DNA from: Niabella sp. | GTDB taxonomy: Bacteria > Bacteroidota > Bacteroidia > Chitinophagales > Chitinophagaceae | Direction: 5' to 3' | Length of the DNA stretch: 64,000 bases | Assembly (NCBI GenBank): GCA_017744795.1 | Contig: JAGIAQ010000003.1 | Coordinates: 1-64,000, forward strand | Part shown: in pieces, positions 1 to 64,000 of the stretch | Numbering within the stretch: the stretch's first letter is position 1 | Layout of the letters: the number at the start of each line of letters is the position of its first letter | The notes under the pieces: model-generated | Databases searched by the model: none | What the model was told of the DNA's origin: nothing | What the model saw: only the letters and a program-made list of their open reading frames with translations | Program-made: the position numbers and the translations under genes

Positions 1-37
1 TGTTGAATACCCGGCTTGAAATTAAATTATCAGGAGG

Positions 38-634
38 ATGGCTTATAAAAAAACAGAAAAATATGATGAAGCGGTAACCGACGCCCTGATCGGGAATTAC
101 CGGAGCGTTATTGCGCACCTGGGCGAAGATCCTGAGCGGGAAGGCCTGCTAAAGACCCCTGAGCGGGTTGCCAAGGCCATGCAGGTGCTTACCAAGGGCT
201 ACGGAATGGACGCCCATGACATCATTAATTCAGCAAAATTTCATGAAGATGTAAGTGAGATGATCATTGTGAAGGACATTGAACTGTACAGTCTTTGCGA
301 GCACCATATGCTGCCCTTTTTTGGAAGAGCACATGTGGCCTATATTCCCAATGGGTGGATCACGGGGCTGAGTAAAATAGCGCGGGTGGTAGATGTATTC
401 TCGCATCGGCTGCAGGTACAGGAACGCCTGACGGTACAGATCATGAACGCCATTAAAGAAACCCTGAACCCGCTGGGCGTAGCCGTGGTAATAGAAGCCA
501 AACACTTGTGTATGATGATGCGCGGCGTACAGAAGCAGAATTCGGAAACAACGACCTCCGCATTCTTCGGGGAATTTGAAAAGGATTCTACCCGGAGTGA
601 ATTTATGAAACTGATCAGCGCACGTTTAAGTTAA
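38..634 (+). CDS. folE: GTP cyclohydrolase I
   Basis: 198-aa ORF with GTP cyclohydrolase I signatures ([70 protein letters not shown]). Confidence 0.97.
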
Positions 635-659
635 AAGAACCAAAATAAATTTAGTGAAT

Positions 660-1550
660 ATGAAGCATGCAGTGGTATTTCCCGGACAGGGATCGCAGTT
701 TACGGGGATGGGAAAGGAGCACTATGAAAACAGCACTTTTGCAAAAAGACTTTTTGAGCAGGGTAATGAAGTATTAGGCTTTCGCATTTCAGATATTATG
801 TTTAACGGCACAGCCGATGAGCTGAAGGAAACAAAAGTTACACAGCCTGCCGTATTCCTGCATTCGATCGTTGCCTATAAGGCGATGGAAAATAATAATC
901 CGGATATGGTAGCCGGGCATTCCCTGGGCGAATTTTCTGCCCTGGTGGCCAACAACGTATTAGCATTTGAAGATGCGTTGCAGCTGGTGGCCGTGCGGGC
1001 TAACGCCATGCAAAAAGCCTGCGAGCTGCAACCTTCCACTATGGCTGCGGTTTTAAACCTTGCAGATGAAAAAGTAGAAGAGATCTGTAAGGCCATACAG
1101 GAAGAAACCGGCGAAATAGTAGTGCCCGCCAATTACAACTGCCCCGGGCAGCTGGTGATCAGTGGTACCTTAAACGGGATTAATATTGCCGTAGAACGGA
1201 TGAAGACAGCCGGCGCTAAACGAGCATTGGTATTGCCGGTTGGCGGAGCGTTTCATTCGCCCTTAATGGAGCCCGCGCGAAAAGAATTGCAGGAAGCCAT
1301 TGAAAAAACATCGTTTCACCAGCCGGCTTGCCCTATCTATCAGAATGTAGTTGCGAAGCCGGTTATGGATAAAGAAGAGATCAAGATCAACCTGATCGCA
1401 CAGTTGACAGGCGCGGTAAGGTGGACGCAAAGCGTACAGGAAATGATCGCCAACGGCGCCACCCAATTCACGGAAGCCGGACCGGGAAAAGTGCTGCAGG
1501 GGTTGATACAAAAAATAAATAAAGAAGTGGAAGTAAATGGGGTTAATTAA
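660..1550 (+). CDS. fabD: ACP S-malonyltransferase
   Basis: FPGQGSQFTGMG, GHSLGEFSAL and VGGAFHSPLM motifs. ATG at 660 preferred over the GTG at 654. Confidence 0.96.
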   Translation: MKHAVVFPGQGSQFTGMGKEHYENSTFAKRLFEQGNEVLGFRISDIMFNGTADELKETKVTQPAVFLHSIVAYKAMENNNPDMVAGHSLGEFSALVANNVLAFEDALQLVAVRANAMQKACELQPSTMAAVLNLADEKVEEICKAIQEETGEIVVPANYNCPGQLVISGTLNGINIAVERMKTAGAKRALVLPVGGAFHSPLMEPARKELQEAIEKTSFHQPACPIYQNVVAKPVMDKEEIKINLIAQLTGAVRWTQSVQEMIANGATQFTEAGPGKVLQGLIQKINKEVEVNGVN

Positions 1551-1583
1551 AACCCCATTTTTTTTGTAGAATAAATAAAGAAG

Positions 1584-2420
1584 ATGACAGTATTGCTATT
1601 TACGATAATCGTATTCGCCGGAGCCTTTGCAGCCGGAACGATCGGTTCTTTATCAGGATTGGGCGGAGGCATTATTATCATTCCGCTCTTATCGATCGGA
1701 CTGGGAGTTGATATTCATTATGCGATTGGTGCGGCATTGGTCTCGGTAATTGCAACCTCCTCGGGGTCTGCTGCAGCCTATGTAAGAGAAGGCATTACCA
1801 ATATGCGGCTGGGCATTTTCCTGGAAATAGCCACTACCTTTGGGGCTGTATCGGGGGCACTGATCGCTTCCATCGCTCCCGGCTCATTGATAGCTGTTCT
1901 TTTTGGTTTAACACTGATCTTCTCTTCCATCAATTCCCTGAGAAAAAAAGAAGAGCATTTGCTGACCTCCTCCAGCCCGCTGGCACAAAAGCTGAAACTA
2001 AACGGCAGCTATCCTGATGAAAACGGCAAACAAACCGTTTATGGAACCAAAAACGTATTGGGCGGTTTTGGCATGATGGGGTTGGCGGGCATGATGTCCG
2101 GGTTATTGGGCATTGGCTCCGGCGCCTTTAAAGTTATTGCCATGGACAATATCATGAAAATACCCTTTAAAGTGTCTACCACCACCAGCAATTTTATGAT
2201 GGGGGTTACAGCTATCGCCAGCACCGTTATTTATTTGCAAAAGGGATATATTCAACCCGCTATTTGCATGCCTACTATGATCGGAGTGCTGTTTGGATCC
2301 ATGACCGGCTCCCGGATCCTCCTGCGATCCAATCCGCAAAAACTGCGGCTTTTCTTTGCCATCCTTATTTTGCTGCTGGCAATAAATATGATCTATAACG
2401 GCTTCGCCGGAAAAATTTAA
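1584..2420 (+). CDS. TauE/SafE family sulfite exporter-type permease
   Basis: Multi-TM protein with the GSLSGLGGGIIIIPLL repeat and second repeat GMMSGLLGIGSGAFKV typical of TauE/SafE. Confidence 0.9.
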   Translation: MTVLLFTIIVFAGAFAAGTIGSLSGLGGGIIIIPLLSIGLGVDIHYAIGAALVSVIATSSGSAAAYVREGITNMRLGIFLEIATTFGAVSGALIASIAPGSLIAVLFGLTLIFSSINSLRKKEEHLLTSSSPLAQKLKLNGSYPDENGKQTVYGTKNVLGGFGMMGLAGMMSGLLGIGSGAFKVIAMDNIMKIPFKVSTTTSNFMMGVTAIASTVIYLQKGYIQPAICMPTMIGVLFGSMTGSRILLRSNPQKLRLFFAILILLLAINMIYNGFAGKI

Positions 2421-2425
2421 ACGCT

Positions 2426-2815
2426 ATGCCCAAAAATAATTTTACAGACAAGACCCTGCAAACGATTATCGGTAACCTGTTGCGTTATGGTGTATTACTG
2501 GCATTGGCAGTAGCTGCCGTCGGCGGTGCTTTTTACTTAAGCAGGCACGCCCATGAAACGGTGCACTACGAACAATTTACCGAGCAGGATAAAAACCTGG
2601 GGCAATTGGCTAAAGAAATCATTGAAGGACTGAAAGCCGGCAGCGGCACTGCCATCATCTTTGCCGGTATCATTATCCTTTTTTTGACCCCCGCCCTGCG
2701 GCTGGTATTGTCCTTATTTTCATTCCTTGCTGAAAAAGACTATTTGTATGTGACCATTACCTTAATTGTTATGGCCATCATCGCCACAAGTATTGTCTTG
2801 GGCCACAGCCATTAA
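2426..2815 (+). CDS. DUF1634 domain membrane protein
   Basis: Small 3-TM protein immediately downstream of the TauE/SafE gene; this pairing is typical of DUF1634. Confidence 0.8.
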   Translation: MPKNNFTDKTLQTIIGNLLRYGVLLALAVAAVGGAFYLSRHAHETVHYEQFTEQDKNLGQLAKEIIEGLKAGSGTAIIFAGIIILFLTPALRLVLSLFSFLAEKDYLYVTITLIVMAIIATSIVLGHSH

Positions 2816-3001
2816 GCGGGATCTGCATTTCAGTGAAAAGATCAGCTGCAGCGGCTCTGAAACACAGAAAGAAAACCACGCTGTATGCTCAGTGATTCTG
2901 TGCTTCAGTGGCAAAACACCCCGCGGCCACCAACACTTAACCGATCCTTAAAATACGGTATCAGCCTCATTTAGTATTTTCGCATAAACCGATCAGCGTA
3001 T

Positions 3002-4753
3002 ATGGGCGAATCAGCGGGCAGCAGCAGCGTTGCCGTACTAAATAAATGGTCTGCAGCAGCCCCGGGGGGCGTCAAAAATGAGCGCCGTGTTCTTTTCGGC
3101 TTTATGCTTGCCTGGTTCGTTATCAACTGTATTCAGGCGGCTTTTATGGGTTTAGATGGTGATGAGGCCTATTACTGGATGTTATCGCGCAAACTGCAGT
3201 GGAGTTATTTTGATCACCCGCCCATGGTAGCCCTCTTCATCAGGCTCGGTGAAAGTTTCGGCCATGGTTTTTTATTTACGCGACTGGGCACGGTTTTGCT
3301 ATCAACGCTGACCATTGGTCTTATTTACAGAGGGCTGCCGGGCTACCTGCAAAAACTAAAATGGTTTATCATTGTATATGCCGCCACCCTGGTGCTGAAT
3401 GTATATGCCTTCATCACCACCCCTGATGCCTGTCTGTTTTTCTTTGCGGCCCTGTTTTTCTGGCGCTACAAATATTTCCTCGAAAAAGAAAATCTAGCCA
3501 ACACCCTGTGGCTGGTCATCGCCATAACCGGCATGTTTTATAGTAAATACCATGGCATTTTACTGGTAGGCTTTGTAGTACTTTCCAATCCGCGGTTGTT
3601 GCTTAACAAATTTTTCTGGCTGATTGTAGCCTTGGTGACCCTGTTGTTCTTACCCTACCTGTACTGGCAGTACCATCACGACTGGGCCACGGTCCGTTTT
3701 CACCTGGTGGAACGCATTGCCAAACAATACGAGTTGAACTTTACCACCGATTACTTGCTGGGCCAGCTATTGATCTGGGGGCCCCTGACTTCCGTGGTAT
3801 TCTTTATCGCCATAGGAAAACTAAAAATAAAAGACCGGCTGATGCGGGCGCATGTTTTCATGTTTGCCGGCACTATCGGGTTCTTTTTAGTATCCTCTTT
3901 TAAAAACACCGTAGAGCCGCACTGGACGCTGATCGCGGGCGTTTCTTATGTTGCCCTGTTCTTGTTACTGCTGGTTAATGGCACGGAGCGGTTCAAAACC
4001 ATTTTCTTCAAGATCGCATATATCAACATCGGTCTGATCCTGCTGGCGCGTATTATTTTTCTTATCCCGGATGGGCCTGCCAATCTTATTGAGCATTTTC
4101 GTTCGTTTTCTTATGCAAAAACATGGGCAGACCAGGTTTATTCCACAGCCGGCAAAACACCCGTTGTCTTCGCCAGCTCCTATGCGCTTCCATCCCTGTA
4201 TCAATATTACCACCCTGATGCGCAAACCTTCGGCTATAACGACAAAGGCTACCGCAAGACCAATTTCAATATTGCCACGGACTGCTTTCTTGACGGGCAA
4301 TCCGTTCTGTATTACACACAAACCGACAAGCTGCTGCCGGGCGCCGGCACCGTCATTGAAAACGAATATAATTCCGGGCGTTTATTGCCCATCGATCATT
4401 ATGTGTGTGTACAGCCATTGAGAATTGCATTGGAGCATGCACCAGAAACCGCGCGGCCGGGACAAACCTTACTATTGACAATAACGCTTACCAATAAAGG
4501 AACGGCAGCCATCACACCCGATCCCAAACTTTTTATCGATTACGCATTTTTTATAGAGAAATATAATTTTATCAACTCCGATCAGCGTTTTATAATTCCA
4601 CACAAATCCCTGGCGCCGGGTGAAAGCATGCGGATCCGGATACCGGTAACAACGCCGGAGAAACCGGGCGCCTACAGACTGCTGTTCTCTATTGTAAACG
4701 GATTTATCCCCGGTAATTTCGCCAGCAATTTTTATGTTATTAAGGTGAAGTAG
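3002..4753 (+). CDS. ArnT/GT39-like glycosyltransferase membrane protein
   Basis: Multi-TM with GLDGDEAYYWMLSRKLQWSYFDHPPMVALFIRLG (DE...YFDHPP) signature of GT-C family 39/83 enzymes. Confidence 0.88.
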   Translation: MGESAGSSSVAVLNKWSAAAPGGVKNERRVLFGFMLAWFVINCIQAAFMGLDGDEAYYWMLSRKLQWSYFDHPPMVALFIRLGESFGHGFLFTRLGTVLLSTLTIGLIYRGLPGYLQKLKWFIIVYAATLVLNVYAFITTPDACLFFFAALFFWRYKYFLEKENLANTLWLVIAITGMFYSKYHGILLVGFVVLSNPRLLLNKFFWLIVALVTLLFLPYLYWQYHHDWATVRFHLVERIAKQYELNFTTDYLLGQLLIWGPLTSVVFFIAIGKLKIKDRLMRAHVFMFAGTIGFFLVSSFKNTVEPHWTLIAGVSYVALFLLLLVNGTERFKTIFFKIAYINIGLILLARIIFLIPDGPANLIEHFRSFSYAKTWADQVYSTAGKTPVVFASSYALPSLYQYYHPDAQTFGYNDKGYRKTNFNIATDCFLDGQSVLYYTQTDKLLPGAGTVIENEYNSGRLLPIDHYVCVQPLRIALEHAPETARPGQTLLLTITLTNKGTAAITPDPKLFIDYAFFIEKYNFINSDQRFIIPHKSLAPGESMRIRIPVTTPEKPGAYRLLFSIVNGFIPGNFASNFYVIKVK

Positions 4754-4803
4754 TGATTATTCTGCAACTTTTTGTTTATCCTATTCTGTTCCCTTTCAAT
4801 TTG

Positions 4804-4944
4804 GCTCCGTAGGAGCACTGTGTTTGTAGAATGATTTTCGTTTAAGAGGGCGGCTCCGTTAGGCGCCGCGTAAAACACGAGGCTCCGATGGAGCCCTGAT
4901 CTTCTGCCCCAAACATGCTATAAACACGCTGCTCCTGACGGAGC
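4804..4944. repeat. Cluster of four short palindromes of the GCTCCGTAGGAGC type
   Basis: 4804-4816 gctccgtaggagc; 4852-4867 ggctccgttaggcgcc (imperfect); 4881-4895 ggctccgatggagcc; 4931-4944 gctcctgacggagc. Confidence 0.85.
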
Positions 4945-5015
4945 AACGCAACTTTTTAATGTAATGACATTGACGCTCCAAAAACAATTGAAAGCTTTGT
5001 TCCGGCCTGCCATCA

Positions 5016-6974
5016 TTATTTGCCAGGCGCAATCAACTGATTCCTGATGATACGATTATTATATTGCTGAATAAAGGCTTTTAGCTGCTGCTCCATGCCC
5101 GGCACCAGCTGCACCGAATCTTTGAGAATATCTTTTTTCATCAACCGATCCGCTTTATAATTAAACAGACCGGTGGCCTTGTTACCATCAAAGAAAAGCA
5201 GGTTGGTGCCATTGATCCAGCGGTAGCCACCGGAATACTGGTAAGCAAACCCCGGTCCCTGCCGGTGCAATACGCTTTCGCCAAAGGCCAGGTAAGGCTT
5301 ATCATAATGCAGGTAATCCAACACGGTTGGCATTACATCCAGCTGCTGGATCACTCCCGGATCCACCCCATGGAAACTGCTGTCGCCGGGCGCGTACAAA
5401 AGAATAGGAATGGCATAATCACCCCAGGCATTTTGGTATTCGGGGTGATGAGTTACCGTGGCATGATCGGCAGAAATTACAAACAGTGTATTTTTAAACC
5501 AGGGCTGCTGCTGCGCCTTCGCAAAGAATTTGTGCAGGGCCATATCAGTATAACCAATACATTCCATTACAGGCAATGGCCCCTTTTTGAAAACGCCGGT
5601 ATATTGCGCCGGCACCTTAAACGGGTCATGCGAGGAAACTGAAAAGATGCTGGAGAAGAAGGGCTGCGGAAAGCCATTGAGCTTTTGCTCAAAAAACTGG
5701 AAAAAAGGTTCATCCCAGATGCCCCAGATACCGTCGTAATCAGCGTTATTATTGTATTCGGTCTTGCCAAAATAATGTTCAATGCCGATCATTTTCGTGT
5801 AAGATAAAAAGCCCATTGATCCGTTCGGCGCACCGTGAAAGAACGAGGTATAATAGCCTTTTTCCGCAAGCAGCCGGGGCAAGCTCTTGGTACTGTCCGA
5901 TACATAGGGGGTCAATACAAACGGATCCTGGCCACCGGGGATGCTGGCCAATAAGGAAGGAATTGCCTCGATCGATTTGCGCCCGTTAGCAAATGAATTC
6001 CAATAAACCTTACTCACCGATGCCAGCGAATCAAGAAAGGGTGTAAAGCCCGCGTACGTGCCGTTGTCCAGGTTTTTGTTATAAAATCCTACAGATTCTT
6101 TGCCAAAGCTTTCCAAAATAATAATCACGACATTCTTTTTGGCAAAAGGCAGACTGTCTTTGGGATAATGCAGCGGCGTGTAAATTTGCTCCACTTCCGC
6201 ATCCGAAAAATAATGCAGTTCCTTTAACGGTTTCACGCCGATCGTACGCACAAAAACAAAGGGAGTGTTCAACACCAGGTACACTTCATGCGGACGCTTT
6301 ACATATTCGCCGGCATCGTTTATAGTGATGGGACGGGTACTGTGTTTATAGCCTCCGCGAATGCCTCCGATGGCTAGTGTAATACTGGCCGCAAATACCA
6401 GCGATGCCGTTATATAATAGGTTCGTTTCGATAGCGGCCAGCGGCGTTCCCGGATCGTTACCCTGTTATATAACCACACCATCAACACAAGCAATGCGGC
6501 AAACAACAGCACAACATACCAGTACGTGATCAAAAAATGAACCGCGAGGCTACCTGTATTTTGCTCATGTGAAAATTCGTTGAATACAGTAGTGGTCGTC
6601 CGCTTCAGCGTAAATCGGTAATAGATAAAATCGATTGCATTTAAAAGTAATGCCACGCCGTTAAACAGGTAAAAAACCCATTGCACCAGTTTTTGATACC
6701 CCCTGCTGATCCTGATGGAGTAAGGAATCGGCACGGTCATCAATACGATCATCAGGCCGTTCCAGTAAAAGAGTGCGGCTACATCAAAAACCAATCCGCC
6801 CTGCAGCAGCTTCCCCCAATCGCCCAAAACGATATCGGGAAATAACCCCTTGTTTAAAAAATAAAACAGGAACCGGCAAATCAAAAACAGCAGCAGCACC
6901 AGGGCCAGGCGGTAGGCCAATACTGCATAATAACCCCATTCAATTATACGCTTTCTTTTGGTCATATCAGGCAT
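5016..6974 (-). CDS. LTA synthase-like sulfatase-fold membrane phosphotransferase
   Basis: N-terminal TM helices, then NVVIIILESFGKESVGFYN, SFANGRKSIEAIPSLLASIP and SADHATVTHHPEY, typical of LTA synthase family proteins. Confidence 0.9.
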   Translation of the reverse strand: MPDMTKRKRIIEWGYYAVLAYRLALVLLLFLICRFLFYFLNKGLFPDIVLGDWGKLLQGGLVFDVAALFYWNGLMIVLMTVPIPYSIRISRGYQKLVQWVFYLFNGVALLLNAIDFIYYRFTLKRTTTTVFNEFSHEQNTGSLAVHFLITYWYVVLLFAALLVLMVWLYNRVTIRERRWPLSKRTYYITASLVFAASITLAIGGIRGGYKHSTRPITINDAGEYVKRPHEVYLVLNTPFVFVRTIGVKPLKELHYFSDAEVEQIYTPLHYPKDSLPFAKKNVVIIILESFGKESVGFYNKNLDNGTYAGFTPFLDSLASVSKVYWNSFANGRKSIEAIPSLLASIPGGQDPFVLTPYVSDSTKSLPRLLAEKGYYTSFFHGAPNGSMGFLSYTKMIGIEHYFGKTEYNNNADYDGIWGIWDEPFFQFFEQKLNGFPQPFFSSIFSVSSHDPFKVPAQYTGVFKKGPLPVMECIGYTDMALHKFFAKAQQQPWFKNTLFVISADHATVTHHPEYQNAWGDYAIPILLYAPGDSSFHGVDPGVIQQLDVMPTVLDYLHYDKPYLAFGESVLHRQGPGFAYQYSGGYRWINGTNLLFFDGNKATGLFNYKADRLMKKDILKDSVQLVPGMEQQLKAFIQQYNNRIIRNQLIAPGK

Positions 6975-7878
6975 TTATCGTTCGTTCATCAGCCGGGGCA
7001 TCCTCCGGTTGTGCGCGTTCTTTTCTGAATAAAACAGGGATGGCGGTAAGCGCCATTGCCATGGTAATAAGATAAAAACTAAGACTTATAGAAACGGCAA
7101 GGTCTTTATCAAGCTCCAGGGTAGTTGCCCCCCAAACAATAACCACTTCCCGCGCGCCCAATCCCCCCACACTGAATGGAAACAGGGATGCCAGGGAAGA
7201 GGCCATAAAAATGGCAAAATAAGGCCAGTAGCTCGTTGGGCAACCCAGCGCCTTTAAAATAAAAGACACGGTTACCAGCTGGAGCGCCTGCGTACAGATC
7301 GCTATTAAATGAATCCTGACAAAATGCTGGCTGACTTTTTTAAAAAACCGGCGCAGCACCCAATAATATAAAATAGTGCCTACCCCAACAGCCGGCAGGA
7401 TCCACCAACTGTATTCCTGTATGCGCGGCAATACTGTACTGAATAAAGCCACCAGCAAACACAGCGCCCACAGGCCGCTCAGGCGGTCAAAAAAAACGGC
7501 GGAAAAAACTTCTTTACGGGTGGTAAACGGATACCGCTGTTTCAATATGATGATCTTATACCCATCGCCGCCGATCCCCCCGGGTAAAAAAAGATTATAG
7601 AACATTCCTAAAAGATACAGCCGGAAGTTGGAACGCGCGCTGATGGGCAACCCGATATTACGAAAGAAATGCAGCAGGCGAACAGAAGTTGTCACCTGGC
7701 AAAATATAAAAGCCGCAATGGCCGGCGCCAGCCACCAGGGATTTGCCTCCTTCCATAGCCGTTGCAATGCAGCAATATCCACTTTCGTGTATACCAGCCA
7801 CAGCGCAAGAATGGTAAAGCCAACTTTTAACAGCGGTTTTAAAACAGACCAGGCTTTTTTTCCGTTATTTCCATCCAT
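6967..7878 (-). CDS. Lysylphosphatidylglycerol synthase TM region / UPF0104 family membrane protein
   Basis: Multi-TM protein with NLFLPGGIGGDGYKI and PFSVGGLGAREVV motifs. Its 3' end overlaps the LTA synthase-like start by 8 nt. Confidence 0.85.
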   Translation of the reverse strand: MDGNNGKKAWSVLKPLLKVGFTILALWLVYTKVDIAALQRLWKEANPWWLAPAIAAFIFCQVTTSVRLLHFFRNIGLPISARSNFRLYLLGMFYNLFLPGGIGGDGYKIIILKQRYPFTTRKEVFSAVFFDRLSGLWALCLLVALFSTVLPRIQEYSWWILPAVGVGTILYYWVLRRFFKKVSQHFVRIHLIAICTQALQLVTVSFILKALGCPTSYWPYFAIFMASSLASLFPFSVGGLGAREVVIVWGATTLELDKDLAVSISLSFYLITMAMALTAIPVLFRKERAQPEDAPADERTINA

Positions 7879-7975
7879 AAATCATCTGCAAACTTAGCGC
7901 TAATTAGTTAATAGTTAATAGTCAAGGGCTCACATGCAAAGATCTGAACATCGAACGACAAACCCTAAAGTTCCG

Positions 7976-7983
7976 TATCTTTG
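7976..7983 (+). promoter_or_regulatory. Putative secA promoter -7 element (TATCTTTG)
   Basis: Matches Bacteroidota consensus TAnnTTTG, about 95 nt upstream of secA. Confidence 0.55.
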
Positions 7984-8077
7984 CACCCCGCTCGTAAAGA
8001 GCTGTCAAAATGGCTTAAAACAGGTATAGCACTGTTTTTGAAGGGATACAAACTTTATAAAAATATACGCAAAAGAT

Positions 8078-11000
8078 ATGTTCGAGTTCTTATCAAAAAT
8101 GTTTGGCGGCAGCAAATCTGAAAAAGATGTTAAGAAGATTTCGCCTGTTGTTGAACAAATCAACAAAAATTTCATTCAGTACCAGTCGATTAGCAATGAT
8201 GAGTTGCGTAATAAAACCCATGAATTCCGCCGCCGCATCAACGAGCGGCTTACTGAAATTGATGGCAAAATCGCTGACCTGAACCGGCAGGCCGATGAGC
8301 TGCCCCACGAAGACCTCTTGCAAAAAGACGCTATTTACCGACAGGTAGATGAATTAAAAAAAGACCGGGATAAGGAAATAGAAAAAGTACTGGAGGAAAT
8401 CCTTCCTGAAGCTTTTGCTGTTGTTAAAGAAACGGCGCGTCGTTTTTCAGGCAACCCGGAAATGGTGTCGAAGGCTACTGATCTGGACCGGGAGCTGGCC
8501 AAAAAAGCGGAATATATTACAATTAACGGCGATGACGCCATCTATAAAAATACCTGGAAAGCTGCCGGAGGGCAAATTACCTGGAACATGGTGCACTATG
8601 ATGTGCAGCTGATCGGCGGATCGGTGTTGCATTCCGGTAAAATTTCAGAAATGGCCACCGGGGAAGGTAAAACCCTTGTTTCTACACTACCCGCTTACCT
8701 CAATGCCCTTGCGGGCGAAGGAGTGCACGTGGTTACGGTGAACGATTACCTGGCCCGTCGTGACCAGGAGTGGAACGGGCCGGTATTTGAATGGCTGGGC
8801 CTGCGGGTAGATTGTATCGACAAACATCAACCCAACTCTGCCGAGCGCCGCAATGCTTATTTGGCGGATATTACCTACGGTACTAATAACGAATTTGGTT
8901 TTGATTACCTGCGGGATAATATGGTGCACAATGCTTCCGAAATGGTGCAGCGGAAACACCATTACGCTATGGTGGATGAGGTGGATAGCGTATTGATCGA
9001 TGATGCCCGTACGCCGCTGATCATTAGCGGCCCTGTGGATCATGCAGACGAGCAGCAATACCATATTCACAAGCCCCGCGTAGAACAATTATACCGCGAG
9101 CAGGAACGCATTGTACGGAATAACTTAAACGAAGCCAAACGCCTTTTTGAAAAGGGAGAAGATGATCCCAAAACCGGCGGATTGTACTTATACCGTGCCT
9201 TTCGGGGATTACCCAAATACAGCCCGCTGATCAAATATTTAAGTGAGCCGGGGGTAAAAGTAAAAATGCAAAAAGCGGAAAACTATTACCTGCAGGAGCA
9301 AGAGCGCAATATGAAAATAGTGGACGAAGACCTGCTGTTTAAGATCGATGAAAAGACCAATTCGGTAGATCTTACCGAAAAAGGACTGGCCATGATCACC
9401 AAAGTTGGGGAGGACACCGACTTCTTTGTATTGCCCGATATTGGTGCGGCCCTGGCCGATGTGGAGAAAAACGATAACAGCGCAGAAGATAAATTAAAGC
9501 AGAAAGAAGCCCTGCTAAATGATTATTCTCAAAAAGCCGACCGCATTCACTCTGTGCAGCAATTATTAAAGGCATATGCCCTGTTCCAGAAAGATGATGA
9601 ATATGTGATTGTGGATGGTGCGATCAAGATCGTGGATGAGCAAACCGGTCGTATCATGGAAGGCCGCCGTTATTCAGACGGCTTGCACCAGGCACTGGAA
9701 GCGAAAGAAAATGTGAAGATCGAAGCGGCTACCCAAACCTACGCTACCATTACGTTACAGAACTATTTCAGGATGTACCACAAGCTGGCCGGTATGACGG
9801 GTACCGCAGAAACAGAGGCGGGCGAGCTGTGGAGTATTTACAAACTGGACGTAGTTACAATTCCTACCAACGTTCCAATCATCCGTAAGGACGAGCAGGA
9901 CCTGGTGTATAAAACCAAGCGTGAAAAGTATAAGGCCGTTATCGACGAGATCGAAAAACTGCGCGGCGAAGGACGACCCGTCCTGGTGGGTACTACATCC
10001 GTTGAGATCAGTGAATTACTAAGCCGGATGCTGCAGCAGAAAAAAATTCCGCATAATGTTTTAAACGCCAAACAGCACGCACGCGAAGCCGAGATCGTTG
10101 CGGAAGCGGGCTTAGCCGGTGCCATCACCATCGCCACCAACATGGCGGGCAGAGGTACCGACATTAAACTGGGGCCGGGCGTAAAAGAAGCGGGCGGATT
10201 GGCCATTATTGGTACCGAACGCCATGAAAGCCGCCGGGTAGACCGCCAGCTGCGGGGTCGTGCCGGCCGCCAGGGTGACCCGGGTAGTTCCTTATTCTAT
10301 GTGTCGCTGGAAGATGACCTGATGCGGATGTTTGGTAGCGAACGTATTGCCGGAATGATGGATAAGCTGGGCTACAAAGAAGGCGATGTGATCCAGCACA
10401 GTATGATCAGTAACAGTATTCAGCGGGCACAGAAGAAGGTGGAAGAAAACAACTTCGGTATCCGCAAACGCCTGCTGGAGTATGATGACGTAATGAATAA
10501 ACAGCGAAACGCCATTTATGAAAAACGCAATCACGCGTTATTTGGCGACCGTTTATCACTGGATATCGATAATGCATTCTCTATTGTAGCAGAAAGTCTG
10601 GCCACCTCTTTTAAAGAGCAGGAAGATTTTGAAGGATTTAAACTGGCCTGTATCGTAAATTTCGGAATGGATACTTCCATTAATGAAGAAGCCTTCCATA
10701 CAACAGACCCATCCAAACTGGCCGATCAGCTATATGCTGAAGCACTGGCGCGTTATGCCGATCATAACGGTGGTGTGCAAAGTCAGGCCGTGCCCGTGTT
10801 CCGCGATATCCGTACTTCACAGGGCGCGCATATCGAAAATGTGATCGTTCCTTTTACAGACGGACGCAAGACTATTAATGTGCTCGCACCGCTGGACAAA
10901 ACCATTACCTCTGAAGGCCGGGAGCTGGTATCCAGCATGGAAAAATCCATTACTCTTGCAGTGATCGATGATGCCTGGAAAGAGCATTTACGCGCTATGG

Positions 11001-11401
11001 ACGATCTGAAACAGAGCGTACAAACGGCTTACCTGGAACAAAAAGATCCGCTGGTGATCTATAAAGTAGAGGCGTTCCAGTTGTTTAATAACATGACCAC
11101 GGCTTTAAATAAAGATATCATTTCCTTCCTGACACAGGCCAACCTGCCCGCACAGGAGGAAGCGCCGCAGATCAAAGAAGGACGTGAGCAACGAACCGAC
11201 CTTAGCAAGATGCGCGCTAATAAGGACCAGATAGAAGCGGCAGGCGAAGATTACGCCGCCAACGAAAAAGACTATTTTGATCCGGAACAACCTGCCGTAA
11301 AACAGGAACCCATCCGCGTAGGTCCCAAGGTAGGGCGAAATGATCCCTGCCCTTGCGGAAGCGGCAAAAAGTACAAAAACTGCCATGGCAGAAACGAATA
11401 A
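8078..11401 (+). CDS. secA: Preprotein translocase subunit SecA
   Basis: 1107 aa; [43 protein letters not shown]-terminal SEC-C motif [20 protein letters not shown]. Confidence 0.99.
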
Positions 11402-11414
11402 ACGGTCAAACACG

Positions 11415-11447
11415 ATCCCCGCCTCAAAAAAGCGGGGATTTTTTTTA
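11415..11447 (+). terminator. Rho-independent terminator after secA
   Basis: ATCCCCGC-ctcaaaaaa-GCGGGGAT followed by a T-run. Confidence 0.9.
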
Positions 11448-11742
11448 TTTTTTTATGAAAAACGCCTGTGGTGGCCGCTTTTGCGCGAAAGGCTGATTTT
11501 CAGGAATTTGATTTTTGCACAACGGCGATCACATAAAATCAGGATTTAATATATCCCCGTTCTGACAAAAAAAATCGCAGTTTCCCGTTTTTTTGGCCTG
11601 GTATTGGATTTGCGGTTACTATGATCGCTGTAATTATCATCCTTATTTCGTTCCTGTGCCTGTATAGCCTGGGCGTCATCGTTGCCATAAAAGCGCGGCG
11701 TTAACCCCCTCTTGGATTCCTTGCCCTCTATTTGTTCCGCAG

Positions 11743-13308
11743 TCATATTTTATCAGATCCGCGTCGTTTCCTGGTCCGGATATACAAGAGCATCCCAACA
11801 GCCACCAACAGCACTTGCAGGCCCGCCGCTATCATAGTGGAGCTATCCCGCGCGCCCTTACCTGCCCAATCCATAAAATGGTGTTTATGCAATAGCGCAA
11901 AACTATATCCTTCTGCAATATCCCCATCGTTTACTTTAGTTGCCAGCACTCCGGCTTTGGTGTCAATATAAAGCCGCTCGTGGTCTTTTGTATTGTATTG
12001 TATTTTCCATACCGGCAGCCGCTTATTAATGAACCCATATTCGTCAGTAAACTTTATAACAAGCGAAACGGCGGTGATCGCAGCGGTTTTATTTTGATTC
12101 AATAGCTGTGCCAGGTATCGCGCATATAAACTATCCCCGCCAGGCAGCAAAGCACCACTTTCAGCATCCACATACAAAGGCGCGCTGTAGCGTGCATTCA
12201 TATTCTTCATAAGGTCCGCGTGCTCAATTGCTGCCTTATTTTTAGCCGACAGCTGTACCTGCCAATAGCTTTTGTTATTGATCCGGCAAAGAGACAAAGC
12301 ACTGATGCTGTCACCTTCTGTAAGCGTTGTCATTTTATTAAAGTCAATACCCACACCCGCTGCATCAAACTTACGTATCGTAACCGGAGGCTGTTCCTGC
12401 CGGGATCAAAACGCTTTTAACGCGTGAAAGCCACCGCTAAAACAGAACATCAAAGTAAACAGGGATGCTACCAATGAAGTATACCGGTGGTTCCGCCTGG
12501 TTTTTGATACCGGGCTCCCCGCTTTCTTCGGTTTGATGATAAAGAAAATATACAGTCCCATTAAGGTGGTCAGCAATGCCAGCACAGTAACCACTACCAT
12601 TATAAAATATTTCATCTTTCCCATTGCGTTCATCCAGTTCCAGGTATGCAGCAATCCAAAGATTTTGTCAAAGACGGCTCTTTTATTATCAACCGCATAG
12701 GCATAACTTCCGGAAGCCGTTTCCACATAAATACGGATGCCATCCGGCCGGTTAAAACGTACTTTATATACCGGAAGCAGCCGGTTGATATAGCTGTACT
12801 CTCCTTTAAAATCATTCACTTTTTCAACACCCTGTATAGCGGCTCCTTTGCTGTTCAGGATATTCAGCGCCGCGCTCATACAACAATCATGATCCGACAA
12901 AGCTTGTGCCCCGGGTGTTGCTGTATTTCCGGAACCCGTAAGAAATTTCCGGGCCAGGAACTGTGCATACAATTGATCTCCGTTTGTAAGGTGTCGCCCG
13001 GAAACAGAGCTTATATACCGGATATCATTATGTGCAGGATCAACAAGCACCTGGTAAAATTGCTGTCCGCCCATGCGGATAATATGAACATTAGCAAACG
13101 TTGCGATCCCGTTTCCTTGCAATGCCCGAGAGAGGGGAACGATCAGCTGTGAAGGGTCAATGGGTGATGGTTCATATAATTGCGTTGCCACTCGCGGGCG
13201 TATATTGGTCATAACAGGGTGCATAAAGCCGCTGAGCGCCCACAACACAACTGGCAGCGCAATGATCATCGAACAGCGCCGATGCCATCCATATATTTTT
13301 TTTCGCAT
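11743..13308 (-). pseudogene. PepSY-type membrane protein with two repeats, interrupted by one in-frame TGA (12406-12408)
   Basis: ORFs 12406-13308 and 11743-12354 are in the same minus-strand frame; reading through gives HALKAF*SRQEQPPVTIRKFDAAGVGIDFNKM. Both halves carry related segments (YINRLLPVYKVRFNRPDGIRIYVETASG / FINKRLPVWKIQYNTKDHERLYIDTKAG). Confidence 0.8.
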
Positions 13309-13336
13309 GATTTCATTTTAGTTGATAAAAAAGATA

Positions 13337-15613
13337 TTACAACCGGTAAGAAATACCCAGTGTGATCTCCCGCGGATCCCCCAGGTTATAGCTGTAAGCC
13401 GCAGTGCCGCCTGCAGTTGCATTTTTGGAAGCATATACCGCATAATACCGGTTGGCAGCATTTAGTATATTTACCCATACGCCCACTCTTTTTAATTGGT
13501 ATCCCGCTCTGAAATTGACCACATCAAACCCCTGGTATCTAAGGGCATCCAGATCGTCCATAAAATAACGGCCCTGGTGCTGCCATTCAGCGCTCAGGTA
13601 CAGCCCTTTTAAAAATGAAGGTTTATAAATAACTTCAGCATTGCCCGTAAAACGAGGTGCACCACTCATTTCCTTTCCGTTATAATCCACCCCCTTAATA
13701 TTGTTCTTTATAAAAGTATGTTTGGCATTAGTGCCGCTAAAGCGGATGGAAAGTGCGGCAACCGGACGGCAGGTAACTCCATACTCAATACCCGTGTGCC
13801 GCGTGGAACCGGCATTTTCATTGATATAGGAATTATCTGACTGCCTTACTGAAATGATCTCGTTCCTGCCGTCCATCTGGTAAATGCTCCAATCTGCGTA
13901 TACTTTATTTTGTAGCAATGCCAGCCAACCACCTGCTTCGTAATTAAAAAAAGTCTGTGGCAGCAGGTAGGGCGCCACTTTCACGCTGCTATACAGATCG
14001 GTTAATTGCGGTGGCACATAGCCCTGCGCATAATTTGCATAGAACCCAACGCCCTTAAAATTATAGGTCAGTCCCAGTTTGGGCGTCATTCTTGAAAACG
14101 TGGAAACGGTTGAAGCCGTGCTTACGCTGGACGATGCCGGGAGGTTATTGATGAAGTAATATTTAAACAGATCATAGCGTAGCGCCATAATCAGCTTCAG
14201 GCGCTTAAAAGGGTTCAGCTCATAATTAAAATAGCCGGCCATATTGAAAATGCCGGTATTATATTTACTCAAGAAGGAGTCGGTAGCCGGGGCGGTATAG
14301 CTAGCGTACTGTCCCGTATTGAGATCTTTGTTTACCGTAATAAATTTCGCGTAGTAATCCTGCGGGCTAAAATCAATGCTGCCGCCCGTAATTATCCTGC
14401 TTTGCAACCAGCGGAAACGCTGGGTATGCGTGGCAAAAAGCGCGTAAGTGCGAAAGGCATTTTCATTGATCTGGCCTTTGAATTTTTGCGGATCAGGAGT
14501 ACTGGCAATAGCATAGGCAGGGTTCTGATCTACTGCATTGTCCCGGTACAGCAACGCAACAACTGTTGAACTATTTGGGTTCCATTGCTGCGTAAGCATC
14601 GATTTATAGCGGAGCGCCGTCACTTTTCGATACGTGAAAGTTTGCAGGGAACTATAATCTTTACGCGCAAACTTAATACTGTCAAGCGCTCCTGTCATAT
14701 CGCTATAATAATCGATCCAGGAGATAGTATTCGTCCAGGTAGTGCGTTCATTGGGCCGGTAATCACTGCGCAGGGTCAATGCCGTTTTATGAAAATCGCT
14801 GAACGCAATGGGGCCATTGGTTTTATTGGCATAATAACCGCTTATAATAAATCCCCATTTTCCAATAGTGGTTCCCGCCTGTACATCAGCCCGTTTGTAG
14901 CCGGCATTGTTTGCTTGTACGCTAACGCTGCCGTTTGCAAACACGGGAGCCGCCTGGGTAATCATATTAACCGCGCCGCCAATTGCTTCAGCACCATATA
15001 AAGCAGAAGCGGGCCCGCGGATCACTTCAATGGAACCGGCAGCCGGCAGGTTCATCTCCAGCAGCGCATTGTGATTATAAACACCCGTGGTACGGATGGG
15101 CAGCCCATCTTCGAGGTAAAGGAAAAGACTTTTGGTGGTCATTGGTTGGCGAATGCTCATCTCATGTTGTTCGTTGCCCAGGCTGACCATGAAAACGCCA
15201 CTTACTTTATTCAGCAACTGATCCATGCGCTGCGCCTTTGTATCTTCCATTACCTGTTTGCTGATACTAGTAATAGCAATGGGCGCTTCGCTGCGTCGCT
15301 GTGCGGTGCGGTTACTGGTAACCACCACTTCATCCATCGCGGCCACTTTTTTCTGCAAACCAACAGCCCGTTGTGTGATGGAACGATGTTCGCTGGCATA
15401 ACCTGAGCAACTCACCTCAAATGAAGCAGTATGTTCATCGATATAAAACACCCCGTTAGCATCCGGCTGAAAGCTGCGCCCGGCGGCCGTTATGGTAGCA
15501 CTGGCCAGGGGTTCTTTTGTATCTGCGTCAAATACAGTTCCCTTCGCCAACCGTTGTCCGAACAGCGTTACGGACACCGGCAACAAAAGAACCAATAAAA
15601 AAATCCGGTTCAT
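13337..15613 (-). CDS. TonB-dependent outer membrane receptor
   Basis: Signal peptide, carboxypeptidase-like domain, plug domain (QRMDQLLNKVSGVFM...IEVIRGPASALYGAEAIGGAVNMIT) and C-terminal beta-strand ending ITLGISYRL. Confidence 0.93.
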   Translation of the reverse strand: MNRIFLLVLLLPVSVTLFGQRLAKGTVFDADTKEPLASATITAAGRSFQPDANGVFYIDEHTASFEVSCSGYASEHRSITQRAVGLQKKVAAMDEVVVTSNRTAQRRSEAPIAITSISKQVMEDTKAQRMDQLLNKVSGVFMVSLGNEQHEMSIRQPMTTKSLFLYLEDGLPIRTTGVYNHNALLEMNLPAAGSIEVIRGPASALYGAEAIGGAVNMITQAAPVFANGSVSVQANNAGYKRADVQAGTTIGKWGFIISGYYANKTNGPIAFSDFHKTALTLRSDYRPNERTTWTNTISWIDYYSDMTGALDSIKFARKDYSSLQTFTYRKVTALRYKSMLTQQWNPNSSTVVALLYRDNAVDQNPAYAIASTPDPQKFKGQINENAFRTYALFATHTQRFRWLQSRIITGGSIDFSPQDYYAKFITVNKDLNTGQYASYTAPATDSFLSKYNTGIFNMAGYFNYELNPFKRLKLIMALRYDLFKYYFINNLPASSSVSTASTVSTFSRMTPKLGLTYNFKGVGFYANYAQGYVPPQLTDLYSSVKVAPYLLPQTFFNYEAGGWLALLQNKVYADWSIYQMDGRNEIISVRQSDNSYINENAGSTRHTGIEYGVTCRPVAALSIRFSGTNAKHTFIKNNIKGVDYNGKEMSGAPRFTGNAEVIYKPSFLKGLYLSAEWQHQGRYFMDDLDALRYQGFDVVNFRAGYQLKRVGVWVNILNAANRYYAVYASKNATAGGTAAYSYNLGDPREITLGISYRL

Positions 15614-15923
15614 GTATAATTAAGTAGTGTTATGTTAGTTGCAAATCGGGAAAGGTCAAACGATAAACGTGAGTCACACCCGTTTCAATCCCGATAGCCA
15701 TCGGGATAACATTGCGCGAATAACTTAACGGTAGTAAAACGATGGCAAAGGTTGTAGTACAAGATTTACCATCCTGATAAGATTGTTGAAATCAAAACAG
15801 CCGGATGAGCATCGTTGCGTTGCAATAGCTGTGCTCGAATCGCAACCCTTGCTCAAGAGTCAAATACGTATGAGGTTATAGCTCTTGTGGAGCGCGGCAT
15901 CATCCTGGCAATAAAAAAAGCTA

Positions 15924-16319
15924 TCAGGACAAATTACAGGGAGGGTGAAATATAGCGTAGGAGCGCTTTACAGGGCTTTGGATCGTCGCGGGAGGATAGG
16001 CTTCCCGGTGGTAAGTCACAGGCACAGAGCTGTCAACAATATAATGGTGTTGCAATGAGACCGGCTCCTGCTTCGCGATTTTCATTTCCGGGGCATCTTT
16101 CTTTTCCTGTTCCCGGATCCTTTGCATTAGTAAACATTTACCGTCGCAATGCAACATAGGACGATTTCTGTTAACGCACTGTGCGATATACGCCTTTTTT
16201 CTGAAAATATAATCCAGACAGTAAAAGCCCTGACTAAATGCCTGCAGGAGGAAAATAAAAAATAATATTACAGCGGTCACTTTCTGCACGAGGCCGCAAA
16301 GATAGGCTACCCCATCCAT
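15924..16319 (-). CDS. Small membrane-anchored Cys-containing protein (LHCDGKC motif), unknown function
   Basis: 131 aa; N-terminal hydrophobic helix, then YIAQCVNRNRPMLHCDGKCLLMQRIREQEKK. Upstream of the TonB receptor on the same strand. Confidence 0.65.
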   Translation of the reverse strand: MDGVAYLCGLVQKVTAVILFFIFLLQAFSQGFYCLDYIFRKKAYIAQCVNRNRPMLHCDGKCLLMQRIREQEKKDAPEMKIAKQEPVSLQHHYIVDSSVPVTYHREAYPPATIQSPVKRSYAIFHPPCNLS

Positions 16320-16984
16320 TCTTTCATCAGCTTTTCAAAAGCCGCTTTCAGGTCAGCAAGTTCCTGCTCCACCATTGCCAGCCGCTCTTCCAGGTCCCTG
16401 CTGCTCTGAACCGGCGCCTGATTTGTTTCGGCCAAATAGGTTTCGGCCAATGCAGCATCACTAAATAAATGGATATACCGGGCTTCTTTTTGTCCTGGCT
16501 GCCGCTCAAGCTGACGAATATAGGGAACCTCCGCTGAAGCCAATTTTTCCAGTACGGACTGCACTTCTGCCAGGTCATCAAATTCATACAACCGGCCGGC
16601 ATTACTATTGATCTCACCCGGGGTAAGTGGCCCTCTTAAAAAAAGCAGGCACAGTATGGCCAGTTCATCCGGTGTAAAGGAATACTGCAAGGCAATCGTA
16701 TGACGGTATTTCACCACCCGGCTGGTGCCACCGGTAACAGTAGCTGCCAGGCCATGACGTTTCAGCCGGTCCAGCGCCAGTGTTACGGTTGCTTCTTCAA
16801 ACTGCATCACCGGGTTGCGGGCGCTCTTTTGATTGCAGGCCGCCGTGAGGGCATTTAAGGTCATGGGGTAATATTCAGGCGTCGTTTTGGATTTTTCCAT
16901 CAACGCGCCTAATACACGCAGCTCCTCACTGTCCAGCACAGGTATTGCTTTAATTGCTGTGGGTTCATTGTTCATATATCGCAT
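16307..16984 (-). CDS. YceH/DUF480 family protein
   Basis: LDSEELRVLGALMEKSKTTPEYYPMTLNALTAACNQKSARNPVM is the DUF480 signature. Start trimmed from the 17080 ORF start to MRYMNNEP (or MNNEP at 16975). Confidence 0.88.
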   Translation of the reverse strand: MRYMNNEPTAIKAIPVLDSEELRVLGALMEKSKTTPEYYPMTLNALTAACNQKSARNPVMQFEEATVTLALDRLKRHGLAATVTGGTSRVVKYRHTIALQYSFTPDELAILCLLFLRGPLTPGEINSNAGRLYEFDDLAEVQSVLEKLASAEVPYIRQLERQPGQKEARYIHLFSDAALAETYLAETNQAPVQSSRDLEERLAMVEQELADLKAAFEKLMKEWMG

Positions 16985-17039
16985 AAAAATAAATAAATTT
17001 GTTTTGAAACAACACTGTTTAACAAACCCCTTGACCATT

Positions 17040-17606
17040 ATGGAAGAAACATTCACGCATGTACGAACAATGATCAGCATTATACTGGGCTTTAGCGTAG
17101 CGCAGCTGCTAAAGAATACGGTTAAACTTATTGATCATAACAAACTCACCAAACCCTATCCCCTGCACTTGCTTTGGGTTTTTTATGCCTTCCTCCTGAT
17201 CATCCACTTCTGGTGGTGGGAAGCACGTTTAAAAGGCGTGGACAGCTGGAATTTCCTGGAATACTTTTTTCTGATCCTTTACACGGCCCTGTACTATGCG
17301 TTTTGCGTGCTTATTTTCCCGGATTCGATCACCGAATATAAAGGCTTCCAGGACTATTTCTTTTCAAAAAAGCAATGGTTCTTTTCTTTTTTGATCGTGA
17401 TCTTTATTGCCGATTTTGCCGATACCCTGCTAAAGGGCAAACAATATTTTTACACCCTTCAATGGGAATATCCCGTGCGCAACCTGTTACATATTGTTTT
17501 GTGCATTATCGGTATGCGCAGCAACAACGTCCGTTTCCAATACGGGCTGGTGGCCTTCTTTATTCTCTATGAGATCTACTATATATTGCAACACTATTTT
17601 GTGTAA
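17040..17606 (+). CDS. Hypothetical multi-TM membrane protein
   Basis: Starts MEETFTHVRTMISIILGFSVAQLLK; several hydrophobic helices. Start trimmed to avoid overlap with the divergent yceH-like gene. Confidence 0.7.
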   Translation: MEETFTHVRTMISIILGFSVAQLLKNTVKLIDHNKLTKPYPLHLLWVFYAFLLIIHFWWWEARLKGVDSWNFLEYFFLILYTALYYAFCVLIFPDSITEYKGFQDYFFSKKQWFFSFLIVIFIADFADTLLKGKQYFYTLQWEYPVRNLLHIVLCIIGMRSNNVRFQYGLVAFFILYEIYYILQHYFV

Positions 17607-17654
17607 CACTAAAAACGGCTGATGACAGCAATTAACTGACACAACAGAAAAAGC

Positions 17655-17996
17655 ATGATCACAGAAAAAATGTTTATGGAGCTGGCACTTGCTTTTCCCG
17701 GAACAGGGCAGTGTCCTCATTTTGAGCGCATCGGTTTTAAAGTAGCCGGCAAGCGTATGTTTGCCACTTATCTTGTCACGGACAATACTGCTAATATATT
17801 TTTATCTCCGAAAGAACAGGCATTATTTTGTAAAATGGATAAAAGAGCTATTTATCCTGTCCCCAATAAATGGGGAGAAAAAGGCGCAACTACATTTGTT
17901 TTAGATTCGGTAAATAAAGAATTAGTAGCGGAGGCCCTGTTAGCAGCATACAAAGAAATCATGCAATCAAAGAAGGTATCCGGCCGGAGTAAATAA
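17655..17996 (+). CDS. MmcQ/YjbR family protein
   Basis: 113 aa; ALAFPGTGQCPHFERIGFKVAGKRMFATYL and PNKWGEKGATTFVL fit the MmcQ/YjbR fold. Confidence 0.8.
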   Translation: MITEKMFMELALAFPGTGQCPHFERIGFKVAGKRMFATYLVTDNTANIFLSPKEQALFCKMDKRAIYPVPNKWGEKGATTFVLDSVNKELVAEALLAAYKEIMQSKKVSGRSK

Positions 17997-18037
17997 ATAA
18001 TTGACCAAATACTGTATTTTGCATTAAAATCCGTGAT

Positions 18038-18889
18038 ATGAAGAAAATGCAATGGGCACTGTCGCTAATCATTTTGGGAACAGCGCTCATGTATTCGTGC
18101 AGGTCTGGCAGTAGCAACACCGAAGATAAAAAGCAGAAGACTGCAGCAGCAACCGGTGCATTAAAGATCGACACCACTATTTTCGCAGTATACAATCTTT
18201 CCCCCAGGATCATCGGAATTGCAATTGAGCTGAATAACTTCCCGCCCAATGCCATAGACTCAGCTTTTAATGCGATCGCCTTCCGGGACTCCGCCGTATT
18301 GTTCACCTCCCGGCCGGATGCCGCGCCGCCCGGATTGTACAAGCCCTGTCCGGATTGTGTTGTCATAGACACCACTGGCCCCTATATTATTGAAAAGAAC
18401 AAAGAGCTGGAAAAAGCGATCCGGCAAAAAATACCCAGCGAACTATATCTATACGGCACCAATGGCATAAAAAAAGTCCATTACCATGAGGTGCTATATG
18501 CCATTGATGAATGTATGAGCAATATCATTATTCTGACCTTTACCCCGGAAGACACCACAGGTATCGGTAACCCGCTGCTGGCCTCCTATCAGCAGCTTCC
18601 TGTTCACTATAATAAAAACTACCAGAAAATTGACAACCGGATTGCCCGGTGGCTAAAAACACAACCGGACGATTACCCCAACATGAACTATGTGCCCACC
18701 AAAACCTTTGCTGACCTGGATTCATTGTACTTAGCCTATACCGACAATTTCACCATGACAGACCGGGATAAGAGCAATGACCGTATGTATTTTTTCCCTT
18801 CCCGCACGATCTTTAAAAAAGTAACGAATGACTCCCTTGCTGTTTTCTGGGGAGCCGGGCTGGATCTTTTTGGTATTCCGTGTGATTGA
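18038..18889 (+). CDS. Hypothetical lipoprotein
   Basis: Signal peptide with lipobox-like MYSC; no recognised domain. Confidence 0.65.
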   Translation: MKKMQWALSLIILGTALMYSCRSGSSNTEDKKQKTAAATGALKIDTTIFAVYNLSPRIIGIAIELNNFPPNAIDSAFNAIAFRDSAVLFTSRPDAAPPGLYKPCPDCVVIDTTGPYIIEKNKELEKAIRQKIPSELYLYGTNGIKKVHYHEVLYAIDECMSNIIILTFTPEDTTGIGNPLLASYQQLPVHYNKNYQKIDNRIARWLKTQPDDYPNMNYVPTKTFADLDSLYLAYTDNFTMTDRDKSNDRMYFFPSRTIFKKVTNDSLAVFWGAGLDLFGIPCD

Positions 18890-18977
18890 TATCATATACC
18901 GGCCGCAACAATTCCTCCCCCCATCTTTCAATAAAAAAATTTAACTTTCCCCCTATCTGGTTAATTAAATTATTCAA

Positions 18978-19445
18978 ATGAAAGACTCTGAACACTACTA
19001 TGCAGCAGCAGCAATGTTGATCCGGAAACCGGTGGCAGTCGTTTTTGATGCCTTTATTGATCCGGAAGTCACTACAAAAATATGGTTCACCAAAAGCAGC
19101 GGCCGGCTGGAAGAAGGAAAAACCGTTGAATGGACCTGGGAAATGTATAACCATTCCGTTACCGCAAACGTCACACATATTGAGATCAATAAAAAGATCG
19201 AAATTGAATGGGGCAATTACGCAGAAAAAACACGCGTGGTCTGGGAATTTACGGCATTGGATGAGGAGCAAACTTTTGTAAGTATTGTCAACAGCGGGTT
19301 TCAGGGGGATACAGATCAGCTTATTGCGCTGGTACGCGACTCCACCGAAGGCTTTACCCTGGTTTTGGCAGGACTGAAGGCTTTATTGGAAAAAGGCATT
19401 CAGCTTAATTTAGTCGGAGACCGTTTTCCAAAAGGACTGCACTAA
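18978..19445 (+). CDS. SRPBCC/AHSA1-family protein
   Basis: VFDAFIDPEVTTKIWFTKSSGRLEEGKTVEWTWEMY pattern. Confidence 0.82.
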   Translation: MKDSEHYYAAAAMLIRKPVAVVFDAFIDPEVTTKIWFTKSSGRLEEGKTVEWTWEMYNHSVTANVTHIEINKKIEIEWGNYAEKTRVVWEFTALDEEQTFVSIVNSGFQGDTDQLIALVRDSTEGFTLVLAGLKALLEKGIQLNLVGDRFPKGLH

Positions 19446-19481
19446 AATACCTTGTTGAACACTTTTGTCAATACTCAAACC

Positions 19482-19826
19482 ATGCAAACAGAACCACCCA
19501 TAAGCTGGGCCGATTTTACAAAAATAGAAATGCGGGTAGGTACGATCACGCATGCGGAAATCTTTAAAGAGGCGCGCAAGCCTGCCTATAAACTAACTAT
19601 TGATTTTGGTGCTTATGGCACCCGCAGGTCTTCGGCCCAGATAACCAAACTTTACAATATTGAAGATTTACCGGGCAAACAGGTGATCGCCGTGCTGAAT
19701 TTCCCCCGCAAACAGATTGCCAATTTCTTTAGCGAATGCCTGGTATTAGGTACGGTGGGTGATGCCGATACGATCACTTTACTGACATCCGAAGCCCCCG
19801 TGCCCAATGGTTTAAGGATCGGGTAA
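19482..19826 (+). CDS. csaA: tRNA-binding protein CsaA
   Basis: [15 protein letters not shown]...[46 protein letters not shown] at 19482 preferred. Confidence 0.92.
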
Positions 19827-19834
19827 AATTAAAA

Positions 19835-20356
19835 ATGATGATACAGGTAATAAAGGGCGATATAACAAAAGTTGTTGTGGACGCTATTGTAAACGCAGCC
19901 AATACTTCCTTGTTGGGAGGCGGTGGCGTTGACGGGGCCATCCATCGCGCCGGTGGACCGGAAATACTGGAGGCCTGCAGAAAAATAGTGGCAAAGCAAG
20001 GAGGATGCAAAACAGGCGAAGCGGTAATTACAACTGCCGGAAAATTACCCGCCCGCTACGTGATCCATACAGTTGGCCCCGTTTGGAACGGAGGCCGCAA
20101 AAAAGAAGCAGAACGACTGCAGGCCTGTTATAAAAACTCTCTTGAACTGGCGGCTCAACATAATTGCAGTTCGGTAGCCTTCCCAAATATCAGTACCGGT
20201 ATTTATGGCTATCCCAAAAAAGAAGCTGCTGCTATCGCCGTTACCGCAGTGCGACAGTTCCTTACAACAAATACGAATATTAAAGAAGTGATTTTTGTTT
20301 GTTTTGACGAAGAAAATGAATCATTGATAAAAACAGCCCTTGGAACAGCAGTATAA
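19835..20356 (+). CDS. Macro-domain protein, O-acetyl-ADP-ribose deacetylase-like
   Basis: [34 protein letters not shown] and [17 protein letters not shown] motifs. Confidence 0.93.
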
Positions 20357-20375
20357 AAATAAATTGCTACATGAA

Positions 20376-21002
20376 ATGAACAGTTACAACAAAATTGCAG
20401 GTCAGGATACGGGGCGCATCATTGCCATAAGCGACGGCGTTTTTGGAGTAGCCATGACCCTTTTGGTTCTGGAAATAAGGGTACCGCTGGCAGAAGGGCT
20501 TACTTCAGACAAAGAGCTGGCCCGCTCCTTCTTTGCGCTGATGCCAAAATTCCTGGTCTATTTTTTAAGTTTTATGACCGCCGGCATTTTCTGGACGGGA
20601 CACGCGGCGCAATACAAACTGATTGAAAAAAGCGACCGTAATTTAAGCTGGATCAACCTGCTGTTTTTACTTTTTGTAACCTTGCTCCCTTTTTCGACAG
20701 CATTTTTGGGAGATCATATCAACTATAGATTTCCAATAGGGATCTACTGGCTGAATATTTTTTTAATGGGATTGCTGTTATATATTAACTGGAGTTATGC
20801 TTGTAAACACCATTTTGTACCCGATGAAATAGAGGAGCAGGTTAGCAAAGGCATCCGGCAACGTATTGTTACCGCCCAAACACTCTATTTCCTGGGGGCA
20901 TTGCTTTGCTTCATCAGCCCTTATCTGAGCATTGGGGTTATAATTGCCATACAACTAAACTATGCTTTTGTGCTTTTTTCAGGCAGGAAAACGAAGCGTT
21001 AG
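20376..21002 (+). CDS. TMEM175 family (DUF1211) membrane protein
   Basis: RIIAISDGVFGVAMTLLVLEIRVP (FSDGxFAIAxTLLVL-type) in two-repeat TM architecture. Confidence 0.87.
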   Translation: MNSYNKIAGQDTGRIIAISDGVFGVAMTLLVLEIRVPLAEGLTSDKELARSFFALMPKFLVYFLSFMTAGIFWTGHAAQYKLIEKSDRNLSWINLLFLLFVTLLPFSTAFLGDHINYRFPIGIYWLNIFLMGLLLYINWSYACKHHFVPDEIEEQVSKGIRQRIVTAQTLYFLGALLCFISPYLSIGVIIAIQLNYAFVLFSGRKTKR

Positions 21003-22108
21003 GGCTTGCCCAACACTTCAGCCAGCTTATTTTCAAGCTCCTCACCGCGCAGGTCTTTCCCTAATATTTTTCCATCGGGGCCGATCAAAAAATTCCTGGG
21101 GATCGCGGTAATACGGTATTGCTGCGCAACGGCATTTTCCCAGCCCTTCAGATCGCTGACATGCGTCCAAACAAGGCCGTCCTTTTTTATAGCCTGCTGC
21201 CAGGCATCTTTTTCTTCATCTAATGAAACACCCAGCACAGTAAAATTCTTTCCCTTGTATTTATTGTACATCTTTACCACATTGGGATTTTCGCGGCGGC
21301 AAGGCCCGCACCAGCTGGCCCAAAAATCAACCAATACATACTTACCCCTGAACTGTGCCAGGGAAATATCCTTACCGGCAGCATCTTTCTGCGTAAAATC
21401 GGCAGCTACTGTACCTACTGCATTAAAATGTGCCTCTTCCATAGCTTTCTGCAGCTGTTTTCCAATGCCGGTGGTCAGCACGTCTTTTGAAAGCGAACCG
21501 GCCCGTTTATCCAGCAATGCAACATCATCGGAAAAACCGATGGTCGATAACAGCACCATTGCGCTCACGGGCGAAGCCGGATGTTTCGTAATAAAAGCAT
21601 CCACACTTTTCTCAATATCATCGGTCACCGTTTTCATCGCATTGGTAACACTATCACCGCCGGTGCCTGATTGTGCCGCAATGCCCAGTTGGTTGATCTG
21701 CTCAAATTTGGGTACGAAAATGTTCTGAAACTCGGAAAAATCATCCTGGGTCTTTGAACCGGTAAACTTCCAGTCGTCCATTTTTTGCTGCATCTTTCCG
21801 GCTACTTTTACGTCGTCATTACCAAGAAACAACGCCGTTTTCAACGAATCGCCCGCCATCAGCCCCAAAATAGAAGGACCATCCACTTTACTGTTTAAAA
21901 CAAAACTGCCGCTCTTTGAAGTTGTTTGCGCCAGCACCGCAGACGATTTTTCCAGGTCTAATAATATGATCTTGGTATTGTCCGGCATGCCTTCAACGGT
22001 ACCGCTGAGCGTTAATTTTTGGGCTAGTGCCGCTACCGGGAAAAGCAATATCAAAAAAAGGCCAATTTTATTCATTCGCATAACTAGGTTTTTGTTCACT
22101 TCAAACAA
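20999..22108 (-). CDS. TlpA-like thiol:disulfide oxidoreductase with DUF4369-type N-terminus
   Basis: Thioredoxin motif VDFWASWCGPCRRENPNVV; Bacteroidota-type N-terminal domain. Confidence 0.92.
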   Translation of the reverse strand: MFEVNKNLVMRMNKIGLFLILLFPVAALAQKLTLSGTVEGMPDNTKIILLDLEKSSAVLAQTTSKSGSFVLNSKVDGPSILGLMAGDSLKTALFLGNDDVKVAGKMQQKMDDWKFTGSKTQDDFSEFQNIFVPKFEQINQLGIAAQSGTGGDSVTNAMKTVTDDIEKSVDAFITKHPASPVSAMVLLSTIGFSDDVALLDKRAGSLSKDVLTTGIGKQLQKAMEEAHFNAVGTVAADFTQKDAAGKDISLAQFRGKYVLVDFWASWCGPCRRENPNVVKMYNKYKGKNFTVLGVSLDEEKDAWQQAIKKDGLVWTHVSDLKGWENAVAQQYRITAIPRNFLIGPDGKILGKDLRGEELENKLAEVLGKP

Positions 22109-22249
22109 GATTACGGCTTATTTGTTTTGTTTTTCTTTATTTAAAAAACGGCAAGAGAAAGTACCGAGATGAAACTCAATACAAATAATTGATTATCTGC
22201 CCTTACCGATACAGAAAGGTTATTGCGGCATCATTTTTTTAGCAAAATA

Positions 22250-23056
22250 TTAATCTAATATTCCCTTTACAAAATCTTTAGTAACAGCCGCAACATCCGT
22301 TTTCCCCTCCAGCGCTTTTATAAACGCAGAGCCGATGATGGCCCCGTTGGCGTATTTGGCCGCTCTTGAAAAAGTAGTTTTGTCTTTAATGCCGAATCCG
22401 ACCAACACCGGATTTTTAAGCTGATACCCCTTCAATCGCTCCAGGTAAGTTTCCACCTCAGCAAAGTTCTTATCTTTTCCTGTAGTGGAAGAAGAAGATA
22501 CCGCGTAAAGAAAGCCGCTGCTTAGTCCGTCCAGCAGGTGCACACGTTCAGCCGACGTTTCCGGTGTTACCAGGAAAATAAAATCAAGTCCATTTCGTTC
22601 CAGTATGGGTTTATAAAGCGCTTCAAACTCATAGGGTGGCAGGTCCGGAATGATCAGTCCATCCACACCAACGGCCGCCGCATCAGTGCAAAACCGCTCA
22701 AAGCCATATAATAAAACAGGGTTGATATTGCCCATAAGGATTACCGGAATAGTAATCGTGCTGCGCATCGCTTTCAGCTGTTCAAACAGTTTGGCGATGG
22801 TCATTCCATTCTTCAATGCCACAATGCTGCTGTTTTGGATGGTTTCCCCGTCCGCCAGGGGGTCACTGTAGGGCATGCCTAATTCAATAATATCAGCACC
22901 GCTTTCCTGTAAAGTTTGCATAACCAACAGCGTACTATTCAATTCCGGGTACCCGGCGGTGCAATAAATATTTAAAACGTTTGCCGGCTTTTTTTCAAAA
23001 AGCGTTTTCAGTCTTGACATAACTCTCTGCTCTTCTTTAATAGTTTTGCATTTCAC
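22250..23056 (-). CDS. trpA: Tryptophan synthase subunit alpha
   Basis: [45 protein letters not shown]. Overlaps the trpB 3' end. Confidence 0.98.
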
Positions 23057-24230
23057 GCATATAAGTATCCATATCCTTATCCCCGCGCCCGCTCAAACAA
23101 ACAACAACGGTATCGTTCTTTGTGTAAGAGATCTTATTCAGCGCCGCCAGGGCATGCGCACTCTCCAAAGCGGGGATGATCCCCTCCAGTTTTGCCAGTT
23201 CAAAAGCCGCCTGCAAGGCTTCTTTATCCGTAGCATTTAGGAATTTACCACGCCCGGTTACAAATAAATTGGCGTGCATGGGGCCAATACCGGGATAATC
23301 AAGCCCTGCTGAAATACTGTAGGGCTCTTCCACCTGCCCATCCTCCGTTTGCATCAGGTAGCTCTTGCTACCGTGTAATACCCCTGGCTTGCCTAATTGT
23401 GTTGCAGCCGCGCTCATATGCGTATCAATGCCGCAACCGGCGGCTTCCACCGCAATAATATCTACAGAAGGTTCGTCCAGGAAATGATAAAAAGTGCCCG
23501 CCGCATTACTGCCCCCGCCTACGCAGGCCATCACCGCAGTGGGTAATTCTGTACCCATTTTTTCTTTGAGCTGCGCGCGTATTTCCTTACTGATCACGCT
23601 TTGAAAGCGGGCCACCATATCCGGATAAGGGTGCGGCCCTACCACGCTTCCTATAATATAGAAAGTATCATTAGGATTGTTGATCCAGTCGCGGATGGCT
23701 TCATTGGTGGCGTCTTTCAATGTTTTGCTGCCGCTTTTGGCGGGTACCACGGAAGCGCCGAGCATTTTCATCCGGGCCACATTGGGCGCCTGGCGCTCGA
23801 TGTCTTTTTCGCCCATGTAAACGATACATTCCAGTCCCTTCAGCGCACAAACGGTTGCGGTGGCCACGCCATGCTGCCCGGCTCCGGTCTCCGCAATGAT
23901 CCGTTTTTTTCCCAAACGTTCTGCTACCAGTATCTGCCCAATGGTATTATTGACCTTATGCGCACCGGTATGACAAAGATCTTCCCGCTTTAAATAGACG
24001 TTCGTTCCGTATTTTTCGCTTAAGCGCGCCGCATAATACAGCGGCGTGGGCCGCCCGGCGTAATCCGACAACAGAAGCTTATACTCTTCCTGAAACGAAG
24101 CACTCTCAATAATTTTTAAATAATTCTCCCGGAGCTCTTCCACATTCCTGTACAACATTTCCGGGATAAAAGCACCACCGAATTCGCCATAATACCCATG
24201 CTCATCCGGCTGTTTATAAGATACCGCCAT
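23037..24230 (-). CDS. trpB: Tryptophan synthase subunit beta
   Basis: [49 protein letters not shown]. Confidence 0.99.
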
Positions 24231-24671
24231 TAATAAATATGCTGATTTTGTGAAGGGTAAAGATACATTAATCAGATAATAAAATCACTGCCTATTCGCT
24301 ACCCAATGTCGTTTCCTTAAGCGGAGGATCCGAAAGAATCTAGAATAAGAAATATTAAATAAGAAATGTAGAAGGGCATTATTTTAATGACATGCAGTGT
24401 TCGTTCTTTTTTGATGTATTTTAATCGGATAGAAAGCAGCTGAGCGTACAGCTTCTGAATATTTTATACGGTAACCTCTTCCGAAATTTATACCAATGAT
24501 GCTTTCAGAATCGATGAAGAACCCGGTATTGATTCACTACTCACAATTTACCATTCACTTCCTTCCATAATTAACTAAATGATTCATCGCCACCTATACA
24601 TTTAACTAAAATACATTTTTAATCGGGGCCAAAATTTCGTATATTTAACAGGATACATTTAAAGCAGGATA

Positions 24672-24887
24672 ATGAGACTGGTATATGATGACATAATCAA
24701 CCAGCCGCAGGATGCCCGTTCCGCTTTTATGAATAGGAATATAAGTTTTACAGGAGACGCCATTTTCCATCTGGCCGAGAGCGGCAACAGTTTTAATATC
24801 AAAGAATGGATCTGGCACATTGAAATTATTGAAGGCCGGGAATGCTATATCGTAACGGATAAAAAAGCAGGAGAGGCAACCAATTAA
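24672..24887 (+). CDS. Small hypothetical protein (71 aa)
   Basis: ORF in a non-coding gap with plausible composition; no recognised domain. Confidence 0.4.
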   Translation: MRLVYDDIINQPQDARSAFMNRNISFTGDAIFHLAESGNSFNIKEWIWHIEIIEGRECYIVTDKKAGEATN

Positions 24888-25039
24888 CGGCATTGAATTT
24901 GCGTTTTTAATAACCCAAGGGGGAGAGTATATGCCCTTCACGCGGGAAAACCGGAACATTAAAGCATTTTGACCAAAACAAAACAGTTGCCAGATCCGGT
25001 AACGTCAATGGTCTCAAATGATTTTTTAAACCTGATCTT

Positions 25040-25513
25040 ATGAAGATAAAACAGGATAGCCCGGGCGTTTATATTCCACCGCCTGTGCTATATGCGCTTA
25101 TATTTATAGCCGCTGTATTCCTACGAAAGAAATTCAATATTGATGACGCCGTATTCCACACGAAACCGGCACGGTTAACAGGTGTTTTATTTTTTATTAC
25201 TGCCTTTTTTTTCCTGGCAACCAGCCTGAGTACATTTTTTAAGACCCGGAATACGGTGGTGTTGATAAAATCAGCCACTTCGCTTCAAACAAGCGGTATC
25301 TATGGAATATCCCGGAATCCTATGTATATGGGGCTCCTGTTTATTTATCTGGGACTGACCTGTTTTATTGGCAGTTGGTGGCACCTGATTTTAGTGCCCT
25401 TACTGGTTTTTATCCTTCAGGCCTATGTAATCAAAAGAGAAGAAAAATATTTAACCCGTGCTTTTGGAGAACAGTTCCTGGCCTATAAAAAACGGGTAAG
25501 GCGATGGTTGTAA
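25040..25513 (+). CDS. Isoprenylcysteine carboxyl methyltransferase (ICMT/PEMT)-family membrane protein
   Basis: GIYGISRNPMYMGLLFIYLG and KREEKYLTRAFGEQFLAYKKRVRRWL motifs. Confidence 0.9.
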   Translation: MKIKQDSPGVYIPPPVLYALIFIAAVFLRKKFNIDDAVFHTKPARLTGVLFFITAFFFLATSLSTFFKTRNTVVLIKSATSLQTSGIYGISRNPMYMGLLFIYLGLTCFIGSWWHLILVPLLVFILQAYVIKREEKYLTRAFGEQFLAYKKRVRRWL

Positions 25514-25561
25514 TAATATATTTTGTCGGGGGCCGGTCAGTCAGCACAGCCAATGCTCATT

Positions 25562-27508
25562 CTATTGCATCAGGTCGTATTTGGTTTTAGGACGTTCCGC
25601 TTCCCGCCAGGTAAATCCTTTTAACCGTGTTTCTTCCGGCGATTTGCTTCGTATAGGCCAGAACGTGGCATTCGCCTCGCTTCGGAAAACGATCTTTTTA
25701 AGCTTTTTTTCTGCAAAATACGCATCCAGGATGTCTGCCGTAACCTGGTTGATACCTACAAAGGCGCTGTCATCGTCCTGTACAAAATATAGGGATTCCA
25801 CCGATCCTTTACTGCGCATGGAGTCCATGGAACCATTGGTAAAATAACCGTCGATCCGGGAGCCTTTGATCTGGTTATAGGCCTGCCCTTCTACGTGGTT
25901 GATCATCAAACCATTCTTAAAGGCCTCCAGCCGGTCCATTTGTTTATTCTTTGTATGCAGCAGGATGGTATCACCGGTTATCTGACTGTTCTTACCCCAG
26001 ATTACAGGGCGCTGATACAAACGGAACGTGGAATCTTTAAAAGAATAAAACAGACTGTCAGAAACAGCCTGCACCGAATCAGAGTAGATCTTTACGTTAT
26101 GAAAGGCCTCAAAATACCGGTTGGTACTGTCGTTGGCAGCCATCGGTTTTTCTGCTTTAACCGCAGCCGGCGGTGGACCTTTTTTCCCTGAAGCCCTGGA
26201 GTTGAGCACGGGAACCGGTTTTACCGGTGTCAATATCGGCTCTTCCTGTATACGCCCCGGTATCGTTTTTATTGCCGCAACCGTTACACTATCCGGAGCC
26301 AGCGCTTTGTGCTCAGGGTCAGTTGAGGAAGGAAGCACAATTGTTTTTTCTGCCGATACAGCGGAATTATTTCTCTCGATAGCCGCCGCAAGCGCTTTTG
26401 CGTCCGGTACCGGTCGCACATAATGCTGCATACTGTCGCTCAGGTTCAAACTATCGGTTTTGATACTGGTATCCCTCTTTATTTTTATGCTATCGCCCCC
26501 CAGTGCCGGCGATACCACATACAGGTCGGTAAGCTTCGCACTGAAAAGCGTATCGGCTGTAACATAGAGCGAATCCGAACCCTGCTTGATGATCATCAGT
26601 GGTTTTTGCGTGGCCAGAAATGCATCCGTGCTTCGGTTCTGATAGATCAGGTTCCCGATTACGGTGGTTTTACGCACCGTGTCAATCAGCACCGCAGATC
26701 CATCCGCTTTAGCGATATTATTATTGAGCGAAACATTATCGGCGTTTAAGGTAGTGCCTTTTCCATCGTTAATAAATGGCCGTTGACCAAACTGGGCCTC
26801 CCCCGTTTTTAAGTCGTAAAAGCCATCTTTTGTGTCAATTGACCGGTTGGCGCTGTCTTTAATATTGGTCATTGCAATAAACCGGGCCGTGCGGCTTTCC
26901 GTATTGTACAGCAAAGAGTCCGTTGTTATTTTATACGCGGGATCATTGACCAGTACATTTTTCTTAAAATAGACATCCTTCATGTCTGTATAATAAAGGC
27001 CTTCCTTGCTGGTGATCACCGTTTTTTTGTTCACCACTTTACCGCTATTGGTATAGGTGGCGATCTTGGTAGCCATATTATAGGTAAGATCGGGCGTCGT
27101 TAAGGTAGTTCGCCCGTCTGTAAGCTTTACATTTTTATCCAGGTAGGCGATCTGCTTCGCGATCAGATAGCGCAAATGATCAGCATAAATATGGGTGGTA
27201 TCATTATCGATAATGTGTACGCTGCCCCAGGCCTCAAAAGTATTGGCGCGGTCATTTTTTTCGCAGCGGTCGCATTTAAAAGTGGTGGTACCCTGCTTCA
27301 TCAGCACCGAACCCTTTAAAACGGTAAGATTGGTGCTGTCGTTCACTTTTTTGAGCGAAATGCTGTCGGCATGGATGATATCAATAGGCCCGCCTCCGGA
27401 TATCGGAGATGGCGGCTGCGGCACCGGCTTTTGCGCAAAGACCACTGTTGCCGCAGAGAGCAATAAAAAGACGAACCCGAATTTTAATAAGTCAATGGGA
27501 CCTTGCAT
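25562..27508 (-). CDS. OstA/LptA-like LPS transport protein
   Basis: Repeated OstA-type beta strands (GSVLMKQGTTTFKCDRCEKNDRANTFEAWGSVHIIDNDTTHIYADHLRYL). Confidence 0.88.
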   Translation of the reverse strand: MQGPIDLLKFGFVFLLLSAATVVFAQKPVPQPPSPISGGGPIDIIHADSISLKKVNDSTNLTVLKGSVLMKQGTTTFKCDRCEKNDRANTFEAWGSVHIIDNDTTHIYADHLRYLIAKQIAYLDKNVKLTDGRTTLTTPDLTYNMATKIATYTNSGKVVNKKTVITSKEGLYYTDMKDVYFKKNVLVNDPAYKITTDSLLYNTESRTARFIAMTNIKDSANRSIDTKDGFYDLKTGEAQFGQRPFINDGKGTTLNADNVSLNNNIAKADGSAVLIDTVRKTTVIGNLIYQNRSTDAFLATQKPLMIIKQGSDSLYVTADTLFSAKLTDLYVVSPALGGDSIKIKRDTSIKTDSLNLSDSMQHYVRPVPDAKALAAAIERNNSAVSAEKTIVLPSSTDPEHKALAPDSVTVAAIKTIPGRIQEEPILTPVKPVPVLNSRASGKKGPPPAAVKAEKPMAANDSTNRYFEAFHNVKIYSDSVQAVSDSLFYSFKDSTFRLYQRPVIWGKNSQITGDTILLHTKNKQMDRLEAFKNGLMINHVEGQAYNQIKGSRIDGYFTNGSMDSMRSKGSVESLYFVQDDDSAFVGINQVTADILDAYFAEKKLKKIVFRSEANATFWPIRSKSPEETRLKGFTWREAERPKTKYDLMQ

Positions 27509-27526
27509 TTTATACCAGGTGAATGA

Positions 27527-28510
27527 TTATTTGGGAATGGAATCCTTTATGGCAGGGGCCGTTAGCTCACCCGCCTTATTCTTTTTACCAAATACTGAAA
27601 TATTAACGTAGCGCTTGGGATGCACGCGTATATCATCCAGCAGGATCTCAGCGCTCAGCGCGATCTGACTTAAGCGGTTGTATAACTGCCGGTCGTTCAT
27701 CAGGGCGCCGATGCTGCCATTGGGGTTGGATAACTGGTTTACGGTGTGGTGCAGGGAGGACACGGTAGCGTTCAGCGTATCCATTGTTTGCTGCAATTGC
27801 AACTCAGAAAGATTCCGGCTGAACCGGTTGGCATTGCCCAGTACACTGTCGATCTGCCCGTTATTCCTTTTCAAGGCTCCTGTAAAGGTGCTTAAATTAT
27901 CCAGCGAAGCCGCCAGGGGCTTTTGCACCCCGGTGAGCACTATATTTAAGGAGGCAATGGTGTACTTCAGATTGGCTATGGCCTCCTGCAGATTGCGTTG
28001 AGTGGGCGCGTCCAGCGTATTATTTACATTGGAAAGCAGCAACGTCAATGAGTCCGCCACCGTTTTTACTTTGCCCATCAGCGGTTTGGCCTCAGAAGAA
28101 AGATTGCCCAACAGCCCGTCTTCAACACGGGTCTTCAAAGTGCCCCCATCACCCAGAAATTTTGTTCCGTTTCCCTTTTCTATTACTACTTCTGAGCTGC
28201 CCAAGAGGCTGCCGGAGATATAAGCCACAGAATTATCAGGGATATTCACATCCTGGGTGAGGCTGATCGTAACTTTGATATTATTGATATTTGGATCTGC
28301 GGGCTCAATCTGGTAAACCGACCCAACTGCTAATCCATTGATTTTTACAAGGTTAGATTTCTCAAGGCCGCCTACCGATTTAAAAATGGCATATAGTTTT
28401 GGATTGTGGTTAAATACATCCTTCCCTTTTAAGAACCTGAACCCGAAAATCAGCGCGATAATAGCCACTACGGCCATAATGCCCACTTTCAATTCATTTG
28501 ATACCTTCAT
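27527..28510 (-). CDS. MCE/MlaD family protein
   Basis: KVGIMAVVAIIALIFGFRFLKG; VGGLEKSNLVKINGLAVGSVYQI. ATG at 28510 preferred. Confidence 0.92.
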   Translation of the reverse strand: MKVSNELKVGIMAVVAIIALIFGFRFLKGKDVFNHNPKLYAIFKSVGGLEKSNLVKINGLAVGSVYQIEPADPNINNIKVTISLTQDVNIPDNSVAYISGSLLGSSEVVIEKGNGTKFLGDGGTLKTRVEDGLLGNLSSEAKPLMGKVKTVADSLTLLLSNVNNTLDAPTQRNLQEAIANLKYTIASLNIVLTGVQKPLAASLDNLSTFTGALKRNNGQIDSVLGNANRFSRNLSELQLQQTMDTLNATVSSLHHTVNQLSNPNGSIGALMNDRQLYNRLSQIALSAEILLDDIRVHPKRYVNISVFGKKNKAGELTAPAIKDSIPK

Positions 28511-28623
28511 GAAAATTGGTTTAAATAATTCTCCCGGCACTGCCGCTTGAAATTATATTGCAAATAACGACCGAAAAAATTAAAAATCAGCTTATTTCAG
28601 TAAAAAACTATGCAGTGCAATCG

Positions 28624-29643
28624 TTAATTCTTTATGTCGCCATTTACCGCCAGGGAGCCCGGACTTACAGTACTGTATTTTTCAATATATGTTTTCACGG
28701 CTGTCAAAATACTATTAACGATCTCATCCTGTCCGGCAGGGCTCATCAAAAAGGCTTCATCTTCCTTATTACTGATGAAACCCATTTCTACGAGCACGCT
28801 GGGCATACCGGTAGCCTGTAATACCCAAATACCTTTATGATTCCGCTGCTGCACACCGCGGCTCAGCCTTCCGTCCTGAACAAAGTTTTTTTCAACCAGG
28901 CTGGCAAGGGAGTAGCTTTTCCGGAAATAGTTTTGTGCATAGATCAGCATGCGCACGCGTTCAGCGGGGTCATTCGCGTCCGGCAGGGCGGGTGCATCGG
29001 CTCCGCTACCCGTTTCTTCATTAAAATAATTGCTATCCTCGTCATCCACATTTTTCATAGAATTTACCTTCTGGTCGTTTTTACCCACCGCCCAGATATA
29101 GGTTTCCGTGCCCCGTGCTTTATTTTCAACCCAAACATCCTCATAAATATTGGTGTAATAGGTCTCTTTTTTATGTTTTTTGTGCCGGCCTCTGCCTACT
29201 GTAACCGTTCGGGTATGCGCTTTTCTGCCAATAACCCGCTGTATATACCAGCCGCCGGGTTTTCTTCCGGCCGAATTGCAGTGCAGCGAAATAAACAGAT
29301 CCCCGTTGCTGCGGTTGGCAAAATCTGCGCGGTAGCGGTTAGCGGCTTTGGCGTTGGTTAAACCACCCGGCAGCGCCGATGTGGTCCGGGTTTCAAGAAT
29401 GTTGATCCCTTTTAATTCCGTACGCATTACGGTCGCCAGTTTACGGGCCACCTGCAGCGTTATGGCCGCTTCGTTGGTTTGAGTGCCTTCGGCCCCCACA
29501 TCGGGGCCACCGTGACCGGCATCAACAATGATCGTTTTGATGGCGCCGGATTTTGGAGCAGGCGTCCCCTGCTGTGCCGCAACATTTACTATAGAACCAA
29601 TCGTGAAAAACAATGCCCATGCTGAAGATAAAATCTGTTTCAT
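28624..29643 (-). CDS. N-acetylmuramoyl-L-alanine amidase (Amidase_3)
   Basis: IIVDAGHGGPDVGAEG, FISLHCNSAG, PSVLVEMGFISNKEDEAFL. Confidence 0.94.
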   Translation of the reverse strand: MKQILSSAWALFFTIGSIVNVAAQQGTPAPKSGAIKTIIVDAGHGGPDVGAEGTQTNEAAITLQVARKLATVMRTELKGINILETRTTSALPGGLTNAKAANRYRADFANRSNGDLFISLHCNSAGRKPGGWYIQRVIGRKAHTRTVTVGRGRHKKHKKETYYTNIYEDVWVENKARGTETYIWAVGKNDQKVNSMKNVDDEDSNYFNEETGSGADAPALPDANDPAERVRMLIYAQNYFRKSYSLASLVEKNFVQDGRLSRGVQQRNHKGIWVLQATGMPSVLVEMGFISNKEDEAFLMSPAGQDEIVNSILTAVKTYIEKYSTVSPGSLAVNGDIKN

Positions 29644-29746
29644 ACTAAATCTAATCTGGAGAAGCAAAAGAATATTTAATTTAGAAGCTTCACAAAATCT
29701 TTACTATGTTATTTATACATTTGCCCCTACTTGGAGCAAAACCTTA

Positions 29747-32593
29747 ATGCGCAAATTTAAAAGATTTTATTTTGTTGTACTGTTTCTAACGGCCATGATA
29801 TTGATTGTCGTTAAAAAAAACTTTGCCATTAATCCGGGGCCCGAAGCGAACAACTTCCCGTTCTTTTTAGCAAAAGACACCATTCCGAAAAAATCCATAA
29901 AAGATACGCTGCCCGGTAAAGACTCAATAAAGATAACCGATTCTACCCAACTGGCAACGGATTCGGCCAAAAAGCCAAGGACCGATACCTTCTCTTTAAA
30001 AATGTCGAAAGACACGCTGAGCGGACCGGTTAAATACTATGCACAGGATTCGATCGTTGGGTTTATGGACTCCAAGACCATGGATCTTTACGGAAAGGCC
30101 AAGACCGAATACCAGGATATGACCTTAACGGCGCCCACTATTTCGGTAAACCAGGAAAAACATATGATCTCCGCCAAAGCCGGCCGGGACAGTACTGGAG
30201 AAATAAGCGACTACGCCGATATGAAACAGGCTGATAATGAGTTTAAGAGCGAGCATATGGAGTATAACTTCAAAACGCAGCAGGGTATTACCAAAGGAAC
30301 CATTACCCAGCAGGGCGATATGTTTGTGCATTCTGATATTGTGAAAAAAGTGGATGAGCGTACGATGTACAGCCAGGGAACGTTTTTTACCACCTGTAAC
30401 CTGGACCATCCCCATTTTGGTTTTCGTGCGCGCAAATCAAAAATCATTAACAAAAAATTAGCGGTAACCGGGGCCATCCGGCCCGAGTTTGATTCGGTGC
30501 CGATCCCTATTTATCTGCCTTTTGGTATTTTTCCGCTATACCAGGGAAGGCATTCAGGCATCTTATCCCCTTCATTTGAGCGCAATGACGTACAGGGCCT
30601 CGGCTTATCCCGCTTAGGATATTATAAAGTCATTAACGACAACTGGGATGTTCAGGTATATGGGAACATTTACTCCTATGGCAGCTGGTCGGCCAACGTG
30701 CAGCCCACCTACCGGAAGCGGTACAAATACCAGGGGTCGTTAAATTTTGGGTTGCAGGCCACCAAGCGTAACTTCAAGGGCGATCCGGATTATTACAGCA
30801 CGAAAACCTATACGTTAAACTGGGCGCATTCCTCCGACAGCAGAGCAAGGCCAGGAACGAATTTTTCGGCCAATGTGAATATGAGCTCTACCCGGTACAA
30901 CGAGAATATTCCCAACAGCAACCTGATGAATTATAATAATACAGCAGGTTCTTCGATCACTTATTCCAAAACCTGGCAGGACAAACCCTTTGCCCTGACC
31001 GTAAGCGCCAACCATAACCAGAATAATGCGGCGCGCCTGGTGACGGTCAATTTCCCCAATGCCGCCTTTACGGTAAATACCTTATACCCGCTGCAGAAAA
31101 AAGAGGCCGTTGGACCAAAGAAATGGTACGAACAGCTGGGGATCGGCTACCAGGTAGGTTTTCAGACAGCCGCACCGTTTTATGAATATTCAGACAGCGT
31201 AAAAGCCCTGCTCCGGCAGGAAGGGAAGTACCGGAATGTATTCCGGCGCATGTGGGATACCCTGCAGTGGAATGGTACACAAAGCATCCCCATCTCGCTT
31301 TCACTGCCTCCCATCCTGGGCGGTGCGGTTATGATCTCTCCTTCGATTTCCTATTCGCAAACCTTTATGAACCGGAAAACCTACTACACTTTTATACCCG
31401 AGCTGGATACGGTGGTGGGAACGGCGACCAATAACCTGGCGATCCGGCACCAGATGAGCATGGGCATCAGCTTTAACTCTGCCCTTTACGGAACTTATAA
31501 TTTCAAGAGTAAAAATATTGTGGCCATCCGGCACGTGATACGGCCAACGGTAGCCTTAAGCTATACTCCCGATTTGAATAAAGGGAACTACCAGGCAGTG
31601 GAGGTCACGAACAAGACCACTGGATTGAAATCGGTTTATTATTATGATCAATTGGCCGGTATCGGCGCAGCGCCTGTAAGTATTTTTACGGCACGGAAGT
31701 TTGGCGGTATCAACTTTGGACTGGACAATAACCTGGAAATGAAGGTACGAGCCAAAAAAGGCAAAAAAAACAGCGACTCCGACACGGCGGATGACGGCAC
31801 GGTGAATACCTCCAAGGTGGATGAGAACGGGTTTAAAAAAGTGCGGCTGATCGACGGGTTCGGGATCACTTCCTCCTATAATATGTTTGCGGATTCCATG
31901 AAGCTTTCGCCTTTTGCTATGTACTTCAGAACCAACCTGTTCGATAAAATAAATCTGAGTGCCAACGGGACAATAATGCCCTATCGACTCGACGCTAACG
32001 GTGCTCCCACAAAATATTATGCCTGGGAAGGCAAGCGATTTAACATAGGAACCCTTACTAATGCCAGTGTTTCTATGAGCACCAGCTTCCAAAGTAAGCC
32101 CAAGGACGCTAACAAGGCCAAACAGCGGCAGGAAGCTATTAACAAGCAAATGAATGATCCGATGCTGCAGGGAGACCGTCAGCGATTAATGGAATATATG
32201 CAACAAAACCCGGCGGAGTTTGTGGATTTCAACACCCAATGGTCTGTAAACTTATCGTATTCACTTACTTATACAAAGCCCAGCAGCGTTACAGGCAGTT
32301 ATGCTGCACGTTATAGCGGCATCACCTCCAGCAGCAGTTTCAGCGGCAGCTTTAACTTAACGCCCAAGTGGAATTTTAGTGTAAACGGGTATTATGATTT
32401 TGCTACCAGCAAGATCCAAACTTTTAGCATGGCTATCTCAAGAGACCTGCATTGCTGGCAGTTATCAGTAAACGTAACGCCTGTGGGTATTTACCGGTAT
32501 TTTAATTTTACCATCAGTCCGAAGGCCGGCATATTGCAGGATCTGAAAATCAACCGTAACCGTTCGTTTTATAATGGCGGACCGAGTTATTAA
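29747..32593 (+). CDS. LptD-like outer membrane LPS assembly protein
   Basis: OstA-like N-terminus plus long beta-barrel; FTTCNLDHPHFGFRARKSKII and PIPIYLPFGIFPLYQGRHSGILSPSF. TACATTTG lies about 25 nt upstream. Confidence 0.87.
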   Translation: MRKFKRFYFVVLFLTAMILIVVKKNFAINPGPEANNFPFFLAKDTIPKKSIKDTLPGKDSIKITDSTQLATDSAKKPRTDTFSLKMSKDTLSGPVKYYAQDSIVGFMDSKTMDLYGKAKTEYQDMTLTAPTISVNQEKHMISAKAGRDSTGEISDYADMKQADNEFKSEHMEYNFKTQQGITKGTITQQGDMFVHSDIVKKVDERTMYSQGTFFTTCNLDHPHFGFRARKSKIINKKLAVTGAIRPEFDSVPIPIYLPFGIFPLYQGRHSGILSPSFERNDVQGLGLSRLGYYKVINDNWDVQVYGNIYSYGSWSANVQPTYRKRYKYQGSLNFGLQATKRNFKGDPDYYSTKTYTLNWAHSSDSRARPGTNFSANVNMSSTRYNENIPNSNLMNYNNTAGSSITYSKTWQDKPFALTVSANHNQNNAARLVTVNFPNAAFTVNTLYPLQKKEAVGPKKWYEQLGIGYQVGFQTAAPFYEYSDSVKALLRQEGKYRNVFRRMWDTLQWNGTQSIPISLSLPPILGGAVMISPSISYSQTFMNRKTYYTFIPELDTVVGTATNNLAIRHQMSMGISFNSALYGTYNFKSKNIVAIRHVIRPTVALSYTPDLNKGNYQAVEVTNKTTGLKSVYYYDQLAGIGAAPVSIFTARKFGGINFGLDNNLEMKVRAKKGKKNSDSDTADDGTVNTSKVDENGFKKVRLIDGFGITSSYNMFADSMKLSPFAMYFRTNLFDKINLSANGTIMPYRLDANGAPTKYYAWEGKRFNIGTLTNASVSMSTSFQSKPKDANKAKQRQEAINKQMNDPMLQGDRQRLMEYMQQNPAEFVDFNTQWSVNLSYSLTYTKPSSVTGSYAARYSGITSSSSFSGSFNLTPKWNFSVNGYYDFATSKIQTFSMAISRDLHCWQLSVNVTPVGIYRYFNFTISPKAGILQDLKINRNRSFYNGGPSY

Positions 32594-32815
32594 TGTTTCA
32601 GGTTACAAGTTACCGGTTGCAGGTTAGGCATGCGTTCCGCATTCAAAGTTCAAAATTTTAGGGTTGGGACTCGCTTCTGATAAAGAAACGGTTTTTCGTT
32701 TATCGTCTATCGTTTATTGTTAGCTAATGTTCCGGGTTGCCGGTTACAGGTTCCCCGATATGCGTTTTGCGTTGCGCGCTTAGCATTGAGCATTTCACCA
32801 TTCACCTCTCACTAT

Positions 32816-33550
32816 TCACTTTTTCTTTTCCAAATACGCTGTCATAACAGCAAACACTTCTTCTTTTAACGTTGCCGCATTTTTTCCTTCCGCTTCCATC
32901 GGTTTTAAAAAATGCAGTTCCAGCGTTCGCGGCAGAAAGAAAAAGGGTTTATTCAGGGGCACCGCTTCTTTCGTGCCGATGATGACGCCCGGGATAACAG
33001 GATGGCCTGTATCAGCTGCCAGCTTGAAAGCACCGTTGTAAAAGGGTTTCAGGGATGCACTGGTGCGATTGCGCGTGCCTTCAGGGTAAATACACATGTG
33101 CATGCCCGCCTTTAGAACGGCCTTCATTTTGTCGATGCTCTGTTTACGGCTTTTTTCGCTTTTGCGATCTACCAGTACCGAGCCTTTGGAATAATACCAG
33201 CCAAATATGGGAATTTTTGCAAAGCTGTTTTTGGCGATCGTTTTATTGGCTCCCGGGATGAAAGCTGAAGACAACGGAATATCGAGTAGTGAATTGTGAT
33301 TACAGGTAACGATATACCCCATCCCCTTCTGAAAATTTTCGGTGCCGCGTATTTTTATCGGGCACCCGATGATGAACATCCAGATGTGCATCCACACTTT
33401 CGACACTTTTATAAAGTAAGCCGTGGATGCAGGTTCCTTAAATAAATAGGAAACAAAGGCAAACGGCAGCACGAGGATAAAAGTAATAATAAAAGTGACC
33501 AGCGCCCATGCTGCGCAAAGCCTGCCCGCAATTTCTTTAAGGATATTCAT
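32816..33550 (-). CDS. 1-acyl-sn-glycerol-3-phosphate acyltransferase (PlsC-like)
   Basis: CNHNSLLDIPL (HX4D-like), IYPEGTRNRT. Confidence 0.92.
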   Translation of the reverse strand: MNILKEIAGRLCAAWALVTFIITFILVLPFAFVSYLFKEPASTAYFIKVSKVWMHIWMFIIGCPIKIRGTENFQKGMGYIVTCNHNSLLDIPLSSAFIPGANKTIAKNSFAKIPIFGWYYSKGSVLVDRKSEKSRKQSIDKMKAVLKAGMHMCIYPEGTRNRTSASLKPFYNGAFKLAADTGHPVIPGVIIGTKEAVPLNKPFFFLPRTLELHFLKPMEAEGKNAATLKEEVFAVMTAYLEKKK

Positions 33551-34027
33551 TCACTCTTTTTTATTTATTTTTTCAAGATACACAAGTATGAGCGCATCAT
33601 TGATTATTTTCTGATCGAATGCCTGGTATCCCAGTTTTTTATACAAAGAAATATTCTTTAAACTCCTGCTGCCTGTAAATAACTCAAACCTGTCAACCGC
33701 ATCCAATTTCTTCTCGATATGCGCCATTAACTGTTTGCCAATGCCCTGGTTTTGAAACAGCGGAGCTACTATTAATTTACCGATATAACCCGTTCCAGCC
33801 TGTGCACTGCCTCTTACGGCTCCAACTATGTTTTTACCAATGGCCGCCACTAAACATATTTCACCATTGTCAAAATCATGGTTCAGCTCCTCTATGGTTT
33901 GGCTAAGTGGTTGTATGGAGTAATCGTTATACAGCGCTGCTTCAGATTGATAGCATTCCTTTTGCAATTGCAGCACCGCCGCCAGTTGTGCTTTTTGTGC
34001 TTGTTGAATGATCGGGTGCATATACAT
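33551..34027 (-). CDS. GNAT family N-acetyltransferase
   Basis: IGKLIVAPLFQNQGIGKQLMAHIEKK motif A and ISLYKKLGYQAF. Confidence 0.88.
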   Translation of the reverse strand: MYMHPIIQQAQKAQLAAVLQLQKECYQSEAALYNDYSIQPLSQTIEELNHDFDNGEICLVAAIGKNIVGAVRGSAQAGTGYIGKLIVAPLFQNQGIGKQLMAHIEKKLDAVDRFELFTGSRSLKNISLYKKLGYQAFDQKIINDALILVYLEKINKKE

Positions 34028-34131
34028 TCGTTTATTTTGTGAGACCTGTGAGGTTTCAGAAACGGCACAGGTTGTTTTGCGCTGTGCGAGACTTGCAGTC
34101 TCGCACCATTATTTTGTCGCCTGTGGCGACA

Positions 34132-34767
34132 TTAACCGCGTCTTAATTCCTGAATAAATTTTTCAATCAACTCCACATCCTTTATACCCGGCGCCGTTTC
34201 AAACCGGCTGTTTACATCCAGCGCGTGCACTTCCTGCTCCGCAAAAAACAATTTCAGATCGGCAACGTCTTCCGGTCCGATGCCGCCGCTCAGGAACCAG
34301 GGTTTTCCTAACCCGACCCCGCGCAAGGCCGACCAGTCGAACTTCCTGCCCGTACCCCCATATTCTTTAGCTTTAGTATCAAACAAAAAAGCGTCAACCT
34401 CTTTTTCGAAAGGGCCGGTCAGCTCAGCAACAGCCTCATCCCCCTTTAAACGAAACACTTTGATGATTTGCGCATCTATGTTTAATGCGCTTATAAACTC
34501 CCGCGTTTCATCCCCATGCAACTGAACAGCGTCCAGTCCGTAGGCAGCTACTGTTTCCCGTATCGTTTCCGCAGTCGCATTAACAAACACCCCAACTTTT
34601 TTGATGCCCGTCAGCTGCTTCAATGCCACAGGTCCTATTTTCCCTTCAGCATATCTCGGCGAAGCCGGATAAAAAATAAACCCGGCATAATCCACACCCA
34701 GCGCTGCCAGCTGCTCCACCTGCTGCAGCCGCGTCATGCCACAAACTTTTATCAGGGGATGGGTCAT
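34132..34767 (-). CDS. trpF: Phosphoribosylanthranilate isomerase
   Basis: IKVCGMTRLQQVEQLAALGVDYAGFIFYPASPRY; DAVQLHGDE; LSGGIGPEDV. Confidence 0.98.
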   Translation of the reverse strand: MTHPLIKVCGMTRLQQVEQLAALGVDYAGFIFYPASPRYAEGKIGPVALKQLTGIKKVGVFVNATAETIRETVAAYGLDAVQLHGDETREFISALNIDAQIIKVFRLKGDEAVAELTGPFEKEVDAFLFDTKAKEYGGTGRKFDWSALRGVGLGKPWFLSGGIGPEDVADLKLFFAEQEVHALDVNSRFETAPGIKDVELIEKFIQELRRG

Positions 34768-35552
34768 TATTGCGCCTGTAATTGGGTTACAAAATATTCA
34801 AATGCCACCGGCGGATTTTCCTGTTTCATAAAATATTCACCGATCAGAAATCCCTTGAAACCATTTTTACGGAACAACAGGATATCCTCAATTTTATCGA
34901 TACCGCTTTCTGCAATTTTTACCCGGTCGGCGGGAATCTTTTCCGCCATCTTCAAACTGCGTTCAATATCTACTTTAAAGGTTTTAAGATCGCGGTTATT
35001 GATACCTACGACCCTTGTGGCCTCGCAGATATGCCCCAACTCCTCCTCCGCATGCAGTTCCAATATTGTTTCCAGTCCCAGTGATGCCGCAAAAGTTGCC
35101 AGCCGGTTTACTTCGGCCGGGGAAAGGCAGGCAGCGATCAGTAAAATAATATCGGCGCCGAAGGATTTTGCTTCTACGATCTGGTATTCATCAACAATAA
35201 AATCCTTCCGCAAAATAGGAATGGCATTGTTTCGCGCAATCGCAAGATCATTGAGCGAGCCTCCGAAAAAATTTTCGTCGGTTAAAACCGAAAGGGCTGC
35301 AGCGCCAAAGCGGGTATAGGCCCCTGTGATGGTTGCTACGTCGGCATCTTTATTGATAAATCCTTTGGAAGGCGATTTCCGTTTGAACTCCGCTATGATG
35401 CCCGTGCTTCCCGGTTGTTGCAGCGACGCCGCCAATGAACGTACGGGCAGCTGAAACGCCGCCGTTGCTTCCAGCATTTTATATGCTGTTTGCTGCTTCC
35501 GTCCGGCGACTTCTGTTCTTTTGTGCGCAATGATTGTATCTAATATATTCAT
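34767..35552 (-). CDS. trpC: Indole-3-glycerol phosphate synthase
   Basis: IIAEFKRKSPSKG, LRKDFIVDEYQI, GINNRDLKTFKVD. Confidence 0.98.
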   Translation of the reverse strand: MNILDTIIAHKRTEVAGRKQQTAYKMLEATAAFQLPVRSLAASLQQPGSTGIIAEFKRKSPSKGFINKDADVATITGAYTRFGAAALSVLTDENFFGGSLNDLAIARNNAIPILRKDFIVDEYQIVEAKSFGADIILLIAACLSPAEVNRLATFAASLGLETILELHAEEELGHICEATRVVGINNRDLKTFKVDIERSLKMAEKIPADRVKIAESGIDKIEDILLFRKNGFKGFLIGEYFMKQENPPVAFEYFVTQLQAQ

Positions 35553-35626
35553 AATCTTAAAAATCCGCTGTGGCGTACCTCCGGCACGCCGTCGATTTAT
35601 TTATTCATTTTTTCTACAAACAGGAT

Positions 35627-35639
35627 GCTCCTACGGAGC
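35627..35639. repeat. Palindrome gctcctacggagc in the trpC-trpD gap
   Basis: With its flank tctacaaacaggat it matches the reverse complement of 4804-4830 at 24 of 27 positions. Confidence 0.8.
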
Positions 35640-35757
35640 TTCATAAAACAGGAATAAACAATAAGAAACAGTATGATCAAATTATAGCACTTCAAAATTC
35701 TACATTCTTTATTTCTTATTCTACATTTCACTATTCACTTTTGCCTATTGCCTTTCT

Positions 35758-36750
35758 TCATTGCAATGCAATTAATTTTTGTAAGCACTTATAAGCTTTA
35801 CCTGCCCGCAGGCTTTCTTTCGCCGCATCAAACGCAGCAGCATAGCCGGGATAAGCGCCCGTCACTTCCAGCGCCACGGCTGCATTTGCCAGTACCACCG
35901 CTTCCTGCTCGGGAGTTCCATTCCCCTGTATGATATCTGAAAATATTTTTGCTGCCGCTGCCACCGTATCGCCGCCTTTAATTGATTCAGGGCTCACCTC
36001 CCGGCCGCCCAGCTCCATGGCAGACAGGATACGTTCCCCTTCTGCGGTAATAATTTTCGAATCTCCGGTTAATGAAATTTCATCATATCCATCCAGCCCG
36101 TGAACAATTGCAAAATGCCTGGATTGCTGTTGCATCAGGTAATTATAAAGCCGGGCCATTTCCAGGTTATACACGCCAATGATACTAAAAGAAGGGAAGG
36201 CCGGGTTCACCAACGGGCCCAACATATTAAAGAAAGTACGCAATCCCAGGTTTTTGCGAATGGGCCCTACATTTTTCAACGCCGGGTGAAATTGAGGTGC
36301 ATGCAAAAAACAAATGCCAGCCTCTTCCAGCTCGCGCTGAAGGGCTTGCTGATCATTTTTAAATTTATAGCCCAGCGATTCTACTACATTGGACGCACCG
36401 CTAACGGTTGATGCACCGTAATTGCCATGCTTGCTTACTTTATGCCCCGTGCCCGCAACAATAAAACAGGAGAGCGTGGAAATATTAAATGTGTTTTTAC
36501 CATCCCCTCCCGTGCCCACAATATCAATGGTATCCATTCCGCCGAAATTCAGCGGCACACAGAGTTCCAGCAATGCGTCCTGAAATCCCTGCAATTCCTG
36601 CAGCGTGATGCTGCGCATGAGGTACACGGTCATAAATGCAGTTACCTCATGTTCATTGTAAACACCGTTGCCAATATTCACCAGGACCTCTTTGGCCGTT
36701 GGCCGGTCGAGGGTTTTATGTTCAAATAATACCGATAATATTTTTTTCAT
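35758..36750 (-). CDS. trpD: Anthranilate phosphoribosyltransferase
   Basis: DIVGTGGDGKNTFNISTLSCFIVAGTGHKVSKHGNYGASTVSGASNVVESLG. ATG at 36750 preferred. Confidence 0.98.
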   Translation of the reverse strand: MKKILSVLFEHKTLDRPTAKEVLVNIGNGVYNEHEVTAFMTVYLMRSITLQELQGFQDALLELCVPLNFGGMDTIDIVGTGGDGKNTFNISTLSCFIVAGTGHKVSKHGNYGASTVSGASNVVESLGYKFKNDQQALQRELEEAGICFLHAPQFHPALKNVGPIRKNLGLRTFFNMLGPLVNPAFPSFSIIGVYNLEMARLYNYLMQQQSRHFAIVHGLDGYDEISLTGDSKIITAEGERILSAMELGGREVSPESIKGGDTVAAAAKIFSDIIQGNGTPEQEAVVLANAAVALEVTGAYPGYAAAFDAAKESLRAGKAYKCLQKLIALQ

Positions 36751-36909
36751 TTTTTTATTTTTTATGTCGGCTGCAATGCTGCTATCAGCTTCGTTGCGTC
36801 GCACTCTTCATCGTCCCGATCCTATCCATGTGTCGCCGCGATGCGGCTACCAATATATCGCTCCTACAGAGCTGTACCATGAGCTATTGACTATGGACTA
36901 TGAACTGTT

Positions 36910-37479
36910 TTACTGCTTCAGCCAGTTCCGTATGATCGTTTCCCCCAATGGTGTTAACACGCTCTCCGGATGAAACTGTACGCCCTGCACGTCATATTGT
37001 TTGTGCTGTAACGCCATGATCATATCGTTGTCATCCACCGCCGTTATTTCCAGGTCGGCCGGAAAATTTTCAGGAGCTACCACCCATGAATGATAGCGTC
37101 CAATCTCAAATTCATCCGGAATGCCGTCAAATAGTTTCCCCGTGCGTTTTATTATTTTACAATTCGTGGCAATGCCATGATACACCTGGGGCAGATTATA
37201 AAGCGTTCCTCCAAAAACCTCTCCAATGGCTTGTTCGCCCAAACATACGCCCAGTATCGATTTAGAGGCCGCATACTCTTTTATCAGCGGCAATAACAAT
37301 CCGGATTCTGAAGGGATTCCGGGACCCGGAGATAAGATAATTTTATCATATTGTTTTACGGCTTCTAATGGGATCTGGTCGTTACGATGCACTTCTACTT
37401 TTTGATGCAGGATCTTTTCCACCAGGTGCACCAGGTTGTAAGTAAAGGAGTCGTAATTATCAAAAACGAGTAATTTCAT
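36910..37479 (-). CDS. trpG: Anthranilate synthase component II (glutamine amidotransferase)
   Basis: LVFDNYDSFTYNLVH, LSPGPGIPSESG, ILGVCLGEQAI, VQFHPESVLTPLG. Confidence 0.97.
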   Translation of the reverse strand: MKLLVFDNYDSFTYNLVHLVEKILHQKVEVHRNDQIPLEAVKQYDKIILSPGPGIPSESGLLLPLIKEYAASKSILGVCLGEQAIGEVFGGTLYNLPQVYHGIATNCKIIKRTGKLFDGIPDEFEIGRYHSWVVAPENFPADLEITAVDDNDMIMALQHKQYDVQGVQFHPESVLTPLGETIIRNWLKQ

Positions 37480-37565
37480 TATTTTTAGTTTCGCGTCTAT
37501 GGTTTATGGTTTGATGTTTTATACTTCGGTGCAACGACAAACCATAAATCAAAAACAATAAATTT

Positions 37566-38984
37566 TTATAATATTTTTTCGGCTTCAACGATTGCTTTTT
37601 TTAAAGCGCCTAATTTATTGATCACTTCCTGCAACTCTCCTTCCGGATTACTTGCTGCCACGATGCCGCCGCCGGCCTGACGTGTTAAAGTATTATTCCG
37701 GCTTAAGAAACTGCGGATCATGATAGCCTGGTTGCAGCTGCCGTCGAAGCCCATGAAACCGATGGCGCCACCGTAAAAACTACGCGCAGTTGGCTCAAAC
37801 AAACTGATCAGCTGCATAGCCTTTATCTTGGGCGCACCGCTTAACGTGCCGGCCGGGAAGGTTTTTGCAAACAGATCGAAGGGATGGGTTTGCGGATAAA
37901 CCGTTCCGTTTACCTCGCTTACCAAATGGATGACATGAGAATAATAATGTGCTTCTTTAAAATGGCTCACGTGCACATCGCTGCACCCACGGCTGAGGTC
38001 ATTGCGGGCAAGGTCTACCAGCATTACATGTTCTGCATTTTCCTTTGGATCTGCTTCCAGGATGCGCGTTTGTTCAGCATCTGTTGTATCATCGCCGGTA
38101 CGTTTAATGGTGCCGGCAATGGGATGTATGGTGGCTTTGCCATGGTTGATGATCAGCTGCGATTCTGGTGAAGAGCCCATTAGCTTATAATCGCCATAAT
38201 CAAAAAAGAAAAGATAAGGCGACGGATTGATGCTGCGCAGGGCCCGGTACACGTTAAACTCATCGCCACTGAATCGTTGGGTAAACCGCCGGCTCAGCAC
38301 GATCTGGAACACATCGCCGCGGTGGCAATGCGCAATCCCTTTGCGCACCATAGCGCGATGTTCCTCGTCCGTCATATTTGACGCTTCTTCACCTATTGCT
38401 TTAAACGGATAGACCGGAACATCCCTGCCTTTCAAAATTGACAGCAGCGCTTCTTTTTCGCTTTTGATATTTTCTATTTTATTTTCAAGCAAAAACAGCT
38501 GGTCTTTAAAATGGTTGATGGCAATAATATATTGATACAGGCGATAACGCAATAAAGGAATATCTGCTGCACTATTTTTAAACCGGCTGCCGGGAATGGT
38601 TTCAAAAAACTGGATGGCGTCATAGGTGGTGTACCCGTATACGCCCTGGGCGTAGCGCGCTTCCTTTTGTTCGTTCGGTTCCACGTCAAAATGATCCATA
38701 AAATCCGTCAGCACTTCCGTTATTTTGTGGGTATCGGAAAGCTGTATTTTTTCGGCGGTTTGTCCTGGTAATTTGCAATCGATCGTATTACCGGACACCA
38801 TTTCAATACCTGCAATGGCATTAACGCCGATAAACGACCAGCTATTGTTGGTGGCGTTATTATCGGCACTTTCCAGCATGATGGTGTCGCGAAAACGGTC
38901 GCGCAGGCGCAGGTAGATGCCCACGGGCGTAAATACATCCGCCAGCATTGTTTGCACTTCGGTTATAATTTTTATTTTTTTCAT
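37566..38984 (-). CDS. trpE: Anthranilate synthase component I
   Basis: Chorismate-binding signatures (GDVFQIVLSRRF, SPSPYLFF-like INPSPYLFFFDY, GAPKIKAMQLI, GGAIGFMGFDG). ATG at 38984 preferred. Confidence 0.97.
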   Translation of the reverse strand: MKKIKIITEVQTMLADVFTPVGIYLRLRDRFRDTIMLESADNNATNNSWSFIGVNAIAGIEMVSGNTIDCKLPGQTAEKIQLSDTHKITEVLTDFMDHFDVEPNEQKEARYAQGVYGYTTYDAIQFFETIPGSRFKNSAADIPLLRYRLYQYIIAINHFKDQLFLLENKIENIKSEKEALLSILKGRDVPVYPFKAIGEEASNMTDEEHRAMVRKGIAHCHRGDVFQIVLSRRFTQRFSGDEFNVYRALRSINPSPYLFFFDYGDYKLMGSSPESQLIINHGKATIHPIAGTIKRTGDDTTDAEQTRILEADPKENAEHVMLVDLARNDLSRGCSDVHVSHFKEAHYYSHVIHLVSEVNGTVYPQTHPFDLFAKTFPAGTLSGAPKIKAMQLISLFEPTARSFYGGAIGFMGFDGSCNQAIMIRSFLSRNNTLTRQAGGGIVAASNPEGELQEVINKLGALKKAIVEAEKIL

Positions 38985-39024
38985 CCGTTCTATTGCTTTG
39001 TTTTGTTTGAGAGCGATCAACAAA

Positions 39025-39047
39025 AAACCCCGGAAGTACCGGGGTTT
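39025..39047 (-). terminator. trp attenuator terminator hairpin upstream of trpE
   Basis: Minus strand AAACCCCGG-TACTT-CCGGGGTTT followed by TTT; perfect 9-bp stem, between leader peptide and trpE. Confidence 0.9.
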
Positions 39048-39078
39048 GAATATATTGTTACAATACTGGACAATAGCA

Positions 39079-39138
39079 TTACAGCACCCCGAAAGCGTTG
39101 TTATGCCACCACCAATTATTGTTTTTTACAAAATTCAT
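39079..39138 (-). CDS. trpL: trp leader peptide MNFVKNNNWWWHNNAFGVL
   Basis: Minus-strand reading: atg aat ttt gta aaa aac aat aat tgg tgg tgg cat aac aac gct ttc ggg gtg ctg taa. Three consecutive Trp codons ahead of a terminator and trpE. Confidence 0.88.
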   Translation of the reverse strand: MNFVKNNNWWWHNNAFGVL

Positions 39139-39144
39139 TTGCAG

Positions 39145-39176
39145 CAAATATAAATTTCAAAAATAAAATCAACAAA
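39145..39176 (-). promoter_or_regulatory. Putative trp operon promoter (Bacteroidota sigma-ABfr type)
   Basis: Minus strand TTTG (39176-39173), 20-nt spacer, TATATTTG (39152-39145); matches TTG-N19-21-TAnnTTTG. Confidence 0.75.
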
Positions 39177-39225
39177 TTTTTTACGGGTTTAGGAGCTTGA
39201 TTATCAAAAAAAGGGATTTTTGGTC

Positions 39226-39233
39226 TATATTTG
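39226..39233 (+). promoter_or_regulatory. Putative promoter -7 element of the tRNA-like/tRNA-Arg unit (TATATTTG)
   Basis: Matches TAnnTTTG just upstream of the first tRNA-like fragment. Confidence 0.6.
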
Positions 39234-39260
39234 CGCCTCCGTGACCCTTTCGGGGGTCAG

Positions 39261-39320
39261 GGTCCGGTAGCCATCGGGAAGATAGAGCATGGCGCCTGCA
39301 GCGCCAAGGTCATTGGTTCG
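39261..39320 (+). pseudogene. tRNA-like fragment 1
   Basis: Shares ggtccggtagc, gatagagca and aggtcattggttcg with the adjacent tRNA-Arg; the anticodon arm is replaced by TGGCG-CCTGCAG-CGCCA and the 3' half is lost. Confidence 0.7.
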
Positions 39321-39354
39321 GTCAATAACTAATGACTTCATAACAAAAATAATT

Positions 39355-39428
<74 letters not shown>

Positions 39429-39520
39429 CTTCGAAAAGCGTTACAGAGGTGTAGCGCTTTTTTATTGGGTAAAACCCCAGTCGGCTTTTTGCACACTTTT
39501 TATCATCCAGTTATATAATG

Positions 39521-39587
39521 TGACAGCTGGATAGAGCATCCCGCCATAAGGCGGGAAGGTCATTGGTTCAAATCCAATCCGGGTCAC
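39521..39587 (+). pseudogene. tRNA-like fragment 2
   Basis: gtgac...gtcac ends, ggatagagca, hairpin cccgcc-ataa-ggcggg in place of the anticodon arm, aggtcattggttcaaatccaatccgggtcac T-arm; the 5' acceptor/D region is shortened. Confidence 0.7.
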
Positions 39588-39599
39588 AAATTCTTTGCT

Positions 39600-39680
39600 A
39601 TGCCTTACACCCTGTATATCCTCTATTCCTCTACGCTCGATAAATTCTATATCGGTTTTACTTCAGGTTCATTGGAATGA
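39600..39680 (+). pseudogene. Truncated GIY-YIG endonuclease N-terminus
   Basis: Reads MPYTLYILYSSTLDKFYIGFTSGSLE*, the GIY-YIG N-terminal motif (YxLYILYS...DKFYIGFTS) stopped after 26 aa. Confidence 0.75.
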
Positions 39681-39843
39681 CACTTCAAATGCATTTGGCC
39701 GGTTGTTCTGCTGTTGGGGCGCTGCCAATACAATTGTTATTATTTTACCCATCTCCTTTTTAAAGTTCCAATTGCAGCAACCGGCTTTTCGTTATTTTTG
39801 ATCAAACAAGCTGCCCCGGATCGAAGCCACTAAAAATATACAG

Positions 39844-41202
39844 ATGAAAAAATGTCTTGCCACCTTGTCGTTCCTTGTCTTCGCAGGCGCCATCGCCCAT
39901 ACTCAGGCGATCATTCATAGAGACCCTTCTATTGAAAAAATGGTGATGGGGGTTACAGCTGATTCTTTAAAAAGCTATGTCCATTCATTGGTCGGATTTA
40001 AAACCCGGCATACGCTAAGCACTCAAAGCAGTCCTAAAGAAGGCATCGGAGCCGCGCAACGATGGGTGCTTGGTAAATTTCAACAGTTTTCCAAAAATGC
40101 CGGAGGGCGCTTATCCGCTTACCTGGATACGATCACTTACCAGCCAGACGGCAAAAGAGTAAACAAGCCGTTTATCCTGGGCAACGTTGTAGCCATATTA
40201 AAAGGAACTGCTGCGGAAGACAAACGCATTTTTATGATGACCGCTCATTTAGACAGCCGGCGCACGGATGTGATGGACGCTACGGGAGTAGCACCAGGAG
40301 CTAACGATGATGGAAGCGGGGTAGCGGCGATTATAGAATGTGTGCGGTTGATGAGCCGTGAGGCCTTCCCCGCCACAATTGTTTTTGTAATTACCTCTGG
40401 TGAAGAGCAAGGCCTGCTGGGCGCAGCATTTATGGCTGGTAAAGTAGCGGAGCAAAACTGGCCGTTGGAAGCTTTGCTGAACAACGACATTATTGGCAGC
40501 AATAACAGCAATGAAACGAATATCGCCGGCAATACCGAAGTGCGGGTGTTCAGCCAAGGTATTCCGGCAAAACTTTCACCGGAGGAAGCTAAGGAGATCA
40601 GATCCTTTGGATTAGAAAACGACGGCAATCCGCGGCAGCTGGCACGCTATTTTAAAGAAGTGGGCGAACGATATGTTGACAACATGACCGTAAAATTGAT
40701 TTACCGGAATGACCGGTTCTTGAGGGGGGGCGATCATAGTCCTTTCGTAGAAAAAGGATTCGCCGCGGTGCGTATTACTGAAATGAATGAGAACTTCGAA
40801 CACCAGCATCAGGATATACGCACGGAAAATGGCAAGAGCTATGGCGATCTGCCAGAATTTATGGACTTTGAATACCTTAAAAAAAATGCCGCACTGAACC
40901 TGGTCACGCTGGCCAATCTTGCCAAAGCACCGGCAAAACCACAACAGGTACATTATATAATGAAAGGGCTGGAAAATTCCACAACGATCGAATGGAATGA
41001 TCCGGGAACCGGCAACTATGCCGGATTTTATTTGCTGCTGCGCGAAACCAGCAGCCCCGTATGGCAAAAGAAATTTTTTACAAAAAACAAATCAATTACG
41101 GTTCCCTATTCAAAAGACAATTATTTTTTTGGAGTGCAGGCTGTTAATGCTGAGGGCAATGAAAGTCTGCCTGTTATTGTGAAGCAATCTGCAAAAAAAT
41201 AA
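39844..41202 (+). CDS. M28 family metallopeptidase
   Basis: Signal peptide; MMTAHLDSRR, APGANDDGSGVAAIIE, TSGEEQGLLGAAFMA zinc-peptidase motifs; Fn3-like tail. Confidence 0.93.
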   Translation: MKKCLATLSFLVFAGAIAHTQAIIHRDPSIEKMVMGVTADSLKSYVHSLVGFKTRHTLSTQSSPKEGIGAAQRWVLGKFQQFSKNAGGRLSAYLDTITYQPDGKRVNKPFILGNVVAILKGTAAEDKRIFMMTAHLDSRRTDVMDATGVAPGANDDGSGVAAIIECVRLMSREAFPATIVFVITSGEEQGLLGAAFMAGKVAEQNWPLEALLNNDIIGSNNSNETNIAGNTEVRVFSQGIPAKLSPEEAKEIRSFGLENDGNPRQLARYFKEVGERYVDNMTVKLIYRNDRFLRGGDHSPFVEKGFAAVRITEMNENFEHQHQDIRTENGKSYGDLPEFMDFEYLKKNAALNLVTLANLAKAPAKPQQVHYIMKGLENSTTIEWNDPGTGNYAGFYLLLRETSSPVWQKKFFTKNKSITVPYSKDNYFFGVQAVNAEGNESLPVIVKQSAKK

Positions 41203-41331
41203 GCACCGAAAGCCCTTCCTAACAAACGTCTGCTTTGTATTATCTTTTTATTAAACGCGGGTTTAAGGCAGGTAGTTGCCTGAAATAATTTTTTGTTTCC
41301 TACCTTTACGCTGGCCAAATTTTAAACCGCA

Positions 41332-41481
41332 ATGTCGTTTCTTCCAAAAGCAAAGATGCTTACTACCTTCAAAACAAATCGCTTAAACACAGAAAAGCTC
41401 ATTCTTTTAGCAATATATATTATTGTTGGATGCGGATTGGGTTTTTTGATCGGCTGTGCGATTGAATACATGATTTCCTGA
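41332..41481 (+). CDS. Small single-TM protein (49 aa), unknown function
   Basis: MSFLPKAKMLTTFKTNRLNTEKLILLAIYIIVGCGLGFLIGCAIEYMIS; below the ORF-track length cutoff. Confidence 0.45.
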   Translation: MSFLPKAKMLTTFKTNRLNTEKLILLAIYIIVGCGLGFLIGCAIEYMIS

Positions 41482-41490
41482 ATATTTCAT

Positions 41491-42003
41491 CTAAAAACTC
41501 CGAAGCGCAAGCTGGTCCTTCATCTCCTTTAACTCCTGTTCAGGCGAGGTAATTGGAACCGTAAAGCAATCCTGTTCGTTAGCTGCAGGCTCCTGCAAAC
41601 TATCAAACTGACTTTTCAATAAATCAATGGGCATAAAATGCTTTTTTCTCAACGCAAGAAATCCATGTATTTGTTCGAACGAACCTTTGAGATAAAAAAA
41701 CAAAATTGCGTTTATCCCCCGGCGCAATACATCCCTGTAAATTTCCTTCAGCGCAGAGCAGGCAATAACTACTGTCGTATTTTGCGCGTTCAACTCAGAT
41801 GCCCGGGCGGCAATGTTTTGCAGCCATCCCCATCGGTCTTCGTCCGTTAACGGAATGCCGGCGTGCATTTTTTCTATATTTGCTGATGGATGCAGATCGT
41901 CCCCATCAATAAAAATATAGCCCTCCTCTTCGGCCAACGCCTGCCCAATAGTGGATTTACCGCTACCTGAAACACCCATTACGATGATGGTTTTTCCTTG
42001 CAT
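41491..42003 (-). CDS. Gluconokinase
   Basis: IIVMGVSGSGKSTIGQALAEEEGYIFIDGDDLHPSANIEKMHAGIPLTDEDRWGWL. Confidence 0.95.
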   Translation of the reverse strand: MQGKTIIVMGVSGSGKSTIGQALAEEEGYIFIDGDDLHPSANIEKMHAGIPLTDEDRWGWLQNIAARASELNAQNTTVVIACSALKEIYRDVLRRGINAILFFYLKGSFEQIHGFLALRKKHFMPIDLLKSQFDSLQEPAANEQDCFTVPITSPEQELKEMKDQLALRSF

Positions 42004-42060
42004 AGTCTGCTCAATATACGGTCAATTCTTCAGAAAAAATTACAGGCATTTATTCAAAAT

Positions 42061-44802
42061 CTATTTACGTAAGCTACTTGTAAATGTATAGTGGCCGGAA
42101 CCCACTGCGCACTTTTTATAATGCCCCTCCACATTCCCTTCGCTGCGTTTGCCGTTTATCAAAACAATCCCATCATCGGATGGCACCCATATTACCGCAG
42201 TCGTATTCACGGGAACCGATACTGTTAGTGTAAACAACTGACCTTTCCATTGCCAGCTGCTGCTTATTTTTCCATAAGGTGTTTCATAATACCCATTTGC
42301 AAATTGAAGGGATTGGACCGGCTGTGGCTGGATCTTAAAAGTTTTGAAACCCGGTGCAGTACTGTTAATGCCCAGCAGGGAACGATAAAACCATTCAGTA
42401 ACAGACCCAAACATCGGGTGATTCTGGGAATAGGTATTGTCCGAATACTTCCAGGTTTCCCAGACCGTGGTAGCGCCTTTTTCCACCATATAGCCCCAGC
42501 CGGGGAAGTCCTTCTGATTAGCAACAGTATAAGCCAGTTCATTTTTATCCATGTCGCGCAGCACATCAAATAACATTTTGGTACTGAAGATCCCGGTGGA
42601 CACGTGATTGTTTTTTGTTGAAAAAGCATTTAGCAGTTGCTGCTCCGTCAGTTGTTTTTCTTTTCCATCGGGCAATCCGTACCACAATGCAAATAGCTGG
42701 GCCGATTCTGTATGATTATCAAATACACCCCCGCCTTTATAAAATCTCTTCAGGATCGCCGCCTTTATTTTTTCTTCCAGCGCAGCATAGCGGGCTGCAT
42801 CTTCTTTCTTATTCAGCAACCCGGCAAATTCCTTCATCAGCTGCACATGATGATAATAAAACAGGGATGCCGTTAAGGCTTCAGGTTTTTCATCCAACGC
42901 TTCATGATCACTAATATCCTGGTAGTACAAATTATCCTTTGCACTGTCCATTAAAAAATGGATCTGCCGGGTAAGCGAAGGATAATATTTTTCAATCACA
43001 TGCTTATCACCATAAAATTCGTACAGCTTTTTTATAAGATAGGGATAACCTAACTGCCAGCCCAGCGGCCCCGAACCATCCCCCGGGCCTTTATCATATA
43101 ACCCAACAAAGGGCGCGGTTTCCGTGATCCCGCCCAGCGGTCGCTGATCATCAGCAAAATCCTGTACTGATTTCCGGTAGAAATTGTGCATATCGAAATT
43201 ATAACTAAAAGACTCCAGCGTGCAAAACAGATCGCCGCCGTAACCAAATTTTTCGCGACCGGCGCAATCCGACTGAACACTGAACAGGTTGCTTTTAAAC
43301 GTACGCAATACATTGTCCTGGATCTTATTCAATAGCGGGTTCGAACAGGTAAATTGCCCCGCAACCGGAACATCGGCATTCATCTGCAGCCCTTCAATAT
43401 CAGCAGTTGTGGGCGTACCGGGCCATCCGGTTATTTCCACATAACGGAACACATGAAAGGTAAACCGGGGATGCCAGCTTTCAATGCCCTTGCCTCCTGC
43501 AATAAAATGATCTTCCTGGAAAGCGATTTCCGGAGCGCCCGGGCCTCCGTTGCCGTGTTTGATCTGCCCCGCTACAGCAGTCATCCCATTTACGGTTCCG
43601 TCTTTATTAATGTCCTCTCCATAACGAAGCGTTATCCGTGTTCCTTTGGGCGCCTTTAAATGTATTTGCGCAACGCCGGCAAAATTCTCCCCCATGTCGG
43701 CTACATATTTACCGCTTCCAACGGTTCTTACTACAATGGGTTTGATGATGCGCCGCACGCGTATGGGAGGCTGCAGATCCGCTTCCAGACTACCTTTCGG
43801 CCCTGCCACCACTGTTGCACTATTTCCGGCGCCCCGCCCAATTGGTCCCTCCATCCAGGTTTCCGGTACCCGGCTATTGTCAAAAGTTTCACCCAGGTAA
43901 ACATTATTCTGAACCACCGGGCCTGCTGTCCATTTCCAGGTAGCATCTGTTACAATCGTTTCGGTACTGCCATCGGTATAGGTGATCCGGTATTGCGCTT
44001 TTATTGCAGGGCGGCCGGTAGCCAACACATCCCGGAGATTGTATCTTCCCCAAAAACGCAGGGGCAGTGGGTTGTACCAACCATTCCCCAACAATAAGGT
44101 TCCGGTATTTCCACCCTGTTTTAATTGGGCGGTAATATCATAGGTGCGGTATAAAACCCGCTTATCAAAATTGGTCCAGGCAGGCGCCAGCTGGTCTGTG
44201 CCTATTTTTTCACCATTCAGATAGGCTTCAAAATAACCGGCGCCTGCGATGTATAGACGTGCAGAACGGATTGCTTTTTTGATAAGAAGCTGTTTTTTGA
44301 ATACCGGCATCGGGTCCTCCTTATAAAAATCGGCATCGCGCTCCGGAACCGGCTTCCCGTCGCTGATCCATTGTGCCTTCCAATCCAGCGGATCAAGCAT
44401 TGCGGTCTCAAACCAGGAGCTCCGGCTCCAGGCTGAAGCATTTCCTTTTTCGTCGTATACCCGAACCTTCCAGTAGTATCTTGTAAAAGATTGCAGTTGT
44501 TGCCCCCGGTAGGTTATTCCAGCACTGCTGTCGCTTTGCACCTTGCCGGTGCTCCACATCGTTCCCTGCCCTTTTTCGGCAGTCCCGGGGCGGTCGCTCA
44601 CTACAATTTCATAGGCCGACTGTCTTTTGTTTTTGCCTTCCGACAGTAGTTGCCAACCCAACCGCGGCCGGGCAATATCAATGCCCATGGGAGTTTCCGC
44701 ATATGTGCAGCTAAGTTTTGTTACTTTAATTTCCTGTGCGTGCAGCAATGAAAAACAGCACAGCAAAACAATCGCAAAGAAAAAACGCATCCTTATTTTC
44801 AT
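42061..44802 (-). CDS. GH78 alpha-L-rhamnosidase
   Basis: Signal peptide; ETPMGIDIARPRLGWQL, VQSDCAGREKFGYGGD, GATTVWETWKY motifs. Confidence 0.93.
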   Translation of the reverse strand: MKIRMRFFFAIVLLCCFSLLHAQEIKVTKLSCTYAETPMGIDIARPRLGWQLLSEGKNKRQSAYEIVVSDRPGTAEKGQGTMWSTGKVQSDSSAGITYRGQQLQSFTRYYWKVRVYDEKGNASAWSRSSWFETAMLDPLDWKAQWISDGKPVPERDADFYKEDPMPVFKKQLLIKKAIRSARLYIAGAGYFEAYLNGEKIGTDQLAPAWTNFDKRVLYRTYDITAQLKQGGNTGTLLLGNGWYNPLPLRFWGRYNLRDVLATGRPAIKAQYRITYTDGSTETIVTDATWKWTAGPVVQNNVYLGETFDNSRVPETWMEGPIGRGAGNSATVVAGPKGSLEADLQPPIRVRRIIKPIVVRTVGSGKYVADMGENFAGVAQIHLKAPKGTRITLRYGEDINKDGTVNGMTAVAGQIKHGNGGPGAPEIAFQEDHFIAGGKGIESWHPRFTFHVFRYVEITGWPGTPTTADIEGLQMNADVPVAGQFTCSNPLLNKIQDNVLRTFKSNLFSVQSDCAGREKFGYGGDLFCTLESFSYNFDMHNFYRKSVQDFADDQRPLGGITETAPFVGLYDKGPGDGSGPLGWQLGYPYLIKKLYEFYGDKHVIEKYYPSLTRQIHFLMDSAKDNLYYQDISDHEALDEKPEALTASLFYYHHVQLMKEFAGLLNKKEDAARYAALEEKIKAAILKRFYKGGGVFDNHTESAQLFALWYGLPDGKEKQLTEQQLLNAFSTKNNHVSTGIFSTKMLFDVLRDMDKNELAYTVANQKDFPGWGYMVEKGATTVWETWKYSDNTYSQNHPMFGSVTEWFYRSLLGINSTAPGFKTFKIQPQPVQSLQFANGYYETPYGKISSSWQWKGQLFTLTVSVPVNTTAVIWVPSDDGIVLINGKRSEGNVEGHYKKCAVGSGHYTFTSSLRK

Positions 44803-44813
44803 TGATTTAAATA

Positions 44814-45308
44814 CTAAATAATAATGGCTGAACGGTATTGCCGCACCCCCTCCAGGTAGCTTTCAAAATAAACAGGTATGTTATCATCCTTTCCGTTTTC
44901 AAGGCGTTGCCGCACTTGTTTAAAAGCGAGTATGGCCGTTTCAAATCTGGGCTGACCGGTTACTAAAAGCGGCTGACCCAGCTTTTGATACCAATAATAC
45001 GTTCCCCCAACGCTTTTCCTGGCCACCTCAAAAATATAGGCGCCGGCCCCTTCAATGATCTTCCGCTGCTGTTCCGGGCTCATTTCAGTATAAAACCCGC
45101 TGGCATCTTCAAGCAATTGTTCCAGTGCTGTAAGACTTTCTACTGAAAAATCGAGGCCCTCATACTGAATACCATATTTTTTCAAAAACTCCTGCGCTGT
45201 TACCCGCATTTCCTGCTCAAGGCTGGTGTCCTGCCAGGCCCCGGAGTCTCTTTCAGCAGCTCTTTTATTGCCGTTATTCGTCCCATTCAAAAAATCAAAA
45301 AAACTCAT
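44814..45308 (-). CDS. Conserved-looking hypothetical protein
   Basis: ORF with good composition; likely start MSFFDFLNG at 45308; no recognised domain. Confidence 0.65.
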   Translation of the reverse strand: MSFFDFLNGTNNGNKRAAERDSGAWQDTSLEQEMRVTAQEFLKKYGIQYEGLDFSVESLTALEQLLEDASGFYTEMSPEQQRKIIEGAGAYIFEVARKSVGGTYYWYQKLGQPLLVTGQPRFETAILAFKQVRQRLENGKDDNIPVYFESYLEGVRQYRSAIII

Positions 45309-45680
45309 AGGTAGAAATTTATTCCGGTGGTTCAAATCAGTTAAAGACAAATAATCCGTTGAGAATTTAGCAAAAACAACCCATTTCTCTATCGAATTTG
45401 CATTAAAAATAGCCAATAAATGTCAAAACCAGCCGTCAAAATTTGCATTTATTCGATAATTTTCAACACCTGTCCACCGATTAACGGCATCTTAAAAGAA
45501 CCTGATCAGGCATTAAAAACCATTAACAAAATAGCTATTATTTTTGATTTTTTTTAATTTTTCACTCCTTTACAGGCAGAGATGTCTAAATTAACATATT
45601 TTTTATTAATTTACATGGCTCGATTGCCCACTCTATATTGAAAAGCCAAACTTATTTATTAAAACCGTTGTTTAAAAAAC

Positions 45681-48600
45681 ATGACAGAAAGAAAAGGATT
45701 ATACGACCCTTCGTTTGAACGTGATGCGTGCGGCATTGGTTTTGTTGCCAATATTAAAGGTAACAAAAACCATCAAACTATTTCCGACGCACTCACTGTT
45801 TTAGAAAACATGGATCACAGGGGCGCCTGCGGCTACGAACCCAATACGGGCGATGGTGCGGGTATTATGATTCAGATACCCCACGAGCTTTTTTATGATG
45901 AGTGTTTACAGCTGGGCATTACCCTGCCTGCAATTGAAGAATATGCTGTGGGCATGATCTTCTTCCCTAAAGACATAAAAAAACGGGAAGAATGCCGCGA
46001 TATCTTCACCCGCGCAGCAGAAAAAATGGGCATGAAAGTGATCCGCTGGCGGAACGTTCCGGTAAACCCTGATGGGATCGGCTCTTCGGCCCTGGCGGTA
46101 GAACCGGATATTGAACAGGTTTTTCTTCAGCGCCCCGATAAAATAAAAACAGCAGAGGAATTTGAACGCAAGCTTTTTGTATTGCGTAAGTACGCCACTC
46201 ATATGACCACCAATACGGTTAAAAAAGACCCGATTGGTTTTTATATAAATTCCCTTTCCTGCCGTACCCTTATATATAAAGGACAATTAACCAGTTTACA
46301 GGTGCGCCCTTATTATAAAGACCTTACCGATAACAGAACGGTAAGTGCTTTTGGGTTGGTGCATTCCCGTTTTGCCACCAACACCTTCCCTTCCTGGAGA
46401 CTGGCACAGCCGTTCCGTTTCATTGCGCATAACGGTGAGATCAATACCCTGCAGGGGAACCTGAACTGGCTGCGGGCCGGGGAACAGGGCTTTGAATCGC
46501 CTTTGTTCACACCGGAAGAGATGGATATGCTGGTTCCGATCGTGAGCAATGACCAGAGTGATTCAGCCTGTTTGGATAATATGATCGAATTGCTGGCGCT
46601 CACCGGCCGTTCCCTCCCTCATGTAATGATGATGCTGATTCCCGAAGCCTGGGATGGCAATGAAGATATGGATCCGGTTAAAAAGGCATTCTATGAGTTT
46701 CATGCCTGTTTGATGGAACCCTGGGACGGCCCGGCTTCCATTTCCTTTACGGACGGAAAGATCATTGGTGCCACACTGGATCGTAATGGCTTACGGCCTT
46801 CGCGCTACTGCGTTACCAATGACGGGCGCGTGATCATGGCCTCAGAAACCGGTGCACTGCCGGTTGACCAAAGCATCGTTATTGAAAAAGGACGCCTGCA
46901 GCCCGGGAAAATGTTTGTGGTGGATATGGAGCAGGGACGGATCATTAGCGATGAGGAACTGAAAAGAGATATCTGCTCACAAAAACCTTACGGCGAATGG
47001 CTGAATAAGTATAAGATCCGCCTGAATGAATTACCCGTACCGCGGGTAATGTTCACGGACCTGAGCGAAGATCAGATCTTCCGCTATCAGAAAGCGTTCG
47101 GTTATACTTCTGAAGACGTAGAGAATATCATTGCACCGATGGCACTGCATGGGAAAGAACCCATTGGCGCCATGGGCGTTGATACCCCGCTGGCTGTTTT
47201 AAGCGATCAGCCGCAGCACGTCAGCTCTTATTTCAAACAATTATTTGCGCAGGTAACCAACCCGCCCATCGACCCTATCCGGGAGCGAATGGTAATGTCG
47301 CTGGCAACCTTTGTGGGCAATAACGGCAGCCTGCTGATCGAGGATGAAATGGACTGTCATGTGGTGGCGTTGAAGCAACCTGTACTGAACAATTTTGAAC
47401 TGGAAACCCTCAGAAGCATTGATACCGGTACCTTCCAGGCCAAAACCCTGCAATGTTATTTCAGGGCCGACGGCCAACCCGGTTCTATGGAGAAGGGACT
47501 GGATCGCATCTGCGCTTATGCAGAAGATGCGGTAAATGACGGTTTTGAGGTATTGGTATTACAGGACCGCGCTATCGACAGTCAGCATGCCCCCATCCCT
47601 TCCCTGTTAGCAATAGCAGCGGTGCATCACCATTTAATAAGAAAAGGGCTGCGCGGAAAAGTAGGACTGGTAGTAGAAGCCGGCGATGTTTGGGAAGTGC
47701 ATCACTTTGCCTGTTTGTTAGGCTTTGGGGCTACGGCCATTAATCCTTACATGGCCTTTGCAACCATCCGCAACCTTAAGGAAACCGGGAAAATAAAAGG
47801 TGATGCTCCTTTGGAAACATTATATAAGAACTACATCAAAGCCGTTAGTGACGGTTTATTAAAAGTATTTTCAAAAATGGGGATCTCTACCCTGCAATCC
47901 TACCAGGGAGCGCAGATCTTCGAGATCATCGGCATCAACCGGGCAGTCGTATCCAAATACTTTGCAGGCGCTACTTCCCGTATTGAAGGGCTGGGGCTGG
48001 ATGAACTGGCCCGTGAAGCGCTGGCAAAACACAGTTTTGGTTTCAGCCAAATGCCCATCCCCGTAGACCAGTTGCCTACCGGAGGTTTCTACCAGTGGAA
48101 GCGCAAGGGAGAGACGCACCTCTTCAACCCGCAAACGATCCATTTGCTGCAGTACTCCACAAAGATGAACGATTACAACATCTTTAAAAAGTACACTAAA
48201 CTGGTAAACGATCAAACCACTAAAGCAATAACCTTACGGGGACTGCTGGACTTTAAGCGCAGCAGAAAGCCCATCTCTATTGATGAGGTAGAGCCCGCAG
48301 AAAAAATTTATAAGCGCTTTGCCACCGGGGCAATGAGCTTTGGTTCCATCAGCTGGGAAGCGCATACCACACTGGCTATTGCCATGAACCGTTTGGGCGG
48401 CAAAAGCAATACCGGTGAAGGCGGAGAAGATGAAGCACGTTATACCCGCCTGGAAAATGGCGACAGTATGCGCAGCGCCATCAAACAGGTAGCCAGTGCA
48501 CGTTTTGGCGTTACCAGCCTTTACCTGACGGAGGCTGATGAGTTACAAATTAAAATGGCACAGGGTGCAAAACCCGGCGAAGGCGGACAGCTGCCCGGCG

Positions 48601-50198
48601 ATAAGGTAGACGACTGGATCGGAAAAACCCGTCACGCCACTCCTGGTGTGGGATTGATCTCTCCGCCGCCGCACCATGATATTTATTCTATTGAAGATTT
48701 GGCGCAGTTAATATTCGATCTTAAAAATGCCAACCGCCATGCACGCATCAACGTTAAACTGGTGAGTAAAGCTGGTGTGGGTACCATTGCGGCGGGCGTT
48801 ACCAAGGCCAAGGCTGATGTGGTGCTGATTGCAGGGCATGACGGCGGTACCGGCGCTTCGCCTATTAGTTCCATCCGCCATGCAGGGCTTCCCTGGGAAT
48901 TAGGCGTGGCCGAAGCGCAGCAAACCCTGGTGAAAAATAAATTGCGCAGCCGCGTGGTGTTGCAAACCGACGGGCAAATGCGCACCGGGCGCGATATTGT
49001 TATTGCCGCGATGCTGGGAGCAGAAGAATGGGGTGTGGCAACGGCAGCATTAATCGTTGAAGGCTGTATTATGATGCGTAAGTGTCATTTAAACACCTGC
49101 CCTGTTGGTGTGGCCACCCAGGATCCGGAACTAAGAAAAAGATTCACCGGTAACCCGGACCACGTGGTAAACTTCTTCAAATTCTTAACAGAAGATATGC
49201 GGGAAGTGATGGCTGAGCTGGGCTATAGAACCGTTGAGGAAATGATCGGTCAGTCGGGCGATTTAAAAATAAGAGAGGGCATCGATCACTGGAAATACAA
49301 AAACCTGGATCTGTCGCCGCTCCTGTATCGCGAAAAAGAAGAAGAAAATGTTGGCTTGTACCACACCGAAGAACAGGATCATGGATTAAAATCCGTTCTG
49401 GACTGGAAATTCCTGGAAGCAGCTAAACCTGCCATCGAAAAAGGGGAAGCTATAAAAGCATCCTTCGATATCGTAAATACAGATCGCGCAGCGGGAACCA
49501 TTCTTTCGCACGAGATCACCAAAAAATACCGCTCGGAAGGATTGCCGGAAGATACCGTGCACATCAAATTAAAAGGCACGGCCGGACAAAGCTTCGCGGC
49601 CTTTTGCAATAAGGGCATTACACTGGAACTGGAAGGCGATGCCAATGATTATTTTGGTAAAGGGTTAAGTGGGGCCCGGTTGATCACCTATCCCGATAAA
49701 GCTGCCGGGTTTGTTGCAGAGGAAAACAGCATTATTGGCAACGTGGCCTTTTACGGGGCTACCAGCGGCCAGGGATTTATCCGCGGAAAAGCCGGGGAAC
49801 GTTTTGCGGTCCGCAACTCAGGCGCAACGGTAGTTACAGAAGGTGTAGGCGATCATGGCTGTGAGTATATGACGGGCGGACACGCTATCATTCTTGGTGA
49901 CACAGGAAGAAATTTTGCCGCTGGTATGAGCGGGGGTATCGCCTATGTATATGATGCCAGCCAGAAATTTGAAGGCAACTGTAATAAGGAAATGGTGGAG
50001 CTGGATCCTGTGGTGGAGAATGATGATATCCTGTTCCTGCAGGAATTCATATCCAAACATTACCAGTATACCAATAGTCCGGTAGCCAAATTTATCCTTG
50101 ACGACTTTGATAACCAGCTAAAGAATTTTGTAAAAGTGTTCCCCATCGAATACAAGAAAATTATGCTGGCCAAAGCCGCTGCAAAAGAATTGGCCTAA
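45681..50198 (+). CDS. gltB: Glutamate synthase large subunit
   Basis: 1505 aa; CGIGFVANIKG, NTGEGGEDEARY, GAKPGEGGQLPGDKV, CHLNTCPVGVATQDPELRKRF. Confidence 0.99.
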   Translation: MTERKGLYDPSFERDACGIGFVANIKGNKNHQTISDALTVLENMDHRGACGYEPNTGDGAGIMIQIPHELFYDECLQLGITLPAIEEYAVGMIFFPKDIKKREECRDIFTRAAEKMGMKVIRWRNVPVNPDGIGSSALAVEPDIEQVFLQRPDKIKTAEEFERKLFVLRKYATHMTTNTVKKDPIGFYINSLSCRTLIYKGQLTSLQVRPYYKDLTDNRTVSAFGLVHSRFATNTFPSWRLAQPFRFIAHNGEINTLQGNLNWLRAGEQGFESPLFTPEEMDMLVPIVSNDQSDSACLDNMIELLALTGRSLPHVMMMLIPEAWDGNEDMDPVKKAFYEFHACLMEPWDGPASISFTDGKIIGATLDRNGLRPSRYCVTNDGRVIMASETGALPVDQSIVIEKGRLQPGKMFVVDMEQGRIISDEELKRDICSQKPYGEWLNKYKIRLNELPVPRVMFTDLSEDQIFRYQKAFGYTSEDVENIIAPMALHGKEPIGAMGVDTPLAVLSDQPQHVSSYFKQLFAQVTNPPIDPIRERMVMSLATFVGNNGSLLIEDEMDCHVVALKQPVLNNFELETLRSIDTGTFQAKTLQCYFRADGQPGSMEKGLDRICAYAEDAVNDGFEVLVLQDRAIDSQHAPIPSLLAIAAVHHHLIRKGLRGKVGLVVEAGDVWEVHHFACLLGFGATAINPYMAFATIRNLKETGKIKGDAPLETLYKNYIKAVSDGLLKVFSKMGISTLQSYQGAQIFEIIGINRAVVSKYFAGATSRIEGLGLDELAREALAKHSFGFSQMPIPVDQLPTGGFYQWKRKGETHLFNPQTIHLLQYSTKMNDYNIFKKYTKLVNDQTTKAITLRGLLDFKRSRKPISIDEVEPAEKIYKRFATGAMSFGSISWEAHTTLAIAMNRLGGKSNTGEGGEDEARYTRLENGDSMRSAIKQVASARFGVTSLYLTEADELQIKMAQGAKPGEGGQLPGDKVDDWIGKTRHATPGVGLISPPPHHDIYSIEDLAQLIFDLKNANRHARINVKLVSKAGVGTIAAGVTKAKADVVLIAGHDGGTGASPISSIRHAGLPWELGVAEAQQTLVKNKLRSRVVLQTDGQMRTGRDIVIAAMLGAEEWGVATAALIVEGCIMMRKCHLNTCPVGVATQDPELRKRFTGNPDHVVNFFKFLTEDMREVMAELGYRTVEEMIGQSGDLKIREGIDHWKYKNLDLSPLLYREKEEENVGLYHTEEQDHGLKSVLDWKFLEAAKPAIEKGEAIKASFDIVNTDRAAGTILSHEITKKYRSEGLPEDTVHIKLKGTAGQSFAAFCNKGITLELEGDANDYFGKGLSGARLITYPDKAAGFVAEENSIIGNVAFYGATSGQGFIRGKAGERFAVRNSGATVVTEGVGDHGCEYMTGGHAIILGDTGRNFAAGMSGGIAYVYDASQKFEGNCNKEMVELDPVVENDDILFLQEFISKHYQYTNSPVAKFILDDFDNQLKNFVKVFPIEYKKIMLAKAAAKELA

Positions 50199-50246
50199 CA
50201 GCCGGGTAAAATCAGAAATTAAAAATAAGCAATCAGAAATTTCAAA

Positions 50247-51752
50247 ATGGGTAAACCAACAGGATTTTTAGAATTTTCAAGAGAGACTCCGGGAAAGAAA
50301 GCTGTAGCAGAGCGTGTACAGCATTATAAGGAGTTTGTGGAATTATTCCCGGAAGACAAATTAAACAATCAGGCTGCACGGTGTATGGATTGCGGCGTTC
50401 CTTTTTGTCATAGCGGGTGCCCCCTCGGCAACGTTATTCCGGAATTCAATGACGCTATCTATCGCAAACAATACAAGGAAGCATATGATATTCTTACCTC
50501 AACCAATAATTTTCCTGAATTCACGGGCCGGATCTGTCCGGCGCCCTGCGAATCGGCCTGCGTGTTGGGTATCAATCAGCCTCCGGTAGCTATTGAAGAA
50601 ATCGAGAAGCATATTATTGAAATAGCTTTTGAAAAAGGTTTTGTTTCAAAGAAAGGGCCAAACCTGCGTACCGGTAAAAAAGTGGCAGTAGTAGGCAGCG
50701 GGCCCTCCGGGCTGGCAGCCGCCGCCCAGTTGAACTATGCCGGTCATACCGTTACTGTTTTTGAGCGGGATGAAAAACCCGGTGGGTTATTGCGCTATGG
50801 CATCCCCGATTTTAAGCTGGAAAAGTGGGTTGTGGACCGTCGTATTGAGGTTATGAAAGAAGAAGGTATTGAATTCCAGTGCCACGCCAATGTTGGTAAC
50901 AACGTCAGCGTTCACGACCTCCTACGCAATTACGATGCAATCGTTTTATGCGGCGGCAGCACCGTTCCACGTAACCTCCCCATTCCCGGGCGGGAATTCA
51001 AGGGTGTCCATTTCGCGATGGATTTTCTGAAACAGAACAATAAACGGGTGGATGGTAAAGATTTCCTTGCCCATAAGGACCTGGAAAGCAATATTTTATT
51101 AGAAGAAGTGCTTGCAACTGGGAAGAACGTGGTAGTAATTGGCGGTGGCGATACGGGCAGCGACTGTGTGGGCACCAGCAACCGGCATAAAGCGGCATCT
51201 GTAACCCAGTTTGAGTTGCTGCCAATGCCTCCCAAAGAGCGCACCGAAACAATGCCCTGGCCCTCTTATCCAATGCTGTTAAAAACCACTACCAGCCATG
51301 AAGAAGGCGCCAACCGTCATTGGTCCATTGCCACTAAAGAATTTAAAGGAGATGCAAACGGCAATCTTAAGTCTTTAGTAGTCGTTGATCTGGAGTGGAA
51401 AACCCCGGAGCCCGGCAAACCGGCACGATTTGTAGAAGTAGCCGGATCCGAAAGGGAAATGCCTTGTGAGCTGGCCCTGTTGGCGATGGGTTTTGTACAC
51501 CCACAGCATGAGGGATTATTGCAGGAGCTGGATGTAGAGCTGGATAACAGGGGCAATATAAAAGCCTCTGAACAGCAATATAAGACCAACATTCCAAAGG
51601 TATTTACCGCCGGTGATATGCGGCGTGGACAGAGTTTGGTGGTTTGGGCCATTAGCGAAGGCCGCGAATGCGCGCGGAAGGTAGACGAATTTTTAATGGG
51701 ACATTCAATATTAGAAGCAAAAGAGCAATCCGTCCTATTGTCCTTCGAATAA
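50247..51752 (+). CDS. gltD: Glutamate synthase small subunit
   Basis: CMDCGVPFCHSGCPLGNVIPEFND, GRICPAPCESACVLGI, AVVGSGPSGLAAAAQL. Confidence 0.98.
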   Translation: MGKPTGFLEFSRETPGKKAVAERVQHYKEFVELFPEDKLNNQAARCMDCGVPFCHSGCPLGNVIPEFNDAIYRKQYKEAYDILTSTNNFPEFTGRICPAPCESACVLGINQPPVAIEEIEKHIIEIAFEKGFVSKKGPNLRTGKKVAVVGSGPSGLAAAAQLNYAGHTVTVFERDEKPGGLLRYGIPDFKLEKWVVDRRIEVMKEEGIEFQCHANVGNNVSVHDLLRNYDAIVLCGGSTVPRNLPIPGREFKGVHFAMDFLKQNNKRVDGKDFLAHKDLESNILLEEVLATGKNVVVIGGGDTGSDCVGTSNRHKAASVTQFELLPMPPKERTETMPWPSYPMLLKTTTSHEEGANRHWSIATKEFKGDANGNLKSLVVVDLEWKTPEPGKPARFVEVAGSEREMPCELALLAMGFVHPQHEGLLQELDVELDNRGNIKASEQQYKTNIPKVFTAGDMRRGQSLVVWAISEGRECARKVDEFLMGHSILEAKEQSVLLSFE

Positions 51753-51770
51753 AATACATTCCTTATAAGC

Positions 51771-51799
51771 AAAAAGGGTGGTTCGACCACCCTTTTTTT
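51771..51799 (+). terminator. Rho-independent terminator after gltD
   Basis: aaaaagggtgg-ttcg-accacccttttttt. Confidence 0.9.
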
Positions 51800-52218
51800 A
51801 TGCCCGCCTGAGCCATAGGATCTTGTTTTTCAGCACCTCCGCTTTTTGCCGCTGAAGTACAGAACCACTGGGGAGGGCTGTTGCCATACGCCTTCGAAGG
51901 GATTGGCCCGCAAACCAAAAACTAAGATCCGCACCTCATTTACGGGCCGGAGAGCAAAGGCTTATTTCTAAGCTGCAATAGCTTATCGCCCCCACGCCCT
52001 ACTTTCCAAAAATACTCCCACATTCGTTTATAGTATCCACACTGGGGATACCAGCAATGGCAACAGGTCATTTAACTATATATGAATGAGTGTATTATAA
52101 AAAAATCTACCTCTATTATTGAGTAAATGCGTATCGGCTTCTCCTAAAACCCGCGCAGCTCTGCAAAAATCTGTGGGAGCACCTCAAATCCATTTTATAA
52201 GTCAAAAAGTTCCAGGTA

Positions 52219-52251
52219 ACAAAAAACCCCCTCGCCAAGGCGAGAGGGTTT
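52219..52251 (-). terminator. Rho-independent terminator of the OmpA-family gene
   Basis: Minus strand AAACCCTCTCGCC-TT-GGCGAGGGGGTTTTTT. Confidence 0.85.
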
Positions 52252-52274
52252 GTATTTGTTATAGCAAAAAGTTA

Positions 52275-53825
52275 CTATTTTTTGCGAAGATTCGGATGAG
52301 GAGGAGCCACTGTGTTGGGTCCATCTTCTCCAGGAGCAGCAGCACGGATATCTACTGTGTTGCAATCTCCACCTTCCTGGCCAGAAGAGAAGATAAATCT
52401 GTCTCCGCTGATGCCTTCTTTTTCTTGTAAGTGAGTGATCACTTTATTTACGTGATCCCAGCTCAATTGTTGTTGTTTTTTAGTAGCAGCGCAATATCCA
52501 ACTACAACTACTTTACAATTCGGATTAGCTCTTAATTTAGAAGCTACTGTAGACAGGCTAGACTGAGCATCAGCAGAAAGAGTATTTGAATTGTTTTCGA
52601 AGTGTACGCTAGGTAAAGCACCTAATAAAGTAGCACACTCAGTTGCAGGCTGAACACCACATCCTTCCGGACAAGGGCATTTACCAACACCATCAGCATT
52701 TACAGGCTGGCAGTAAGTAGGAGTAATCAGCTCTTTATCTTTACAATCAGGAACACCATCACCATCTGTATCGCGGCTAACACCATGAGTATCAACAGGG
52801 CAACCAGCAGGAGTTTGTTCTTGGTCGAATTGATCAGTTACACCATCGCCATCAGAATCAGGCAGGATGATCTCAGGAACACGACGCAGTTCGCCGTAAG
52901 CATAGTTCAATGGGTTTAACCAGTAAAGAGGCTGAACTCTTTTTGCTTTGTTACCCAGGTTGAAGTTCAGACCGATAGAAGCATAGTTCGCATAGTCCAG
53001 GCTTTTGTTAGCAACAACAGCAGGGCTATAGCCATCATACATATCAGTAAAGGGAACGATCAAACGATCTTCAATAGCCAGGTTAACCCTGTCGCTCAGT
53101 TTGAATGCAACTCCTAAACCTGCAGTAGCAGTAGGACCTACACGACCAGCGAACATTGTAGACCAACGAGCATTGGTAGTATAGTAGCTTGCGTCATAGT
53201 TATTATTGATCGCATCTCTAACTTGTTTTACTACATCTTTTTGTTGGCTGTAGCTAGTTGCGCCCGGTACATTAACTGTTGAGTTGTACTTCACTCTCCA
53301 GGTATTTACACCTACGCCAGCGATACCATACAAAGTCATACTTGTACGATCTTTGTAGAAACGGATGTTGTGGATGTTAAATAACGCCTGTAAAGAAAGT
53401 TCCTGAGCAGTTGTTTTGTAGTTGGGGTTCCAACCGCCTACGTTGTTGTAAGATTCACCTTTAGCAACACCGTAAACATACTCCAGTCTTAAAGACATTA
53501 CATGTCCCAAAGACTTACGGATGTGACCACCGAAACCAAAAGATCTTGGATCAGCAGGCATGTCACCCAATATAAGGAAAGAACCACCTTTAACACCTAA
53601 TTCCCACATATCTCTAGGTTTAGCGGGATAATCGCTGGTACCAACCATGAAATCATTATGCTGCTGCAAACGTTTGCCAGAATAATAATTAGAGTCGGTA
53701 ACAGAATAAGTACCGTACAGCGGGTGTGGCGCAGTGTACGGGTGCGTAGGGCTTACTTGAGAAAACCCTGTAGACGCAATCAGGCAGCCTAAACCTGCCA
53801 ATAATGTGTACTTTTTGCTTGTCAT
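52275..53825 (-). CDS. OmpA-family outer membrane protein with calcium-binding-type repeats
   Basis: N-terminal barrel, DSDGDGVTDQFDQE...DTDGDGVPDCKD, C-terminal OmpA domain (VHFENNSNTLSADAQSSLSTVASKLRANPNCKVVVVGYC). Confidence 0.92.
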   Translation of the reverse strand: MTSKKYTLLAGLGCLIASTGFSQVSPTHPYTAPHPLYGTYSVTDSNYYSGKRLQQHNDFMVGTSDYPAKPRDMWELGVKGGSFLILGDMPADPRSFGFGGHIRKSLGHVMSLRLEYVYGVAKGESYNNVGGWNPNYKTTAQELSLQALFNIHNIRFYKDRTSMTLYGIAGVGVNTWRVKYNSTVNVPGATSYSQQKDVVKQVRDAINNNYDASYYTTNARWSTMFAGRVGPTATAGLGVAFKLSDRVNLAIEDRLIVPFTDMYDGYSPAVVANKSLDYANYASIGLNFNLGNKAKRVQPLYWLNPLNYAYGELRRVPEIILPDSDGDGVTDQFDQEQTPAGCPVDTHGVSRDTDGDGVPDCKDKELITPTYCQPVNADGVGKCPCPEGCGVQPATECATLLGALPSVHFENNSNTLSADAQSSLSTVASKLRANPNCKVVVVGYCAATKKQQQLSWDHVNKVITHLQEKEGISGDRFIFSSGQEGGDCNTVDIRAAAPGEDGPNTVAPPHPNLRKK

Positions 53826-54011
53826 AACTAAGGATTAAGATTTAAAAACGATTTCCTAAAATGAATAGCAAATTTAAAGCCATTTCTTAAATAAACAAAT
53901 TTTTAACCAAAAAAAATAATAAATTTCCCAAATTTCAGCAGGTGCTTTGTATTAAAAATGAGTACTTTAATCGTTGCAAAATGCTAGATTTGCCCCTAAT
54001 TTTAATTTGTA

Positions 54012-54974
54012 ATGCAGTTACCCACCGCCCTGATACAGGTAGAATTAGAGAACTTTGAGGAGCGCTTTAAAAAGGCCGTTAAAAGCAATACCCCCCTGCT
54101 GGACCGTATTATGCGCTATATCGTTAAACGCAAGGGTAAACAATTGCGGCCCATGTTTGTTTTTCTTTCGGCTAAACTCTTTGGCCCTACCACAGAAGCC
54201 ACTTACCGCGCTGCCTCGCTGGTTGAAATTCTGCATACCGGCTCCCTGGTGCACGACGATGTGGTGGATGATTCCTATGAAAGGAGAGGCTTTTTCTCTA
54301 CTTATGCTCTTTGGAAAAATAAAGCCTCCGTGCTGGTGGGCGACTACCTGTTTGCCACCGGCCTGCTGCTTTCACTGGAACACGGCGATTACAGGATGCT
54401 GAAGATCATGTCCGACGCCATCCAGAAAATGGCGGAAGGAGAACTGTTGCAGCTGGAAAAAGCACGCTCCCTGAACCTGGAAGAATCGATCTATTATGAT
54501 ATTATAAAGAACAAAACGGCATCACTCCTGGCTTCTGCCTGCAGTGCGGGCGCATGGTCGGTTACAGAAGATGAAGCGGCAACAGAAAAAGCAAGACTTT
54601 TTGGCGAAAAAACGGGGATCGCCTTTCAGATCAAAGACGACCTGTTTGATTATGCCAGCGAAGATGTGGGTAAACCCACCGGAAATGATATCAAGGAGAA
54701 AAAAATGACCCTGCCGCTGATCTATACCTTAAATAATGTTGATAAAGCTGCCCGGCAAAAGATCATTAGTATTGTGAAGAACAATAACAACGACCGTGCA
54801 AAGGTACAGTGGGTGCTGGACGCGGTAAAAGACGCCGGCGGCATTAGTTATGCTATTGAAAAAATGTATACCTTTAAGCAAGAGGCCCTGGATATACTGG
54901 ATACTTGTCCCGATAATGAATACAAAGACGGACTGATTGATCTGGTGAATTATGTAACCGAAAGAAAATACTAA
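54012..54974 (+). CDS. Polyprenyl synthetase
   Basis: GKQLRPMFVFLSAKLFG, LVHDDVVDDSYERRG, FQIKDDLFDY motifs. Confidence 0.95.
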   Translation: MQLPTALIQVELENFEERFKKAVKSNTPLLDRIMRYIVKRKGKQLRPMFVFLSAKLFGPTTEATYRAASLVEILHTGSLVHDDVVDDSYERRGFFSTYALWKNKASVLVGDYLFATGLLLSLEHGDYRMLKIMSDAIQKMAEGELLQLEKARSLNLEESIYYDIIKNKTASLLASACSAGAWSVTEDEAATEKARLFGEKTGIAFQIKDDLFDYASEDVGKPTGNDIKEKKMTLPLIYTLNNVDKAARQKIISIVKNNNNDRAKVQWVLDAVKDAGGISYAIEKMYTFKQEALDILDTCPDNEYKDGLIDLVNYVTERKY

Positions 54975-54976
54975 CC

Positions 54977-56674
54977 TTGGAAAAAAGATGGACCCTTGCG
55001 CCGGCGGATGAAACGGCCGTACAACCGCTTCGTGACGCATTAAAAATACACCCGGTTCTTTGCCGCTTGCTGGTGCAGCGGGACATTACCACCTTCAGCG
55101 AAGCGAAATCGTTTTTCAGACCCCAATTACAGGATCTCCACAGCCCCTGGCTGATGAAGGATATGGACAAAGCCGTAACCCGTATCGTAAAAGCTTTTGA
55201 CTCCCATGAAAAAATACTGGTTTTTGGCGATTACGATGTGGATGGAACCACCGCTGTATCGGTGATGTACCGGTTTTTAAAGACCCAAACGCAACAATTG
55301 GATTTTTATATCCCCCATCGCTATAAAGAAGGATATGGCATTAGCAAAGCGGGGATTGACTTTGCCAAAGAAAATGGGTTTACGCTGGTGGTGGCGCTGG
55401 ATTGCGGCATCAAGTCCGTCGATCTGATTGCATACGCCAATTCCCTGGATATTGATTTTATCATTTGTGATCATCATTTGCCTGATGAAACCATTCCGGA
55501 TGCCGTGGCTGTTTTAAATCCCAAACAAAAAGATTGCCCCTACCCTTACAAAGAGCTTTGCGGCTGTGGTGTTGGATTTAAGCTGATCACAGCTCTTGTC
55601 GAAAAACTAGGGCTGCCTCAAAATTTTTCGCATCAATATCTTGACCTGGTAGCTACCGCCATTGCTGCGGACATTGTTCCCATTACGGGCGAAAACCGCA
55701 TCCTTGCCTTTCACGGGCTGGAGGTGGCCAATAAAGAACCCAATCCCGGAATAAAAGCGCTTGCTTTTTTAAGCGGAGCCAAACTGCCGTTACATATACA
55801 TAACCTTGTTTTTATGATTGCGCCGCGGGTGAATGCCGCCGGCCGCATGGACGATGCGCGAAAAGCCGTGCAACTGTTTATTGCTGAAACCTATGAGAAG
55901 GCATTAACCTTTGCTGAATTGCTGCACAGCGATAACAGCGACCGCAAAGAAGCCGACTCCAGTATTACTGAAGAAGCGCTCGAAATTATTGCCCAAAATG
56001 CATCCTGGGCCTCAAGAAAATCTACCGTAGTATACCAGCCGCATTGGCATAAAGGTGTGGTGGGCATTGTAGCCTCCCGGCTGATTGAACATCATTACCG
56101 CCCTACTGTTGTGCTGACGGAAAGCGGCACTTATGCCGCGGGCAGTGCCCGCAGTGTCACGGGCTTTAATCTTTATGAAGCGATCCATGCCTGCAGGGAA
56201 TATTTAATTGGCTACGGCGGCCATTTTGCCGCCGCCGGACTTACCCTTAGCAAAGACAATATTGAAGCCTTCCGTGAAAAGTTTGAAGAAGTGGTTTCCC
56301 GAAGCATTTCAGACCAGCAATTGACACCAGAGCTACGGATCGATGCCGAAATTAAATTTGCCGACATCAGCACCGCTTTTTATAATATCGTCAAACAAAT
56401 GGAGCCCTTCGGCCCGGAAAACATGACGCCTGTTTTTATAGCCCGAAGCGTTAAAGACGCCGGAAGCAGGGTGGTGAAGGAGAAACACCTCCGCTTTGTA
56501 GTACAACAGGAGGGAGTATCATTTACGGGCATTGGCTTTAACCTGGCCGATAAACTGCCCATAATTGAAAGTGGATGCCCCTTTGACATCGCATTTAAAA
56601 TTGACGAGAACGAATGGCAGGGGCAGAAAAGCCTGCAATTGCGGGTGGAGGATATAAGGGTTGCTGAGATCTAA
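54977..56674 (+). CDS. recJ: Single-stranded-DNA-specific exonuclease RecJ
   Basis: ILVFGDYDVDGTTAVSVMYRFL, ICDHHLPDE, LCGCGVGFKLITAL, GYGGHFAAAGLTL. Confidence 0.97.
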   Translation: MEKRWTLAPADETAVQPLRDALKIHPVLCRLLVQRDITTFSEAKSFFRPQLQDLHSPWLMKDMDKAVTRIVKAFDSHEKILVFGDYDVDGTTAVSVMYRFLKTQTQQLDFYIPHRYKEGYGISKAGIDFAKENGFTLVVALDCGIKSVDLIAYANSLDIDFIICDHHLPDETIPDAVAVLNPKQKDCPYPYKELCGCGVGFKLITALVEKLGLPQNFSHQYLDLVATAIAADIVPITGENRILAFHGLEVANKEPNPGIKALAFLSGAKLPLHIHNLVFMIAPRVNAAGRMDDARKAVQLFIAETYEKALTFAELLHSDNSDRKEADSSITEEALEIIAQNASWASRKSTVVYQPHWHKGVVGIVASRLIEHHYRPTVVLTESGTYAAGSARSVTGFNLYEAIHACREYLIGYGGHFAAAGLTLSKDNIEAFREKFEEVVSRSISDQQLTPELRIDAEIKFADISTAFYNIVKQMEPFGPENMTPVFIARSVKDAGSRVVKEKHLRFVVQQEGVSFTGIGFNLADKLPIIESGCPFDIAFKIDENEWQGQKSLQLRVEDIRVAEI

Positions 56675-57021
56675 ATTAAAACTACTTTTAATCGCCACGG
56701 GCGATAGAATAGAGCTTCGAGACTACAAGTCTCGAAGAGCGTCTTGAAGAGCTTCGGCCTCGCCGGGAAAGATGTAATAATTTGATTTTCAGCCTATTTT
56801 AATATTAGAACTGCTATGGCTCTAATAAATAGCTGAAGGGCTGCCCGATGCGGAGGGTTTAGCGGCCCCCGCCTCAGCGGGGGATGCCGGAGCCCGCAGC
56901 AGCGGGAACCGGGCCGGGATATGCACTATAGCTGAGAGCCCCAAAAAGTCAAAAGTTGACAAGTTTAAAAGTTGACAAGGCCCGCCAGCTCATTACCCTG
57001 TCAACTTTTCAACAAAAAGCC

Positions 57022-57029
57022 TATCTTTG
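57022..57029 (+). promoter_or_regulatory. Putative rpsF promoter -7 element (TATCTTTG)
   Basis: TAnnTTTG match about 60 nt upstream of rpsF. Confidence 0.55.
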
Positions 57030-57087
57030 CAGCCCCTTAGGAATCCCTGGGGGTTAATTATTTTATTTTTTAAAAACAATTTGGGTA

Positions 57088-57444
57088 ATGAACAATTATG
57101 AATTGATGGTGATTTTTACCCCGGTTTTAAGCGAAGATGAGTTTAAAGCTGCTCAGAAGAAATTTGCCGGTCTGGTAACTGAAGCAGGTGGCTCTATCGT
57201 GCACGAAAACCCATGGGGACTAAAATCACTGGCGTACCCTATCCAGAAAAAAACCACTGGTTTATACTGGGTATTGGAATACACTGCGCCATCCGACTTC
57301 AATGAGAAGCTGAAGATCCAGCTTCTGCGTGATGAAGCTGTGCTTCGTCATCTCTGCACTAAACTCGATAAATTCGCCGTTGAGTATAATGCAAAAAAGA
57401 ATAGTGGCGTTAAAACAGGAACCGAAAAAGCAGTGGAGGCTTAA
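57088..57444 (+). CDS. rpsF: 30S ribosomal protein S6
   Basis: MNNYELMVIFTPVLSEDEFKAAQKKF; upstream of rpsR and rplI. Confidence 0.97.
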   Translation: MNNYELMVIFTPVLSEDEFKAAQKKFAGLVTEAGGSIVHENPWGLKSLAYPIQKKTTGLYWVLEYTAPSDFNEKLKIQLLRDEAVLRHLCTKLDKFAVEYNAKKNSGVKTGTEKAVEA

Positions 57445-57447
57445 TTT

Positions 57448-57711
57448 ATGGCAAAGAATGAAATTAAATATCTGACCGCCATTAAAACCGACAAGCGTGT
57501 TAAGAAGTTTTGTCGCTTTAAAAAATATGGCATCCGCTATGTAGACTACAAAGACGTGGAGTTCCTGAAAAAATTCCTGAATGAGCAGGGTAAATTATTG
57601 CCCCGTCGCTTAACCGGGAACAGCCTGAAATTTCAGCGTCGTGTTTCTGATGCAGTTAAAAAAGCCCGTCAAATGGCTTTGCTGCCTTACGTAGCAGATC
57701 TTTTGAAATAA
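57448..57711 (+). CDS. rpsR: 30S ribosomal protein S18
   Basis: [63 protein letters not shown]. Confidence 0.98.
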
Positions 57712-57719
57712 GCAATTGT

Positions 57720-57785
57720 GAATAGTGAATAGTCAATGGTGAGTCATTTCAGTTATTGATTATTCACTATTGACCATTCACTATT
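57720..57785. repeat. Inverted repeat of the 'tcactattgaccattcac' family between rpsR and rplI
   Basis: Arms gaatagtgaatagtcaatggtgag and gattattcactattgaccattcactat. Confidence 0.8.
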
Positions 57786-57862
57786 AGTAACCCTCCCTAA
57801 TGGCGCTGCGGCGCCAGACAGTTACAATCACCGATTGGGCTCCGGGAACTAAAAAAACAACA

Positions 57863-58309
57863 ATGGAAGTAATTTTAATTCAGTATGTAGATAACCTGGG
57901 CGCTGCCAACGAGGTAGTAAACGTAAAAAACGGATATGCCCGGAACTACCTGATCCCCCGCAAATTAGCGGTAGAAAACAATGGCAGCAACAAAAAGCAG
58001 CTGGAAGAGCGCTTAAAGCAGGCCCGGAAGAAAGAAGCGGCAATGCTGGCTGAGATCAACAGCGTAATAGCCAAGCTGAAAGAAGGTCCTTTAAAGCTGG
58101 GCGCGAAAACAGGAACCAGCGGCAAAATCTTTGGTAGCGTAACCACCCTGCAGTTAAGCCGGGCGATCCGCGAACAAAAAGGATATGAAATTGATCGTAA
58201 AAAGATCCATATTGCCGACGATATCAAAGAATTAGGTACGTATAAAGCCACTATCGATTTCGGTAACGGCCATGCGACCGAGGTTGATTTTGATGTAGTT
58301 GCAGAATAA
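57863..58309 (+). CDS. rplI: 50S ribosomal protein L9
   Basis: MEVILIQYVDNLGAANEVVNVKNGYARNYLIPRKLA; start corrected to 57863. Confidence 0.98.
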   Translation: MEVILIQYVDNLGAANEVVNVKNGYARNYLIPRKLAVENNGSNKKQLEERLKQARKKEAAMLAEINSVIAKLKEGPLKLGAKTGTSGKIFGSVTTLQLSRAIREQKGYEIDRKKIHIADDIKELGTYKATIDFGNGHATEVDFDVVAE

Positions 58310-58327
58310 TCCGCTTTTGAAGTTTTT

Positions 58328-58357
58328 AAAAACACACCTCCCCGGTGTGTTTTTTTT
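58328..58357 (+). terminator. Rho-independent terminator after rplI
   Basis: AACACACC-tccc-GGTGTGTT followed by T-run. Confidence 0.88.
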
Positions 58358-58514
58358 GTTATTTTCTTAAAAAAAATGTGCTTCATCATAATTTGCACTA
58401 TATTTGATATAGAATTATGGTGTTCTATCAGTAAAAAAGTTTCTGAATATTTTAAATGTTCATTGCGTTTGGTACTGTTTTAGCACTCTCTTTATTTTCA
58501 AAAAATTCAAAAAA

Positions 58515-58850
58515 ATGAACATTTACGTAGGAAACCTTAGCTGGAACCTGAAAGACCAGGATTTACAAAACCTGTTTGCTCCTTATGGAGAAGTAACATC
58601 AGCAAAAATTGTATCAGACAAATTCACTAACCGCAGCAAAGGATTCGGTTTTGTTGAAATGGCTACTGATGAAGAAGCAAAAGCAGCTATTGAAGCATTA
58701 AACGGCACTGAAGTTGACGGAAGAAATATAGTTGTAAACGAAAGCCGTCCAAAAGAAGGCGGTAACAGCGGCGGCGGCGGCTACAAGAAAAGAAGCAGCA
58801 GCGGCGGCGGTTACAAAGGCGGTGGCGGTGGCTACCGTGATCGTTATTAA
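58515..58850 (+). CDS. RRM-domain RNA-binding protein with Gly-rich tail
   Basis: MNIYVGNLSWNLKDQDLQNLFAPYGEV, RSKGFGFVEM (RNP2/RNP1), GGGGYKKRSSSGGGYKGGGGGYRDRY tail. Confidence 0.95.
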   Translation: MNIYVGNLSWNLKDQDLQNLFAPYGEVTSAKIVSDKFTNRSKGFGFVEMATDEEAKAAIEALNGTEVDGRNIVVNESRPKEGGNSGGGGYKKRSSSGGGYKGGGGGYRDRY

Positions 58851-58876
58851 TTCAGCTACGTTTTTCTGAACGCATT

Positions 58877-58908
58877 AAAGCTCCTTTTTTAAAGGAGCTT
58901 TTTTTGCT
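58877..58908 (+). terminator. Rho-independent terminator after the RRM gene
   Basis: aaagctcctttttt-aaaggagctttttttg. Confidence 0.85.
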
Positions 58909-58984
58909 GCGGGTAATTGAATACGTTAAAATGCAAACCTGTTTTTTTAAAAAGGGGTAAATTTATTGTTCTAAAACGGATTTT

Positions 58985-59209
58985 ATGAAACAACCCAGCA
59001 ACAGTTTGCGCATGCTCGCAGTCATTGTCTTTCTGGCCATCTTCTTTACGTCCTGTTTGCCTCCCCGCCACCGGCCGCGCCGGCCCAGAAGACCTTTTAC
59101 CCAAATACAGGTACCGCAACAGCGGGAGAATAGCTTTCAGGCATTTGTTATTTTGGATGACAGGAAAAGCCACAGAAGCACAGAAAACACTGATTTTTCG
59201 GGATATTGA
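58985..59209 (+). CDS. Small putative lipoprotein (74 aa)
   Basis: Hydrophobic N-terminus ending FFTSC (lipobox-like), Pro/Arg-rich segment after the Cys. Confidence 0.5.
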   Translation: MKQPSNSLRMLAVIVFLAIFFTSCLPPRHRPRRPRRPFTQIQVPQQRENSFQAFVILDDRKSHRSTENTDFSGY

Positions 59210-59574
59210 TGCGCTTTCCCGCAAGTTGGTTAGTCGTTTCACGGCTCACGTTTGAACACGGCCCGGCGATCATTTTCCTAATAGGGATATACCTACGGCA
59301 CACCAAATAACCTAGAGCCACTACCGGCCTGCCAATGGGCTGTTCCGATGGAACAAAACAAACGAAGCGGTAAGCCTTTGGCGATCAAAAACAAAATCTT
59401 TCCGTCTTCCCGCATTCCCGGCTAATGACTAGCACGCGGCGGTACAAAATAAAGAATGGCGGCACTGGGCCACCATTCTGGTTATTCTAAGGTTAATGGT
59501 TGCTACCGAAAGCAATCTGTTTATGAGAATTTATTCATGATCCCCTTCAAAGGCTTTAGATGAGCCTGATTCGA

Positions 59575-62500
59575 TTATCTCTTAGATCTCCGTTTTCTAA
59601 TCCACTTGAAAAAGCCTCCTATATAGTAGATAAACAATAATATGAGAAAGGGTATCACTAATACAGCCGCAACCTGCATCATCTTTTTGTTAAAGCCATA
59701 AAATTTCTGAAGTGGCTTTAACATGGTAGTTATGGTGGCCAAATAGGCGAAAATCAATGTAAACGGAGGGATCCCCAGAAAAGAAATCCACTTCCCTCCA
59801 TATTGTTTCCGCATCGGGCGTTTCAGTCGCTCTGCGATCAGGTACATGCTCGGCACCATCACCAGGGTCATGAAGAACGCAAAGGCCAAACCAAAGATGA
59901 TCGTCCAGGACAGCGGCTTCCAGAACATCACATTATCGCCTCCAAAGAAGATCTTCGGATTCAGTTCAGAGAACATGGTTACAAAGTTGATATTAAACCC
60001 TACTGCCAAAGGGATCAGTGCCATAATGGCCGCCATAGCCGTTAACAATACCGGGATGATCCGCGTTTTACCCGCCTGTATCACGGCTTCCCGGGTTCTT
60101 AATCCGCGGGCCCGCAATTCATCGGCAAATTCAATTACGAGGATCCCGTTCTTGATCACGATACCGGCCAATCCGAGGATACCTACACCCGTCATTACCA
60201 CTGAAACCGCCATTCCGGTGAACGTAAAGCCCAACAACACCCCAATGATGCTAAATATGATCTCAGTAAGGATGATGACCGATTTGCTCATGGAGTTAAA
60301 CTGGGCCACAAGGATCAATAAGATCAGCCCCAGGGCGATCAGCAAGGCATTCCCAAGGAAAGCACCTGTTTCTGCCTGTTGCGCGCCTTCACCGGTTTGT
60401 TTGATGGTTACATCTTCCCCTGTTGGGTGAAAATTATCGATAGCCGATTTAATCTGCGCATTTACGGCTGTAGGCGTGTATCCTTCCGATTCCAGAACGT
60501 TACTGCGCAGGGTGATCATCCGTTTCTGGTTCTTACGCTGTACACTTCCCAGGGTGTTGGTATAATCCACATCCACCACAGAACTGATCGGAACGCTTTT
60601 TACCTTACCTGTGGCCATATCGCGGAACACTACGTTCATGTTCAACAGGTCCGTCAGGTTCTTTCTTTGCAGCTCTGTATTACGCACATAGATCTTATAT
60701 TCATCCTTCCCGTTCTTTATTTTGCTGGCCTCATTTCCAAACAATGCGGTCCGTATCTGCATCCCGATCTGATAAGAGGAAACGCCCTCGCTCAAAGCCC
60801 GTTCGCGGTTCACTTTCAGCGTCACTTCCGGACTGGTGAGGTCCACATCCATTTTCAATTCTTCTACCCCGGGTATTTGCAAACTATCCAGGTAGTTTTT
60901 CAGATTTACCGCCGTGGGGATCAGGTTATCGAATTGCTCGCTGGCCACTTCAATATTGATCGGCGGGTCGGTAGGCGGACCATTCTTTTCCTGTTCCACC
61001 GATATTTCTGCACCGGGAATATTTTTTATTGCCTGGCGCACTTTTGTCAGGTATTGTGCCGTACCCACCCCATGCCGTTTTTCAAACTCCACAAACGATA
61101 CCTGTATACGACCGAGGTTGCTGCGCGTGCTGCGGTCACCACTGTTGGGATCAGCAGCTCCAACGGCCACGTTGGCAATAACACTTTCCACCACCGGGTT
61201 CTTTTTGCCTTTTAACGGATCCTGATCCAGCGCCTGATTTACTTTGGTTTCCAGGGTGCGGGTAACTGAATCCGTATATTTTACATCGGTTCCACTAGGC
61301 AATTTCAGGTACACATAAATAAAATTGGGATCCGAGGATGGGAAGAAGACGACTTTGGTTCTTCCAGCGCCTGCCGAGGCTCCAAAGAGCATTAAGGAAA
61401 AGATCAGCAATCCGAAGGCGCTCAATAAAAGCCACACCGGCCGCCAGCCTTTCAAGGCCCAGCGCAGCAGGGTTTCATAGTGACCCATGATCCAGGGCAG
61501 GGCCCGGTTCTGGAAATTATGGATCCAGTCCTCAATAAAATAGGTGTATAAAACAGTAAGCAACGCCAAAAACAAGGTAAGGTTCCCTAAAAAGAAGGCC
61601 GTGCTTCCTTTTTGAAAAAATGCTAATCCGATCAAATCAAAGAAAATACCGATGATCACCATGATCACAAAGGGGCGGGAACGGAATACATCCGATTTCT
61701 TTTTGTGTTCCGGATTGTCTGCATGATTCATAAAATCTACCGCAAACACCGGGTTCATTAAAAACGCAACGATCAGGGATGCCGCTAATGTGAAGATCAA
61801 CATCAACGGCAGGTAGATCATAAACTTACCAATGATCCCCGGCCAGAATAATAGCGGAAAGAAGGGCGCCAATGTGGTTAAGGTACCGGCCAATACCGGA
61901 ACAAATACTTCACCCGCTGCCGCCATAGCCGAACGCTGTGCATTGAGTTTCCCCTTTGCCTCTGTAAAGATGCGGTGGGTGTTCTCAATTACCACGATGG
62001 CGTCATCCACAATGATCCCCAGGCCGAACAATAAGGCGAATAGCACCATAAAATTCAGCGTGATATGGCCCCCGATAAACAATTCGCCCAGGGGAAGGAA
62101 TACAAAAGCCACGAACATACTCAGCGGTACACTCAATGCCACAAAGAAGGCATTGGTTACACCCATAAAGAACATCAGGATGATTAATACCAGTACAAAA
62201 CCGATAACGATGGAGTTCACCAGGTCATTAAAAGAGGTCTTTGTGGTAATACTCTGGTCTCCGGTAACCGTTACATTCAAATTTTGTGGGAACACGGTCT
62301 TTTTCATATCCTCGCTGATGGCCTTAACGGCATCAACGGTTTCAATGAGGTTCTCCCCGCTTCGCTTGATGATATTTAAGGTCAACACCGTTTTACCATC
62401 CAGCCGCGCGTAACTGTCTGTTTCTTTAATGGTATCAATAATGGTGGCAATATTTTTCAGGTATATAGGATTGCCGGTATTGTTGCGAACAATCACCTGA

Positions 62501-63264
62501 GAGATATCGCCTGCGGTTTTAAACTGGCCTTTCAGCTGCAGATTGCGGCGCATATTCCCAACCTCCAGCAAACCGCCGGAAATATCATTATTCTCCGCTT
62601 TTACCGCATTGGAAATATCGTCAAAAGTGACACCGGCGGCCTGCATTTTTGCATTATCAACATTGATCTGGAATTCCCGCTCGGGCGCACCCACCAGGTC
62701 TACCCTTGTGATCTGTGACAATTCCTCGATGCGATCCTTCATTTTGTCGGCATATTCCTTCAACCGGATCTTATCGATATCCCCGCTGAGGTTTACATAC
62801 ATGATCGGCATTTCGGACATGCTCACTTCCAACGCTGTTGGCTCCTGGGTAAGGTCCGTAGGCAGATCCTGCTTTGCTTTATCGATGGCATCTTTTACTT
62901 TTTGAACGGCCACATCTACTTTTTCATCGGAACCAAATTCCACCAGGATCATGGAATAGTCCTGAAAAGAGCTGCTCGTGATTTTGGAAACCTTTATACC
63001 CGTCATCCCCTTCAATTGTTTTTCGATGGGCTGGGTAACCAGGTTCTCAATATCTTTTGGGGAATTCCCTACGTAGATGGTGGATATATAAACATTCGGT
63101 ATTACAATATCGGGAAAGCTTTCCTTTGGTGTGGTCACAAATTTATACACGCCAAACAGGGAAACCATCAGGATCATCAGGTACACCGTGGTACGGTTCT
63201 TTACCGCCCAGCTGGTAAGGAAGAACTCCTTGAACTTTCCTGTAAAATTTTCTAAAGCACTCAT
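59575..63264 (-). CDS. RND efflux transporter permease (AcrB/CusA-type fold)
   Basis: 1229 aa; RND TM segments with GIIVDDAIVVIENTHRIF, GIVIKNGILVIEFADELRARG. Confidence 0.96.
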   Translation of the reverse strand: MSALENFTGKFKEFFLTSWAVKNRTTVYLMILMVSLFGVYKFVTTPKESFPDIVIPNVYISTIYVGNSPKDIENLVTQPIEKQLKGMTGIKVSKITSSSFQDYSMILVEFGSDEKVDVAVQKVKDAIDKAKQDLPTDLTQEPTALEVSMSEMPIMYVNLSGDIDKIRLKEYADKMKDRIEELSQITRVDLVGAPEREFQINVDNAKMQAAGVTFDDISNAVKAENNDISGGLLEVGNMRRNLQLKGQFKTAGDISQVIVRNNTGNPIYLKNIATIIDTIKETDSYARLDGKTVLTLNIIKRSGENLIETVDAVKAISEDMKKTVFPQNLNVTVTGDQSITTKTSFNDLVNSIVIGFVLVLIILMFFMGVTNAFFVALSVPLSMFVAFVFLPLGELFIGGHITLNFMVLFALLFGLGIIVDDAIVVIENTHRIFTEAKGKLNAQRSAMAAAGEVFVPVLAGTLTTLAPFFPLLFWPGIIGKFMIYLPLMLIFTLAASLIVAFLMNPVFAVDFMNHADNPEHKKKSDVFRSRPFVIMVIIGIFFDLIGLAFFQKGSTAFFLGNLTLFLALLTVLYTYFIEDWIHNFQNRALPWIMGHYETLLRWALKGWRPVWLLLSAFGLLIFSLMLFGASAGAGRTKVVFFPSSDPNFIYVYLKLPSGTDVKYTDSVTRTLETKVNQALDQDPLKGKKNPVVESVIANVAVGAADPNSGDRSTRSNLGRIQVSFVEFEKRHGVGTAQYLTKVRQAIKNIPGAEISVEQEKNGPPTDPPINIEVASEQFDNLIPTAVNLKNYLDSLQIPGVEELKMDVDLTSPEVTLKVNRERALSEGVSSYQIGMQIRTALFGNEASKIKNGKDEYKIYVRNTELQRKNLTDLLNMNVVFRDMATGKVKSVPISSVVDVDYTNTLGSVQRKNQKRMITLRSNVLESEGYTPTAVNAQIKSAIDNFHPTGEDVTIKQTGEGAQQAETGAFLGNALLIALGLILLILVAQFNSMSKSVIILTEIIFSIIGVLLGFTFTGMAVSVVMTGVGILGLAGIVIKNGILVIEFADELRARGLRTREAVIQAGKTRIIPVLLTAMAAIMALIPLAVGFNINFVTMFSELNPKIFFGGDNVMFWKPLSWTIIFGLAFAFFMTLVMVPSMYLIAERLKRPMRKQYGGKWISFLGIPPFTLIFAYLATITTMLKPLQKFYGFNKKMMQVAAVLVIPFLILLFIYYIGGFFKWIRKRRSKR

Positions 63265-63309
63265 AAAGTTATTTTATTTGCCAGGCACTCGCGCGCCGCT
63301 TATTGAAAT

Positions 63310-63999
63310 TTAGTTTGAAGCCTGGGTAGTCACCACCTGCCCTTCATGCAGGCTTTGGAACCCTTCAGTTATTAACTGATCTCCATTCGCCAGTCCGGAT
63401 TTAATTTCCAGCTGATCGCGGTACAACTCTCCAACAACTACCCACTTTTTTCGTGCCACAAGGCTATTGCCCTCTTTGACTGCCACCAAAACAAATTTGC
63501 CTTCGTTATCGGTTTGAAGTGTATTTACAGGAACGGTAATGGCACTGGAAGTGGCATAATCCCGTATTTGTACTTTAGCCAACTGATTGGCGCGTATGGC
63601 GGGATCCTGTGGTACGGTTGCCTCTACATAAAAAGAACGCGTGGTAGGATCAATCAATTTACCTATAACACTTGCCTTACCTGAAAATTCTTTATTATTC
63701 GCATCAGGCAGGGTGATCTTTAAAGGTGTGCCCAGTTTTACGCGATCGATATAGGTTTCCGGAACATTAACAACCAGTTTTAAAACACCCGTGTTTACAA
63801 TTGAGATCTGGGGAACGGTTCCGGCCATGCCGGCAAAGGTCTCGCCCACCCGTACATTCACCTGATCAATTGTACCGCTGATATCAGCCGTTACATTTGT
63901 AAAGCTCAACGCTTCTTTTGCCTGCTGTATTTGTGCTTCCGCTGCACGCAGCTGGCTGGTAAGGGCGTCCACATTTGTTTTGCCCTGTATTACCTGCAA
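63310..63999 (-). CDS. RND periplasmic adaptor subunit (partial, cut by window end)
   Basis: Coiled-coil and lipoyl/beta-barrel adaptor pattern (ISGTIDQVNVRVGETFAGM...VPVNTLQTDNEGKFVLVA); N-terminus lies beyond the window. Confidence 0.92.
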   Translation of the reverse strand: MQVIQGKTNVDALTSQLRAAEAQIQQAKEALSFTNVTADISGTIDQVNVRVGETFAGMAGTVPQISIVNTGVLKLVVNVPETYIDRVKLGTPLKITLPDANNKEFSGKASVIGKLIDPTTRSFYVEATVPQDPAIRANQLAKVQIRDYATSSAITVPVNTLQTDNEGKFVLVAVKEGNSLVARKKWVVVGELYRDQLEIKSGLANGDQLITEGFQSLHEGQVVTTQASN

Positions 64000-64000
64000 T

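Follow-up and report, generated by a model that had tools for sequence, protein, structure and literature searches.

A putative ribosome-mediated attenuator with a predicted near-leaderless tandem-Trp leader ORF upstream of trpEGDCF in Niabella sp.

The stretch of DNA analysed here in its whole length (64,000 nucleotides, from Niabella sp.; hereafter designated the window) carries, at 39176–38984 on the minus strand, a promoter of the Bacteroidota type, a leader ORF of 19 codons in which three Trp codons follow one another, and a 9-bp terminator, followed by trpE. This arrangement raises the question of whether transcription of the trp genes is controlled by a ribosome translating the leader ORF. 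The evidence presented below indicates that the locus is very probably a ribosome-mediated transcription attenuator of trpEGDCF, representing within the trp leader family of Bacteroidota the branch of the Chitinophagaceae.

Leader region and trp operon of the window

The elements of the putative attenuator and the genes that follow it are:

39173–39176, minus strand: −33 element TTTG of a sigma-ABfr type promoter (read directly; columns conserved in 128 relatives)
39145–39152, minus strand: −7 box TATATTTG, ending 6 nt before the leader ATG (read directly)
39139–39142, minus strand: predicted transcription start, leaving a 5′ UTR of 0–4 nt (from the position of the −7 motif)
39138, minus strand: leader start codon ATG (read directly)
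39079–39138, minus strand: leader ORF MNFVKNNNWWWHNNAFGVL* (read directly; homologous ORFs in relatives)
39106–39114, minus strand: three consecutive Trp codons (TGGTGGTGG), which form the core of segment 1 and are the putative sensor codons (nearly invariant across alignment A1)
39060–39122, minus strand: protector hairpin 1:2, formed by the Trp-codon strand (about 39122–39103) and a strand from the stop codon (about 39080–39060) (MFE fold; duplex energy against shuffles; wobble-compatible partner columns)
39086–39091, minus strand: segment 2, antiterminator strand CGGGGT, within the last codons of the leader ORF (co-varying with the terminator 5′ arm)
39040–39045, minus strand: segment 3, ACCCCG, the terminator 5′ arm common to antiterminator and terminator (read directly; relatives)
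39022–39047, minus strand: intrinsic terminator 3:4 (stem scan; 10-pair terminator in the family alignment)
37566–38984, minus strand: trpE, first structural gene, ATG at 38984 (Pfam Anth_synt_I_N and Chorismate_bind)
36910–37479, minus strand: trpG (Pfam GATase)
35758–36804, minus strand: trpD (Pfam Glycos_transf_3)
34767–35552, minus strand: trpC (Pfam IGPS)
34132–34767, minus strand: trpF (Pfam PRAI)

All elements that the first-pass annotation had listed were recovered in place by direct reading and by a stem scan. The terminator stem (39047–39039 / 39033–39025) has 9 bp, 6 of them G-C, with a loop of 5 nt and a T-run at 39027–39022. The predicted folding energy of the leader region is −49 kcal/mol, whereas its dinucleotide shuffles average −33.6 ± 3.6 (z = −4.3; 0 of 200 as stable), and when the 64-kb window was scanned for the combination of a −7-like box 4–9 nt before a mini-ORF ATG, a residue run, and a terminator, the trp leader was the sole match. 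Pfam assignments give the downstream gene order TrpE, TrpG, TrpD, TrpC, and TrpF (a trpEGDCF operon), and the closest named relative of the TrpE protein is that of Niabella drilacis (87% identity).

The genes trpBA (22250–24230, minus strand) lie about 10 kb from trpEGDCF (34132–38984, minus strand), with a plus-strand gene in the intervening DNA, and no Trp-run leader was seen upstream of trpB in the window. Because of this distance and the lack of such a leader at trpB, the coverage of the attenuator is probably limited to trpEGDCF. On the other side, a divergent tRNA-Arg (TCT) gene occupies 39355–39429 (plus strand) upstream of the attenuator; the stretch at about 39265–39335 between the two has, as judged by eye only, a tRNA-like beginning and may be a decayed tRNA copy.

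Conservation and alternative pairing in relatives

Among close relatives the Trp codons upstream of trpE are conserved: a short ORF with tandem Trp codons was found in 66–67 of 70 Chitinophagaceae regions, and 71 of 80 named loci, a set overlapping the 70 regions (with many loci of the same group and some genomes in common), carry the leader, including those of Niabella, Niastella, Terrimonas, Flavihumibacter, Sediminibacterium, Ferruginibacter, and Chitinophaga. The consensus of the leader peptide is M-K-x(5-8)-WWWHTN(S/L)xRGL*. Two loci (L102 and G088) start with GTG in an otherwise identical layout, L180 has WRW in place of WWW, and three leaders with WWW (G031 (L065), L176, and L177) showed no hairpin at the usual distance in the terminator scan. 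In one clade, consisting mostly of metagenome records from fresh water (L153–L158, L164, and G054 (L059)), the terminator, the GGGG, and the leader are kept with a single Trp codon preceded by Gly (e.g. NNGWH), which is possibly a weakened attenuator. In the rest of the class, 33 of 47 other trpE upstream regions gave a candidate ORF, about 30 of which are leader-like and lie within 360 nt of trpE.

The terminator itself co-varies, double changes being found in 8 of the 10 terminator pairs of the family alignment. Moreover, the compensatory changes between CGGGGT and ACCCCG expected for an antiterminator were found. The duplex between each leader and its own terminator 5′ arm averages −14.1 kcal/mol, compared with −12.1 kcal/mol when arms are swapped between species (z = −10; 20,000 permutations; n = 129 non-identical leaders), and for 25 representatives of below 72% similarity a mean duplex energy as good as the observed one arose in 0 of 50,000 permutations; the latter test controls relatedness only in part, the pairing classes being plainly different sequences nonetheless. 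The antiterminator strand co-varies with the terminator 5′ arm over at least six sequence classes, including (antiterminator/arm) CGGGG/CCCCG, CGAGGC/GCCTCG, TAGGGT/ACCCTA, GTGCCG/CGGCAC, GTGTCGGG/CCTCGACAC, ATGATTGG/CCAGTCAT, CAGTG..CC/GGCTCGCTG, and, in Kaistella/Chryseobacterium, CAAAGTCTT/AAGACTTTG. The common 5′ arm, together with these permutation tests, indicates that antiterminator and terminator pairings are mutually exclusive. In the window sequence alone the antiterminator (−12.6 kcal/mol) is no better than the swapped average (−14.1 kcal/mol), and support for it comes from comparison across the family. When pairs were counted in a MAFFT alignment of the main clade alone, with a one-nucleotide choice because two frame types are one nucleotide out of register, 71 of 5,000 permutations equalled or exceeded the observed value, a result much weaker than the wider tests because the clade is nearly invariant there. 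The antiterminator had been described as short; in relatives it extends to 8–12 bp with flanking pairs and averages about −14 kcal/mol, so that it is not particularly short.

The Chryseobacterium and Kaistella loci (L168 and L169; Flavobacteria) combine a TrpE unusually near the Chitinophagaceae protein (61%) with a wholly different antiterminator, and a transfer of the trp operon involving them is possible.

The position of the antiterminator strand is constrained as well. It lies 21–27 nt from the first Trp codon, in two frames: 60 leaders have the first G of the GGGG at codon position 2 and 34 have it at codon position 1, the encoded residues being RGL or GVL. Since CGGGG is kept in two reading frames, the constraint acts on the RNA nucleotides and not on the peptide. 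In shorter leader ORFs the strand is shifted past the stop codon, where it would presumably still be within reach of a ribosome at that codon. The median distance from the leader stop to the terminator stem is 31 nt. The anatomy of the attenuator, its conservation, and its alternative pairing can all be read from these sequences.

We then considered how the window RNA would fold for defined positions of the ribosome. When the ribosome occupies the Trp codons and the terminator 3′ arm is still to be transcribed, the mean probability of pairing between the 5′ arm and the leader is 0.83, and it exceeds 0.5 in 123 of 129 leaders. The terminator forms with a probability of 0.95 with the ribosome at the stop codon and of 0.90 with no ribosome. 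At equilibrium with the full terminator present, however, it prevails even with the ribosome on the Trp codons (0.94 versus 0.01 for the antiterminator); therefore, the switch must work kinetically. This dominance of the terminator at equilibrium in every modelled state would also suit a constitutive premature terminator without any switch, the leader ORF only tuning basal expression by translational coupling or reinitiation, and leader ORFs can indeed raise expression through reinitiation (PMC4833913). Such an arrangement, however, would have no need of the covariation between antiterminator and arm or of the 21–27 nt distance held in two frames, and with about 95 nt between the leader stop and trpE the spacing greatly exceeds the reinitiation distances of 10–16 bp (PMC4833913). 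We consider this explanation improbable.

Further constraint is seen within the coding region. In the MFE fold the Trp codons pair with the stretch starting at the leader stop codon (hairpin 1:2), with a duplex energy in the window of −18.1 kcal/mol versus −10.8 for shuffles. Across the leaders, the own 1:2 duplex averages −14.7 kcal/mol versus −10.0 with shuffled partners (mean z = −1.9), a weaker signal than that of the antiterminator. As TGG cannot change, variation is limited to the partner strand, whose columns swap between wobble-compatible bases (GU 22, GC 15, and other 5 in one column; GC 31, GU 9, and other 2 in another). WWWH is followed by a conserved ACAAAC: the third codon after WWW, for Asn, reads AAC in 86 leaders and AAT in none, and the Thr before it is mostly ACA. 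The ACAA is consistent with pairing to TTGT before the leader stop, and, given this fit, conservation of the HTN codons and of the final Leu codon is best attributed to constraint on the RNA.

These observations bear on a second alternative, namely that the product of the locus is a WWW peptide with a function of its own or an sRNA, and that trpE is expressed from another site. Strong conservation of WWWHTN would agree with it, as would the trans action of S. meliloti rnTrpL and its peptide (PMC7298713). Yet the C-terminal residues vary (RGL or GVL) while the nucleotides stay, the codon choice just described (AAC, never AAT; mostly ACA) looks like constraint on RNA, and a sigma-70-type scan, which does not cover Bacteroidota promoters, gave no promoter between the terminator and trpE; this alternative is, by a little, even less probable than the first. 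That Trp is sensed by a T-box, a TRAP-like protein, or a riboswitch, systems known from the trp operons of Firmicutes, and that the Trp codons are there by coincidence, is hardly credible, since no T-box or riboswitch was among the Rfam matches at E ≤ 1 in the window and nearly all relatives keep the tandem Trp codons. Attenuation by a translating ribosome, the reading put forward in the first pass, is thus supported by conserved Trp codons, terminator covariation, and compensatory changes in the predicted antiterminator.

Promoter position and proposed course of attenuation

In the window, the TTTG and TATATTTG are separated by a spacer of 20 nt. The promoter lies at a nearly fixed distance from the leader in relatives: TTTG-like columns are kept at −39 to −36 relative to the leader ATG (128 relatives), and 115 of 128 leaders have a −7-like box ending 3–9 nt before the ATG, the distance being exactly 7 nt in 73. 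Among the large ORFs of the window taken for comparison, 1 of 44 has such a box at that distance. The near-leaderless geometry that had been pointed out at this locus is therefore a conserved feature and no accident. Because the promoter motif of B. thetaiotaomicron is centred at −7 relative to the transcription start (PMC7366714), the transcript is predicted to start 0–4 nt before the leader ATG, and from the position of the box in these 115 leaders the trp leader is predicted to be a leaderless mRNA. Published proportions are about 3.7% for B. thetaiotaomicron 5′ UTRs shorter than 10 nt and 5.5% for leaderless mRNAs of F. psychrophilum. In several other families of the class the −7 box lies 4–13 nt before the leader ATG, and in loci positive for the Rfam family RF01692 it lies 18–30 nt before it in 4 of 5 and within 10 nt in 0 of 5; the closeness of promoter and ATG is thus graded across the phylum and tightest in Chitinophagaceae. 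That the control peptide is predicted to start almost at the first base of the RNA is the most notable property of this attenuator.

From these elements we infer the following course of events for ribosome stalling and the response to Trp. Transcription would begin at or within a few nucleotides of the leader ATG, and the ribosome would therefore load at the RNA 5′ end without a Shine-Dalgarno sequence and follow RNA polymerase. When charged tRNA-Trp is scarce, the ribosome would stall on WWW and cover segment 1, so that CGGGG, left unoccupied, could bind the terminator 5′ arm ahead of synthesis of the 3′ arm, and the polymerase would read into trpE. When Trp is sufficient, the ribosome would reach the stop codon and cover CGGGG, whereupon the terminator would fold and transcription would end about 115 nt from its start. 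If the leader is not translated, the 1:2 hairpin would presumably trap CGGGG in its apical loop, again favouring termination.

Relation to known amino-acid leaders and wider meaning

The Bacteroidete tryptophan peptide leader RNA is described in Rfam as RF01692 Bacteroid-trp (Weinberg et al. 2010; PMC2864571). The present leaders resemble it in phylum, in their place upstream of trp genes, and in a leader ORF with tandem Trp codons within a long hairpin, the RF01692 model ending in the terminator 5′ arm; they differ in the −7 box 3–9 nt before the leader ATG and in the antiterminator sequence. As a ready identification of the window leader RF01692 had to be set aside, there being no match in the window at E ≤ 1. 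Its cut-off of 49 bits is passed by 0 of 61 family genomes and by 5 of 149 genomes in the class, and sub-threshold matches, the best at 41.7 bits, fall exactly at the trpE leaders of G029, G053, G028, G008, G037, and G002. Conversely, R1, a covariance model built in the present analysis, scores 35.7–41.2 bits on 4 of the 5 RF01692-positive loci and 23.7 bits on the fifth, although it also matches ordinary terminators. As a survey tool R1 matched 190 of 247 class genomes, with up to 14 matches per genome, mostly at 35–40 bits; since many of these are probably generic terminators, it was not used for distribution. We take the Chitinophagaceae leaders as an unrecognised branch of the RF01692 kind, without claiming formal membership.

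The E. coli trp attenuator (RF00513 Trp_leader) shares the tandem Trp codons, the 1:2, 2:3, and 3:4 pairings, and the terminator before trpE, and its model gives a weak structural match at the right place in the window (26.2 bits, E = 0.008) and 32.0 bits in L184, both below the cut-off of 41 bits. Unlike the E. coli system, the present leader has three Trp codons instead of two, is not preceded by a Shine-Dalgarno leader, and has its antiterminator strand inside the leader ORF, in the 1:2 apical loop. Leaderless trp attenuators are known from other phyla, namely Sinorhizobium meliloti rnTrpL (PMC7298713) and Streptomyces lividans TrpL1, MFAHSTRNWWWTAHPAAH, whose peptide contains WWW (PMC8079986), both transcribed from the leader ATG; the transcription start is mapped there and predicted here, and no sequence relation to them was shown. 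Leader-peptide attenuation has also been inferred, with transcript starts mapped, upstream of amino-acid operons in Flavobacterium psychrophilum, a Bacteroidota species of a different bacterial family, antiterminator covariation not being described in the text consulted (PMC9723704). The unusualness attributed to the locus in the first-pass annotation was accordingly overstated: the Bacteroidota trp leader family RF01692, the attenuators inferred in F. psychrophilum, and the leaderless trp attenuators of Sinorhizobium and Streptomyces make it a member of an already known kind. Vitreschak et al. 2004 reportedly listed Bacteroidetes candidates. New here are a family-wide branch invisible to Rfam, the antiterminator covariation, the fixed promoter–ATG spacing, and similar His leaders at hisG.

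As to the latter, short ORFs with runs of 3–5 His codons (e.g. MNINVHTHHHHHFLPRG) occur upstream of hisG (L223–L246, e.g. L225 and L226). Of 25 family genomes, 22 carry such an ORF, and 16 of the 22 also have a −7-like box whose end is no more than 10 nt from the ATG; none of the five hisG loci scanned gave an Rfam amino-acid-leader match. Upstream of ilvD (L252, L253, L254, L258, L259, L265, and L266) there are leader-like ORFs with long Ile/Val runs, e.g. MLNRIINNITNNSVIIIVVVIIISVTGGGV. These Ilv leaders are present in part of the family and are not near-leaderless, the −7 box lying mostly 15–25 nt before the ATG. It might be speculated, with considerable doubt, that amino-acid attenuators of this branch of Bacteroidota, at least those of trp and his, are generally built around near-leaderless leader ORFs, that the first ribosome binds straight to the 5′ end as it emerges, tightly coupled to the polymerase and independent of a Shine-Dalgarno system, and that the terminated RNA of about 115 nt remains as a small leaderless mRNA, possibly acting in trans like Sinorhizobium rnTrpL.

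In practical terms, there is a gap in that Rfam misses nearly all Chitinophagaceae trp leaders, as seen from the 61 genomes above, and probably the His leaders of hisG too. The fixed promoter–ATG spacing provides a natural, defined setting in which leaderless initiation and coupling could be studied in Bacteroidota. Collectively, on the basis of covariation, it may be concluded that classical attenuation, which needs coupled transcription and translation, very probably works family-wide in a phylum without Shine-Dalgarno initiation.
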